Origin: an uncultured Pelagibacteraceae bacterium
GTDB taxonomy: Bacteria > Pseudomonadota > Alphaproteobacteria > Pelagibacterales > Pelagibacteraceae
Length of the DNA: 41,561 nucleotides
Direction: 5' to 3'
Assembly (NCBI GenBank): GCA_902569725.1
Contig: CACFVG010000009.1
Coordinates: forward strand, 1-41,561
Shown piece by piece: positions 1 through 41,561 of the stretch (within the stretch, counting starts at the first letter, position 1; each line of letters begins with the position of its first letter). The notes below the pieces were generated by a model. The model searched no databases. It saw only the letters and a program-made list of their open reading frames with translations, and was not told where the DNA came from. The position numbers and the translations under genes were made by a program.

Positions 1-561
1 TTGGAACGGGATATCTAGAGCAACAGATGCAATAGTACCTGTAGCGTTAATTTGTGCAGTCACATAAGTAAATGAAGCAACAGTTAAAACTACTACTGCT
101 AAAAACCTACTTAAATTACCACCATATCTTGTACCAATGAAATCTGGAACTGTGTAACAGCCAAATTTTCTTAGGTATGGTGCTAATAAAGATGCAACTA
201 ATACGTATCCACCAGTCCAACCTACAAGTAGTGCCATATAACCGTAACCTTTGAAGTAAATACCACCTGCCATTGCAACGAATGATGCACCAGACATCCA
301 GTCTGCTGCAGTTGCCATTCCGTTGAATACGGTTGGTACTTGCCTTCCAGCTACGTAATAAGCATCAGCTTGTGCTGTACGTGATAGATAACCAATTATA
401 GCGTAGATGGCCACGGTAAAAGCAACGAATGCAATTCCTATTGCTTTTGCTGACATACCCATCTGTTCGCCAATTGCCATAATGATTATGAAAGCTAAAA
501 ATCCACCTGTGTAGATTCCATAAACTTTAGGCAAATTATCTATAAAATTACCTTTAATCAT
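1..561 (-). CDS. Sodium:solute symporter large subunit, ActP-like (3' end off window)
   Basis: The first 187 codons of a membrane carrier are present, read from the ATG at 561 to the window edge. The translation has several hydrophobic helices and solute:sodium symporter (SSS) family sequence: a GYLSRTAQADAYYVAGR stretch near residues 70-86, followed by MATAADWMSGASFVAMAG. This matches the ActP branch that pairs with a DUF4212 small subunit, and that partner lies directly upstream with a TAATG overlap. Known family members import acetate or other small organic acids with sodium. The nearby acetyl-CoA synthetase makes acetate a reasonable substrate, but this is inference. The remaining two thirds of the protein lie outside the window. 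Confidence 0.9.
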   Translation of the reverse strand, partial: MIKGNFIDNLPKVYGIYTGGFLAFIIIMAIGEQMGMSAKAIGIAFVAFTVAIYAIIGYLSRTAQADAYYVAGRQVPTVFNGMATAADWMSGASFVAMAGGIYFKGYGYMALLVGWTGGYVLVASLLAPYLRKFGCYTVPDFIGTRYGGNLSRFLAVVVLTVASFTYVTAQINATGTIASVALDIPFQ

Positions 562-821
562 TAATCATCTCCTTTTTCACTGAAGCCGAACTCTTCATCG
601 ATTTTTTCTTGTCTGTTCGCAAACCAGAAAATTAGGATTACAAAAATTCCAAGAGATCCCTGACAAGTAAACCAATATGTCAGTGGATAACCGAAGGGTC
701 CACCAACGGACTCCATTTCAGCGCCAAAAAGGAAGATGCCAATTGAGAATACAAACCAAATTGCTAATGTAACAACTAACAATCCTCTGGTTTTTTCCCA
801 GTGTTGTGCTTGTTTTGACAT
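561..821 (-). CDS. DUF4212 symporter small subunit
   Basis: This 86-residue protein has two membrane helices (about residues 12-34 and 49-69), a GGPFGYPLTYWF loop between them and a charged tail (NRQEKIDEEFGFSEKGDD). This is the DUF4212 small-subunit pattern. Its stop shares a base with the start of the SSS-type large subunit, so the two are translationally coupled. A strong Shine-Dalgarno (AGGAGAG on the minus strand, plus-strand 828-834, six bases from the ATG) fixes the start. Such proteins are thought to be obligate partners of the large subunit. The 125 bases upstream separate it from a divergent gene and must hold both promoters. Confidence 0.9.
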   Translation of the reverse strand: MSKQAQHWEKTRGLLVVTLAIWFVFSIGIFLFGAEMESVGGPFGYPLTYWFTCQGSLGIFVILIFWFANRQEKIDEEFGFSEKGDD

Positions 822-946
822 TTTTATCTCTCCTCTTTTAGTTATAACTGGCGGAAACCATAACCATTATGAAGGATATTTAAAGTATTAAAATTGACTA
901 TATTAGTGGATTTTTTAGAGTATAAATTAAACAAATAGCTATTTTT

Positions 947-1570
947 ATGGCAAAATACAAACTAACTTGGAAAGACCTATCTTGGAAAGATTTTAAGATT
1001 TATCTTTTTTCACTTTTTAAAGCTTTCATACCAAAGACAAAAATAAGTAATTTAGATGAGTTAGAGGATTTTATTCAATCTAAATCAGCCTGGGTAACTC
1101 AAGTAACGCTTTATGGCTATTTAAAAACTAGAATGGGAACAAGATATGTTCTTCATTTTGAAAATGATGAGTTTATGACATCAGTAAATTTAGCTAAATG
1201 GAATATGTATGCCGTTGCTCTTCAAGATCTGACATTTTTTACATTTTCTTATTTAAAAAATAATTTTAATTATCTGGAAATTGAAAAAGCTAAAGAAATT
1301 TTTCTAAAAATTTTAGATGATGAAACTACGAATAAAATGCCACTAGATATTATTGAGGAAGCAAAAAAGAATTTTAATGAAAGATTACAAAACATCAATT
1401 GGAACACTTACTATAATGATCTTCCATTTAATCCTAGCGCACTATCATTATACGAGTGGGCACCTATAGCTGATGAATTAAAGCAACTTGATCGTAAGAT
1501 TGTCTTAAATTCAGTAATTTTAAAATGGGATATTGTTAAAAAAGAATTTAAAGAGAGAGCAAATCTTTAA
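947..1570 (+). CDS. Conserved alphaproteobacterial protein of unknown function
   Basis: This is a soluble 207-residue protein with no signal peptide and no convincing membrane span. The most distinctive stretch is [20 protein letters not shown] (about residues 54-73), followed by a second block, [20 protein letters not shown] recognise this layout from hypothetical proteins in other alphaproteobacteria but know of no function. The C-terminal half is charged and helical. It is transcribed away from the DUF4212/symporter operon and its end overlaps the end of acs by four bases in convergent orientation. The reading frame is intact and the composition matches its neighbours. Confidence 0.8.
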
Positions 1571-3612
1571 ATATTTTTTCTATTATCAACTAAACTTTTT
1601 ACAACACTTGGATCTGCTAAGGTTGTTGTGTCCCCAAGTTGTTCATATTCATTAGCTGCAATCTTTCTTAAAATTCTTCTCATTATTTTTCCAGATCTTG
1701 TTTTTGGAAGTCCAGGTGAAAATTGAATAAAATCTGGAGTTGCAATAGGACCAATTTGTTTTCTTACCCAAAGCTTTAATTCTCTTTCCAAATCTCCATT
1801 AGGTTCTTCCCCAACATTAAGAGTTACGTAGCAATATAATCCATTTCCTTTTATGTCATGAGGATATCCAACTACTGCAGCCTCAGCAACTTTAGGATGA
1901 GCAACAAATGCACTTTCTATCTCTGCAGTACCTAAATTGTGTCCTGAGACAATAATAACATCATCTACTCTTCCAGTTATCCAGTAGTATCCATCTTTAT
2001 CTCTTTTACAGCCATCACCAGTAAAATATTTGCCATCAAACTGTGAGAAGTATGTCTCTATAAATCTATTGTGATCTCCATATACAGTTCTCATTTGTCC
2101 GGGCCAAGATTGGGCTATACATAATCTTCCTTGAGCTTCTCCTTTTAAAACTTTACCATCTTTATCAACTATCTCTGGTTTAATACCGTAAAATGGCTTT
2201 GTTGCTGATCCAGGTTTTAAATCTATTGCTCCTGTTTGTGGACTAATTAATATTCCACCTGTTTCAGTTTGCCACCATGTATCAACAATAGGGCACCTCG
2301 AGTCTCCTACTTTTTTAAAATACCATTGCCAGGCTTCTGGATTAATAGGCTCTCCAACAGTACCTAGTAATTTTAGAGTTTTTCTTGATGTTTTTTTTAC
2401 AGGACCATCTCCTTCTCTCATCAAAGCCCTGATTGCTGTAGGAGCAGTATAAAAAATATTAACCTTATACCTATCTACTATTTGCCACCACCTAGAGGTA
2501 TCTGGATAAGTTGGAATACCTTCAAACATAATTGTTGTTGCACCATTTGAAAGAGGTCCATAAATAATATAACTGTGGCCTGTGACCCACCCAATGTCAG
2601 CAGTACACCAATATATATCTTTTGGTTTATAATTAAAAATATACTGATGGGTCATTGAGGCATAAACCATATAACCACCAGTCGTGTGTAAAACTCCTTT
2701 AGGTTTTCCTGTAGATCCAGATGTATATAAAATAAACAATGGATCTTCCGCATTCATTTCCTCAGGTTCACAACTAGTAGAAGCTTTTTTGGTTATATCG
2801 TGATACCAAACATCTCTACTTTCATCCCAATTAATTCTATTACCAGTTCTTTTTACTACAACACATTTTTTAACATTTGGACAATTTAGAAGAGCTTCAT
2901 CAACTGTTGTTTTTAAATCTATAATTTTTCCTCCTCTAACACCTTCGTCAGCAGTAATAACGTACTCAGATTTACAATCATTAATTCTACCAGTAATACT
3001 ATCTGCTGAAAAACCACCAAAAATAATTGAATGAACAGCCCCTATTCTTGCGCATGCTAGCATTGAATATGCTAGTTCCGGAATCATAGTCAAATAAATT
3101 GTAACTCTATCTCCTTTTTTTACTCCTATTTCTTTTAATCCGTTTGCAATTTTTGAAACTTCTTGATGAAGTTGTTTATAGCTAATTTTTTTCTGAACCT
3201 TTGGATCATCCCCAACCCATATTATTGCAGTTTTGTCTTTATTTCTTTTTAAATGTTTATCAATGCAATTGGCAGAAGCATTTAAAGTTCCATCGTAAAA
3301 CCATTTAATATGAACATCATCTTTGCTATATTTATAATCTTTAATTTTTGTATATGGCTTTATCCAAGCAATTCTCTTACCTTCTTTTTTCCAAAAATTA
3401 TCATTATTTTTTAAAGATTCAGAATATTTTTTTTCATATTCCGATTTATTTACAATAGCCTTTTTTACCCAGTCACTTTTTGTTTTGTAAATTAATTCAG
3501 TATTTTCAACTTTGGTAGATTTATTTTTTTTTAATTTTTTTTTTCTTATTTTTGTTTTTCTTTTTTTAGGTTTTTTCTTTTTAATTTTTTTTCTTTTCTT
3601 TTTTTTTGGCAT
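1567..3612 (-). CDS. acs: Acetyl-CoA synthetase with lysine-rich N-terminal extension
   Basis: This is AMP-forming acetate:CoA ligase, 681 residues, converting acetate, ATP and CoA to acetyl-CoA. The ANL adenylation signatures are clear: [11 protein letters not shown] at 296-306, WWQTETGG at 446-453, GRVDDV at 547-552, and the [11 protein letters not shown] block whose Lys642 is the conserved acetylation-regulated catalytic lysine. The family core begins near residue 45 (DWVKKA...). Before it lies an unusual tail of about 37 residues that is mostly Lys/Arg ([19 protein letters not shown]...). No in-frame ATG, GTG or TTG lies between this tail and the core, so the tail is probably translated. 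It sits near the symporter, consistent with acetate uptake and activation. Confidence 0.96.
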
Positions 3613-3625
3613 AACAGTTTATTTT

Positions 3626-4042
3626 TTAATTAATATTACTCATCTTCAAAATAATATTCCAGCTTTTAGTGTCTATAGGCATTACAGATAGCCTACTTTG
3701 TTTAATAAGTGGCAAGTTACGTAGAAAGCTATTTTTTTTAATATTTTCTAATGAAACTGGCTTATTTAACGTTTTATTAAACTTAATCTGAACAGCTACA
3801 AATCTTTTTTTTTTATCAGTTTTATCAATAAAGGCTGTTTTTATGACTTCTACTATTCCAACGATTTCTTTTCCAATATTTGAATGATAAAAAAAACAGT
3901 AATCTCCTTTATTCATTTTTTTTAAATTGTTTGCAGCTTGATAATTTCTTACACCATCCCAGGCGACACCTTTATTTCCAGCTTTTTTTTGTTGTTCAAT
4001 AGACCATACATCGGGTTCAGATTTAAGTAGCCAGTATTTCAT
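3626..4042 (-). CDS. EVE domain protein (PUA-like fold)
   Basis: This 138-residue protein is a single EVE domain. It opens with MKYWLLKSEPDVWSIEQ, has the WDGVRNYQAANNLKKM block near residues 28-43, then GDYCFFYHSNIGKEIVGIVEV. EVE domains adopt a PUA-like fold and are thought to bind modified nucleobases; many alphaproteobacterial copies are short stand-alone proteins like this one. It lies 13 bases upstream of acs on the same strand, so the two may be co-transcribed. No catalytic role can be read from the sequence. Confidence 0.92.
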   Translation of the reverse strand: MKYWLLKSEPDVWSIEQQKKAGNKGVAWDGVRNYQAANNLKKMNKGDYCFFYHSNIGKEIVGIVEVIKTAFIDKTDKKKRFVAVQIKFNKTLNKPVSLENIKKNSFLRNLPLIKQSRLSVMPIDTKSWNIILKMSNIN

Positions 4043-4103
4043 CTAATTGTTTTTTTAGTGATTATTCATCATTAATTTAAAATCTTATATTTTATAAAAA
4101 TAG

Positions 4104-5111
4104 TTAAGTATACTTTGGGCGAGATTCTAAAAGAGGTTTCTCAAAATAAATAAAAAATACCCAACAAAATAATTTTAGAAAAATAATATAAATTATCAAT
4201 GAAAGAATCGGATTGTTAAATAAATTTAAAGTAAAGGGTATAAAAAAAATATGAAATAAATACATTGAATAACTTATGTTTGCTCCAAAAGTACCTATTT
4301 TTTTAACTAAGCCCAAACAGGTTTGAGTATATGCCAAAAAAATTAAAATTGATGAAAAACAAATACAGCATAAAGGTAGAAAAAGGTTTTGAGCAAAGAT
4401 TGATTTAGAGATTAATAGGGGTTCTGTTAAAAAATAAAAAAGAGGAAGGATTGTGAAAATAATACAAAAGATAACATATTCTTTTTTTAATTTATCTTTC
4501 AAGATATATGCAACAACACCAAAACATAAGGAATCTAACCTCAATAAAACAGATCTTCTTATATCTTCGCCCCAGTTTATTTCTTCACTATTATAATAAA
4601 AGCGTATTAAATTTAGTAATAATATTGTGATAATACAAATACTTAATACATTTAGTTTTAAATATTTTATTTTAGTTTGAGTGACCAGTAAAATTGACAA
4701 TGGCAAAAAAATATAGAACCATTCCTCAACAGATAAAGACCAGGCAACGGAAAAAAAATTAGGATATGAAGTGTCTCCTAATATATTTTGAGTGTAAGTT
4801 AAAAATTTTAATAAATTTAAAATATTTCCATAATCAAAAAGTATTGCTGCACAAATTAAAGCAACCAAATAAGGTGGGATAGTTCTAATCCATCTTCTTA
4901 ATAAAAATGTTTTAAGGTTTTTTTGGGGGTTTTTTTCAAGTCTTAAAATTTGTGGAGCTAAAACGAAACCTGATAATATGAAAAATAACTCTACACCAAG
5001 TATTGAGGTGAATTCGAAATATTCAGATTTATTCCAATGCAAAATATAGTGAGAGATACAGACTATTAAGGCAGCAAAATATCTATAAAAATTCAATAAA
5101 GGATAATGCAT
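4104..5111 (-). CDS. Acyltransferase-3 family membrane protein
   Basis: This is a polytopic inner-membrane protein of 335 residues with about ten hydrophobic segments. It has the acyltransferase-3 (OafA/YrhL-like) layout: an N-terminal FYRYFAALIVCISHYILHW stretch with the conserved His near residue 21, then LGVELFFILSGFVLAP (the FFxLSGF motif), RRWIRTIPPY, and SVEEWFYIFLP. Family members move acyl groups, often acetyl, onto surface glycans such as O-antigen or exopolysaccharide. No glycan genes are nearby, so the acceptor is unknown. It lacks the extra C-terminal SGNH domain that some relatives carry. A 49-residue DUF5989 gene lies just upstream on the same strand. Confidence 0.88.
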   Translation of the reverse strand: MHYPLLNFYRYFAALIVCISHYILHWNKSEYFEFTSILGVELFFILSGFVLAPQILRLEKNPQKNLKTFLLRRWIRTIPPYLVALICAAILFDYGNILNLLKFLTYTQNILGDTSYPNFFSVAWSLSVEEWFYIFLPLSILLVTQTKIKYLKLNVLSICIITILLLNLIRFYYNSEEINWGEDIRRSVLLRLDSLCFGVVAYILKDKLKKEYVIFCIIFTILPLFYFLTEPLLISKSIFAQNLFLPLCCICFSSILIFLAYTQTCLGLVKKIGTFGANISYSMYLFHIFFIPFTLNLFNNPILSLIIYIIFLKLFCWVFFIYFEKPLLESRPKYT

Positions 5112-5171
5112 TAAAGTTTAGTTAAAGTTTATTTTTTGTATCGTTATAGATATAGTTGAAATAGTTTTCAT

Positions 5172-5321
5172 TTAGAAAATTGTATAAATAAATGGAACTA
5201 ATGCTGTATCTTTACTTAAAATTATTAGTCCACCAAATAATAATAGTGCCAGTAGTAGTGGAAATAACCAATATTTTTTTTTTACTTTTAAAAATTCACT
5301 AATTTTTTTTAAAAAACTCAT
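5172..5321 (-). CDS. DUF5989 family small membrane protein
   Basis: This 49-codon gene is read by hand from ATG at 5321 to TAA at 5172. The product starts MSFLKKISEFLKVKKKYW, continues with one hydrophobic helix (LFPLLLALLLFGGLIIL), and ends DTALVPFIYTIF. It matches the DUF5989 pattern closely: an SFLKELWEFLK-like start, a KKYWLLP junction, one helix, and a terminal PFIYTLF. The function is unknown. In other bacteria such genes sit near carbamoyltransferase and surface-polysaccharide genes. It lies 60 bases upstream of the acyltransferase-3 gene and could form an operon with it. Confidence 0.8.
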   Translation of the reverse strand: MSFLKKISEFLKVKKKYWLFPLLLALLLFGGLIILSKDTALVPFIYTIF

Positions 5322-5385
5322 ATTTAAAGTAGATTTTTCATTTTACCCACTTTTATAAAACACATACTATACAAAATACAACATA

Positions 5386-6459
5386 TTAAATTTTTACACC
5401 AGCTCCTTTTAAAAATGCTGCATTTTCATCTAATTGCCATCTGGGTTTTGCAGGAAAACTCAAATCATCGAATTGACTTTGTTTAAATTTTTCTAAGCCA
5501 ACTAATGCAATCATTGCTGCATTATCTCCACATAAATTAATAGGAGGAAAAATTGCTTCAAAATTTTCTTCCTTACAAAGTTTTGTTAAAATTTCTCTTA
5601 TTTTTTTATTTGCCGCAACACCACCAGCGACAACAAATGTTTTTCTGTTATTTCCATTAATTTTTTTAAATTTTTCAAATGCAATTTTACTTTTTTTGTA
5701 TAATATTTCTTCGACTGTTTTTTGAAATGAAGCAGCAAGATCGTATTTATTTTGTTTTGTTTTTATTTTTTTTGAAACTCTAAGAATAGCTGTTTTAAGT
5801 CCTGCAAAAGATAAGTTGCAACCACCTTTATTAATTATAGGCTTTGGTAAATCAAATTTTGTAGGATCACCTTTTTCTGCTAAAACTTCTATTTGAGGAC
5901 CACCTGGAAATTCAATACCAAGTAATTTTGCTGTTTTATCAAACGCTTCTCCCGCTGCATCATCAATAGTGGTTCCAAGTCTTTTGTATTTTCCCAGCCC
6001 TTCAACACATAGAAATTGGCTATGCCCTCCAGAGATTAGAAGCAAAAGATAAGGATAATTTATTTTTGAATTTAATTTAGGGCTTAATGCATGTCCTTCT
6101 AAATGGTTAACTGCAATAAATGGTTTTTTAAGTGAGGCGGCAATAGCTTTGCCAAAATTTAATCCAACAGATAAACAAACTATCAAACCAGGGCCAGCAG
6201 TTGCTGCAATTGCATCAACATCACTTAAATGCAATCCACTTTCATCTAAAGCTTTTTTTGCAATTAGATCAATTTTTTCTATATGAGCTCTAGCGGCAAG
6301 CTCAGGTACAACTCCTCCAAATTCTTTGTGAATATCTACTTGACTTGAAACTATATTAGATAAAATTTCTGCCTTACCTTCATTATTTTCCCTAATTAAA
6401 GCTACTGCAGTTTCGTCACAACTAGACTCTATCCCAAGAATTACTGGTTTTTTTGACAT
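5386..6459 (-). CDS. tsaD: tRNA N6-adenosine threonylcarbamoyltransferase TsaD
   Basis: TsaD transfers the threonylcarbamoyl group to A37 of ANN-decoding tRNAs as part of the TsaB-TsaD-TsaE complex. The 357-residue sequence begins MSKKPVILGIESSCDETAVA, has the metal-binding HLEGH motif at 119-123, an LLLISGGHSQF strand, and the late CGDNAAMIAL block with the third metal ligand (Asp). Length and termini are normal for the family. It is divergent from hemC with only 58 bases between the starts, an arrangement common in alphaproteobacteria. Neither TsaB nor TsaE is in this window. Confidence 0.97.
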   Translation of the reverse strand: MSKKPVILGIESSCDETAVALIRENNEGKAEILSNIVSSQVDIHKEFGGVVPELAARAHIEKIDLIAKKALDESGLHLSDVDAIAATAGPGLIVCLSVGLNFGKAIAASLKKPFIAVNHLEGHALSPKLNSKINYPYLLLLISGGHSQFLCVEGLGKYKRLGTTIDDAAGEAFDKTAKLLGIEFPGGPQIEVLAEKGDPTKFDLPKPIINKGGCNLSFAGLKTAILRVSKKIKTKQNKYDLAASFQKTVEEILYKKSKIAFEKFKKINGNNRKTFVVAGGVAANKKIREILTKLCKEENFEAIFPPINLCGDNAAMIALVGLEKFKQSQFDDLSFPAKPRWQLDENAAFLKGAGVKI

Positions 6460-6517
6460 AAATTAGTTTTTATTAATTTTAAATTCTAAATATAAAGATG
6501 GAGTATAAATTAATTAA

Positions 6518-7441
6518 ATGAAAAGCAAAAAAATTATTATTGGCTCAAGAGGGAGTAAATTAGCATTAATTTATGCAGAAAAAGCAAAGGAAAAAATTCT
6601 AAATATTTCTTCAGAATTTGGAATAGATAGCGTTGAAATAAAAAAAATTACAACAACGGGAGATTTAAACCAAAAAGATAGACTTTCAGAAATAGGAGGA
6701 AAGGGACTTTTTTTGAAACAAATAGAAAAAGAACTTTTGGAAAATAAAATTCATATTGCGGTTCATGCTTTAAAGGATATGCCATCAGATGAAACAGAAG
6801 GATTAGTTACAAATTGCTTTTTAGAAAGAAATGATCCTAGAGAAGTATTGATTTCAAAAAATAAAATAAAGTTTGAAGATTTAAATAAAAATTCAACGAT
6901 CGGAACTTCTTCCTTTAGAAGAGAGTTCCAGTTAAAACAAAAAAGAAGTGATTTAAATTATAAATTAATCAGAGGAAATGTAGACACAAGAATAAAAAAG
7001 TTAAATGAAAATTTATATGATGCAATAATTTTATCATTGGCTGGCATTAATTCTTTAAAATTAAATGAACATATTTCAGAAATTTTTTCTACTGATAAAA
7101 TTATTCCAAGCGTTGGACAGGGAGTTATAGCATTACAATGTAAAAATGACGATGAGTATATAAAAAATATTTTAAAAAAAACAAATGATGAAAAAACTTT
7201 TAAAAGTGCTCAAGCTGAAAGAAATGTTCTAAAAGTTTTAGAAGGAGATTGTGAAACAGCTGTAGGTGCAATATCAACAATTAATAAACAAAATATAACT
7301 CTAGAAGCAGAACTTTTTTCTTTGGATGGAAAAGAAAGATTTTATTGTAAGTCTTCTAAGGATATAAGGCAAGCAACAGAATTAGGTATGGAAATTGGTG
7401 AAAATTTAAAAAAACAATCAAAGGGAAGTTATAAAAAATAA
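6518..7441 (+). CDS. hemC: Hydroxymethylbilane synthase (porphobilinogen deaminase)
   Basis: HemC joins four porphobilinogens into hydroxymethylbilane in tetrapyrrole synthesis. The 307-residue protein has the family start (IIIGSRGSKLALIYA), the catalytic aspartate in HALKDMPS (Asp87), the Arg-rich substrate-binding segments (GTSSFRRE, RGNVDTR), and the cofactor-bearing cysteine in LEGDCETAVGA (Cys245), to which dipyrromethane is attached. It is followed one base later by hemD, so the two successive steps are encoded together. Haem demand is visible in this window through the ccm cluster. Confidence 0.97.
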   Translation: MKSKKIIIGSRGSKLALIYAEKAKEKILNISSEFGIDSVEIKKITTTGDLNQKDRLSEIGGKGLFLKQIEKELLENKIHIAVHALKDMPSDETEGLVTNCFLERNDPREVLISKNKIKFEDLNKNSTIGTSSFRREFQLKQKRSDLNYKLIRGNVDTRIKKLNENLYDAIILSLAGINSLKLNEHISEIFSTDKIIPSVGQGVIALQCKNDDEYIKNILKKTNDEKTFKSAQAERNVLKVLEGDCETAVGAISTINKQNITLEAELFSLDGKERFYCKSSKDIRQATELGMEIGENLKKQSKGSYKK

Positions 7442-7442
7442 T

Positions 7443-8141
7443 ATGCATATTTTATTTACAAGACCTTTGGAAGATAGTGAAGATCTAATATTAAAATTTA
7501 GAAATCTTGGCCATAAAGTTTCACATATGCCAGTAATTCAGATTGAAAAAGTTGAACATGAAAAAGTAAATTTCTTAGATTATAAAGCAATAATTTTTAC
7601 AAGTTCAAATGCATTGAAATTCTTAGATACAGATTTGATTGATAAAAAAATTATTTGTTTTTGTGTTGGAAGTTCAACAGAAAAAAAGGCACGTAGTTAT
7701 GGGTTCCAAAGTGTAATATCTGCAGAAGGAAATGTTAGAGCTTTAAATGAATTAATATTGCAAAATTTTAATTCTTCAGATGGAAAAATGCTCTATGTAA
7801 GTGGAGAAATTGTTTCAAATGATCTTGACAAAGATTTAATATCATCAGGCTATAATGTAAAAAGAATAATTAATTACTCTTCAAAACCAAATTTCCAATT
7901 AGATGATACATTCATTGAAAAACTAAGATCAAATATGCCTGATATTGTTTATGTGTATTCTCAAAATAGTGCTTTAAGCTTCCTAAAATTAATAAGTAAT
8001 TACAAATTAAATGACTTTTGGATGAATACAAATTTGATGTGTATTAGCGAAAAAACCTCAACAGTGTTAAATAAAATTAAGTGGAAAAAAATTTTTATTT
8101 TTAGTCCTGGAGAAGAAGAATTTTTGCTGTATAAAATTTAA
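7443..8141 (+). CDS. hemD: Uroporphyrinogen-III synthase
   Basis: HemD closes hydroxymethylbilane to uroporphyrinogen III. The protein (232 residues) is divergent, as is usual for this family. It shows the expected start (ILFTRPLEDSEDLILKFRNLGH), an early IIFTSSNALKFL block, a FCVGSSTEKKARSYGF segment, and a second-domain YVYSQNSALSFL. The immediate hemC neighbour makes the assignment firm. The frame is intact, and the next gene starts two bases after its stop. Confidence 0.92.
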   Translation: MHILFTRPLEDSEDLILKFRNLGHKVSHMPVIQIEKVEHEKVNFLDYKAIIFTSSNALKFLDTDLIDKKIICFCVGSSTEKKARSYGFQSVISAEGNVRALNELILQNFNSSDGKMLYVSGEIVSNDLDKDLISSGYNVKRIINYSSKPNFQLDDTFIEKLRSNMPDIVYVYSQNSALSFLKLISNYKLNDFWMNTNLMCISEKTSTVLNKIKWKKIFIFSPGEEEFLLYKI

Positions 8142-8143
8142 AT

Positions 8144-9229
8144 ATGGAATTATTTAACAATTTTAAATCACTTTTTCTTTCTGTTTGGGAAAGAGGAATA
8201 CTAGGTGTAGATATTCTTGAAATATTAATTGGAATTGGAATTTTTTTAATTTTTTTAGTATTCAGGGGAATAATTAGTAAATTAATTATCAAAAGATTAG
8301 AAAATATTGCAAAAAGAACAACAAATAAACTTGATGATTCTTTTGTTTATGCAATTGAAGGGCCAGCAAGATTTCTACCAATAGTTATCGGTTTTTTTAT
8401 TGCAAGTTATTATATGTCTTTTTCAGAAGATAGCAGAGAAATTGTAGATACAATTAACAGGACTTTAATAACTATTTTTATTTTTTGGTTTATGCATCAA
8501 ATTATAGAGCCAATTTCTTATGTATTAAGTGGTCTAAATAAAATTTTAACAAGAGAACTTATTGGATGGATCATTAAATCATTAAAAATATTAATTTTTA
8601 TTTTAGGTTTAGCTGCAGTGCTAGAGCTTTGGGGAATAAAAATTGGACCAATTATTGCAGGTTTAGGTTTATTTGGTGTTGCTGTTGCATTAGGTGCTCA
8701 AGATTTATTTAAAAATTTGATTTCAGGAATATTAGTATTAGTTGAAAAAAGATTTAAAATTGGAGACTGGATTTTAGTTGAAGGCATAATAGAAGGAATT
8801 GTAGAAAAAATAGGATTTAGATCAACTGTTATAAGAAAATTTGATAAATCAATTGCAATTATCCCAAATTTTCAATTTGCAGAAAATGCGGTAATAAACA
8901 TTAGTCAAACGACAAATTGGATTATTGGTTGGACTATTAACTTACAATATGACTCAACGGTCGATCAACTTAAAGCAATAAGAAGTGAAATTGAAGACTA
9001 TATAAAAAAACATGAAGATTATAAACCTGAACTTGGATATGCAGTTAGGGTGGATAGTTTTGCAGAAAGTTCTATTGATATGTACATTCGTTGTTTTACT
9101 AAAACAGATGATTGGGATGAGTGGTTAGCAGTCAAAGAAAGACTCGCAATTCAAATAAAGCAAATTGTCGAAAAAAATGGTGCTTCGTTTGCCTTTCCTA
9201 GTCAGTCAATTTATGTTGAGAAGAAATGA
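8144..9229 (+). CDS. MscS-family mechanosensitive channel
   Basis: This 361-residue inner-membrane protein has four to five N-terminal helices, a glycine/alanine-rich pore-lining helix (GLGLFGVAVALGAQDLFKNL, about residues 171-190), then the MscS beta domain (FKIGDWILVEGIIEGIVEKIG with RSTVIRKFDKSIAIIPN) and the alpha/beta C-terminal vestibule domain. Such channels open on hypo-osmotic shock. Its start lies two bases after hemD and its end overlaps yggT by four bases (ATGA), so it belongs to the hemC-hemD-yggT-folD transcription unit. No Ca-binding, cyclic-nucleotide or other added domain is present. Confidence 0.93.
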   Translation: MELFNNFKSLFLSVWERGILGVDILEILIGIGIFLIFLVFRGIISKLIIKRLENIAKRTTNKLDDSFVYAIEGPARFLPIVIGFFIASYYMSFSEDSREIVDTINRTLITIFIFWFMHQIIEPISYVLSGLNKILTRELIGWIIKSLKILIFILGLAAVLELWGIKIGPIIAGLGLFGVAVALGAQDLFKNLISGILVLVEKRFKIGDWILVEGIIEGIVEKIGFRSTVIRKFDKSIAIIPNFQFAENAVINISQTTNWIIGWTINLQYDSTVDQLKAIRSEIEDYIKKHEDYKPELGYAVRVDSFAESSIDMYIRCFTKTDDWDEWLAVKERLAIQIKQIVEKNGASFAFPSQSIYVEKK

Positions 9230-9519
9230 TTGCTATTTTTTATTTAGTGTTACAAATTTTAAAAATTTATACTTATGTTGTTATTGCAAATGTTATTATA
9301 AGCTGGTTGATAGCATTTAACATTTTAAATACTTCAAACAGATTTGTTTACTCAATATTAGAATTTACATATCGTTTAACAGATCCTTTTTTAAACAGAA
9401 TTAGAAGATTTTTGCCAAACCTGGGTGCTTTTGATATTTCACCAATCATACTTCTTTTGTTGATCTGGTTTATAGAAATGTGTATGAAGCTTTACGTAGC
9501 ACCAATAATATTTAACTAA
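9226..9519 (+). CDS. YggT family membrane protein
   Basis: This 97-residue protein has two YggT-type hydrophobic segments and the family motif around residues 43-70 (YSILEFTYRLTDPFLNRIRR followed by FLPNLGAFDISPIILLLLIW). YggT proteins are poorly characterised integral membrane proteins with proposed roles in osmotic or ion homeostasis or in cell division. The MscS-type channel next to it, overlapping by ATGA, fits an osmotic role but does not prove it. Confidence 0.9.
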   Translation: MIAIFYLVLQILKIYTYVVIANVIISWLIAFNILNTSNRFVYSILEFTYRLTDPFLNRIRRFLPNLGAFDISPIILLLLIWFIEMCMKLYVAPIIFN

Positions 9520-9522
9520 ATC

Positions 9523-10365
9523 ATGATATTAATAGATGGAAAAAAAATAGCAGCAGAACTAAGAGAAGAATTAAAAAAAGAAGTTTTAAGTTTACAGAAA
9601 AAATACAATAAAATCCCAGGACTTACAGTAATTTTAATTGGGAACATGGCTCCAAGCCAAATCTATGTTCGTATGAAAGAAAAAGCTGCTAATGAAATAG
9701 GTTTAAAATCAGAAGTTATAAGATATCCAGATTCTGTCGAAGAAAAAATAGTTTTAGATAAAATTGATGAGCTTAATAAAGATGATAGTGTATCTGGTAT
9801 TTTAGTTCAGTTACCTTTGCCAAATCATATTGATAAGCAAAAAGTTATTGAAGCAATTTTACCAAAAAAAGATGTTGATGGGTTTCATCCTATGAATGTT
9901 GGAAATTTATCTTCAGGTTATGAAAGCTCAGTTCCATGTACTCCGCTTGGATGTTATTTATTAATAAAAAAAATTGAACCTAACCTAAGTGGCAAAAAAG
10001 CAGTTGTAGTTGGTAGGTCTAATTTAAATGGAAAACCAATGACACAACTACTTTTAAAAGAAAATTGTACAGTTACAATGACACATTCTAAAACAAAAGA
10101 TCTTAAGGCAGAATGTTTAAAAGGTGACATTATCGTAGCTGCAGTTGGTATGCCTGAACTCGTAAAAGGCGACTGGGTTAAAAAAGATGCTATAGTTATA
10201 GATGTTGGAATAAATAAGACTGAAAAAGGTATAGTTGGAGATGTCTCATTTGATGAAGTTTCAAAAGTTGCAAAAGCTTTAACACCCGTTCCTGGAGGTG
10301 TTGGCCCAATGACAATTGCATGTCTTCTTAAAAATACCATTGAGTGCTTCAAAAGATCTAATTAA
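9523..10365 (+). CDS. folD: Methylene-THF dehydrogenase / methenyl-THF cyclohydrolase
   Basis: This bifunctional NADP-dependent enzyme interconverts 5,10-methylene-, methenyl- and 10-formyl-tetrahydrofolate. The 280 residues include the catalytic YVRMK (Tyr48, Lys52), VQLPLPNHID, the KDVDGFHPMNVG block, the nucleotide-binding VVVGRSNLNGKPM loop and the C-terminal TPVPGGVGPMT. It starts three bases after yggT. One-carbon folate metabolism is prominent in SAR11, where methyl groups from osmolytes are oxidised, but the neighbours do not add to that here. Confidence 0.97.
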   Translation: MILIDGKKIAAELREELKKEVLSLQKKYNKIPGLTVILIGNMAPSQIYVRMKEKAANEIGLKSEVIRYPDSVEEKIVLDKIDELNKDDSVSGILVQLPLPNHIDKQKVIEAILPKKDVDGFHPMNVGNLSSGYESSVPCTPLGCYLLIKKIEPNLSGKKAVVVGRSNLNGKPMTQLLLKENCTVTMTHSKTKDLKAECLKGDIIVAAVGMPELVKGDWVKKDAIVIDVGINKTEKGIVGDVSFDEVSKVAKALTPVPGGVGPMTIACLLKNTIECFKRSN

Positions 10366-10395
10366 TTTTTAAACTATATAACCTATAACTTTCTA

Positions 10396-11892
10396 ATGAA
10401 GTTATTTTTTATATTGGGAAATCAACTATTTCCAATTAAACATTTAAGTGGTTTTAAGAATGATCATATTTTTTTTATGGCTGAAGATTATCAATTATGT
10501 ACTTATGAAAAACATCACAAATTAAAAATCTTATTATTTTTATCAGCAATGAGATCCCACGCAGATAACTTAAAAAAAAATAAGTTCAAAATTGAATATA
10601 ATAAAATTGACTCAAGTGATTTTAAAAAAGATTATTTAGAAAAAGCTAAAAAAATTATTAAATCAAAAAAAATTAGAGAAATTACAAGTTTTGAAATTGA
10701 AGATAAGTTTTTTGAAGAAAAACTAAAAAATTTTGTTAAAAAAAATGGTTTAATCTGGAATAAAATTAAATCACCGATGTTTTTAAATTCTAGGGAAGAA
10801 TTCAATCATTACTTATCAAAAAACAAAAGACCTTTTATGGCAACTTTTTATAAAGGAACAAGACAAAAATTAAATATTTTAATGAAGAAAGATGGAAATC
10901 CTGAAGGAGGCAAATGGAGTTTTGATCAGGATAACAGAAAAAAACTTCCAAAAAATATAAAAGTTCCAAAGTTTCCCAAAATAATAGAGACAAAACATAC
11001 AAAAAATTTGAAACCTATTATTGAAAAAATGTTCAACGATCATCCAGGTAATACCAAAAATTTTTGGTTTGCATCTGAGTATAATGATGTTGTTAAACTT
11101 TTAAATTTTTTCATAAAAGAAAAATCAAATTTATTTGGTGATTATGAGGATGCAGTTCATCAAGAAAATAATATTTTATTTCATAGTGCGTTAAGTCCAT
11201 ATATTAATTTAGGTCTTATAACTCCTGATTTTATAATTTCTAAAATTTTAGAATTTCATAAAAAAAATAAAATTAGACTCAATTCTTTAGAAGGATATGT
11301 AAGACAAGTTATTGGTTGGAGAGAATTTATGAGAGGAATTTATCAAAAATATAGCGATGAAATGGAGAAAAGAAATTTTTTTAATCAAAATAGAAAGATG
11401 AAAAATTCATGGTACGAAGGCACAACAGGTTTACCCCCTTTAGATTATGCAATTAAAAATGCATTATACTATGGCTGGTCACATCATATTGAAAGATTAA
11501 TGATACTTTCAAACATTATGAACTTATGCGAGTTAAGTCCCAAAGTTGTTTACAAATGGTTTATGGAAATGTTTGTAGACTCATCAGATTGGGTGATGGT
11601 ACCGAATGTTTATGGAATGGGTTTATTTAGCGAGGGAGGAATTTTTGCAACCAAACCATATATATGTGGATCAAGTTATTTAATGAAAATGATGGATTTT
11701 AAAAAAGGTGATTGGTGCAACACTATGGATGGATTGTACTGGAGATTTATAAATAGAAATAGATCATTCTTTTTAAAAAATCCTAGACTTTCAATGATGG
11801 TAAGAATTTTTGATAAAATGAAATCAGATAGAAAAAAATTAATATTGTCAGAAGCTGAAAAATTTATAAATAAAAATACATATGGCAATTAA
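10396..11892 (+). CDS. Cryptochrome/photolyase family protein of the PhrB (FeS-BCP) type
   Basis: This 498-residue protein belongs to the deoxyribodipyrimidine-photolyase-related group, whose studied members are (6-4) photolyases or cryptochromes binding FAD, a lumazine antenna and often a 4Fe-4S cluster. Visible marks are the N-terminal FILGNQLFPIKHL, EKHHKLKILLFLSAMR, GGKWSFDQDNRKKLP (172-186), YVRQVIGWREFMRGIY (301-316), GWSHHIERLMILSN and DWVMVPNVYGMGLF. Only two of the four canonical cluster cysteines appear to align (Cys378 and Cys441). The segment between them reads MMDFKKGDWCNTMDGLYW and lacks the usual CxxC, so a cluster is doubtful. It is first in a plus-strand trio with DUF393 and DUF2256 genes. 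Confidence 0.92.
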   Translation: MKLFFILGNQLFPIKHLSGFKNDHIFFMAEDYQLCTYEKHHKLKILLFLSAMRSHADNLKKNKFKIEYNKIDSSDFKKDYLEKAKKIIKSKKIREITSFEIEDKFFEEKLKNFVKKNGLIWNKIKSPMFLNSREEFNHYLSKNKRPFMATFYKGTRQKLNILMKKDGNPEGGKWSFDQDNRKKLPKNIKVPKFPKIIETKHTKNLKPIIEKMFNDHPGNTKNFWFASEYNDVVKLLNFFIKEKSNLFGDYEDAVHQENNILFHSALSPYINLGLITPDFIISKILEFHKKNKIRLNSLEGYVRQVIGWREFMRGIYQKYSDEMEKRNFFNQNRKMKNSWYEGTTGLPPLDYAIKNALYYGWSHHIERLMILSNIMNLCELSPKVVYKWFMEMFVDSSDWVMVPNVYGMGLFSEGGIFATKPYICGSSYLMKMMDFKKGDWCNTMDGLYWRFINRNRSFFLKNPRLSMMVRIFDKMKSDRKKLILSEAEKFINKNTYGN

Positions 11893-12232
11893 AGTTTTTT
11901 TTAATAATTCTTGCAGCATTTGTAGAGTAGAGATAAATCACTACAAAAAAATTGCTGATAGTAATTTGGAATGGGTTGATATTACAAATAATGAAGAGGC
12001 GTTAAAATTAACATCTAAATCACAAGAAGAACTTTTAAGAAGACTTCATATTATCGATGATGGAAAGGTGATAGGAGGAGCCAAAGCTTTTGTAATCATT
12101 TGGTCAAAAATTCCAAAATATAATTTTTTAGCAAAAATATTTTCTATAAAACCTCTTTTTTTTATTTTTCATTATATTTATGAATTCGTTGCATACTTTT
12201 TATTTTTAAAAAATAAAAATCAACTCAAATGA
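11882..12232 (+). CDS. DUF393 (DCC family) thiol-disulfide oxidoreductase-like protein
   Basis: This 116-residue protein opens with a thioredoxin-like strand and a CSIC dithiol (MAIKVFFNNSCSICRVEI, Cys11 and Cys14). It has the DUF393/DCC features: DITNNEEAL after the first motif, then a mid-protein DDGKVIGGAKAFVIIWSKIP and a hydrophobic C-terminus. Its start lies inside the photolyase-family gene (11-base overlap) and its stop overlaps the DUF2256 start (ATGA), so the three are tightly coupled. The function of DUF393 is unproven; a redox role at the membrane is inferred. Genes of this family are known neighbours of photolyase genes elsewhere. Confidence 0.88.
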   Translation: MAIKVFFNNSCSICRVEINHYKKIADSNLEWVDITNNEEALKLTSKSQEELLRRLHIIDDGKVIGGAKAFVIIWSKIPKYNFLAKIFSIKPLFFIFHYIYEFVAYFLFLKNKNQLK

Positions 12233-12354
12233 AAAAGCAAAATTTGCCTAATAAAATTTGTCTAGTTTGTAAAAAACCATTTGTTTGGAGAAAAAAATGG
12301 AAATTAAATTGGGATCGAGTAAAATACTGCTCTAAAAGATGCTCCACTAAATAA
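12229..12354 (+). CDS. DUF2256 zinc-ribbon-like small protein
   Basis: This short gene was found by direct translation: ATG at 12229, TAA at 12352-12354, 41 residues. The product begins MKKQNLPNKICLVCKKPFVW and ends WDRVKYCSKRCSTK. The CxxC...CxxxC cysteines with the PFxWRKKW and W(D)xVKYCS signatures are diagnostic of DUF2256, a probable zinc-binding module that often neighbours photolyase or cryptochrome genes. Its start overlaps the DUF393 stop (ATGA). Its last eight bases overlap the end of the convergent photolyase gene on the minus strand. The role is unknown. Confidence 0.88.
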   Translation: MKKQNLPNKICLVCKKPFVWRKKWKLNWDRVKYCSKRCSTK

Positions 12355-13492
12355 ATTCCTGAATTATCTTTGGAATATAATTTTTAAAATTGAAAAAACC
12401 TTTATTGCAATATTTCCAACAATACTGGTCAATTTTTCTGTATAAAAAAGAAATATTTTTAAGATTCTTTGAATTGATGTAGTCAAGATTTTCACCGACA
12501 GACGGATATAAGGCCAATAAATTTTCTTTCATATTTTTTAAATCTTGAATATTAATCATTTTACAATTTAATGATTTATTATTTAAATTTTCAATTTGAT
12601 TATTAATAAGAGACCTTTTAAAGTTCAGAACTTTTTCGTCTAATTTTATTTGTCTATTTTCATTTCCATTAAAAACAAAATAAATATTTTTAAATAATTG
12701 ATCGTTAAAATTAAATTGTTCGAAAGACATATTATTTTCAAATATTAATAGACTCTGATTTTTAGATAAATTTGCATTTAGAAAATCATTATTTAAAATG
12801 ATATAATTTCTATCATCTACTATTGGAACTGGATTTTTATTAAGTTTAATATTGTCAAATCTATTATTGGTGAACTTTTTTATATTCCACTCTGAAGCAA
12901 CATAATTTTTACCTTTTGTTTGAACCCCTGCAACCCACCTCCAGCCTAAAGTATTAGATGCACAATCTCCATCAAAAAGATATTTCATAAAAAATTCAGC
13001 ACCTAAGTGCCAAGGCAAACCAAGAGTAAAAATCCAAATACTTGCAAACCACATTCTTGCGTGATTATGAAGATAGTTATAATTTTTGATCTCATTTACC
13101 CAATAATTAAAGCATTCAATATTGGTTTTACCATTAATTGCATTTAAATAGTTTTGATTATCTTTAAAATTTTCTTTTATTTTTTTTAAATCTTTTAAAT
13201 AATCCGACCAAACATTCGGCCTTAACTCTAACCACCCCTTCCAATAAATTCTCCATAAAACTTCTTGAATAAATTTTTCATTTTTTATGAATGAATATTT
13301 TTTTAAGGATTTATTAATTATTTCTTTTTCACTAATTATGCCATGAGATATATAAGGTGATAGACAGGAAATATTTGATCTATCATCAGGTCCATAATCA
13401 AAATTTCTTAACTTAGAATAATTTATAAGACCCTTTTCAATAAAACTCTCTAATTTTTCAATAGCAAAAGATTTGGATGGTTTAAAATTCAT
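12347..13492 (-). CDS. Photolyase-like FAD-binding protein lacking the N-terminal antenna domain
   Basis: This 381-residue protein starts directly with the photolyase FAD-binding domain: FDYGPDDRSNISCLSPYISH (31-50), EVLWRIYWKGWLELRP (77-92), LHNHARMWFASIWIF (141-155) and DGDCASNTLGWRWVAG (174-189). The Rossmann-like antenna domain that normally precedes this is absent. Instead about 160 residues follow the FAD domain, with strand-like segments (SLLIFEN, IYFVFNG) and a Cys/Trp-containing end (YRKIDQYCWKYC). This may be a permuted or replacement alpha/beta domain. Repair activity is not certain: related short proteins can be photolyases or light sensors. It is preceded seven bases upstream by the broken TIGR03643 gene. 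Confidence 0.88.
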   Translation of the reverse strand: MNFKPSKSFAIEKLESFIEKGLINYSKLRNFDYGPDDRSNISCLSPYISHGIISEKEIINKSLKKYSFIKNEKFIQEVLWRIYWKGWLELRPNVWSDYLKDLKKIKENFKDNQNYLNAINGKTNIECFNYWVNEIKNYNYLHNHARMWFASIWIFTLGLPWHLGAEFFMKYLFDGDCASNTLGWRWVAGVQTKGKNYVASEWNIKKFTNNRFDNIKLNKNPVPIVDDRNYIILNNDFLNANLSKNQSLLIFENNMSFEQFNFNDQLFKNIYFVFNGNENRQIKLDEKVLNFKRSLINNQIENLNNKSLNCKMINIQDLKNMKENLLALYPSVGENLDYINSKNLKNISFLYRKIDQYCWKYCNKGFFNFKNYIPKIIQEFI

Positions 13493-13498
13493 AAAATT

Positions 13499-13701
13499 TT
13501 AATTTAGATTTAGTTTTTTTTTATGCTTTGAAATACGGTCTCTTACTCTTTTTCTCCAAATAACATAACTTTTTTTTTTAAAATTTTTTCTCATTATGGA
13601 AATAACTTCTTTTTCCATTAAACCTGTTTTTTTTTGATTTCTTCAAAAGAAATTTTGTCAGACCAAGCCATACCAATGACTTCATCTACATTATATTTCA
13701 T
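13499..13701 (-). pseudogene. TIGR03643/DUF2805 family gene, frame broken at an A9 run
   Basis: From ATG at 13701 the frame reads MKYNVDEVIGMAWSDKISFE then EIKKKQV and stops at 13618-13620. In another frame the protein continues as TGLMEKEVISIMRKNFKKKS then YVIWRKRVRDRISKH, ending with TAA at 13499-13501. Joined, these match the TIGR03643 (DUF2805) family, about 67 residues, with its IxMAWxD, GLxExEVIxxMR and WRxRV blocks. The break is at nine consecutive A's on the coding strand (plus 13627-13635); ten or seven would restore the frame. Either it is a sequence error, a real mutation, or a slippage site. It sits between a 36-residue ORF and the photolyase-like gene. The function is unknown. 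Confidence 0.78.
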
Positions 13702-13712
13702 AAATTTAATTA

Positions 13713-13823
13713 TTATTTTATAAGTAAATAGCCAATCAAAACTAACCAAAAAAATAAATAATAATAATAAATATATTTTCTAGTAAATTTTGAAGAAATA
13801 GGTGTTTTATTATTTTTTTTCAT
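13713..13823 (-). CDS. Small single-helix membrane ORF, 36 residues
   Basis: The ATG at 13821-13823 overlaps the SDR stop codon by one base (TAATG), and the frame runs to TAA at 13713-13715. The product is MKKNNKTPISSKFTRKYIYY followed by YYLFFWLVLIGYLLIK: a basic N-terminus and one aromatic-rich membrane helix. I do not recognise a family. Translational coupling to the SDR and the tight fit before the TIGR03643 gene make it plausible. A 37-codon open frame in such AT-rich DNA could still be chance. Confidence 0.5.
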   Translation of the reverse strand: MKKNNKTPISSKFTRKYIYYYYLFFWLVLIGYLLIK

Positions 13824-14530
13824 TAAATAGAGGACCTCCCACCATCTACACCGATTATTTGTCCTGTTATCCAGGAGCTTTCTTCAGTAAGTAAAAACTT
13901 AGCCATTGCAGCAGCATCTTTTCCTTCACCAATTCTTTTCATAGGATGAGCTTTTGCAATACCTTCGGCCATAATACTATTCTTTAACAATGGTTGGGAA
14001 ATTTTTGAGTTTGTTAAACTTGGAGCTATACAATTTACTCTAATATTTGGAGCAAACTCAGCTGCAAGAGAAATTGCCAATCCTTCGATTGCAGCCTTAG
14101 TTGATGCAATAATTGAATGGTTAGCAAAGCCTCTTTGTGCAGCAACTGTCGAAAATAATATTATTGAACCTTTGTTATCTTTTAAACTTTCTTGATATGC
14201 TTTAATAATCTCAACTGCAGAGTAAAGATTTAACTTCATACATTTTTGAAAGTCATCTTCCTTGACCATTTTAAATGGTTTCAAATCTATCGAGCCGACA
14301 CAATAAGCAATTCCTTTTACTTCAGAAATTTCAGATTTTACATTCTCAATAAAATTATCTTCTAAAACATCAGCTACAGTATATGTACACTTTAATTTTT
14401 TTGATAAAGATTTAAGCTCCTCCTCATTTCTTGAAACTAGATGAAAGTTATGGTTTGAGTTATATAATTTACTTGCCAAATTAGAGCCAATAGAACCAGT
14501 TGCTCCAAAAATTAAATACTTAGCGTTCAT
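13823..14530 (-). CDS. Atypical short-chain dehydrogenase/reductase (SDR)
   Basis: This 235-residue Rossmann enzyme has the NAD(P) motif FGATGSIGSNLA (8-19), the structural Asn (Asn101), the active-site serine strand (ILFSTVAAQ, Ser127), Lys145, and the C-terminal ITGQIIGVDGG. The catalytic Tyr of YxxxK is replaced by Ile141 in HSIIASTKAAIEGL. I know of a divergent SDR group with this kind of substitution that occurs near photolyase genes. It may still bind nucleotide but is unlikely to use the standard mechanism. It leads a minus-strand operon: SDR, the 36-residue ORF, TIGR03643, photolyase-like. The substrate is unknown. Confidence 0.88.
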   Translation of the reverse strand: MNAKYLIFGATGSIGSNLASKLYNSNHNFHLVSRNEEELKSLSKKLKCTYTVADVLEDNFIENVKSEISEVKGIAYCVGSIDLKPFKMVKEDDFQKCMKLNLYSAVEIIKAYQESLKDNKGSIILFSTVAAQRGFANHSIIASTKAAIEGLAISLAAEFAPNIRVNCIAPSLTNSKISQPLLKNSIMAEGIAKAHPMKRIGEGKDAAAMAKFLLTEESSWITGQIIGVDGGRSSI

Positions 14531-14544
14531 ATTTTTTTATTTTA

Positions 14545-14925
14545 TTAAGATTTTTTCTTTGATTTAAGTCCAAGTTTATCACTGTGTCTTAATCTTAAAA
14601 TTACTATAGCTGAAGCAATAAGAACTATAGCTACTGCTTCATAAACTAATCCAGATGGATCCATTTCTTTACCTTGTAATATTATAAATCTCGACAAAGC
14701 GGTTATCGCAATAAGCAATGGTAAAGTAATACTTATTGATTGTTGGTCCCAAAAAACTCTAACCATTGCCATTACCTCCAAATAAAGAAACATTAATAGT
14801 AAATCAGCTAAAGTAACTGACTGATTTAAAAACATTTTTTTAATCTCAATTCCAACAGCAATAACTGTACTAATTAGAATTATAGTTAATAAAATAAACT
14901 GAAGATTTTTGGTTATATTTTTCAT
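14545..14925 (-). CDS. PsiE family membrane protein
   Basis: This 126-residue protein has four hydrophobic segments and the PsiE-family layout: LTIILISTVIAVGIEIKKMF, LADLLLMFLYLEVMAMVRVF near residues 40-59, and SITLPLLIAITALSRFIILQ. The E. coli namesake is induced by phosphate starvation and its biochemical role is unknown. I see no clear Pho box upstream. It lies 14 bases before the SDR on the same strand, so it may head the same transcript. A 44-base dyad lies upstream in the divergent intergenic region. Confidence 0.85.
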   Translation of the reverse strand: MKNITKNLQFILLTIILISTVIAVGIEIKKMFLNQSVTLADLLLMFLYLEVMAMVRVFWDQQSISITLPLLIAITALSRFIILQGKEMDPSGLVYEAVAIVLIASAIVILRLRHSDKLGLKSKKKS

Positions 14926-14976
14926 TATTTGAGAAATATGATTATTTTAAATTTTATTTCCATTCTTTGTTTTTTA

Positions 14977-15020
14977 TGTCGCACCTAAAGAATTAAACAA
15001 CGATTACTGAGCGTGCGACA
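14977..15020. repeat. Inverted repeat with 8-bp perfect arms in the intergenic region
   Basis: TGTCGCAC (14977-14984) and GTGCGACA (15013-15020) are exact complements separated by 28 bases. The arms are GC-rich against a very AT-rich background and are flanked by T's on the left and A's on the right, which adds weak pairing. They lie between psiE-like (minus) and a small plus-strand gene. They could form an RNA hairpin or serve as a two-site operator. The long loop argues against a simple terminator. Confidence 0.6.
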
Positions 15021-15079
15021 AAAAATGAATGTAAAAAATTTTGCAAAAAATTGAAATCATTATAATTAGCATTCACACT

Positions 15080-15295
15080 ATGTTTAAAGTTATAATTATA
15101 TATGAATTATTCTTTTTTTTCTTTTGGAATATAATTTATTGGGGAGCAGATCTAAAAGATTTTGCTCAAAACGAGTCTTTAGCTTTCATTTACTATATTT
15201 TAACATCAATGGCTTTGGGCTGGGTAATAATTCATATAATAAGATATTCTTTTGGAGAAATACCAGACCCTCGTGAAGTTGCAAAAAATAAATAG
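15080..15295 (+). CDS. Small membrane protein of unknown function
   Basis: This is a 71-residue protein if started at the ATG at 15080 (MFKVIIIYELFFFFFWNIIY). The frame extends upstream to a TTG at 15041, but that adds residues with no clear family support. Two hydrophobic segments are visible (about residues 3-20 and 34-55), followed by a short polar end (RYSFGEIPDPREVAKNK). No family is recognised. It is convergent with argG, with eight bases between the stop codons. Confidence 0.6.
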   Translation: MFKVIIIYELFFFFFWNIIYWGADLKDFAQNESLAFIYYILTSMALGWVIIHIIRYSFGEIPDPREVAKNK

Positions 15296-15303
15296 ATAAT
15301 ATT

Positions 15304-16488
15304 CTATTTTAATTTTTTTTTATGGAAATTAATAAATCTTTCTACATTTAATTTATTAAAAGTTTTGTTTTCTTCAAAAGAGACCTTTTTCATCGAGTAA
15401 GCAGTACTCTTAGTTTTCCTAGATACAATTGTAATATTGCCTTTGTATAGTTTAAGCTTAACAGATCCATTTACTTTATTTCTTTTTAGATCAACGATTT
15501 TTTGAAGTTTAAATCTTGCTTTTGAATACCAATAACCATTGTAAATGAGTTCTGCGTATTTAGGCATTATTTCATCTTTTTTATGCATAGTTTTTTTATC
15601 TAATGTTACAGATTCAATTGCTCTATGAGCATTTATTAATAAAGTTCCTCCAGGAGTTTCATAGACACCTCTTGATTTAATTCCAATAAATCTATTTTCA
15701 ACAAGATCAACTCTACCAATACCGTTTTTACCAGCAATTGAATTTAATCTTTCCAAAAGTTTTGAAGGAGATAATTTTTTACCATTCAATGTTATTGGGT
15801 CTCCATTTTTAAATCCTATTGTTACATAGGAAGCTTTATTTGGTGCTTTTTCTGGAGAAACTGTTCTTTGAAAAATAAATTCTGGTGCTGAATTTTTTGG
15901 ATTTTCTAAAACTTTTCCTTCAGTTGAGGTATGAAATAAATTATCATCTACCGAAAATGGTGAAGCACCTTTTTTGTCTTTTGGAACAGGTATTGCATAT
16001 TTTTTTGCATAATTAATTAAATCAGTTCTAGATTTAAGTTTCCAAAGTCTCCAAGGAGCTATTATTTTTATTTTAGGACCAAAGTAATGGTAACTAAGCT
16101 CAAATCTTACCTGATCATTTCCTTTACCTGTTGACCCATGAGAAACTGCATAAGCTTTAAATTTTTTAGCTATTCTAATTTGATCTTTTGCAATTAGTGG
16201 TCTTGCAATAGAAGTTCCCAACAAATAGACCCCTTCATAAACCGCATGTCCTCTTATCATTGGATAAATGTAATCTTTAACAAAAGTATCTTTTAAATCT
16301 TTTATTATTATTTTTTTTACACCTAGTTTTTTTGCATTTTTAATTATTTTTTTTTTATCAATTTCCTGACCAATATCAGCTGTATAAGCAATAACTTCTG
16401 CTTTATAATTTTCTTGAAGCCATTTTAAAATAATCGAAGTATCTAGACCACCTGAATAAGCGAGAACGATCCGTTCATTTAATTTCAT
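15304..16488 (-). CDS. argG: Argininosuccinate synthase
   Basis: ArgG condenses citrulline and aspartate using ATP, the penultimate step of arginine synthesis. The 394-residue sequence has the N-type ATP pyrophosphatase loop (VLAYSGGLDTSIILKWL, 8-24), a YLLGTSIARPLIAK segment, AVSHGSTGKGNDQVRFELSY (113-132), and GRVDLVENRFIGIKSRG in the C-terminal half. The length is normal. It is preceded by the IalB-like gene with a six-base gap on the same strand, which is probably coincidental packing. ArgH is not in this window. Confidence 0.97.
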   Translation of the reverse strand: MKLNERIVLAYSGGLDTSIILKWLQENYKAEVIAYTADIGQEIDKKKIIKNAKKLGVKKIIIKDLKDTFVKDYIYPMIRGHAVYEGVYLLGTSIARPLIAKDQIRIAKKFKAYAVSHGSTGKGNDQVRFELSYHYFGPKIKIIAPWRLWKLKSRTDLINYAKKYAIPVPKDKKGASPFSVDDNLFHTSTEGKVLENPKNSAPEFIFQRTVSPEKAPNKASYVTIGFKNGDPITLNGKKLSPSKLLERLNSIAGKNGIGRVDLVENRFIGIKSRGVYETPGGTLLINAHRAIESVTLDKKTMHKKDEIMPKYAELIYNGYWYSKARFKLQKIVDLKRNKVNGSVKLKLYKGNITIVSRKTKSTAYSMKKVSFEENKTFNKLNVERFINFHKKKLK

Positions 16489-16494
16489 CTAAAA

Positions 16495-17007
16495 TTATAT
16501 GCAACTTTTTTTCGCAGTATTATAGGCTTTTGTAAAACCTAATAATGAATAGTGATCAATTGTTTGAGATCCAGATTTATTGTACCCAGTTATCATTATT
16601 CTTGAACCTTTTTTCATAGTTTTAATCATTTTTTTCTCAACTTTATTACTTTTTATCCAAGCAAAACTGTCTTGAGCAATATCAAATTCATATTTTTTTT
16701 TACCTGATGTAGCCAATATTCTATTTTGAATATTAAACTCATAACCAGATGTTGTACTAATCTCGTCAATAACTTTATCGCTAGGTCTGAACGATACAAA
16801 AAGTCTTGCTTCTCTTTTATTTACTTTAGGCGATTGCAAAACAGGCTTAGTTTGAGCAAAACAAGTTAATACATTGTCTTTGATTAAAACTAATGTTTCC
16901 CAGTCTTTAAATTTTCCAATTTTTTTTAATTCTTCAGCAGATACGAAAGTTGTTGAAAAAATAAAAATACTAATAATAAATATAATTATTCTGTTAATTA
17001 TGGACAT
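16495..17007 (-). CDS. Invasion-associated locus B (IalB)-like exported protein
   Basis: This 170-residue protein has a clear Sec signal peptide (hydrophobic residues about 5-22, then FVSAEE), giving a mature periplasmic protein. The mature part resembles the IalB family: GKFKDWETLVLIKDNVLTCF, then EARLFVSFRP with DEISTTSGYEF, DSFAWIKS, MKKGSRIMITGYN and the end YSLLGFTKAYNTAKKSC. Two cysteines (about 49 and 169) could form a disulfide. In free-living alphaproteobacteria these proteins are common and have no link to invasion; their role is unclear. Its 5' end overlaps the aldo/keto reductase by ten bases. Confidence 0.82.
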   Translation of the reverse strand: MSIINRIIIFIISIFIFSTTFVSAEELKKIGKFKDWETLVLIKDNVLTCFAQTKPVLQSPKVNKREARLFVSFRPSDKVIDEISTTSGYEFNIQNRILATSGKKKYEFDIAQDSFAWIKSNKVEKKMIKTMKKGSRIMITGYNKSGSQTIDHYSLLGFTKAYNTAKKSCI

Positions 17008-18038
17008 GGATTTGGATAAATTTTTTGAATTTCATTAATTTCTTTAATAACTTCATCACTTAAATTTACATTTACACTTTCTATATCAGTTTTCAACTGC
17101 TCCATTGTCGTTGCTCCAATGATTACACTTGTGGTAAAATGCTGTAATTCACAAAACTTTAATGACATTTGACTCATATCAAGACTATGTTTTTTGCTTA
17201 TTTTGTAATATTCGTTTACCGCATTTTTCAAATTAGGTGTATTGTATCTATATTTCCAAAATTCCCAATCTCTCTCCATTCTAGATCCTTTTGGATATGT
17301 TTCATTTCTATATTTTCCACTTAGGTATCCACTTGCTAATGGAGAGTATGCCAAAAGTCCAATTTGATCTCTAATAGAAACTTCAGCAAGTCCGATCTCA
17401 TAAGTTCTATTTAACAAGCTATAGGGATTTTGAATAGACATCATTCTTGGTAGATTTTTTTCTTTAGCAATCTCTAGATATTTTGAAACACCCCAAGGAG
17501 TTTCATTAGAAAGACCTACTTCTCTAATTTTTCCATCTTTAACAAATCTTTGTAAATTTCCTAAAACGTCTTCAAATTTATTCCAATCATCTTTGTCTTT
17601 ATGTTCATATCCCAATTTGCCAAACATATTTGTATTTCTTTCCGGCCAGTGAAGTTGATATAAATCAATATAGTCTGTTTGTAGCCTTTTTAAGCTATCG
17701 TTTATAGCTTCTGTCAATTTTTCAATGCCATAATTATAACCTCCATCTCTTAAATATTCTCTACTCGGTCCCGCAACTTTGGTAGCTAAGATTACTTCGT
17801 TTCTCTTTTTTGTTTTTTTAAACCAATTACCTATGATTGCTTCTGTATGACCAAAAGTTTCTGCCTTAGGAGGAACAGCATATAATTCTGCAGTATCCCA
17901 AAAATTTACACCCTGATCTAAGGCATAATCCATTTGTTCAAAACCATCTTCTTGAGTATTTTGTTCACCCCAAGTCATTGTTCCTAAACAAATAGTGCTG
18001 ACTTTAAGATCTGTTGTACCTAATTTTCTATAATTCAT
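16998..18038 (-). CDS. Aldo/keto reductase (Tas-like)
   Basis: This 346-residue NADPH-dependent oxidoreductase has the AKR fold. It opens MNYRKLGTTDLKVSTICLGT, with catalytic Asp48 and Tyr53 in NFWDTAELYAVPP, a lysine in VILATKVAG, the histidine of YQLHWPERN, then GLSNETPWG and SIQNPYSLLNR, and a C-terminal VIIGATTMEQLKTDI cofactor site. The length and the AELYAVPP loop point to the E. coli Tas-like subgroup. The physiological substrate is unknown. It is divergent from the BI-1 gene, with 69 bases between the starts. Confidence 0.92.
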   Translation of the reverse strand: MNYRKLGTTDLKVSTICLGTMTWGEQNTQEDGFEQMDYALDQGVNFWDTAELYAVPPKAETFGHTEAIIGNWFKKTKKRNEVILATKVAGPSREYLRDGGYNYGIEKLTEAINDSLKRLQTDYIDLYQLHWPERNTNMFGKLGYEHKDKDDWNKFEDVLGNLQRFVKDGKIREVGLSNETPWGVSKYLEIAKEKNLPRMMSIQNPYSLLNRTYEIGLAEVSIRDQIGLLAYSPLASGYLSGKYRNETYPKGSRMERDWEFWKYRYNTPNLKNAVNEYYKISKKHSLDMSQMSLKFCELQHFTTSVIIGATTMEQLKTDIESVNVNLSDEVIKEINEIQKIYPNPCP

Positions 18039-18107
18039 TAAATATTAAATATTTTAAGGTTTTTATGATATCTTGAATAAATAGTAAAAGGCTATTATAT
18101 AAATGGT

Positions 18108-18869
18108 ATGGAATTTAATAAACAAAATATATTTAACAAAGTAAAAACAGCTACACAATCAACCGTAGTTATGGATGAAGGCTTAAGAGCCTATATGTTA
18201 AAAGTATATAATTATATGGCAACTGGAATTCTGTTAACTGGAATTATAGCACTTTTATCTTTTAAAATGTCAGTGGTTACTGATTCTAGTGGAGCCATAG
18301 CTGGTTTTACAAGTTTTGGAAATGCTTTATTTTTTTCTGGATTGAAGTGGATTGTAATGTTGGCACCACTTGGAATAGTTTTTTATATGAGTTTTGGAAT
18401 TAACAAAATGAGTGCTGCTAAAGCCCAAACAGTTTTCTGGGTATTTGCGGCTCTTATGGGTTTATCCTTATCATGGATATTATTAGTTTATACAGGAGTA
18501 AGTGTTGCAAGAGTATTTTTTATTACATCAGCAACTTTTGGTGCTATGAGTATTTATGGATATACCACTAAAAGAGATTTAACTAAGCTAGGTTCTTTTT
18601 TAATGATGGGGCTAATAGGGATAATTATTGCCTCTTTAGTTAACATATTTTTAAAGTCGTCAATGATGTATTTTGTAATTTCAATATTAGGAGTATTAAT
18701 TTTTGTTGGCCTAACTGCATACGATACTCAAAAAATTAAGAATATGTATGCCGCTTCTGACACCGGTGAATTAATGGGTAAAAAAGCAGTTATGGGAGCT
18801 TTAACTCTTTATCTAGACTTTATAAATCTATTTATAATGTTGCTAAGGCTTTTTGGTCAAAGAAGATAA
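18108..18869 (+). CDS. Bax inhibitor-1/YccA family membrane protein
   Basis: This 253-residue protein has seven predicted helices. Family signs include the N-terminal EGLRAYMLKVYNYMATGILL region, a mid-protein ARVFFITSATFGAMSIYGY and the C-terminal GLTAYDTQKIKNMY (with the conserved Asp of the proposed proton/calcium site), then LYLDFINLFIMLLRLFGQRR. Relatives such as E. coli YccA modulate FtsH; others leak calcium. Its stop lies two bases from the stop of the convergent DUF2794 gene, with no obvious terminator between. Confidence 0.93.
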   Translation: MEFNKQNIFNKVKTATQSTVVMDEGLRAYMLKVYNYMATGILLTGIIALLSFKMSVVTDSSGAIAGFTSFGNALFFSGLKWIVMLAPLGIVFYMSFGINKMSAAKAQTVFWVFAALMGLSLSWILLVYTGVSVARVFFITSATFGAMSIYGYTTKRDLTKLGSFLMMGLIGIIIASLVNIFLKSSMMYFVISILGVLIFVGLTAYDTQKIKNMYAASDTGELMGKKAVMGALTLYLDFINLFIMLLRLFGQRR

Positions 18870-18871
18870 TT

Positions 18872-19210
18872 TTACAATTTTTTCCAATTAATATTTATTA
18901 GTAAAGTTTTCAGTTCACTAGAATTTTTAATTATTTTTCCTTTTGAGTCTGTGATTAAATATTTTAGATTTTTGTTAATTGGTCTAAAATTTTTACAAAT
19001 TTTATAAGTTGCATTTTCGGTTGAATTTTTGAACACACTAAAACCCACTTGCTTACTTGAAATATTTAATCCGTAATCTTTCCAAGAACCTTCCGATACC
19101 ATTTTTGCGTATAAATCTAATATAATTTTCAATTCATTTTTTTCAAAAAAATACTTGTAACTTTTATCTGAATAAACATTGTTTATAACTAATTTAAGAT
19201 TTCTATTCAT
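18872..19210 (-). CDS. DUF2794 family protein
   Basis: This soluble 112-residue protein belongs to DUF2794, a family I know mainly from alphaproteobacteria. Recognisable parts are the FEKNELKIILDLYAKMVSEG helix (23-42), WKDYGLNISSKQVGFSVFKN, and ATYKICKNFRP. No function is established. Its start overlaps the yciB stop region by eight bases on the same strand, so the two are co-transcribed. Confidence 0.85.
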   Translation of the reverse strand: MNRNLKLVINNVYSDKSYKYFFEKNELKIILDLYAKMVSEGSWKDYGLNISSKQVGFSVFKNSTENATYKICKNFRPINKNLKYLITDSKGKIIKNSSELKTLLININWKKL

Positions 19211-19754
19211 TTAATTTATATTTATTTATTATTGATATTTGTAGAGCTGTAAAAATTATTGTTAATGGTAAAATTCCCCAAACTTTGAAATTAACCCAGA
19301 ATTCTTCTGATTGAGTTCTCCAAATAATCTCATTTAGTAGTGCTAAACTGAAAAAGAAATATGCCCACCTTAAATTCAATATATTCCAACCTTCATCTGT
19401 TAATGGCAAAGATTTACCAAGCATTTTTTTCAAAATTGGTTCATTTGTAAAATATTTTCCAACTAATAAAACTAATCCAAACAATATATTTATAATTGTT
19501 GGTTTAATATAAATGAAAATAGGATTATCAAAATATATTGTTAACCCCCCAAATAAAGTAATTAATATTCCACCAAGAAGTGGAACCATAGGAATTTTCT
19601 TTTCCAAAATCCAAACAACAATTATAGCAATCAATGTTGCAACTATGAATGGAGGAATTGCGACAATTAAATTTTTTTCGTTTTTGTAATAAAAACTAAA
19701 AAAAACTAATAAAGGTCCGAAATCGGTGATAAATTTAACAAATGATTTATTCAC
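19203..19754 (-). CDS. yciB: Inner membrane-spanning protein YciB (septation protein A)
   Basis: This 183-residue protein has five to six helices and the YciB/IspZ pattern: KFITDFGPLLVFFSFYYK at the start, GGILITLFGGLTIYFDNPIF (61-80), KPTIINILFGLVLLVGKYF, and WNILNLRWAYFFFSLALLNE (123-142). YciB acts in envelope and septation processes in enterobacteria; its molecular function is unsettled. It is divergent from hspQ and upstream of the DUF2794 gene in one short operon. Confidence 0.92.
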   Translation of the reverse strand: MNKSFVKFITDFGPLLVFFSFYYKNEKNLIVAIPPFIVATLIAIIVVWILEKKIPMVPLLGGILITLFGGLTIYFDNPIFIYIKPTIINILFGLVLLVGKYFTNEPILKKMLGKSLPLTDEGWNILNLRWAYFFFSLALLNEIIWRTQSEEFWVNFKVWGILPLTIIFTALQISIINKYKLNE

Positions 19755-19831
19755 AAAAACATATTAACAGATTGATATAACATTTAAATTTTTTTATTGA
19801 TTTTTTTATCTAAATACCCATATTTACTATT

Positions 19832-20152
19832 GTGAGTATTCAAAAAGCAAAATTTTCTATAGGGGACGTAGTAAAACATAAGCACTTTGATTTTAGAGGT
19901 GTAATTTATGATGTTGATTTTGAATTTAATAATTCAGAAGAGTGGTATCAATCAATACCGAAAAATGTTAGACCAAGAAAAAATCAACCTTTCTACCATC
20001 TTCTAGCTGAAAATGACGATGTTACCTATGAGGCCTATGTGTCCGAGCAAAATTTGCTAGTTGATGAATCTGAAGAACCCATTAAACACCCTTTAATCAA
20101 TGAGATTTTTTCAGGCAAAAAAGGGTCAACTTATTTTAAGCCTTCAAATTAA
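19832..20152 (+). CDS. hspQ: Heat shock protein HspQ (hemimethylated-DNA-binding-like)
   Basis: This 106-residue HspQ/YccV protein reads KFSIGDVVKHKHFDFRGVIY, then DVDFEF, PRKNQPFYHLLAENDD, TYEAYVSEQNLL and a PIKHPLINEIF end. E. coli HspQ binds DnaA and modulates Lon. The start is GTG at 19832; no ATG lies in a sensible position before the conserved region. It stands alone between divergent yciB and the ccm cluster, with a weak hairpin after its stop. Confidence 0.93.
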   Translation: MSIQKAKFSIGDVVKHKHFDFRGVIYDVDFEFNNSEEWYQSIPKNVRPRKNQPFYHLLAENDDVTYEAYVSEQNLLVDESEEPIKHPLINEIFSGKKGSTYFKPSN

Positions 20153-20184
20153 TATACAGTCAATATTCCAACACAATTAACCCA

Positions 20185-20207
20185 AAACTTAGACATATCT
20201 AAAGTTT
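20185..20207 (+). terminator. Weak terminator-like hairpin after hspQ
   Basis: AAACTTAGA (20185-20193) and TCTAAAGTTT (20198-20207) pair with one bulged base around a CATA loop, followed by an AT-rich run with five T's at 20211-20215. It lies 33 bases after the hspQ stop. The stem is AT-rich, so termination would be inefficient. Confidence 0.35.
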
Positions 20208-20240
20208 ATATTTTTATTAGGTAGAAAACACTTTACCATA

Positions 20241-20299
20241 TCTGATCAAGGATACTTTTTATCCCTTATTTATCTCCCTCTGTAGTATTCTTGATCAGA
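20241..20299. promoter_or_regulatory. 15-bp inverted repeat upstream of ccmC
   Basis: TCTGATCAAGGATAC (20241-20255) and GTATTCTTGATCAGA (20285-20299) pair over 15 positions with one G-T mismatch (G-U in RNA) and a 29-base loop. Each arm also holds the palindrome TGATCA. It ends 52 bases before the ccmC start. It could be a leader hairpin or a pair of operator sites for a dimeric regulator of cytochrome c maturation. No U-run follows, so it is not a standard terminator. Confidence 0.55.
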
Positions 20300-20351
20300 A
20301 TAATCACAAAAATTATTAAACAAAATAAATTTTTATAGATATAAGTCTTAA

Positions 20352-21059
20352 ATGCTAAAAAATTTTGAACCAAATAAAATATTTTTAATAACATCTAAAG
20401 CACCAAAATATATTTTATTTGCATTCATAATTATTATTTCTATTGGATTAATAGAGGCCCTAATTATTTCCCCCGAAGATTATATCCAAAGCCATTCGGT
20501 AAGAATTATGTATGTTCATGTGCCTTCTGCATGGATATCTCTTGGTACTTTTTCAGTTATTGCAATTTTATCTTTTGTAATACTGATTTTTAAAAATAAA
20601 TCTTTTATACTTATTGCAAAAAGTTTAGCTCCATCTGGTTTAGTATTTAATATAATTGCTTTAGTAACAGGATCTATTTGGGGCAAACCAACCTGGGGAA
20701 CTTGGTGGGCTTGGGATGCAAGAATTACATCAATGCTAATATTAGCTCTATTTTATATTATATATATTTTAGCTTGGAGAATTTATGATGGCACAGAAAA
20801 AGTTGATAAAGTAACTTCATTGATTGCAATATTGGGTGCAATTAATATTCCAATTATTAAATATTCTGTTGATTGGTGGTCTACATTGCACCAACCTGCT
20901 TCAATAAATATATTTGTAAAAACCTCAATACATTCATCTATGATTGTTCCCTTAGCCTTAATGACTGCGGCATTTGCACTATTCTCAATTCTGATTTTTT
21001 TGATGAAATATAATACAGAACTGATAAAAATTAAAAATAAAGGACTAGATAGATTATGA
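20352..21059 (+). CDS. ccmC: Haem exporter permease CcmC
   Basis: CcmC presents haem to CcmE at the periplasmic face in system I cytochrome c maturation. The 235-residue protein has six helices, the tryptophan-rich WGKPTWGTWWAWDARIT motif near residues 112-128, and flanking histidines (MYVHVPSAW and STLHQPAS) that hold haem. The length is normal. It opens the ccmC-D-E-F-G-H run and its stop overlaps ccmD (ATGA). The ABC partners CcmA and CcmB are not in this window. Confidence 0.96.
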   Translation: MLKNFEPNKIFLITSKAPKYILFAFIIIISIGLIEALIISPEDYIQSHSVRIMYVHVPSAWISLGTFSVIAILSFVILIFKNKSFILIAKSLAPSGLVFNIIALVTGSIWGKPTWGTWWAWDARITSMLILALFYIIYILAWRIYDGTEKVDKVTSLIAILGAINIPIIKYSVDWWSTLHQPASINIFVKTSIHSSMIVPLALMTAAFALFSILIFLMKYNTELIKIKNKGLDRL

Positions 21060-21289
21060 TTAATGATATTATTTCAATGAATGGATATGGGATTTATGTT
21101 TGGTCTGCGTTTGCATTTACATTGATTAGTTTTGTAGCTCTGTACACAGTAATTAAAATTCAGCTTGTTAAAGAAAAAATTAAATTTGATAAAAAATATT
21201 TAACTTTAACCTCAGATAAAAGACAAACTGTAAGAGCTCAAAAAACTTATAAAGGAATTTTAGCAAGCAATTTAGTTTCAAAAATTTAA
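21056..21289 (+). CDS. ccmD: Haem exporter protein CcmD
   Basis: This small protein (77 residues) has one membrane helix and the CcmD opening MNGYGIYVWSAFAFTLISF at residues 8-26, after a short N-terminal piece. CcmD helps release holo-CcmE from the CcmABC complex. The overlap with ccmC (ATGA) favours the start used here; the Met at residue 8 is an alternative. The basic tail of about 45 residues is longer than in many homologues. Confidence 0.88.
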   Translation: MINDIISMNGYGIYVWSAFAFTLISFVALYTVIKIQLVKEKIKFDKKYLTLTSDKRQTVRAQKTYKGILASNLVSKI

Positions 21290-21301
21290 CTTTATTTAAT
21301 C

Positions 21302-21727
21302 ATGTATGGTAAAAAAGTTAAATTAAGGTTATTGTTTTTATCATTTATTTTTTTAATTATAATTCTTTCTGTTTTTTTAATCCTAAAATCATTGGAAGAA
21401 AACGTAGTTTATTTTATTTCTCCTACAGAAATAAAAAATTTGCCTGAAATAGATATTACAAAAAGAATAAGAGTTGGAGGTATGGTTAAAGAAGAAACAA
21501 TTAAATTAAATCAAAACCAAATTAGCTTTGTCATAACTGATTTTAAAAATGAAATAAATGTTACTTATTCTGGTGCTGTTCCTAATTTATTTTCTGAAGG
21601 AAAAGGTGTTGTTGCTGAGGGTTATTTAAAAGATCGTAGTTTTTTTAATGCAAAGAAAATACTTGCAAAACATGATGAAAATTATATGCCGCCCGAAGTT
21701 AAAGAAGCTCTGGAGGCAACAAAGTGA
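21302..21727 (+). CDS. ccmE: Cytochrome c-type biogenesis protein CcmE (haem chaperone)
   Basis: CcmE carries haem covalently on a histidine to CcmF. The 141-residue protein has an N-terminal membrane anchor (about 8-29), the OB-fold ([35 protein letters not shown]) and the haem-binding HDENY motif with His124 and Tyr128. The length and motif are standard. Its stop overlaps the ccmF start. Confidence 0.96.
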
Positions 21728-23598
21728 TTTCAACTCATATAGGATATTATTCACTTTTATTAGGTTTTATTATTTCAGCAATTTTACTTTTTTATTCAAT
21801 TTTCTATTTTAAAAAAAATAATCAAAAAATAAATCAAAATATTTTTTCACTTTTATTTTTTCAGTTTTTTTCAGTCGTAATAAGTTTTATATCTTTAGTT
21901 TATTCTTTTATTATTTCAGATTTTAGTAATGCGACTGTTTATAATAATTCACATTCAACAAAACCAATGTTTTATAAAATTACTGGAACGTGGGGAAATC
22001 ATGAAGGAAGTTTATTGCTTTGGTTGCTTGTTTTAACTTTGTTTATTTTTTTATTTATTATTTTTTCAAAAAAACAACCTACAAAATACAGATTTTTATC
22101 TATTTTTTTTCAACAAATTATAATTTCAGGATTTTTTTTATTTTTATTATTAACCTCAAATCCATTTAATTTTTTATTTCCAATTCCAAATGAAGGTCTT
22201 GGTTTAAATCCAATTTTACAAGATCCTGCGTTAGCAATCCATCCCCCAATTCTATATTTAGGTTATGTTGGTTCATCAATAATCTTTTCTGCTTCTTTGG
22301 CATCATTAGTGCAAAATAATATTAATAAAGAATGGGCAAACCATATAAAAAAATGGATTCAAATAGCCTGGTTCTTTTTAACAATTGGAATTTTATTAGG
22401 CTCAATATGGGCTTATTATGAACTGGGATGGGGAGGATTCTGGTTTTGGGATCCTGTAGAAAACGTTTCTCTAATGCCCTGGTTATGTTTGACTGCTCTT
22501 TTTCATACAGTCATAGTGCTGGAGAAAAGAAACCTTCTAAAATCATGGACAATAATACTATCAATAGCAACATTTACATTTAGTATGATTGGAACTTTTT
22601 TAGTTAGATCTGGAATATTAAATTCAGTTCATACATTTGCGAATGATCCAGAAAGAGGAGTATTTATTTTAATATTTCTATTTTCATTAATACTTTTATC
22701 TATAATCTTATTTTTTATCTATCAAGTTAATGAAAGTAGATTAGAAAAAAATTTTTTTTTAATTAGTAAAGAAACATCAATTTTAATTAACAATTGGTTT
22801 ATGATGTATTTTTTATCCGTTATTTTAATAGGGACTACATACCCTATATTTTTAGAGGTTATAACTAATGAAAAAATTTCGATTGGGCCTCCATTTTTTA
22901 ATAAACTTATAATTCCATTTTTAATATTATTTTTAATTTTTATGGCACTGGGGCCTAATTTAAAATGGATTAAAGATAGTTATAAAAATACAAAATATTC
23001 AAGAATTTTTTTATTTTTTGTGTGTATTTTTATATCTTTTTATATAGTTAAAAAAACATCATCAGAAATTTTATTCATTTCTATTTTAGGTGGGGCTGCT
23101 TTATATTTATTATTTATTACTATTAATGAATTTTTAAATAGAAAGAACAATTTTTCTCAGACTATTTCACATTTTGGATTTAGTTTATTTGTAATAAGTA
23201 TTCTCCTAAATAGTTTATTTTCGAGCGAGTTTTCAGCAAATATGAAATTAGGACAAGAGTTAGTTTACAAAAAAGAACAAATAAAGTTTTTAAAAATTAA
23301 ATCAATTGATAAAGAAAACTATAAGTCCATTATTGCGAATTTTGAAATAAAAGATGAAAAAAAAAATATAACTTCTTTGTATCCTGAAATTAGAATTTAC
23401 AATCAACCGAATATACTAACTAGTGAGGCAGATATAAAGACGACTATTTTTTTTGATAAATTTATAGTCATAAATTTACTTAAAGGGGAAGAAATTTTTA
23501 ATGTTAGATATCAAACAAAACCATTTATGATCTGGATTTGGATTTCAGTTTGTTTAATTTCAATTGGAGGAATATTTAGCGTATTAAAAAAAAATTAG
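21724..23598 (+). CDS. ccmF: Haem lyase CcmF
   Basis: CcmF attaches haem to apocytochrome c. This 624-residue multispanning protein has the [12 protein letters not shown] haem-handling motif at 236-247, an early [13 protein letters not shown] block (88-100), [13 protein letters not shown] (171-183), and [21 protein letters not shown] after the motif. About fourteen hydrophobic segments are visible, with a periplasmic domain before the last helix. It is slightly shorter than many homologues (around 650). Confidence 0.96.
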
Positions 23599-23601
23599 TA
23601 T

Positions 23602-24123
23602 ATGAAAAAAAATATTTTTTATTTATCCATATTATTATTTTTTACATTTATTTTTACTATATTTTATATAGGCTTAGATAAACCTAATTTTTATAAACCA
23701 AAAGAGGTAAAAAATAAAAATTTAGAAGAGTTTATTAGTACTGAACTATTTTCAAATAAACAGTTTAACTCTAAAGATATTATTCAGAGTAATAATTTTA
23801 CATTAATAAACATATGGTCTTCGTGGTGTGCTCCTTGCAGGTCAGAACACGCAATACTTATGAACTTAAGTAAAAAAACAGACTTAAATATTGTTGGTTT
23901 AAACTATAAAGATAAAAAGAATAATGCTATTAAATTTTTAGATGAACTAGGTAATCCTTTTTCAAAAAATTTAATTGATCCAGATGGTGTTATATCTATT
24001 TCACTAGGAGCTTATGGAGTTCCTGAAAGTTTTCTTTTAAACAATCAATCAAGAATTATTAAAAAATATATTGGTCCTTTAACTAGTGATAATATCTCTG
24101 AAATTATAAAAATAACACAATGA
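23602..24123 (+). CDS. ccmG: Thiol:disulfide interchange protein CcmG/DsbE
   Basis: CcmG is a membrane-anchored periplasmic thioredoxin that reduces the haem-binding cysteines of apocytochrome c. The 173-residue protein has an N-terminal anchor, the active site WCAPC (Trp75-Cys79) in NIWSSWCAPCRSEH, and the family's cis-proline region YGVPESFLLNN with an ILDPDG-like acidic stretch (LIDPDGVISISLGAYGVPE). It overlaps ccmH by ATGA. Confidence 0.95.
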   Translation: MKKNIFYLSILLFFTFIFTIFYIGLDKPNFYKPKEVKNKNLEEFISTELFSNKQFNSKDIIQSNNFTLINIWSSWCAPCRSEHAILMNLSKKTDLNIVGLNYKDKKNNAIKFLDELGNPFSKNLIDPDGVISISLGAYGVPESFLLNNQSRIIKKYIGPLTSDNISEIIKITQ

Positions 24124-24473
24124 CGAGACCAATTAAATATATACTATTAATATTATTTTTTATTCTAACTTTTCAAAAACCTTCAATTGCAAATAATATT
24201 TCTTTTGAGGTTGATAAAATTTCTAAAAATCTTAGATGTTTAATTTGTCAAGGGCAGTCAGTGTACGATTCCCAATCAGATTTTGCATTAAGTATGAAAA
24301 AGTTAATAAAAAATAAATTAGAGGACGGGAAATCAGAAAAACAAATTTATTTATATTTAAAAAATAAATATGGTGAATGGATTGTATATGATCCAGAGTT
24401 TAACAAAAAAAAATTTAATATTATGGATATTTCCATTGATTTTATTTATTTTTGGAGGCCTATTAATTTATAG
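24120..24473 (+). CDS. ccmH: Cytochrome c maturation protein CcmH, C-terminus out of frame
   Basis: CcmH handles apocytochrome thiols; the LRCLICQGQS motif (Cys40, Cys43) and the helical SDFALSMKKLIKNKLEDGKS region are clear after a signal-like N-terminus. The frame as given ends in a non-family tail (KKKFNIMDISIDFIYFWRP). Shifting frame at the nine A's at 24405-24413 gives NLILWIFPLILFIFGGLLIY, then RKVFIN and TAG at 24490-24492, which is the expected C-terminal membrane anchor of CcmH. One A fewer, or two more, restores it. The current product would lack its anchor. This is a sequence error, mutation or slippage site. Confidence 0.9.
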   Translation: MTRPIKYILLILFFILTFQKPSIANNISFEVDKISKNLRCLICQGQSVYDSQSDFALSMKKLIKNKLEDGKSEKQIYLYLKNKYGEWIVYDPEFNKKKFNIMDISIDFIYFWRPINL

Positions 24474-24503
24474 AAAAGTGTTTATTAATTAGATCTAAAT
24501 AAA

Positions 24504-25022
24504 ATGAAACAAACACTTAAAATAACATTAAATCTATTTTTTTTATTTTTATTCATAGTTCCATCATATAGTGAAGAAAAAAAAGAAAATATTAATGAAC
24601 ATTCATTGAATTTTTATACTGGAATGTTTGATTATAGTGATGATGGTCAAAGAGCTGCTTTATTTGGGCTTCAACATGAAAATGAAAATTTAGTTAGAGA
24701 AAGTTTTTTAGGTACTATCTCTCCAGTTACTGGCTTTATGATAACTGAAAATAATGCAGCTTATGGATATACAGGAATTCAGGCATTTTATAATTTAGGT
24801 CAATTAAACTTCACTCCTTCTTTTACGCCAGGAATATATAGTCAAGGAGATGGAAAAGATCTAGGACATACAATTGAGTTTAAAACTGAACTTCAATTTT
24901 CATTAGATGTTTTTTCTGATAGTGAGCTGGGCTTTTCTTATAATCATATATCTAATGCAAGTTTAGGAGAAAAGAACCCTGGGGCAAATAGCTATATGTT
25001 TAACTTTGTTAAACAATTTTAA
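24504..25022 (+). CDS. PagL-like lipid A 3-O-deacylase (acyloxyacyl hydrolase family)
   Basis: This 172-residue protein has a Sec signal peptide (residues 1-23, ending SYSEE) and alternating hydrophobic strands of a small outer-membrane barrel. The C-terminal motif FSYNHISNASLGEKNPGANS carries the PagL His148-x-Ser150-Asn, the His and Ser of the catalytic pair. The Glu expected 12 residues after the Ser in Pseudomonas PagL is Asn162 here, a state I believe also occurs in many alphaproteobacterial homologues. PagL removes the 3-position acyl chain of lipid A. It lies 11 bases after the frame-corrected ccmH stop. Confidence 0.85.
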   Translation: MKQTLKITLNLFFLFLFIVPSYSEEKKENINEHSLNFYTGMFDYSDDGQRAALFGLQHENENLVRESFLGTISPVTGFMITENNAAYGYTGIQAFYNLGQLNFTPSFTPGIYSQGDGKDLGHTIEFKTELQFSLDVFSDSELGFSYNHISNASLGEKNPGANSYMFNFVKQF

Positions 25023-25031
25023 ATTAAATCA

Positions 25032-26187
25032 ATGAAACTTAAAGATTGTCATAATTTTAGTGACTTCAGAAAATTAGCAAAAAAAAAATTACCATCTCCA
25101 ATTTTTCATTATATCGATGGAGCGGCAGATGATGAGATCACTTATAGACGTAATACTTCATCATTTAATGATGTTGATTTAGTTCCAAATGTATTAAGAG
25201 GTGTAGAAAATATAGATTTATCAACTACTATATTCGGAAAAAAATTAGATCTTCCGTTCTATTGTGCTCCAACAGCTTTACAAAGACTTTTTCATTATGA
25301 TGGGGAAAGAGCAGTAGGAAAAGCAGCTCAGAAATTTAATACAATGTTTGGAGTTTCAGCTTTAGCAACTGTAAGCGTTGAAGAAATAGCTTCATTAATT
25401 AATACACCAAAAATGTTTCAATTTTATTTTCATAAAGATAGAGGTTTAAATGATTCTTGTTTAGAAAGAGCAAAGGCAGCAAAGTTTGATGTTTTGGCTT
25501 TAACAGTTGACACAATAACAGGTGGAAATCGTGAAAGAGATCTTAGGACTGGGTTTACATCTCCTCCTAAACTTACATTATCAAGTTTGTATAGTTTTGC
25601 TACAAAACCAATGTGGGGAATAAACTATTTAACAAAGGGTAAGTTCGAATTACCACATCTTCAAGATTATGTAAAAGAAGGTACTAGTACGAATACTTCT
25701 ATTGGTAATTATTTCTCTACTATGTTGGATCAATCTATGAGTTGGAATGATGCTGAAAAATTATGTTCTCAATGGGGAGGTCATTTTGCACTTAAAGGAG
25801 TTATGAGTGTTGAAGATGCTAAAAAAAGCAGTTGATATTGGATGTTCAGGAATAATGGTTTCAAATCATGGTGGAAGACAACTTGATGGATCAAGATCAC
25901 CATTTGATCAGTTAGCAGAAATTGTAGATGCAGTTGGTGACAAGATAGATGTTATTTGTGAAGGAGGTTTTCAAAGAGGAACTCATATGCTTAAAGCTTT
26001 ATCTATTGGTGCTAAAGCGTGCTCTGGCGGAAGGCTTTATCTTTATGCACTAGCTGCGGCTGGCCAAGCTGGAGTTGAAAGAGCTTTAGGACAGTACAAG
26101 GCTGAACTTGAGAGAGATATGAAACTTATGGGCTGTAAAAAAATAAGTGATTTAAATAGAAATAATTTAAGGTTTAGAAAAGTATGA
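25032..26187 (+). pseudogene. FMN-dependent 2-hydroxyacid dehydrogenase, copy 1, frame broken at an A7 run
   Basis: This is one LldD/glycolate-oxidase family gene split into two frames. Residues 1-264 run from MKLKDCHNFSDFRKLAKKKL to GVMSVEDAKK, then SS and a stop near 25835. The rest continues in the next frame (KAVDIGCSGIMVSNHGGRQL) to 26187. Copy 2 reads VEDAKKAIDIG at the same place, so the A7 run at 25821-25827 should be A6. The FMN and substrate residues, including the catalytic His in SNHGGRQLDG, lie after the break. The DGGIRRG block is changed to EGGFQRG, which copy 2 does not share. This is an error, mutation or slippage site. It overlaps copy 2 by four bases. Confidence 0.88.
25061..25114 (+). 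repeat. 54-bp exact direct repeat, copy A
   Basis: The 54 bases covering codons for DFRKLAKKKLPSPIFHY are identical to 26213-26266 in the adjacent paralogue, including a run of ten A's. Flanking codons differ. It marks the tandem duplication and suggests gene conversion or strong constraint. Confidence 0.9.
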
Positions 26188-27335
26188 AGTTAAATGATTG
26201 TCACAATTTTGATGACTTCAGAAAATTAGCAAAAAAAAAATTACCATCTCCAATTTTTCATTATATTGATGGAGGCTCAGATGATGAAACAACCTTAAAA
26301 AGAAATACAGAGGCTTTTAATCAGTGTGATTTAATTCCAAACGTTTTAGCTGGTGGTGGAAAACCAGATATTTCAACAGAAATTTTTGGCAGAAAAATAA
26401 GTATGCCAATTTTTTTATCTCCTACAGCTATGCAAAGATTGTATGACCCAGAAGGAGATAGAGCTTCAGCAAGAGCAGCTGAAAAATTAGGAACAATGTA
26501 CGGTATGTCTACAATGGCCACATCATCCATTGAAGAGATTGCAAATATTTCAAGTGGTCCAAAACTATTTCAACTTTATATTCATAAAGATAAATCTATT
26601 ACAGATGATTTAATTGATAGATGTAAAAAAGCAAATTTTGATGGTTTGTGCTTAACAGTTGATACAATAGTAGCTGGCAACAGAGAGAGGGATCATAAAA
26701 CAGGTTTTACTACTCCTCCAAAACTTACAATCAAAAGTTTATTTGAATTTGCAGCAAAACCGGGCTGGGTATTTAATTATTTAACAAATAAAAAATTTGA
26801 GCTTTCAAACGTTAAACATAAAACTGATAAAGGAACTAGTATAACTAAATCAGTTATAGAATATGTTAACGAACAGTATGATCCAGGAATGAATTGGCAA
26901 GATGCAGAATACTGTATAAAAAAGTGGAATGGTCCATTTGCATTAAAAGGAGTAATGTCAGTAGAAGATGCTAAAAAAGCAATCGATATTGGCTGTACTG
27001 CAATATTTCTTTCAAACCATGGTGGAAGGCAATTGGATGGATCAAGATCTCCATTTGATCAACTTAAAGAAATTTCGGATGCAGTTGGTGATAAATTAGA
27101 AATCATATTAGATGGTGGAATTAGAAGAGGAACTCATGTTTTAAAAGCAATTGCAGCAGGTGCTAAAGCTTGTAGTTTTGGAAAAATGTTTTTATTTTCT
27201 CTTGCATCTGGAGGTCAAGCAGGTGTGGAACACGCATTACAAAATATGCAAAAAGAAATTGAGAGAAATATGTTATTAATGGGTTGTAAAAATTTAAAAG
27301 AATTAAATAGTTCAAAAATTATTTTTAAAAAATAA
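26184..27335 (+). CDS. FMN-dependent 2-hydroxyacid dehydrogenase, copy 2 (LldD family)
   Basis: This intact 383-residue enzyme is a TIM-barrel FMN oxidoreductase of the L-lactate dehydrogenase/glycolate oxidase family. It keeps Tyr27 (IFHYIDGG), the FMN-binding LFQLYIHKD and LTVDT strands, Lys255 (FALKGVMS), the catalytic His279 and Arg282 (SNHGGRQLDG), and DGGIRRG (310-316). The usual GRP motif is GKM here (FGKMFLFSLASGG), a known variant. It probably oxidises L-lactate, glycolate or a related 2-hydroxyacid and passes electrons to quinone or cytochrome. It starts inside the end of copy 1 and is followed five bases later by an aminotransferase. Confidence 0.93.
   Translation: MKLNDCHNFDDFRKLAKKKLPSPIFHYIDGGSDDETTLKRNTEAFNQCDLIPNVLAGGGKPDISTEIFGRKISMPIFLSPTAMQRLYDPEGDRASARAAEKLGTMYGMSTMATSSIEEIANISSGPKLFQLYIHKDKSITDDLIDRCKKANFDGLCLTVDTIVAGNRERDHKTGFTTPPKLTIKSLFEFAAKPGWVFNYLTNKKFELSNVKHKTDKGTSITKSVIEYVNEQYDPGMNWQDAEYCIKKWNGPFALKGVMSVEDAKKAIDIGCTAIFLSNHGGRQLDGSRSPFDQLKEISDAVGDKLEIILDGGIRRGTHVLKAIAAGAKACSFGKMFLFSLASGGQAGVEHALQNMQKEIERNMLLMGCKNLKELNSSKIIFKK
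26213..26266 (+). repeat. 54-bp exact direct repeat, copy B
   Basis: This is the second copy of the repeat at 25061-25114, at the same position in the paralogue. It includes a run of ten A's kept in frame (Ala-Lys-Lys-Lys-Leu) in both genes. Confidence 0.9.
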
Positions 27336-27340
27336 TAATT

Positions 27341-28504
27341 ATGAAACTTGCAAAAAACCTTGAAAGACTAGGTACAGAGTCAGCTTTTAAAATTTTAGCA
27401 GAAGCAAAAAAATTAGAATTAGAAGGAAAGAAAATTATTAATCTAGGTATAGGTCAGCCAGATTTTAAATCACCAAAACATGTAGTAGACGCAGCAAAAA
27501 AAGCGTTAGATGATGGGCATCATGGATATGTTCTACCAAATGGAATAATTGAATGCAGACAAGCTGTTACAAGAAAAATTAAAAAGCTTTACAACGTAGA
27601 TATTGATCCAGAAAGAGTAGTTATTATGCCAGGTGGTAAACCAACAATGTATTACGCAATAACACTATTTGGCGAGCTAGGTGCTGAAATTATTTATCCA
27701 GATCCAGGTTTTCCAATTTATGAATCAATGATTAATTATACTGGAGCAAAAGCAGTGCCAATTAATATGCTTGAGAATAAAGATTTTTCAATAAATTCAG
27801 AAAAAATATTGTCACTTATTAATGAAAAAACTCGATTGATAATTTTAAATAATCCAAATAATCCCACAGGCGCCTTTACAGAAAAAAAACATATAGACAA
27901 ATTAGTAGAAGGTTTAAAAAAGTTTCCAAATGTTGCAATTTTAAGTGATGAAATTTATAGCAGGCAAATTTTTGATGGAAAAAAAATGCCAACTTTTTTT
28001 AATTATCCTGAGTTATACGATCGATTAATAGTTCTCGATGGTTGGAGTAAAGCTTATTCAATGACTGGTTGGAGATTAGGTTGGTCAGTATGGCCAAAAA
28101 GATTGGTAGAACATGTTATTAAGTTTTGTGTAAATAACCATTCATGTGTAAATGCTGCTATTCAATATGGAGGAATTGCTGCTCTTGATGGTCCAGATGA
28201 ACCAATAAATTTTATGATGGAAAAGTTTTCTAAAAGAAGGAAGTTAATATTTGAAGGATTAAATAGTATTAAGGGAATTGAATGTAGCTTACCAGGTGGA
28301 GCATTTTATGCTTTTCCAAATATTGTTGGAACTGGAATGAATGGATTGGAATTTACAAAAAAATGTCTGCACGAAGCAGGCGTAGCAATTGTACCAGGTA
28401 CATCTTTTGGGAAAAAAGCTGTAAATTATGTACGATTTAGCTTTGCGGCCTCTCAAGATAATATTTCTAAGGCGTTAGAAAATATCAAAAAAATGTTAAG
28501 TTAA
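27341..28504 (+). CDS. Class I/II PLP-dependent aminotransferase (AspC-like)
   Basis: This 387-residue fold-type I aminotransferase shows LGIGQPDFKSP (35-45), HHGYVLPNGI, LNNPNNPTGAF (169-179), LSDEIYSRQIF (201-211), the PLP lysine Lys237 in DGWSKAYSMTGWRLGW, and a C-terminal YVRFSFAAS with the substrate-carboxylate Arg. It belongs to the aspartate/branched 1-gamma subgroup; the exact amino acid is not readable. Placed between 2-hydroxyacid dehydrogenases and an FAD oxidase, it may convert the 2-oxoacid product to an amino acid, for example glyoxylate to glycine. That is inference. Confidence 0.93.
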   Translation: MKLAKNLERLGTESAFKILAEAKKLELEGKKIINLGIGQPDFKSPKHVVDAAKKALDDGHHGYVLPNGIIECRQAVTRKIKKLYNVDIDPERVVIMPGGKPTMYYAITLFGELGAEIIYPDPGFPIYESMINYTGAKAVPINMLENKDFSINSEKILSLINEKTRLIILNNPNNPTGAFTEKKHIDKLVEGLKKFPNVAILSDEIYSRQIFDGKKMPTFFNYPELYDRLIVLDGWSKAYSMTGWRLGWSVWPKRLVEHVIKFCVNNHSCVNAAIQYGGIAALDGPDEPINFMMEKFSKRRKLIFEGLNSIKGIECSLPGGAFYAFPNIVGTGMNGLEFTKKCLHEAGVAIVPGTSFGKKAVNYVRFSFAASQDNISKALENIKKMLS

Positions 28505-28546
28505 TATAGTAAAATTTATTATATAATTTAAATTATTTAAATAAAA

Positions 28547-29920
28547 ATGAACGAACAGATTCAAAAAGAATTAAAAAGTATATTTAATGGTAGATTTTCA
28601 ATCTCTGAATCTACAAGGGCAAATTATGCTCGTGGTGAAGATACATATGATCCAGTTTTATCTCAAGCGGTAGTTTTTCCAGAAACAAATGATGAAGTTT
28701 CAAAAATATTAAAATTATGTAATGAACATAAAATTCCTGTTGTGCCATTTGGAACAGGGACTTCTCTTGAAGGAAATGTAGTAGGCAATGAAAATGGGAT
28801 TACAATTTCTTTAGAAAAAATGAACAAAGTTTTAAGTGTTAATGCAGCTGATTTTGATTGCAGGGTTCAAGCAAATGTTACAAGAAAACAATTAAATGAG
28901 TATTTAAGAGAGGATGGAGTTTTTTTCCCAATCGATCCAGGTGCAGATGCTGCATTGGGTGGAATGGCTTCTACTTCAGCATCTGGTACGATGGCGGTTA
29001 AGTATGGAACAATGCGAACAGTGGTATCAGGCTTAACTGTAGTTTTGGCAAATGGAGATATTGTTAAAACAGGAGGTAGGGCAAAAAAATCTTCTGCTGG
29101 ATATAATTTAACTAATCTATTTATTGGTTCTGAAGGAACACTAGGAATTATAACAGAAGTACAGTTAAGATTGTCTCCAATTCCAGAAAATATAATGAGT
29201 GCAGTTTGTTATTTTCCTGATTTAGACTCAGCAGTCTTAACTTCTCAAGAAGTAATTCAATACGGATTAAATGTTGCAAGAATTGAAATGCTAAATAAAG
29301 ATCAAATGGAAATAAGTATTAAATACTCAAAATTAGAAAATGTAAAAGCTTCCCCAACTCTATTTTTTGAATTTCATGGTAGCGAAACTTCAAATAAAGA
29401 AACAATAAAAATTGTTGAAGAATTGTCTAAAAATAATGGAGGAAGTGATTTTAAGTGGGCTGAGTCAATTGAAGAAAGAAATAAATTGTGGAAAGCAAGA
29501 CATGATGTTTACTATTCAGTTAAAGCACTAGGTAATAATATGAAAGTATATTCTACAGATATATGTGTGCCGATTTCAAAGCTTGTAGAATGTGTTTCTT
29601 GGGCTGAAAAACATGTTAAACAAAACGGCTTAATTGCTCCAATGGTTGGTCATGTTGGAGATGGTAACTTTCATTCTATTATTTTGTATGACCCCAAAGA
29701 TAAAGAAAAACAAAAATTAATAAGAGAATATAGTGATAAACTTATTCAAAAAGCTTTAGAGTTAGAAGGAACAATAACAGGCGAACATGGTATTGGTTTA
29801 CAGAAAAAACATTATTTGTTGAAACAACATCCTGATAATTTGCCAGCAATGAAATCAATTAAAAGAAGTATGGATCCAAATAACATAATGAATCCTGGAA
29901 AAATTTTTGATCTAAACTAA
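28547..29920 (+). CDS. FAD-binding 2-hydroxyacid oxidase, GlcD/D-lactate dehydrogenase type
   Basis: This 457-residue PCMH-type flavoprotein has VVPFGTGTSLEGNVVG (residues 65-80), the FAD-contacting DPGADAALGGMASTSASGTM (near 130-149), GLTVVLANG, FIGSEGTLGIITEVQLRLS, and a C-terminal half with MVGHVGDGNFHSI (the metal or substrate His) and EGTITGEHGIGLQKK. It resembles GlcD and cytochrome-type D-lactate dehydrogenases. GlcE and GlcF are not adjacent, so a stand-alone D-2-hydroxyacid dehydrogenase is more likely. With the LldD-type genes it covers both stereoisomers of the substrate. Confidence 0.92.
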   Translation: MNEQIQKELKSIFNGRFSISESTRANYARGEDTYDPVLSQAVVFPETNDEVSKILKLCNEHKIPVVPFGTGTSLEGNVVGNENGITISLEKMNKVLSVNAADFDCRVQANVTRKQLNEYLREDGVFFPIDPGADAALGGMASTSASGTMAVKYGTMRTVVSGLTVVLANGDIVKTGGRAKKSSAGYNLTNLFIGSEGTLGIITEVQLRLSPIPENIMSAVCYFPDLDSAVLTSQEVIQYGLNVARIEMLNKDQMEISIKYSKLENVKASPTLFFEFHGSETSNKETIKIVEELSKNNGGSDFKWAESIEERNKLWKARHDVYYSVKALGNNMKVYSTDICVPISKLVECVSWAEKHVKQNGLIAPMVGHVGDGNFHSIILYDPKDKEKQKLIREYSDKLIQKALELEGTITGEHGIGLQKKHYLLKQHPDNLPAMKSIKRSMDPNNIMNPGKIFDLN

Positions 29921-29977
29921 AATATACAATCTATAATTGTAATAACGTTCATTTTGAGCATTTTTTTTAAGACTCTT

Positions 29978-30020
29978 TCTTAGTTATATGCTTAAATAAA
30001 AATAGGTTAATTAACTAAGA
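29978..30020 (+). promoter_or_regulatory. Dyad overlapping the dctP ribosome binding site
   Basis: TCTTAGTTA (29978-29986) and TAACTAAGA (30012-30020) are exact 9-bp complements with a 25-base loop. The right arm touches the unusually strong Shine-Dalgarno AAGAGGGG (30017-30024), seven to eight bases before the dctP ATG. As RNA, the hairpin would partly hide the start region; as DNA, it could be an operator. Confidence 0.5.
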
Positions 30021-30030
30021 GGGGAAAAAA

Positions 30031-31179
30031 ATGATTAAAGAAAAAAAATCATTGAAGGGAAAAAAATTACCTTCAAGACGTAAGTTCTTTAAAGCTGCCG
30101 CTGCAACAGGTGTTGCTGCAGTTGCATTAGCTTCATGTGATCAACAAAAAGCATCAGGTCCAGCAGTAGTCAAAGATAGAATTGAAGTTTCTATGGTTGC
30201 TACTTGGCCAAGAGATTTTCCAGGACTAGGTACTGGAGCACAAAGACTTGCGGAGAGAATAGGTGAAATGAGTGACGGACGTATACAGGTCACTTATTAT
30301 GCAGCAGGTGAAAGAGTAAAAGCATTTGACTCTTTTGACGAAGTTGCATCAGGCAACTCACAAATGTATCACGGTGCAGACTACTACTGGGTTAAAAAAC
30401 ATCCAGCGTTTGGTTACTTTACAGCAAGTCCATTTGGTCTTACTTATCCAGAATTTAATGCTTGGACTCACTTTGCTGGAGGACAAGAGCTTTGGGATAA
30501 ATTAACAGATGAATTTGGAACTCAAAGTTTTATAGCTGGTAATACAGGAGTACAAATGGGTGGTTGGTTTAATAAAAAAATTGAATCAGCTAACGACTTT
30601 AAAGGTTTAAAAATGCGTATGCCTGGATTAGGAGGACAAGTACTTGGAAAACTTGGTGGTTCTCCAATTTCACTTCCTGGTGGACAAATTTATGAAAACC
30701 TTGTTTCAGGTGCAATTGATGCGACTGAATGGGTAGGTCCTTGGAATGATGAAGCTATGAAGTTTCATGAAGCTGCTAAATACTATTACTATCCTGGTAT
30801 GCACGAACCTGGTTCTGCACTAGCATGTGGTGTTAATAAATCTTGGTTTACAAGTTTATCTAAATCAGACCAATTAATCATCAAAACTGCATGTGCTTGG
30901 GCAGATGAAATAACAATGGCTGAGTACAATGCTAAAAATGGTGCAGCATTAGCTAGACTTATAAACGACCAAGGTGTTCAGTTAGAGAAGTTTAACGATG
31001 AAGTTTATGATGCCTTTGCTCAAGGAGCAAAAGAAGTTTATGCAGAAGTTCAAGCACATAGTGATCTAGCTGCTAAAACTCATGCGAGTTTTATAAAAGC
31101 TCGTAAAGAAATTGGTTCTTGGACTAACTTGTCAGACTCACCGTATATTAGTCAAAGAAACAGAGCTTTAGGAATTTAA
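30031..31179 (+). CDS. dctP: TRAP transporter substrate-binding protein (DctP family)
   Basis: This 382-residue exported protein binds substrate for the TRAP system encoded next. The N-terminus has a twin-arginine motif SRRKFF (15-20), a hydrophobic stretch, and a lipobox-like LASC with Cys36, so it may be a Tat-exported lipoprotein. The mature part has DctP features: VSMVATWPRDFPGLGTGAQR, GLKMRMPGLGGQVLGKLGG with the conserved ligand-binding Arg, and GAIDATEWVGPWND. It resembles the binding proteins for 2-oxoacids, lactate or mannitol/chloroaromatics. The hydroxyacid oxidases upstream suggest a 2-hydroxy- or 2-oxoacid ligand. It has its own strong RBS and is followed by a terminator. Confidence 0.95.
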   Translation: MIKEKKSLKGKKLPSRRKFFKAAAATGVAAVALASCDQQKASGPAVVKDRIEVSMVATWPRDFPGLGTGAQRLAERIGEMSDGRIQVTYYAAGERVKAFDSFDEVASGNSQMYHGADYYWVKKHPAFGYFTASPFGLTYPEFNAWTHFAGGQELWDKLTDEFGTQSFIAGNTGVQMGGWFNKKIESANDFKGLKMRMPGLGGQVLGKLGGSPISLPGGQIYENLVSGAIDATEWVGPWNDEAMKFHEAAKYYYYPGMHEPGSALACGVNKSWFTSLSKSDQLIIKTACAWADEITMAEYNAKNGAALARLINDQGVQLEKFNDEVYDAFAQGAKEVYAEVQAHSDLAAKTHASFIKARKEIGSWTNLSDSPYISQRNRALGI

Positions 31180-31211
31180 TAATACTTAAAGTTTGAGTAA
31201 ATTTTAAAATT

Positions 31212-31239
31212 AAGGGCCCTTTTAAAGGGCCCTTTTTTT
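31212..31239 (+). terminator. Rho-independent terminator between dctP and dctQ
   Basis: AAGGGCCC (31212-31219) and GGGCCCTT (31227-31234) pair around a seven-base loop and are followed by T's through 31239. It is by far the most GC-rich stem in this AT-rich region. It lies 33 bases after the dctP stop and 30 bases before dctQ, so it probably lets dctP be made in excess over the membrane subunits. Confidence 0.9.
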
Positions 31240-31268
31240 GATAAGCTCCACAAAAAAGTTTTTAGTTT

Positions 31269-32252
31269 ATGTTTACAAAAGATAATTTACCGATATCGAT
31301 TAGAATATTTAGTTATTCAATATTGGCTTTTACCTTAGTTTTTTTAATCAATAATGTTTTAACAGTTTGGCTTGATTGGCCTGGTATTAAAAAATTATTC
31401 TCACAATTTGGCTTATTTGGATTTAGAAGACTAAGCAATCCTTTAGAAAGTCTATCGCTAGTTCTTGCTTTTATACAATTATTTTTTTATTTTATATCAA
31501 TATTATTAGTCTATTTTTATGTTCGAAAATCTATAGAACAAACTTTAGAAACTGACGCAGAAATTCTTACTAGAATTGCAGGTTATATTATTAGATCATC
31601 ATTCTGGGCGGTTTTGATTTTAGGAATTGTAGATTTAATAATTTCATTTATGGTTGTTGAAAAATTAATAGAGCCAATTTTAGGTGAAGCTGTAAAATTT
31701 AAATTAGTTAATCCATCATTTAGAATTACATTTATTCATTTTCCTTTAGTATTAATTTCATTTATAGTTGGATATTTTACTAGATCAGTAGGTTTTATTT
31801 GGTTAGCAGTCCTGGTTGTTGGTAGCGAATTTGCAATTGTTTTATCTAGATTTATATTTAATTATGAGCAAGCTTTTCAAGGAGATTTAGTTCGTTTTTG
31901 GTATGCAGCACTTTATCTTTTTGCCAGTGCATACGCTTTAATGCACGAAGGCCATGTACGGGTTGATGTATTGTATACTGGCTTTAGTGAAAAAAGGAAG
32001 GCGTGGACAAACTCAATTGGATCTTTAGTATTAGGAATTCCACTTTGTCTTATAATTATATTTTTAGGAATGGGTGGTAAAGCGAGCATTATTAATGGTC
32101 CTGCTCTTTCGTTCGAAATTACTCAGCAAGGTTCCAATGGACTGTATTTGCTTTACTTAATGGCAATTTATTTGGCTGTATTTGCTGTCAGTATGTTAAT
32201 ACAATTTACTAGTTATTTTATGAGTAGCAGCCATAAAATTTTAAATAATTAA
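31269..32252 (+). CDS. dctQ: TRAP transporter small permease (DctQ family), enlarged
   Basis: This 327-residue membrane protein, about twice the usual DctQ size, has an extra N-terminal membrane region. The C-terminal half is the recognisable DctQ part: FQGDLVRFWYAALYLFASAY, ALMHEGHVRVDVLY, a basic loop (SEKRKAW), and two further helices. The N-terminal half adds about four hydrophobic segments of unknown role. DctQ scaffolds the large permease subunit. It lies just after the dctP terminator, and dctM begins three bases after its stop. Confidence 0.88.
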   Translation: MFTKDNLPISIRIFSYSILAFTLVFLINNVLTVWLDWPGIKKLFSQFGLFGFRRLSNPLESLSLVLAFIQLFFYFISILLVYFYVRKSIEQTLETDAEILTRIAGYIIRSSFWAVLILGIVDLIISFMVVEKLIEPILGEAVKFKLVNPSFRITFIHFPLVLISFIVGYFTRSVGFIWLAVLVVGSEFAIVLSRFIFNYEQAFQGDLVRFWYAALYLFASAYALMHEGHVRVDVLYTGFSEKRKAWTNSIGSLVLGIPLCLIIIFLGMGGKASIINGPALSFEITQQGSNGLYLLYLMAIYLAVFAVSMLIQFTSYFMSSSHKILNN

Positions 32253-32255
32253 ATT

Positions 32256-34907
32256 ATGGAACATTTTTTTTTAGCTTTACTTGTATTAATAATGATAGCT
32301 GCATTAGCATCAGGTTTTCCAGTAGCTTTTGCGTTACCTGGCTCAGCTATTATTTCAATAGGCCTTGCAGCTTTTTTTGGTTATTTATTTTCAGGAGACC
32401 CGAGTGCTTATTTTGCTACAGATGGACCCATTGAATGGTTGACAGCAGGTATTACAAATTTTAGGAGTAATTATTGGGATGTAGAAACTGATACTTTAAT
32501 TGCAATACCTTTATTCATTTTTATGGGTATTATGTTGCAAAAATCCAAAATAGCAGAAGATCTTTTAGTTACAATGGGACAGTTATTTGGCCCTATTCCT
32601 GGAGGACTAGGAATTTCAGTAATTTTTGTTGGAGCTTTACTGGCAGCAACAACAGGTATTGTTGGAGCAACAGTGATTGCAATGGGTTTAATTTCATTAC
32701 CTACAATGTTGAATAATAATTATGACAAAAGCCTTGCTAGCGGAATTGTATGTTCCTCTGGAACACTGGGTCAAATAATACCTCCATCAATTGTTTTAAT
32801 TATTATAGCTGACCAATTGGCTAGCGCTTCTGACGTAGCAAATACAATGAGACAGTCAGATTATAAATTATTTACTGGTGAGTTTAGTATGCCTGGTACA
32901 TTTAGAGTTGGATCAACTAGTGCTGGAGATATGTTTCTCGGAGCATTACTACCGGGGTTAGTACTGGTTGGTTTGTACATGTTATATGTATTTGTATATG
33001 CAAGAATAAATCCTAAAGCAGCTCCTCCCGTTCCATTTGAAGGTCAATTCAATTTCAAATTTTGGACAAAAGTTATTATGGTAATAATTCCTCCATTGGC
33101 ATTAATTTTTGCAGTTCTTGGATCAATATTAATGGGTATAGCAACGGTAAACCAGGCTGGTTCTATTGGAGCAATAGGAGCAACTATGATGGCAGGCTAT
33201 CGTCTCCATCAAGGCAAAAAAGATGAATATTATCCATTAATATTAACTATCATATCTATAATTCCTATTTTTATACTTTCAAAAAATTTTAATTTAAATG
33301 TTAAAGCTTTAGAAACTAGAGACTTTACTGCAATTCTTTTTGCTGCTTTTTTTACTATAACATTCCTAATAGGTATTATTTGGAGTTTTTGGAGAACTTA
33401 TAAAGTAAATGATGTTTTAAAAGAGGTCGTTACAGAAACTTGTGTAACAACTTCTATGGTTTTTATAATTCTTCTCGGAGCAGCAATGTTAACTTCAGGT
33501 TTTAGAGCTTTTGGAGGTGAAGAATTAGTAAGAGATTTTCTACAAGATTTACCAGGAGGATTTTGGACTCAGTTTATTGTTGTAATGGCAGTAATCTTTC
33601 TACTGGGATTTTTTCTAGATTTTATAGAAATTGCTGTAGTTGTTGTTCCTATTATAGCTCCAATACTGCTAGCAGAAACTGGAGCTAACGTAAGTGCTAT
33701 TTGGTTAGGTGTAATGATTGGTATGAACTTACAAACTTCTTTTTTAACCCCCCCATTTGGTTTTGCACTTTTTTATTTAAAAGGAGTTGCACCTAAATTT
33801 ATTACAACCTTAAATATTTGGAAAGGTGTTGTTCCTTTTATAGTATTACAATTAATAGGACTTGGAATTGTAGGTTTTTATCCAACTTTAGTAAATTACT
33901 TACCTGCGAGAACATACTTAACTTCTCATGTAGCTCCTCCTCCAAAGAATCCTAAGCTTCAACATTGCTTACAAGAATATAAATTTGCAATTTACAACAA
34001 TGAAGAACAAAAAATTAAAACTGCTATTGTAGATTTTCAAAAGTTAGTTCCTTCTAACCTTCCTATAGATAAAAAAGAGATTTTCGAAAAACATTTTGAA
34101 AATGCGCTAGGAACTTTTGCTTTAGTTGAAAATTTACAAAAAACTGAGGAAAAGTATAACTTATTTGCTGAAGATTATAGAGACCTTCATTTTAGTGTAA
34201 GAAAGAAACAAAAAAAAATAATAAAAATAGAAAGGAAAATAAAAAAATTAGAGTCTGAAATTAGGAATTTATATCAAGGACAAACAGCTGCAAAAAATAA
34301 AATTAATTTAAAAATTGAAAATTACAAATTAGAAATTGATGAATTAACTAAAGCAATTCCTAAAGAATGGAAAGAAAAAAACAAAGAATTTAAAATTATT
34401 CATAAATCTAAAAATATTCAAACAAAAAAATATAGAAAAAATGTTGATCAAGCATACGAAAATTTAAATCAAATTGTGATATTTATCCAAGATCATGAAA
34501 AATTGGAAAAAATTTCAACAGATTTAAATAAATTAAAAAGTAAAATAAATGAAAAAGATTATAAAAATTCAATATTAATAAGTGAAGATCTTTTGAAAAA
34601 AATTAGAAAAATTTCAGGAACTGGAGAAATTGCAAATAGATTAGATAAATTAAAATCTTTACTTAATAATAGTGAATTAGATTCAGAAAAAATAGAAGAT
34701 CAAAGTTTAAAAATATTTAATTTATATAATAAAGAAATTGAATGGAGAGGTGATGCTAATAAAAATTTACTTTCAGAACTAATGAAATATAATTTAGTTA
34801 TAAAAGATAATATTGGTTTAAGACTTCAATCTAAATTAACTAAAGATCAAGCCAAATATGTTGCAAGTTGTAACTCAATTCATCGAGATATATCTTTAAA
34901 TTTCTAA
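32256..34907 (+). CDS. dctM: TRAP transporter large permease (DctM family) with long C-terminal tail
   Basis: This is the sodium-coupled transport subunit. Residues 1 to about 547 are the DctM membrane domain: GFPVAFALPGSAIISIG (20-36), IPLFIFMGIML, IFVGALLAATTGIVGATVIA, SSGTLGQIIPPSIVLII (167-183), GFFLDFIEIAVVVVPIIAP and NLQTSFLTPPFGFALFYLKG. A loop near 195-225 is longer than in short DctMs, as in the mannitol/chloroaromatic type. After LPARTYLTSHVAPPPKNPK comes a hydrophilic, Lys/Glu-rich tail of about 330 residues with coiled-coil character (KKQKKIIKIERKIKKLESEI). Typical DctMs end at the last helix. The tail's function is unknown. Confidence 0.93.
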   Translation: MEHFFLALLVLIMIAALASGFPVAFALPGSAIISIGLAAFFGYLFSGDPSAYFATDGPIEWLTAGITNFRSNYWDVETDTLIAIPLFIFMGIMLQKSKIAEDLLVTMGQLFGPIPGGLGISVIFVGALLAATTGIVGATVIAMGLISLPTMLNNNYDKSLASGIVCSSGTLGQIIPPSIVLIIIADQLASASDVANTMRQSDYKLFTGEFSMPGTFRVGSTSAGDMFLGALLPGLVLVGLYMLYVFVYARINPKAAPPVPFEGQFNFKFWTKVIMVIIPPLALIFAVLGSILMGIATVNQAGSIGAIGATMMAGYRLHQGKKDEYYPLILTIISIIPIFILSKNFNLNVKALETRDFTAILFAAFFTITFLIGIIWSFWRTYKVNDVLKEVVTETCVTTSMVFIILLGAAMLTSGFRAFGGEELVRDFLQDLPGGFWTQFIVVMAVIFLLGFFLDFIEIAVVVVPIIAPILLAETGANVSAIWLGVMIGMNLQTSFLTPPFGFALFYLKGVAPKFITTLNIWKGVVPFIVLQLIGLGIVGFYPTLVNYLPARTYLTSHVAPPPKNPKLQHCLQEYKFAIYNNEEQKIKTAIVDFQKLVPSNLPIDKKEIFEKHFENALGTFALVENLQKTEEKYNLFAEDYRDLHFSVRKKQKKIIKIERKIKKLESEIRNLYQGQTAAKNKINLKIENYKLEIDELTKAIPKEWKEKNKEFKIIHKSKNIQTKKYRKNVDQAYENLNQIVIFIQDHEKLEKISTDLNKLKSKINEKDYKNSILISEDLLKKIRKISGTGEIANRLDKLKSLLNNSELDSEKIEDQSLKIFNLYNKEIEWRGDANKNLLSELMKYNLVIKDNIGLRLQSKLTKDQAKYVASCNSIHRDISLNF

Positions 34908-34916
34908 TTTAATTAA

Positions 34917-36131
34917 ATGGAAAAAAACATTTTGCCGATTAAAAAAGCGGTATTAATATTTTTTGTATTTGCTTGCGGATATTTTATATCCGCACTTTTA
35001 AGAGCAATTACTGCAACTTTATCACCATTATTAACTTCAGAATTTAATCTAACAGCCGGCGATCTAGGATTATTAGCTGGAGGTTATTTTTTAGGTTTTG
35101 CATCTATGCAAATACCACTTGGATATTTATTAGATAAATATGGTCCCAAAAAAGTTGTTTCATCATTTTTATTAATTGCAATTATCGGTACGGTTGCATT
35201 TGCATTAGCTCAAAGTTTCTCTGGTTTACTTATCTCAAGAATTTTGATTGGAGTTGGTGTTAGCGCTTGTTTAATGGGACCTTTAACTGGTTACAGAATT
35301 TGGTTTGCAGATGAATATCAACAAAGAGCCAATGCATGGATGTTAATGGTGCTTTCAATGGGTTTTGTTTTTTCAACACTACCAGTACAACTTTTATTAC
35401 CAGTTATTGGATGGAGATGGATTTTTGGTTTAATATCTATATTAATATTTCTTATTATAATTTTAACATACCTTTTTATTCCCTCATGGAACATTGAAAA
35501 TAATACTAACAAAAAGAATGTAGGATCTTTATCTGTTGTTTGGAAAAATAAATTTTTTAGAAGTACAATTCCGCTTGGTTTATTTAATTATGGAGGAATG
35601 GTTGCAATTCAAACCTTATGGGCTGGACCCTGGATGGTAAGAGTTGCTGGATACTCACCCTTAGAGAGTGCAACAGGTCTTTTTTGGATTAATATAACAA
35701 TGTTAATAGCTTTTTTTATTTTTGGTTACATTTTACCTAAAATTACAAAACTTGGATTTGAGTCAATGCAAATAATGAAATTTGGACTACCAGTTAGTTA
35801 TTTATCATTACTTGTTATTATTATTTCAGGTGAAAACGCAGGAGTAATACATTTTACTCTATATATACTTACTTCAATTGTACTAACACTTACACAGCCT
35901 GCAGTAGCTTTATCTTTTCCAACTATTTTAGCAGGAAAATCACTTACATCATTTAATTTACTTATTTTTGTAGGCACTTTTATAATGCAATGGGGCATTG
36001 GTTTAATAATTGATTTGTCTCAATTTTTAGGAAAAGGGGAAATTCAAAGTTTTCAAATTTCTTTTACTGTTTATTTGATTATTTGTATTTTAAGCTATTT
36101 ATATTTTATTATGAAAAATAAAAATGAATAA
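34917..36131 (+). CDS. Major facilitator superfamily transporter
   Basis: This 404-residue protein has twelve hydrophobic segments and the MFS motif A loop GYLLDKYGPKKV (69-80) after TM2, plus LLAGGYFLGFASMQIPLG earlier. The first half has GVGVSACLMGPLTGYRIWF. I cannot tell the substrate; general similarity is to anion/organic-acid MFS carriers. It follows dctM by nine bases and overlaps the hydrolase gene by eight, so it is probably part of the TRAP transcript. Confidence 0.88.
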   Translation: MEKNILPIKKAVLIFFVFACGYFISALLRAITATLSPLLTSEFNLTAGDLGLLAGGYFLGFASMQIPLGYLLDKYGPKKVVSSFLLIAIIGTVAFALAQSFSGLLISRILIGVGVSACLMGPLTGYRIWFADEYQQRANAWMLMVLSMGFVFSTLPVQLLLPVIGWRWIFGLISILIFLIIILTYLFIPSWNIENNTNKKNVGSLSVVWKNKFFRSTIPLGLFNYGGMVAIQTLWAGPWMVRVAGYSPLESATGLFWINITMLIAFFIFGYILPKITKLGFESMQIMKFGLPVSYLSLLVIIISGENAGVIHFTLYILTSIVLTLTQPAVALSFPTILAGKSLTSFNLLIFVGTFIMQWGIGLIIDLSQFLGKGEIQSFQISFTVYLIICILSYLYFIMKNKNE

Positions 36132-36939
36132 AAAAAAAATGTTTATTTTATTTATAGTTTTTATAGCAGTTCTAATTTACATAATTTTTGCATTTATACT
36201 ATATAATTCTCAAAGAAGCTTAATGTATCTTCCTACAGAAAATAATTATTCTGGGGACGAACTAACAGTTACAATTGATAAAATAAAAATTAAAAATGAT
36301 GATAATATTGAACTATTAGCCTGGTATCATGAAAAAGATATAGAAAAATATAAAACTATTCTTTTTTTACATGGCAACGCCGGATCTTTGGAAAATAGGA
36401 TACATAAAATTAATCACTTTAATGATATGGATGTGAATTTTTTAATTATTTCATGGAGAGGTTTTAGTGGAAATAAAGGTCAACCAACAGAAAAAGGTCT
36501 TTATAATGATGCAAAGAGCGGAGTTGATTGGTTAAAGAATAAAGGAATTAAAAAAGAAAATATTATAATTTATGGAGAATCTTTAGGCACGGGTGTAGCT
36601 ACTGAAATTGCTCAAAATAATAATTTTGCTGGTGTAATTTTAGAATCGCCTTTTACATCAATGGTAGCTGCTGCAAAATCTAATTATCCGATATTTCCTA
36701 TCAGGTTGCTTCTTAAAGATAAATATGAAAGTGATAAGAAAATTAAAAATATAAAATCTCCCATTTTAATTATGCATGGCGAGGTAGATAAAGTTGTTCC
36801 GTTTTGGATGGGAAAAAAGTTGTATAAATTGGCAAATCAGCCTAAGTACTCATATTTTAATAAGTATGACGATCATATGATGGAATTTAATGAAGATTTA
36901 ATTAACTCAATCAATTCTTTTGTTAAAAGTTTAAATTAA
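36124..36939 (+). CDS. Membrane-anchored alpha/beta hydrolase (ABHD13/YfhR-like)
   Basis: This 271-residue protein has one N-terminal membrane helix (about 6-27), then an alpha/beta hydrolase: LYNSQRSLMYLPTE, oxyanion-hole HGNAG (83-87), WRGFSGNKGQPTE, the nucleophile elbow GESLG (Ser153), a late acid in MHGEVDKVVP, and the catalytic His in KYDDHMMEF. This is the BEM46/ABHD13 pattern. The substrate is unknown. It starts inside the MFS gene. Confidence 0.88.
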   Translation: MNKKKMFILFIVFIAVLIYIIFAFILYNSQRSLMYLPTENNYSGDELTVTIDKIKIKNDDNIELLAWYHEKDIEKYKTILFLHGNAGSLENRIHKINHFNDMDVNFLIISWRGFSGNKGQPTEKGLYNDAKSGVDWLKNKGIKKENIIIYGESLGTGVATEIAQNNNFAGVILESPFTSMVAAAKSNYPIFPIRLLLKDKYESDKKIKNIKSPILIMHGEVDKVVPFWMGKKLYKLANQPKYSYFNKYDDHMMEFNEDLINSINSFVKSLN

Positions 36940-36988
36940 GACACAATCTAAACAAATAGTTTACTCAATTGATTATTAAAAAATCATT

Positions 36989-37549
36989 GTGAGAAAATTA
37001 TTAATTCTTTTATTTATTGTTTTAATTAACAAAACTTCTTTTGCCGAACCTAATAATTTAGAAACTGAAGATTTTTTTTATATTGGTACAATGAAATCTT
37101 ATAATAATGATTTTACACTTTACTTTAAAACGAGAGGAAAAGCAGTATTAGCTAGAGGCGAAGAATTCAATTATATTACTGATTATCCTCAAGATCTATA
37201 TATTTATAATAACCATACCAAATCTGATGAGTCATTAATTTCTTATGATTGGTTTCCCTCAAAAGCAAAACAAATTATAGAAAATTATGATTTTCCAGTA
37301 TTCCCAGAAGATTTTGCATATTATTTATTGAACGATAATAATACTTTAATAATGGTAAGTGCCATCAAAAATATTAATGCTAATTTAGTTTTTGATATTT
37401 CTAAAAGAAATTTAAAAAGATATGACAAAAAGAATAAATTAGAGTTTATAATTTCATCAATTGCAAAGAAATGTGGCTATTTAAGCTTAGATGAAAAATA
37501 TAATTGTAATTATTATAAACCTTTAATTTCTAACAATTTAATTAATTAG
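36989..37549 (+). CDS. Exported protein of unknown function
   Basis: This 186-residue protein has a short signal peptide (MRKLLILLFIVLINKTSFA, cleavage near residue 19). The mature part is acidic and tyrosine/asparagine-rich, with no motif I recognise; two cysteines near the C-terminus (KKCGYLSLDEKYNCNYY) could form a disulfide. The start is GTG at 36989, supported by the signal peptide beginning immediately. Its end overlaps the convergent ftsY by eight bases. Confidence 0.7.
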   Translation: MRKLLILLFIVLINKTSFAEPNNLETEDFFYIGTMKSYNNDFTLYFKTRGKAVLARGEEFNYITDYPQDLYIYNNHTKSDESLISYDWFPSKAKQIIENYDFPVFPEDFAYYLLNDNNTLIMVSAIKNINANLVFDISKRNLKRYDKKNKLEFIISSIAKKCGYLSLDEKYNCNYYKPLISNNLIN

Positions 37550-38459
37550 TTGTAATAAAAGCTTCCGCAAATTGTTCTGCTTTAAAAATTTGTAAATCAT
37601 CTTCCTTTTCACCTAAACCTAAAGCAATAATTGGTAATTTATATTTTTTTGCAATTGCAATTAAAATACCACCTTTTGCAGTTCCATCTAGTTTTGTCAT
37701 AATCAATCCTGTTATTGGAATTATCTTATTAAATTCTTCAACCTGATTAATTACATTTTGTCCAGAAGTTGCATCCAAAACTAATAAAACTTCGTGAGGA
37801 GCATTTGGGTCAATTTTTTTTGTTACATTTGCAATTTTTTTATATTCTTCCATTAAGTTTTTTTTATTTTGAAGTCTTCCCGCTGTATCTATTAAGACAT
37901 GTGTAAATTGATTTTTTATCGCTTCATCTACAGCTTTATATGCAACAGATGCAGGGTCGGATCCTTGAGAAGATTTGATGATTTCTACATCTATTTTTTT
38001 AGCCCAATTTTCTAATTGTTCTATTGCTGCGGCCCTAAATGTATCTGATGCTGAAAAAAGAACTTTATTATCATTAGATTTTAATATTTTTCCTATTTTT
38101 CCTATTGTCGTAGTTTTTCCAACACCATTAACTCCTGAGACAAGAATAGCATTTAAATAATTTTTGTTTTTAAAAAAATTTTCGTTTTCCAACGGAGACA
38201 TTAAATCAATTATATAATTTTTAAGAATTGAATTAATTTCATCAATTTTATTTTTATTTGGATCAATTTTTTTTTCAGATATTATATTTCTAATTTCCTC
38301 AGATGCTGCTACACCTACATCAGATTGAATTAGAAATTCTTCAATTTCATTAAGTGTCTTATCATCTATTTCTTTTTTTATAATTATTTCTTTAAGACCT
38401 GATGTAAAAGTAGACGCACTTTTTTTAAAACCTAATTTAAATTTTTCAAAAATACCCAT
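37542..38459 (-). CDS. ftsY: Signal recognition particle receptor FtsY
   Basis: This 305-residue SRP-family GTPase consists of an N-domain helix bundle and a G-domain: GVNGVGKTTTIGKIG (109-123, Lys115), DTFRAAAIEQL (139-149), DTAGRLQNKKNL, and TKLDGTAKGG. It lacks the long acidic A domain of E. coli FtsY, with a short basic N-terminus (MGIFEKFKLGFKKS) instead, as in many alphaproteobacteria. FtsY docks Ffh-ribosome complexes at the membrane. Its start shares a base with the dapF stop (TAATG). The partner gene ffh lies about 1 kb away on the other strand. Confidence 0.97.
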   Translation of the reverse strand: MGIFEKFKLGFKKSASTFTSGLKEIIIKKEIDDKTLNEIEEFLIQSDVGVAASEEIRNIISEKKIDPNKNKIDEINSILKNYIIDLMSPLENENFFKNKNYLNAILVSGVNGVGKTTTIGKIGKILKSNDNKVLFSASDTFRAAAIEQLENWAKKIDVEIIKSSQGSDPASVAYKAVDEAIKNQFTHVLIDTAGRLQNKKNLMEEYKKIANVTKKIDPNAPHEVLLVLDATSGQNVINQVEEFNKIIPITGLIMTKLDGTAKGGILIAIAKKYKLPIIALGLGEKEDDLQIFKAEQFAEAFITTN

Positions 38460-39283
38460 TAAATATTTATATTAATTTGATCTATATTTGAAACAGGCCC
38501 ACTCATAAAAATATTTTTACTTTCATCTATGAGGATTGATAGTTTTCCTAATTCAAATTCTATTTCAGTTTTATTTTTAATTTTGCCATTAATTTTTGCA
38601 GCATAAGCTGTTGCGCAAGCAGCAGTACCACAAGCTTTTGTTAGCCCAGCACCTCTCTCCCACACTTTAACTTTAATATTATTTTCATTAATTATATTTG
38701 CCAAAGTAACATTACATTTTTCAGGAAATAATTTATCGTTTTCAATTTCTGGTCCAATTTTTTCTAAATTAAAATCTTCTATATTATTTACAAAAAAAAC
38801 GATATGTGGATTTCCAACATTTACTACCGTACCACCAAAATATTCTTTATTATTTTTATCAATAATTTTATATTTCAAATTAATTGTATCTAATTTTTTC
38901 ACTAAAGGAATTTCATTCCAATTAGTTTTTGCTGGTCCTATTTTTGTTTCTACTAATTTCTCACTTAAAATTTTTGATTCTAAATTTCCAGATTCAGTCC
39001 CCAATATAATTTTATTTTTGTGCATTTCTTTTGACAATAAATAAGCTACACATCTAGTTCCATTTCCGCATGCACCAGAAAAACTTCCATCCGAATTATA
39101 AAATTCTATATTAGCATCAATTTTTTCATTTTTTTTTATAAAAATAAGTTGATCGCAGCCAATAAAATTTCTATTACATATTTTTTTAATTTGATCGTTG
39201 CTTAACTCAATTCGATCTTGTCGTTGATCAATGATTACAAAATCATTTCCTAAACCATCCATTTTAAAAGCTTTGAATTCCAT
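38459..39283 (-). CDS. dapF: Diaminopimelate epimerase
   Basis: DapF converts LL- to meso-diaminopimelate for lysine and peptidoglycan synthesis. The 274-residue protein has the start FKAFKMDGLGNDFVIID, the first catalytic cysteine in SGACGNGTRCVAYLL (Cys72), the second in TKACGTAACATAYAA, and the GNPHIVFFV strand. It overlaps ftsY by one base; linkage of dapF with ftsY is common in alphaproteobacteria. It is divergent from ffh across a structured 157-base region. Confidence 0.97.
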   Translation of the reverse strand: MEFKAFKMDGLGNDFVIIDQRQDRIELSNDQIKKICNRNFIGCDQLIFIKKNEKIDANIEFYNSDGSFSGACGNGTRCVAYLLSKEMHKNKIILGTESGNLESKILSEKLVETKIGPAKTNWNEIPLVKKLDTINLKYKIIDKNNKEYFGGTVVNVGNPHIVFFVNNIEDFNLEKIGPEIENDKLFPEKCNVTLANIINENNIKVKVWERGAGLTKACGTAACATAYAAKINGKIKNKTEIEFELGKLSILIDESKNIFMSGPVSNIDQININI

Positions 39284-39332
39284 ATAATAATATTTAACTT
39301 ATTTATTGACTTTTTGAACCTCTATTATAGTT

Positions 39333-39424
39333 TATCGCAGTTTCCGCAAAATAAGCAATTTGCGGTGTCTTTGGTAACAAAGAGATCGACACCAGTCTGC
39401 GAGGGTTCGCCCACTGGTGCGATA
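39333..39424 (+). ncRNA. Candidate structured RNA or leader upstream of ffh
   Basis: The region is GC-rich for this genome and full of paired segments. An outer helix joins TATCGCA (39333-39339) to TGCGATA (39418-39424). Inside are CCGCAAA/TTTGCGG (39344-39350 with 39359-39365), GGTGTC/GACACC (39364-39369 with 39388-39393) capped by TTTG-GTAA-CAAA (a GNRA loop), and ACCAGT/ACTGGT (39391-39396 with 39413-39418) capped by GGG-TTCG-CCC (a UUCG loop). TCGCAG (39335-39340) can instead pair with CTGCGA (39397-39402). A TTGACT box lies at 39306-39311. It ends 16 bases before the ffh ATG. It is not 4.5S RNA: the GGAAGGAAGCAGC core is absent. Confidence 0.65.
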
Positions 39425-39440
39425 GCTGCTGGATTAAAAT

Positions 39441-40799
39441 ATGTTTGAGAATTTGACAAATAAATTTGAAGAAGTTTTTTCTTCACTAAAAAAAGCACCA
39501 TCGCTTGATGAAAAACAAGTTGATGAAGGACTTAGAGGTATAAGACAAGCTTTACTAGAAGCAGATGTGACTTTAGATGTTGCAAAGCAATTCATTGAAA
39601 ATGTTAAGCCAAAAGCTTTAGGTCAAGAAATAATTAGATCTACTTCACCAGGACAAATGGTGGTTAAAATAGTTTACGACGAATTGATAAAATTACTTGG
39701 TGAAAAAAACGAAGATATAAATTTAAATGCAGTTCCACCTGTTCCTATGATGTTAGTAGGACTTCAGGGCTCAGGAAAAACAACTACAACTGCTAAATTA
39801 GCAAAATTTTTAGAAAAAAATAAAAAAAAGAAAATTATGATGGTTAGTCTTGACGTTTACAGACCAGCTGCCCAAGAACAACTTAAATCTCTTGGTGAAC
39901 AAAATAATATTTTAACATTACCAATTATTGAGGGACAATTACCGGCAGATATTTGTAGAAGAGCAATTAGTGCAGCAAACTTAAATGGAGCTGAGATAAT
40001 TCTATTTGATACTGCAGGACGTACTCAAATAGATCTTCAAATGATGAGTGAGATCAAGCAAATAGAAAGCATAATTAAACCAACAGAAACTTTTCTAGTT
40101 GCAGATTCTTTAACAGGACAAGTTGCAGCTGAAGTAGCAAAAGAATTTAAAAATACTGTAAACCTTACAGGTATAATTTTAACAAGAGCAGACGGAGATG
40201 CCAGAGGAGGAGCAGCAGTAAGCATGAAATATGTTTCAAATGTTTCTATTAAATTTTTAGGTATTGGAGAAAAAATCGAAAATTTAGAAGTTTTTCATCC
40301 TGATAGAATTGCAAATAGAATTCTTGGTATGGGAGATATTGTTTCTCTTGTAGAAAAAGCATCTCAAGATTTAAGTGAGGAAAATTTAAAGAAAACAGAA
40401 GAAAATTTAAAAAAAGGTAGTTTTTCTATGGAAGATTATTTAATTCAGTTAAGACAAATGAAAAAAATGGGTGGAATTGAAGGTGTTATGTCTTTTCTTC
40501 CTGGAGTTTCAAAAGTAAAATCTCAAATGGATCAAGCTGGCATTGATGAATCAATTATTTCTCAAAATGAAGCAATAATTTTATCAATGACAAAAAAAGA
40601 AAGACAGAACCCAAAGATTATTGATGGTTCTAGAAGAAAAAGAATTGCTAATGGCTCTGGAACAGATGTGGCCACTATCAATAAATTGTTAAAACAATTT
40701 AAAATGATGTCTGAAATGATGAAAAAGATGTCAAAAGGAAACTTGAAAGGTATTATAGATAAAGGAATACCTCCAGAGCTTTTTAATCAACTAAAATAA
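39441..40799 (+). CDS. ffh: Signal recognition particle protein Ffh
   Basis: Ffh is the SRP GTPase that binds signal peptides and 4.5S RNA. The 452-residue protein has an NG domain with GLQGSGKTTTTAKLA (107-121, Lys113), DVYRPAAQEQL, DTAGRTQIDL and TRADGDARGGAA. Its methionine-rich M domain contains RQMKKMGGIEGVMSFLPG, the RNA-binding helix-turn-helix around SMTKKERQNPKIIDGSRRKR, and KMMSEMMKKMSKG near the end. The length is normal. No clear Shine-Dalgarno precedes the ATG, where the structured leader ends. It is followed by rpsP after 14 bases. Confidence 0.97.
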   Translation: MFENLTNKFEEVFSSLKKAPSLDEKQVDEGLRGIRQALLEADVTLDVAKQFIENVKPKALGQEIIRSTSPGQMVVKIVYDELIKLLGEKNEDINLNAVPPVPMMLVGLQGSGKTTTTAKLAKFLEKNKKKKIMMVSLDVYRPAAQEQLKSLGEQNNILTLPIIEGQLPADICRRAISAANLNGAEIILFDTAGRTQIDLQMMSEIKQIESIIKPTETFLVADSLTGQVAAEVAKEFKNTVNLTGIILTRADGDARGGAAVSMKYVSNVSIKFLGIGEKIENLEVFHPDRIANRILGMGDIVSLVEKASQDLSEENLKKTEENLKKGSFSMEDYLIQLRQMKKMGGIEGVMSFLPGVSKVKSQMDQAGIDESIISQNEAIILSMTKKERQNPKIIDGSRRKRIANGSGTDVATINKLLKQFKMMSEMMKKMSKGNLKGIIDKGIPPELFNQLK

Positions 40800-40813
40800 T
40801 AAAAGGAGAATAA

Positions 40814-41212
40814 ATGCTAAAACTTAGATTATCTATGGGAGGAACAAAAAAAAGACCCGTATATAAAATTGTAGTAGCAGACAGTAGGTTTGCAAGAGAC
40901 GGAAGGTTTATTGAAAAACTTGGTTTTTTTAATCCCCTGCTTCCAAAAGAAAAAAAAGAAAGAGTAGGATTAGAAAAGGAAAGAATTAAATATTGGCTAA
41001 GCCAAGGTGCTCAGCCTACAACAAGGGTAGCAAGAATTCTTGGTGAAAACGAAATGATGGAAATGCCTCCGAAGGGTAATAATCCACAAAAAGCTATACC
41101 AAAAAAAGATAGAAAAAAAGAAGAAGGAGAAGCAAAAAGTGAAGCTTCAGCTGACGCTCCAAAAACGGAAGAAAAAAAAGCTGACGCTCCAAAAACGGAA
41201 GAAAAAAAATAA
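40814..41212 (+). CDS. rpsP: 30S ribosomal protein S16 with repeat-bearing C-terminal tail
   Basis: Residues 1 to about 80 are a normal S16: [20 protein letters not shown], then [20 protein letters not shown] and [20 protein letters not shown]. After this comes a tail of about 50 residues, charged and alanine-rich, ending in a tandem [10 protein letters not shown] repeated twice. Extended S16 tails are common in alphaproteobacteria. A strong Shine-Dalgarno AAGGAG (40803-40808) sits five bases before the ATG, in contrast with ffh. trmD starts two bases after the stop. Confidence 0.97.
41150..41209 (+). repeat. Two tandem 30-bp exact repeats in the rpsP tail
   Basis: The units at 41150-41179 and 41180-41209 are identical over 30 bases. 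Each encodes [10 protein letters not shown] in frame and contains a run of eight A's. The stop codon follows the second unit directly. The copy number could vary among strains by slipped replication. Confidence 0.95.
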
Positions 41213-41214
41213 AA

Positions 41215-41561
41215 ATGTTACTTGCTCGAATATTTACTCTTTATCCAGAATTTTTTCCGGGACCTTTGGGAAAAGGTCTTTATGGCAAAGCATTAGCTGA
41301 AAAAATATGGAAACTAGAAACAATAAATATTAGAGATTATGCAAATGACAAACACAAGACAGTTGATGATACTACTTATGGTGGAGGATCTGGAATGTTA
41401 ATCAAACCAGATGTTCTTGCAAATTCTTTAGACAAAAATTTGAAAACTAAAGAAAAAATAATTTATTTAAGTCCAAAGGGAAAATTATTTAACCAAGAAA
41501 TGGCAAAAAAAATTTCTAATGAAGAAAATGTTAACTTGATTTGTGGACATTTCGAAGGTGT
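41215..41561 (+). CDS. trmD: tRNA (guanine-N1)-methyltransferase TrmD, 5' part
   Basis: The first 115 codons are present; the rest lies past the window edge. TrmD methylates G37 of tRNAs with the SPOUT fold. The sequence starts MLARIFTLYPEFFPGPLGKG, then INIRDYANDKHKTVDDTTYG with the GGGSGMLIKPD motif, IIYLSPKGKLF, and LICGHFEGV, which precedes the knotted SAM site. In many bacteria rimM lies between rpsP and trmD; here only two bases separate them. Confidence 0.96.
   Translation, partial: MLLARIFTLYPEFFPGPLGKGLYGKALAEKIWKLETINIRDYANDKHKTVDDTTYGGGSGMLIKPDVLANSLDKNLKTKEKIIYLSPKGKLFNQEMAKKISNEENVNLICGHFEG

Follow-up and report, generated by a model that had tools for sequence, protein, structure and literature searches.

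The window analysed here, the whole 41,561-nucleotide stretch of a contig from an uncultured Pelagibacteraceae bacterium, carries toward its end a gap of 157 nt between dapF (38459-39283, minus strand) and ffh (39441-40799, plus strand), and a structured leader lies within this gap. The Ffh protein encoded here is 97-98% identical to those of its six nearest named Pelagibacteraceae relatives. On the same strand, ffh is followed by rpsP (40814-41212), which encodes ribosomal protein S16, the source of the regulator proposed below, and by trmD (41215-41559), which is cut by the window end. On the other side, ftsY, dapF and ffh are adjacent (37542-40799), with ftsY and ffh flanking dapF in opposite reading directions. 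The spacing between rpsP and trmD is 2 bases (41212-41215), leaving no rimM between them; the E. coli operon is described with rimM in this position (PMC10931766). The 3′ end of rpsP (41145-41212) is a short coding repeat in which a 10-residue unit occurs twice, and S16 tails are likewise extended and repetitive in an order, discussed below, where Ffh was not detected.

Aligned leaders share one arrangement: TTGAC, 16-17 nt, a TAnnnT hexamer, six variable bases, and then the conserved RNA. In the window, these elements correspond to a putative -35 box, TTGACT (39306-39311), whose TTGAC is invariant in 38 leaders; a putative -10 box, TAGTTT (39328-39333; 1.43 bits per column), which in relatives lies 16-17 nt after TTGACN; and a discriminator (39334-39339) that is presumably untranscribed and is the least conserved stretch, at 0.49 bits per column. 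Conservation resumes at 39340, near which we infer the transcript start, and the predicted leader RNA would run from there to the ffh start codon (39340-39440). A generic promoter scan listed two other sites, and the TTGACT/TAGTTT promoter was absent from its list.

The segment 39333-39424 folds at -35.2 kcal/mol (z -4.72), and none of 200 dinucleotide shuffles was as low. For comparative analysis, 134 SAR11 loci were reduced to 88 unique leaders, and 38 of these at least 5 edits apart were aligned; a 135th locus (L157) was left out for having too little upstream DNA. Three hairpins are conserved and covary among the 38: H1 (39344-39365), H2 in its short form (39368-39383), and H3 (39390-39419), which has a C39397/C39412 mismatch and an inner stem at 39399-39402/39407-39410. 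Taken together, 98.4% of their pair cells are standard and 9 of 24 pairs have changed on both sides, and the covariation score, 0.188 against 0.106 for shuffled alignments, was reached by none of 500 shuffles. H1 is paired in 96.2% of cells and H3 in 100%, the latter with 2 doubly changed pairs. Beyond H3 lies a conserved tail (39420-39434), containing TGCTGG here and a GTTTGG-like motif in the class, as judged from rough position frequencies after H3.

An earlier note on this DNA had drawn a 7-bp closing helix (39333-39339/39418-39424) around the three hairpins and allowed its 5′ strand an alternative partner (39335-39340/39397-39402), so that the leader would switch between two competing pairings. 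Relatives give neither pairing any preference over shuffled columns: across the 38 leaders, 54.8% of closing-helix cells pair against a shuffled mean of 54.3%, and 48.7% of cells of the alternative against 48.6%. The closing helix is complete in 4 of the 38 rows, one of which (L070) carries a compensatory change; it is missing from the minimum-energy fold, and the single pair tested has probability 0.0. The alternative is complete in one row, that of the window, and requires T39398, which was found in 7 of 46 unique SAR11 H3 hairpins in a rough, pattern-located listing. Moreover, the shared 5′ strand consists of the last base of the putative -10 box (39333) and the variable discriminator, and because of this position it is probably not transcribed; on relatives' pairing and promoter position together, we rejected both pairings. 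A UUCG tetraloop was also proposed, and what is kept in all 38 rows is a GCGA/UCGC stem instead. The loop read as GUAA in the window is, by eye, of GNRA type among main-group leaders and takes other forms outside that group. What survives of the earlier description is the structured block with its three conserved hairpins, placed directly before an ffh gene that, also by eye, lacks a clear Shine-Dalgarno sequence, while the closing helix, the switch and the UUCG cap find no support.

Given 33 sequences (L166, L175 and L170 were omitted; the search pattern failed on L166, and L170 and L175 entered the later alignment), RNAalifold chose, instead of H1, a four-pair extension of H2 (39363-39366/39385-39388), which with 39368-39373/39378-39383 makes up an extended H2 (39363-39388). 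H1 and extended H2 share 39363-39365 and are mutually exclusive. H1 is present in all 33 of these sequences and unrecognisable in much of the class. A 49-sequence set was then assembled from 22 SAR11 leaders, 11 from other Alphaproteobacteria with H1, 11 from the order without detected Ffh, and 5 more. The four basal pairs of extended H2 are standard in 49 of 49 sequences, a figure to be read with the fact that rows added beyond the first 33 were picked by a findable [CT][GA][GA]T start, so that the 5′ strand was partly selected and the 3′ partner letters were not. Two of these pairs show double changes (CG to UA and GC to AU) and the other two single changes. Extended H2 and H3 together pair in 92.2% of cells over the 49 rows, with 15 of 20 pairs doubly changed (9 of 12 in H3) and a covariation score of 0.462 against 0.185 shuffled; none of the 49 rows has a standard pair at one of the 20 core positions, the one next to the C/C mismatch. 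The conserved core of the element is thus, on comparative evidence, two tandem hairpins followed by a short tail. As a separate observation, the position next to the mismatch is U/C in the window, A/C in most class genomes, as if standing in for a pair, and C/G, U/A or G/U elsewhere; these class-wide frequencies are rough because H3 was located by a pattern that picked some wrong hairpins (for example, in L182 and L241).

A structured RNA before ffh is already a catalogued family. The whole-window Rfam scan at gathering scores returned a single match, RF01793 (ffh), at 39375-39427 on the plus strand, with 50.3 bits against a gathering score of 35, and the site has the features of that family, namely a bulged, covarying hairpin with two cytosines, C39397 and C39412 by position, located before ffh. 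The candidate Pelagibacter RNA at ffh that the earlier note mentioned does exist: it is the ffh motif of Meyer 2009 (PMC2704228). Within the order to which the window belongs, 268 of 297 genomes carry an RF01793 match. In a set of 385 alphaproteobacterial genomes, the RF01793 model found 121 at E 0.01, of which 81 were over the cut-off, and our model of the two-hairpin core (R2) matched 203 at E 0.001 or better, leaving 182 without a match; the yield is about 1.7 times as many genomes, at different E limits. In a phylum sample of 299 genomes, 63 of 63 R2 matches fell within the same class. A second, weak R1 match in locus L050 (23.8 bits, other strand) was dismissed as chance. The RF01793 model thus covers a portion of the element and not the whole of it.

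Outside the window's order, RF01793 matched 116 genomes, and gene context was counted in 101 of them; among the 15 uncounted, G469 was read within the order without detected Ffh. The element, ffh and rpsP follow one another on one strand in 91 of the 101, and in 3, all of one family, the element is followed by rpsP. In 4 more, ffh follows, and past it the contig stops (G394, G647), the stretch read stops (G519) or a chimeric join intervenes (G524); the 3 with neither gene comprise two false matches (G374, G510) and one short contig (G317). At the join (locus L275, contig C222 of G524), a truncated ffh gives way to replication genes that have no relation to it, a pattern suggestive of chimeric assembly. 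New R2 sites tell the same story: among the 46 listed, 40 were read, and all 40 precede ffh, with rpsP behind it in 39 and a contig end in 1; the other 6 and the unlisted sites are outside this count, and for G374, which is among the 46, RF01793 had also given a match, at a false site. RF01793 and new R2 contexts combined, the element adjoins the start of the operon in 134 of 134 sites with a readable operon gene. Within SAR11, rpsP comes after ffh in 80 of 80 named loci, and trmD and rplS follow as well in all 64 loci with more than 1.6 kb beyond ffh. In G309 and G441, from another family, neither trmD nor rplS was found within about 7 kb after rpsP. Because ffh went undetected in one order and neither trmD nor rplS turned up after rpsP in these two genomes, rpsP is the one gene common to all carriers read far enough. 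Distances vary: H3 lies 17 to 292 nt from ffh across carriers (21 nt in the window), and rpsP lies 1.95-3.7 kb after ffh in 4 genomes.

The order without detected Ffh (that of G345; loci L202-L215 and L252-L255), to which the family with element and rpsP alone belongs, is represented by 18 genomes of 0.9-1.4 Mb, 6 of them at least 90% complete. The element occurs in 14, and in all 13 of the 14 loci that could be read it stands before rpsP, with the S16 reading frame starting 39-46 nt after the core pattern. Promoter and leader are both kept directly before rpsP, as is the conserved tail, and by eye H3 varies among these genomes by paired changes. Tested at 11 loci from 7 genomes, the divergent neighbour was dapF every time, and trmD and rplS follow rpsP in 3 of 4 longer stretches, the fourth meeting a contig end. 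The Ffh M domain (PF02978) was detected in 0 of the 18 genomes against 14 of 14 controls, and PF00448, which is common to Ffh and FtsY, exceeded its cut-off in 0 of 18 against 7 of 7 other Alphaproteobacteria, with one sub-threshold match in G679 (20.5 bits). SRP RNA was likewise found in 0 of 18 against 11 of 14 controls, a silence that is weak because the 16S rRNA family, searched for with the same tool, was recovered from no more than 1 of 3 genomes and 9 of 14 controls. Since Ffh, FtsY and SRP RNA went undetected while the element sits before rpsP with dapF upstream, the gene once lying between leader and rpsP, ffh, appears to have been lost and the leader retained. An alphaproteobacterial order with small genomes that had, as it appears, lost the whole SRP pathway (Ffh, FtsY and SRP RNA) would be notable in itself. 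We guess that this order resembles HIMB59; we recognised no report of SRP loss in such bacteria in the literature searched, and PMC3264578, in the portion available, is silent on Ffh in HIMB59.

These observations suggest that the leader serves rpsP rather than ffh itself. With modest confidence, we favor the view that the element is a cis-acting leader of the ffh-rpsP-trmD-rplS operon, most likely bound by S16. As expected of a ribosomal-protein leader, covarying structure is found at the start of a ribosomal-protein operon. Our proposal of S16 is made because rpsP is common to the carriers, because ribosomal leaders described so far each bind the product of a gene under their control, and because an S16 leader has been proposed in Flavobacteria (PMC7247131). 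Free operon product, most likely S16, would bind the H2-H3 core and lower expression of the operon, probably by acting at translation initiation near the first start codon, because in the window 21 nt separate the end of H3 from the start codon. Protein binding, S16 as ligand and translational control are all what we infer from sequence comparison. The argument from the separation of ffh and element rests on one lineage, the order described above, and a leader could also be retained for causes unrelated to S16 when the promoter next to it is required. Translational control is less well suited by an H3-ffh distance that reaches 292 nt and by rpsP placed 1.95-3.7 kb downstream, and L19, TrmD or a further product could take the place of S16 as ligand. 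The 182 of 385 class genomes with no R2 match also count against this reading. Some ribosomal-protein leaders resemble the rRNA site of their ligand; in a sequence comparison with one SAR11 16S rRNA, 65 of 200 shuffles scored as high as the leader and 127 of 200 as high as H3. A fuller version is possible, and we advance it tentatively: the ffh RNA may be an S16-bound, autoregulatory rpsP-trmD leader through which synthesis of SRP protein keeps pace with ribosome assembly, one order having lost SRP and kept the control. If the leader does answer to S16, one widespread RNA would explain control of this operon in Alphaproteobacteria and would tie the SRP protein to ribosome production.

Regulation directed at ffh is one competitor. 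The leader might bind Ffh that is unoccupied by 4.5S RNA, or sense SRP RNA; the earlier note had suggested sensing of 4.5S RNA or Ffh. We consider this unlikely: in most carriers the element is followed first by ffh, and Meyer 2009 raised a role in ffh regulation, without demonstration, yet the element persists before rpsP in the order where Ffh, FtsY and SRP RNA went undetected, and the published motif is described as having no likeness to the Ffh-binding part of 4.5S RNA (PMC2704228). Nor does the leader show complementarity to SRP RNA beyond that of shuffles, 177 of 200 and 51 of 200 being as low on the two strands, and an antisense role was rejected on these figures. The possibility that the leader site itself encodes SRP RNA was rejected as well, with no match to RF00169, the bacterial small SRP RNA that partners Ffh, up to E 10; the genome's own candidate lies elsewhere, matching at full length with 38 bits, where the gathering score is 40. 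The earlier reading thus holds as far as a structured ffh leader is concerned and is unsupported for competing pairings and for sensing of Ffh or 4.5S RNA. A leader of the same operon that is read by L19 or TrmD, or that reports a general translation state, would account for trmD and rplS following in most carriers; it has little probability in our estimate, given that G309 and G441 carry the element with neither gene within about 7 kb after rpsP.

Two further possibilities concern the RNA itself. That the ffh leader releases a trans-acting small RNA is suggested by the Rfam typing of RF01793 as an sRNA, by detection among small RNAs as cited in Meyer 2009 (PMC2704228), by the inclusion of ffH leader RNA among the expressed sRNAs of Bartonella bacilliformis (PMC7717549), and by T-rich bases after H3 in many class genomes in a rough listing. 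We find it improbable nonetheless, because the element stays beside the operon start wherever an operon gene could be read, and because the terminator scan lists nothing after H3 in the window, its only site being H1; for the latter reason, we did not adopt an intrinsic terminator after H3. That H1 is listed as terminator-like (1 site against an expected 0.1) could instead favor switching, in lineages that have both helices, between H1 and extended H2. Their overlap, and close energies in the window (-30.2 and -28.7 kcal/mol), point the same way, as does a shared column where, in 5 of 33 rows, C has become U along with a change in its extended-H2 partner, joined in 3 of those 5 by a change in the H1 partner. 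Such a switch is nevertheless very improbable in our judgment: independent events are few, H1 is lost from view in much of the class, and once the outer H3 extension is included, H1 prevails in the window (0.91 against 0.06 for extended H2). The S16-bound operon leader remains the reading that we favor.

No assignment of function to RF01793 was found in the literature searched, and according to a 2024 review nothing is known of the regulation of the rpsP, rimM, trmD and rplS operon, at least in the part of that text considered here (PMC10931766). In Sinorhizobium meliloti, the dapF-ffh region holds a candidate RNA, sm5, of about 120 nt, whose Northern blot is marked as not done (PMC2573895). 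A table assigns RF01793 to an intergenic RNA on a Mesorhizobium huakuii plasmid (PMC5596092), which we count against the rpsP-leader reading. As far as the literature searched shows, the two-hairpin core, its wider range, and the evidence tying the RNA to a ribosomal-protein operon are new.

Among known systems, leaders of L19, described in Firmicutes and Flavobacteria, resemble the present case in that the L19 gene belongs to the same operon in Alphaproteobacteria; the leader studied here matched no Rfam family but RF01793 above chance. The S16 leader proposed in Flavobacteria, with S16 as its ligand (Eckert and Weinberg 2020, PMC7247131), is likewise a structured RNA upstream of rpsP, a likeness drawn by description only and with a representative of another phylum. 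The ffh motif itself is the same RNA; Meyer 2009 presented it as one bulged, covarying hairpin that carries two conserved cytosines and lies before ffh (PMC2704228). H3, its two bulge cytosines and its location before ffh correspond to that description. The element differs from it in having a second covarying hairpin in its core where one hairpin was described, and in standing, in one order, before rpsP rather than ffh.
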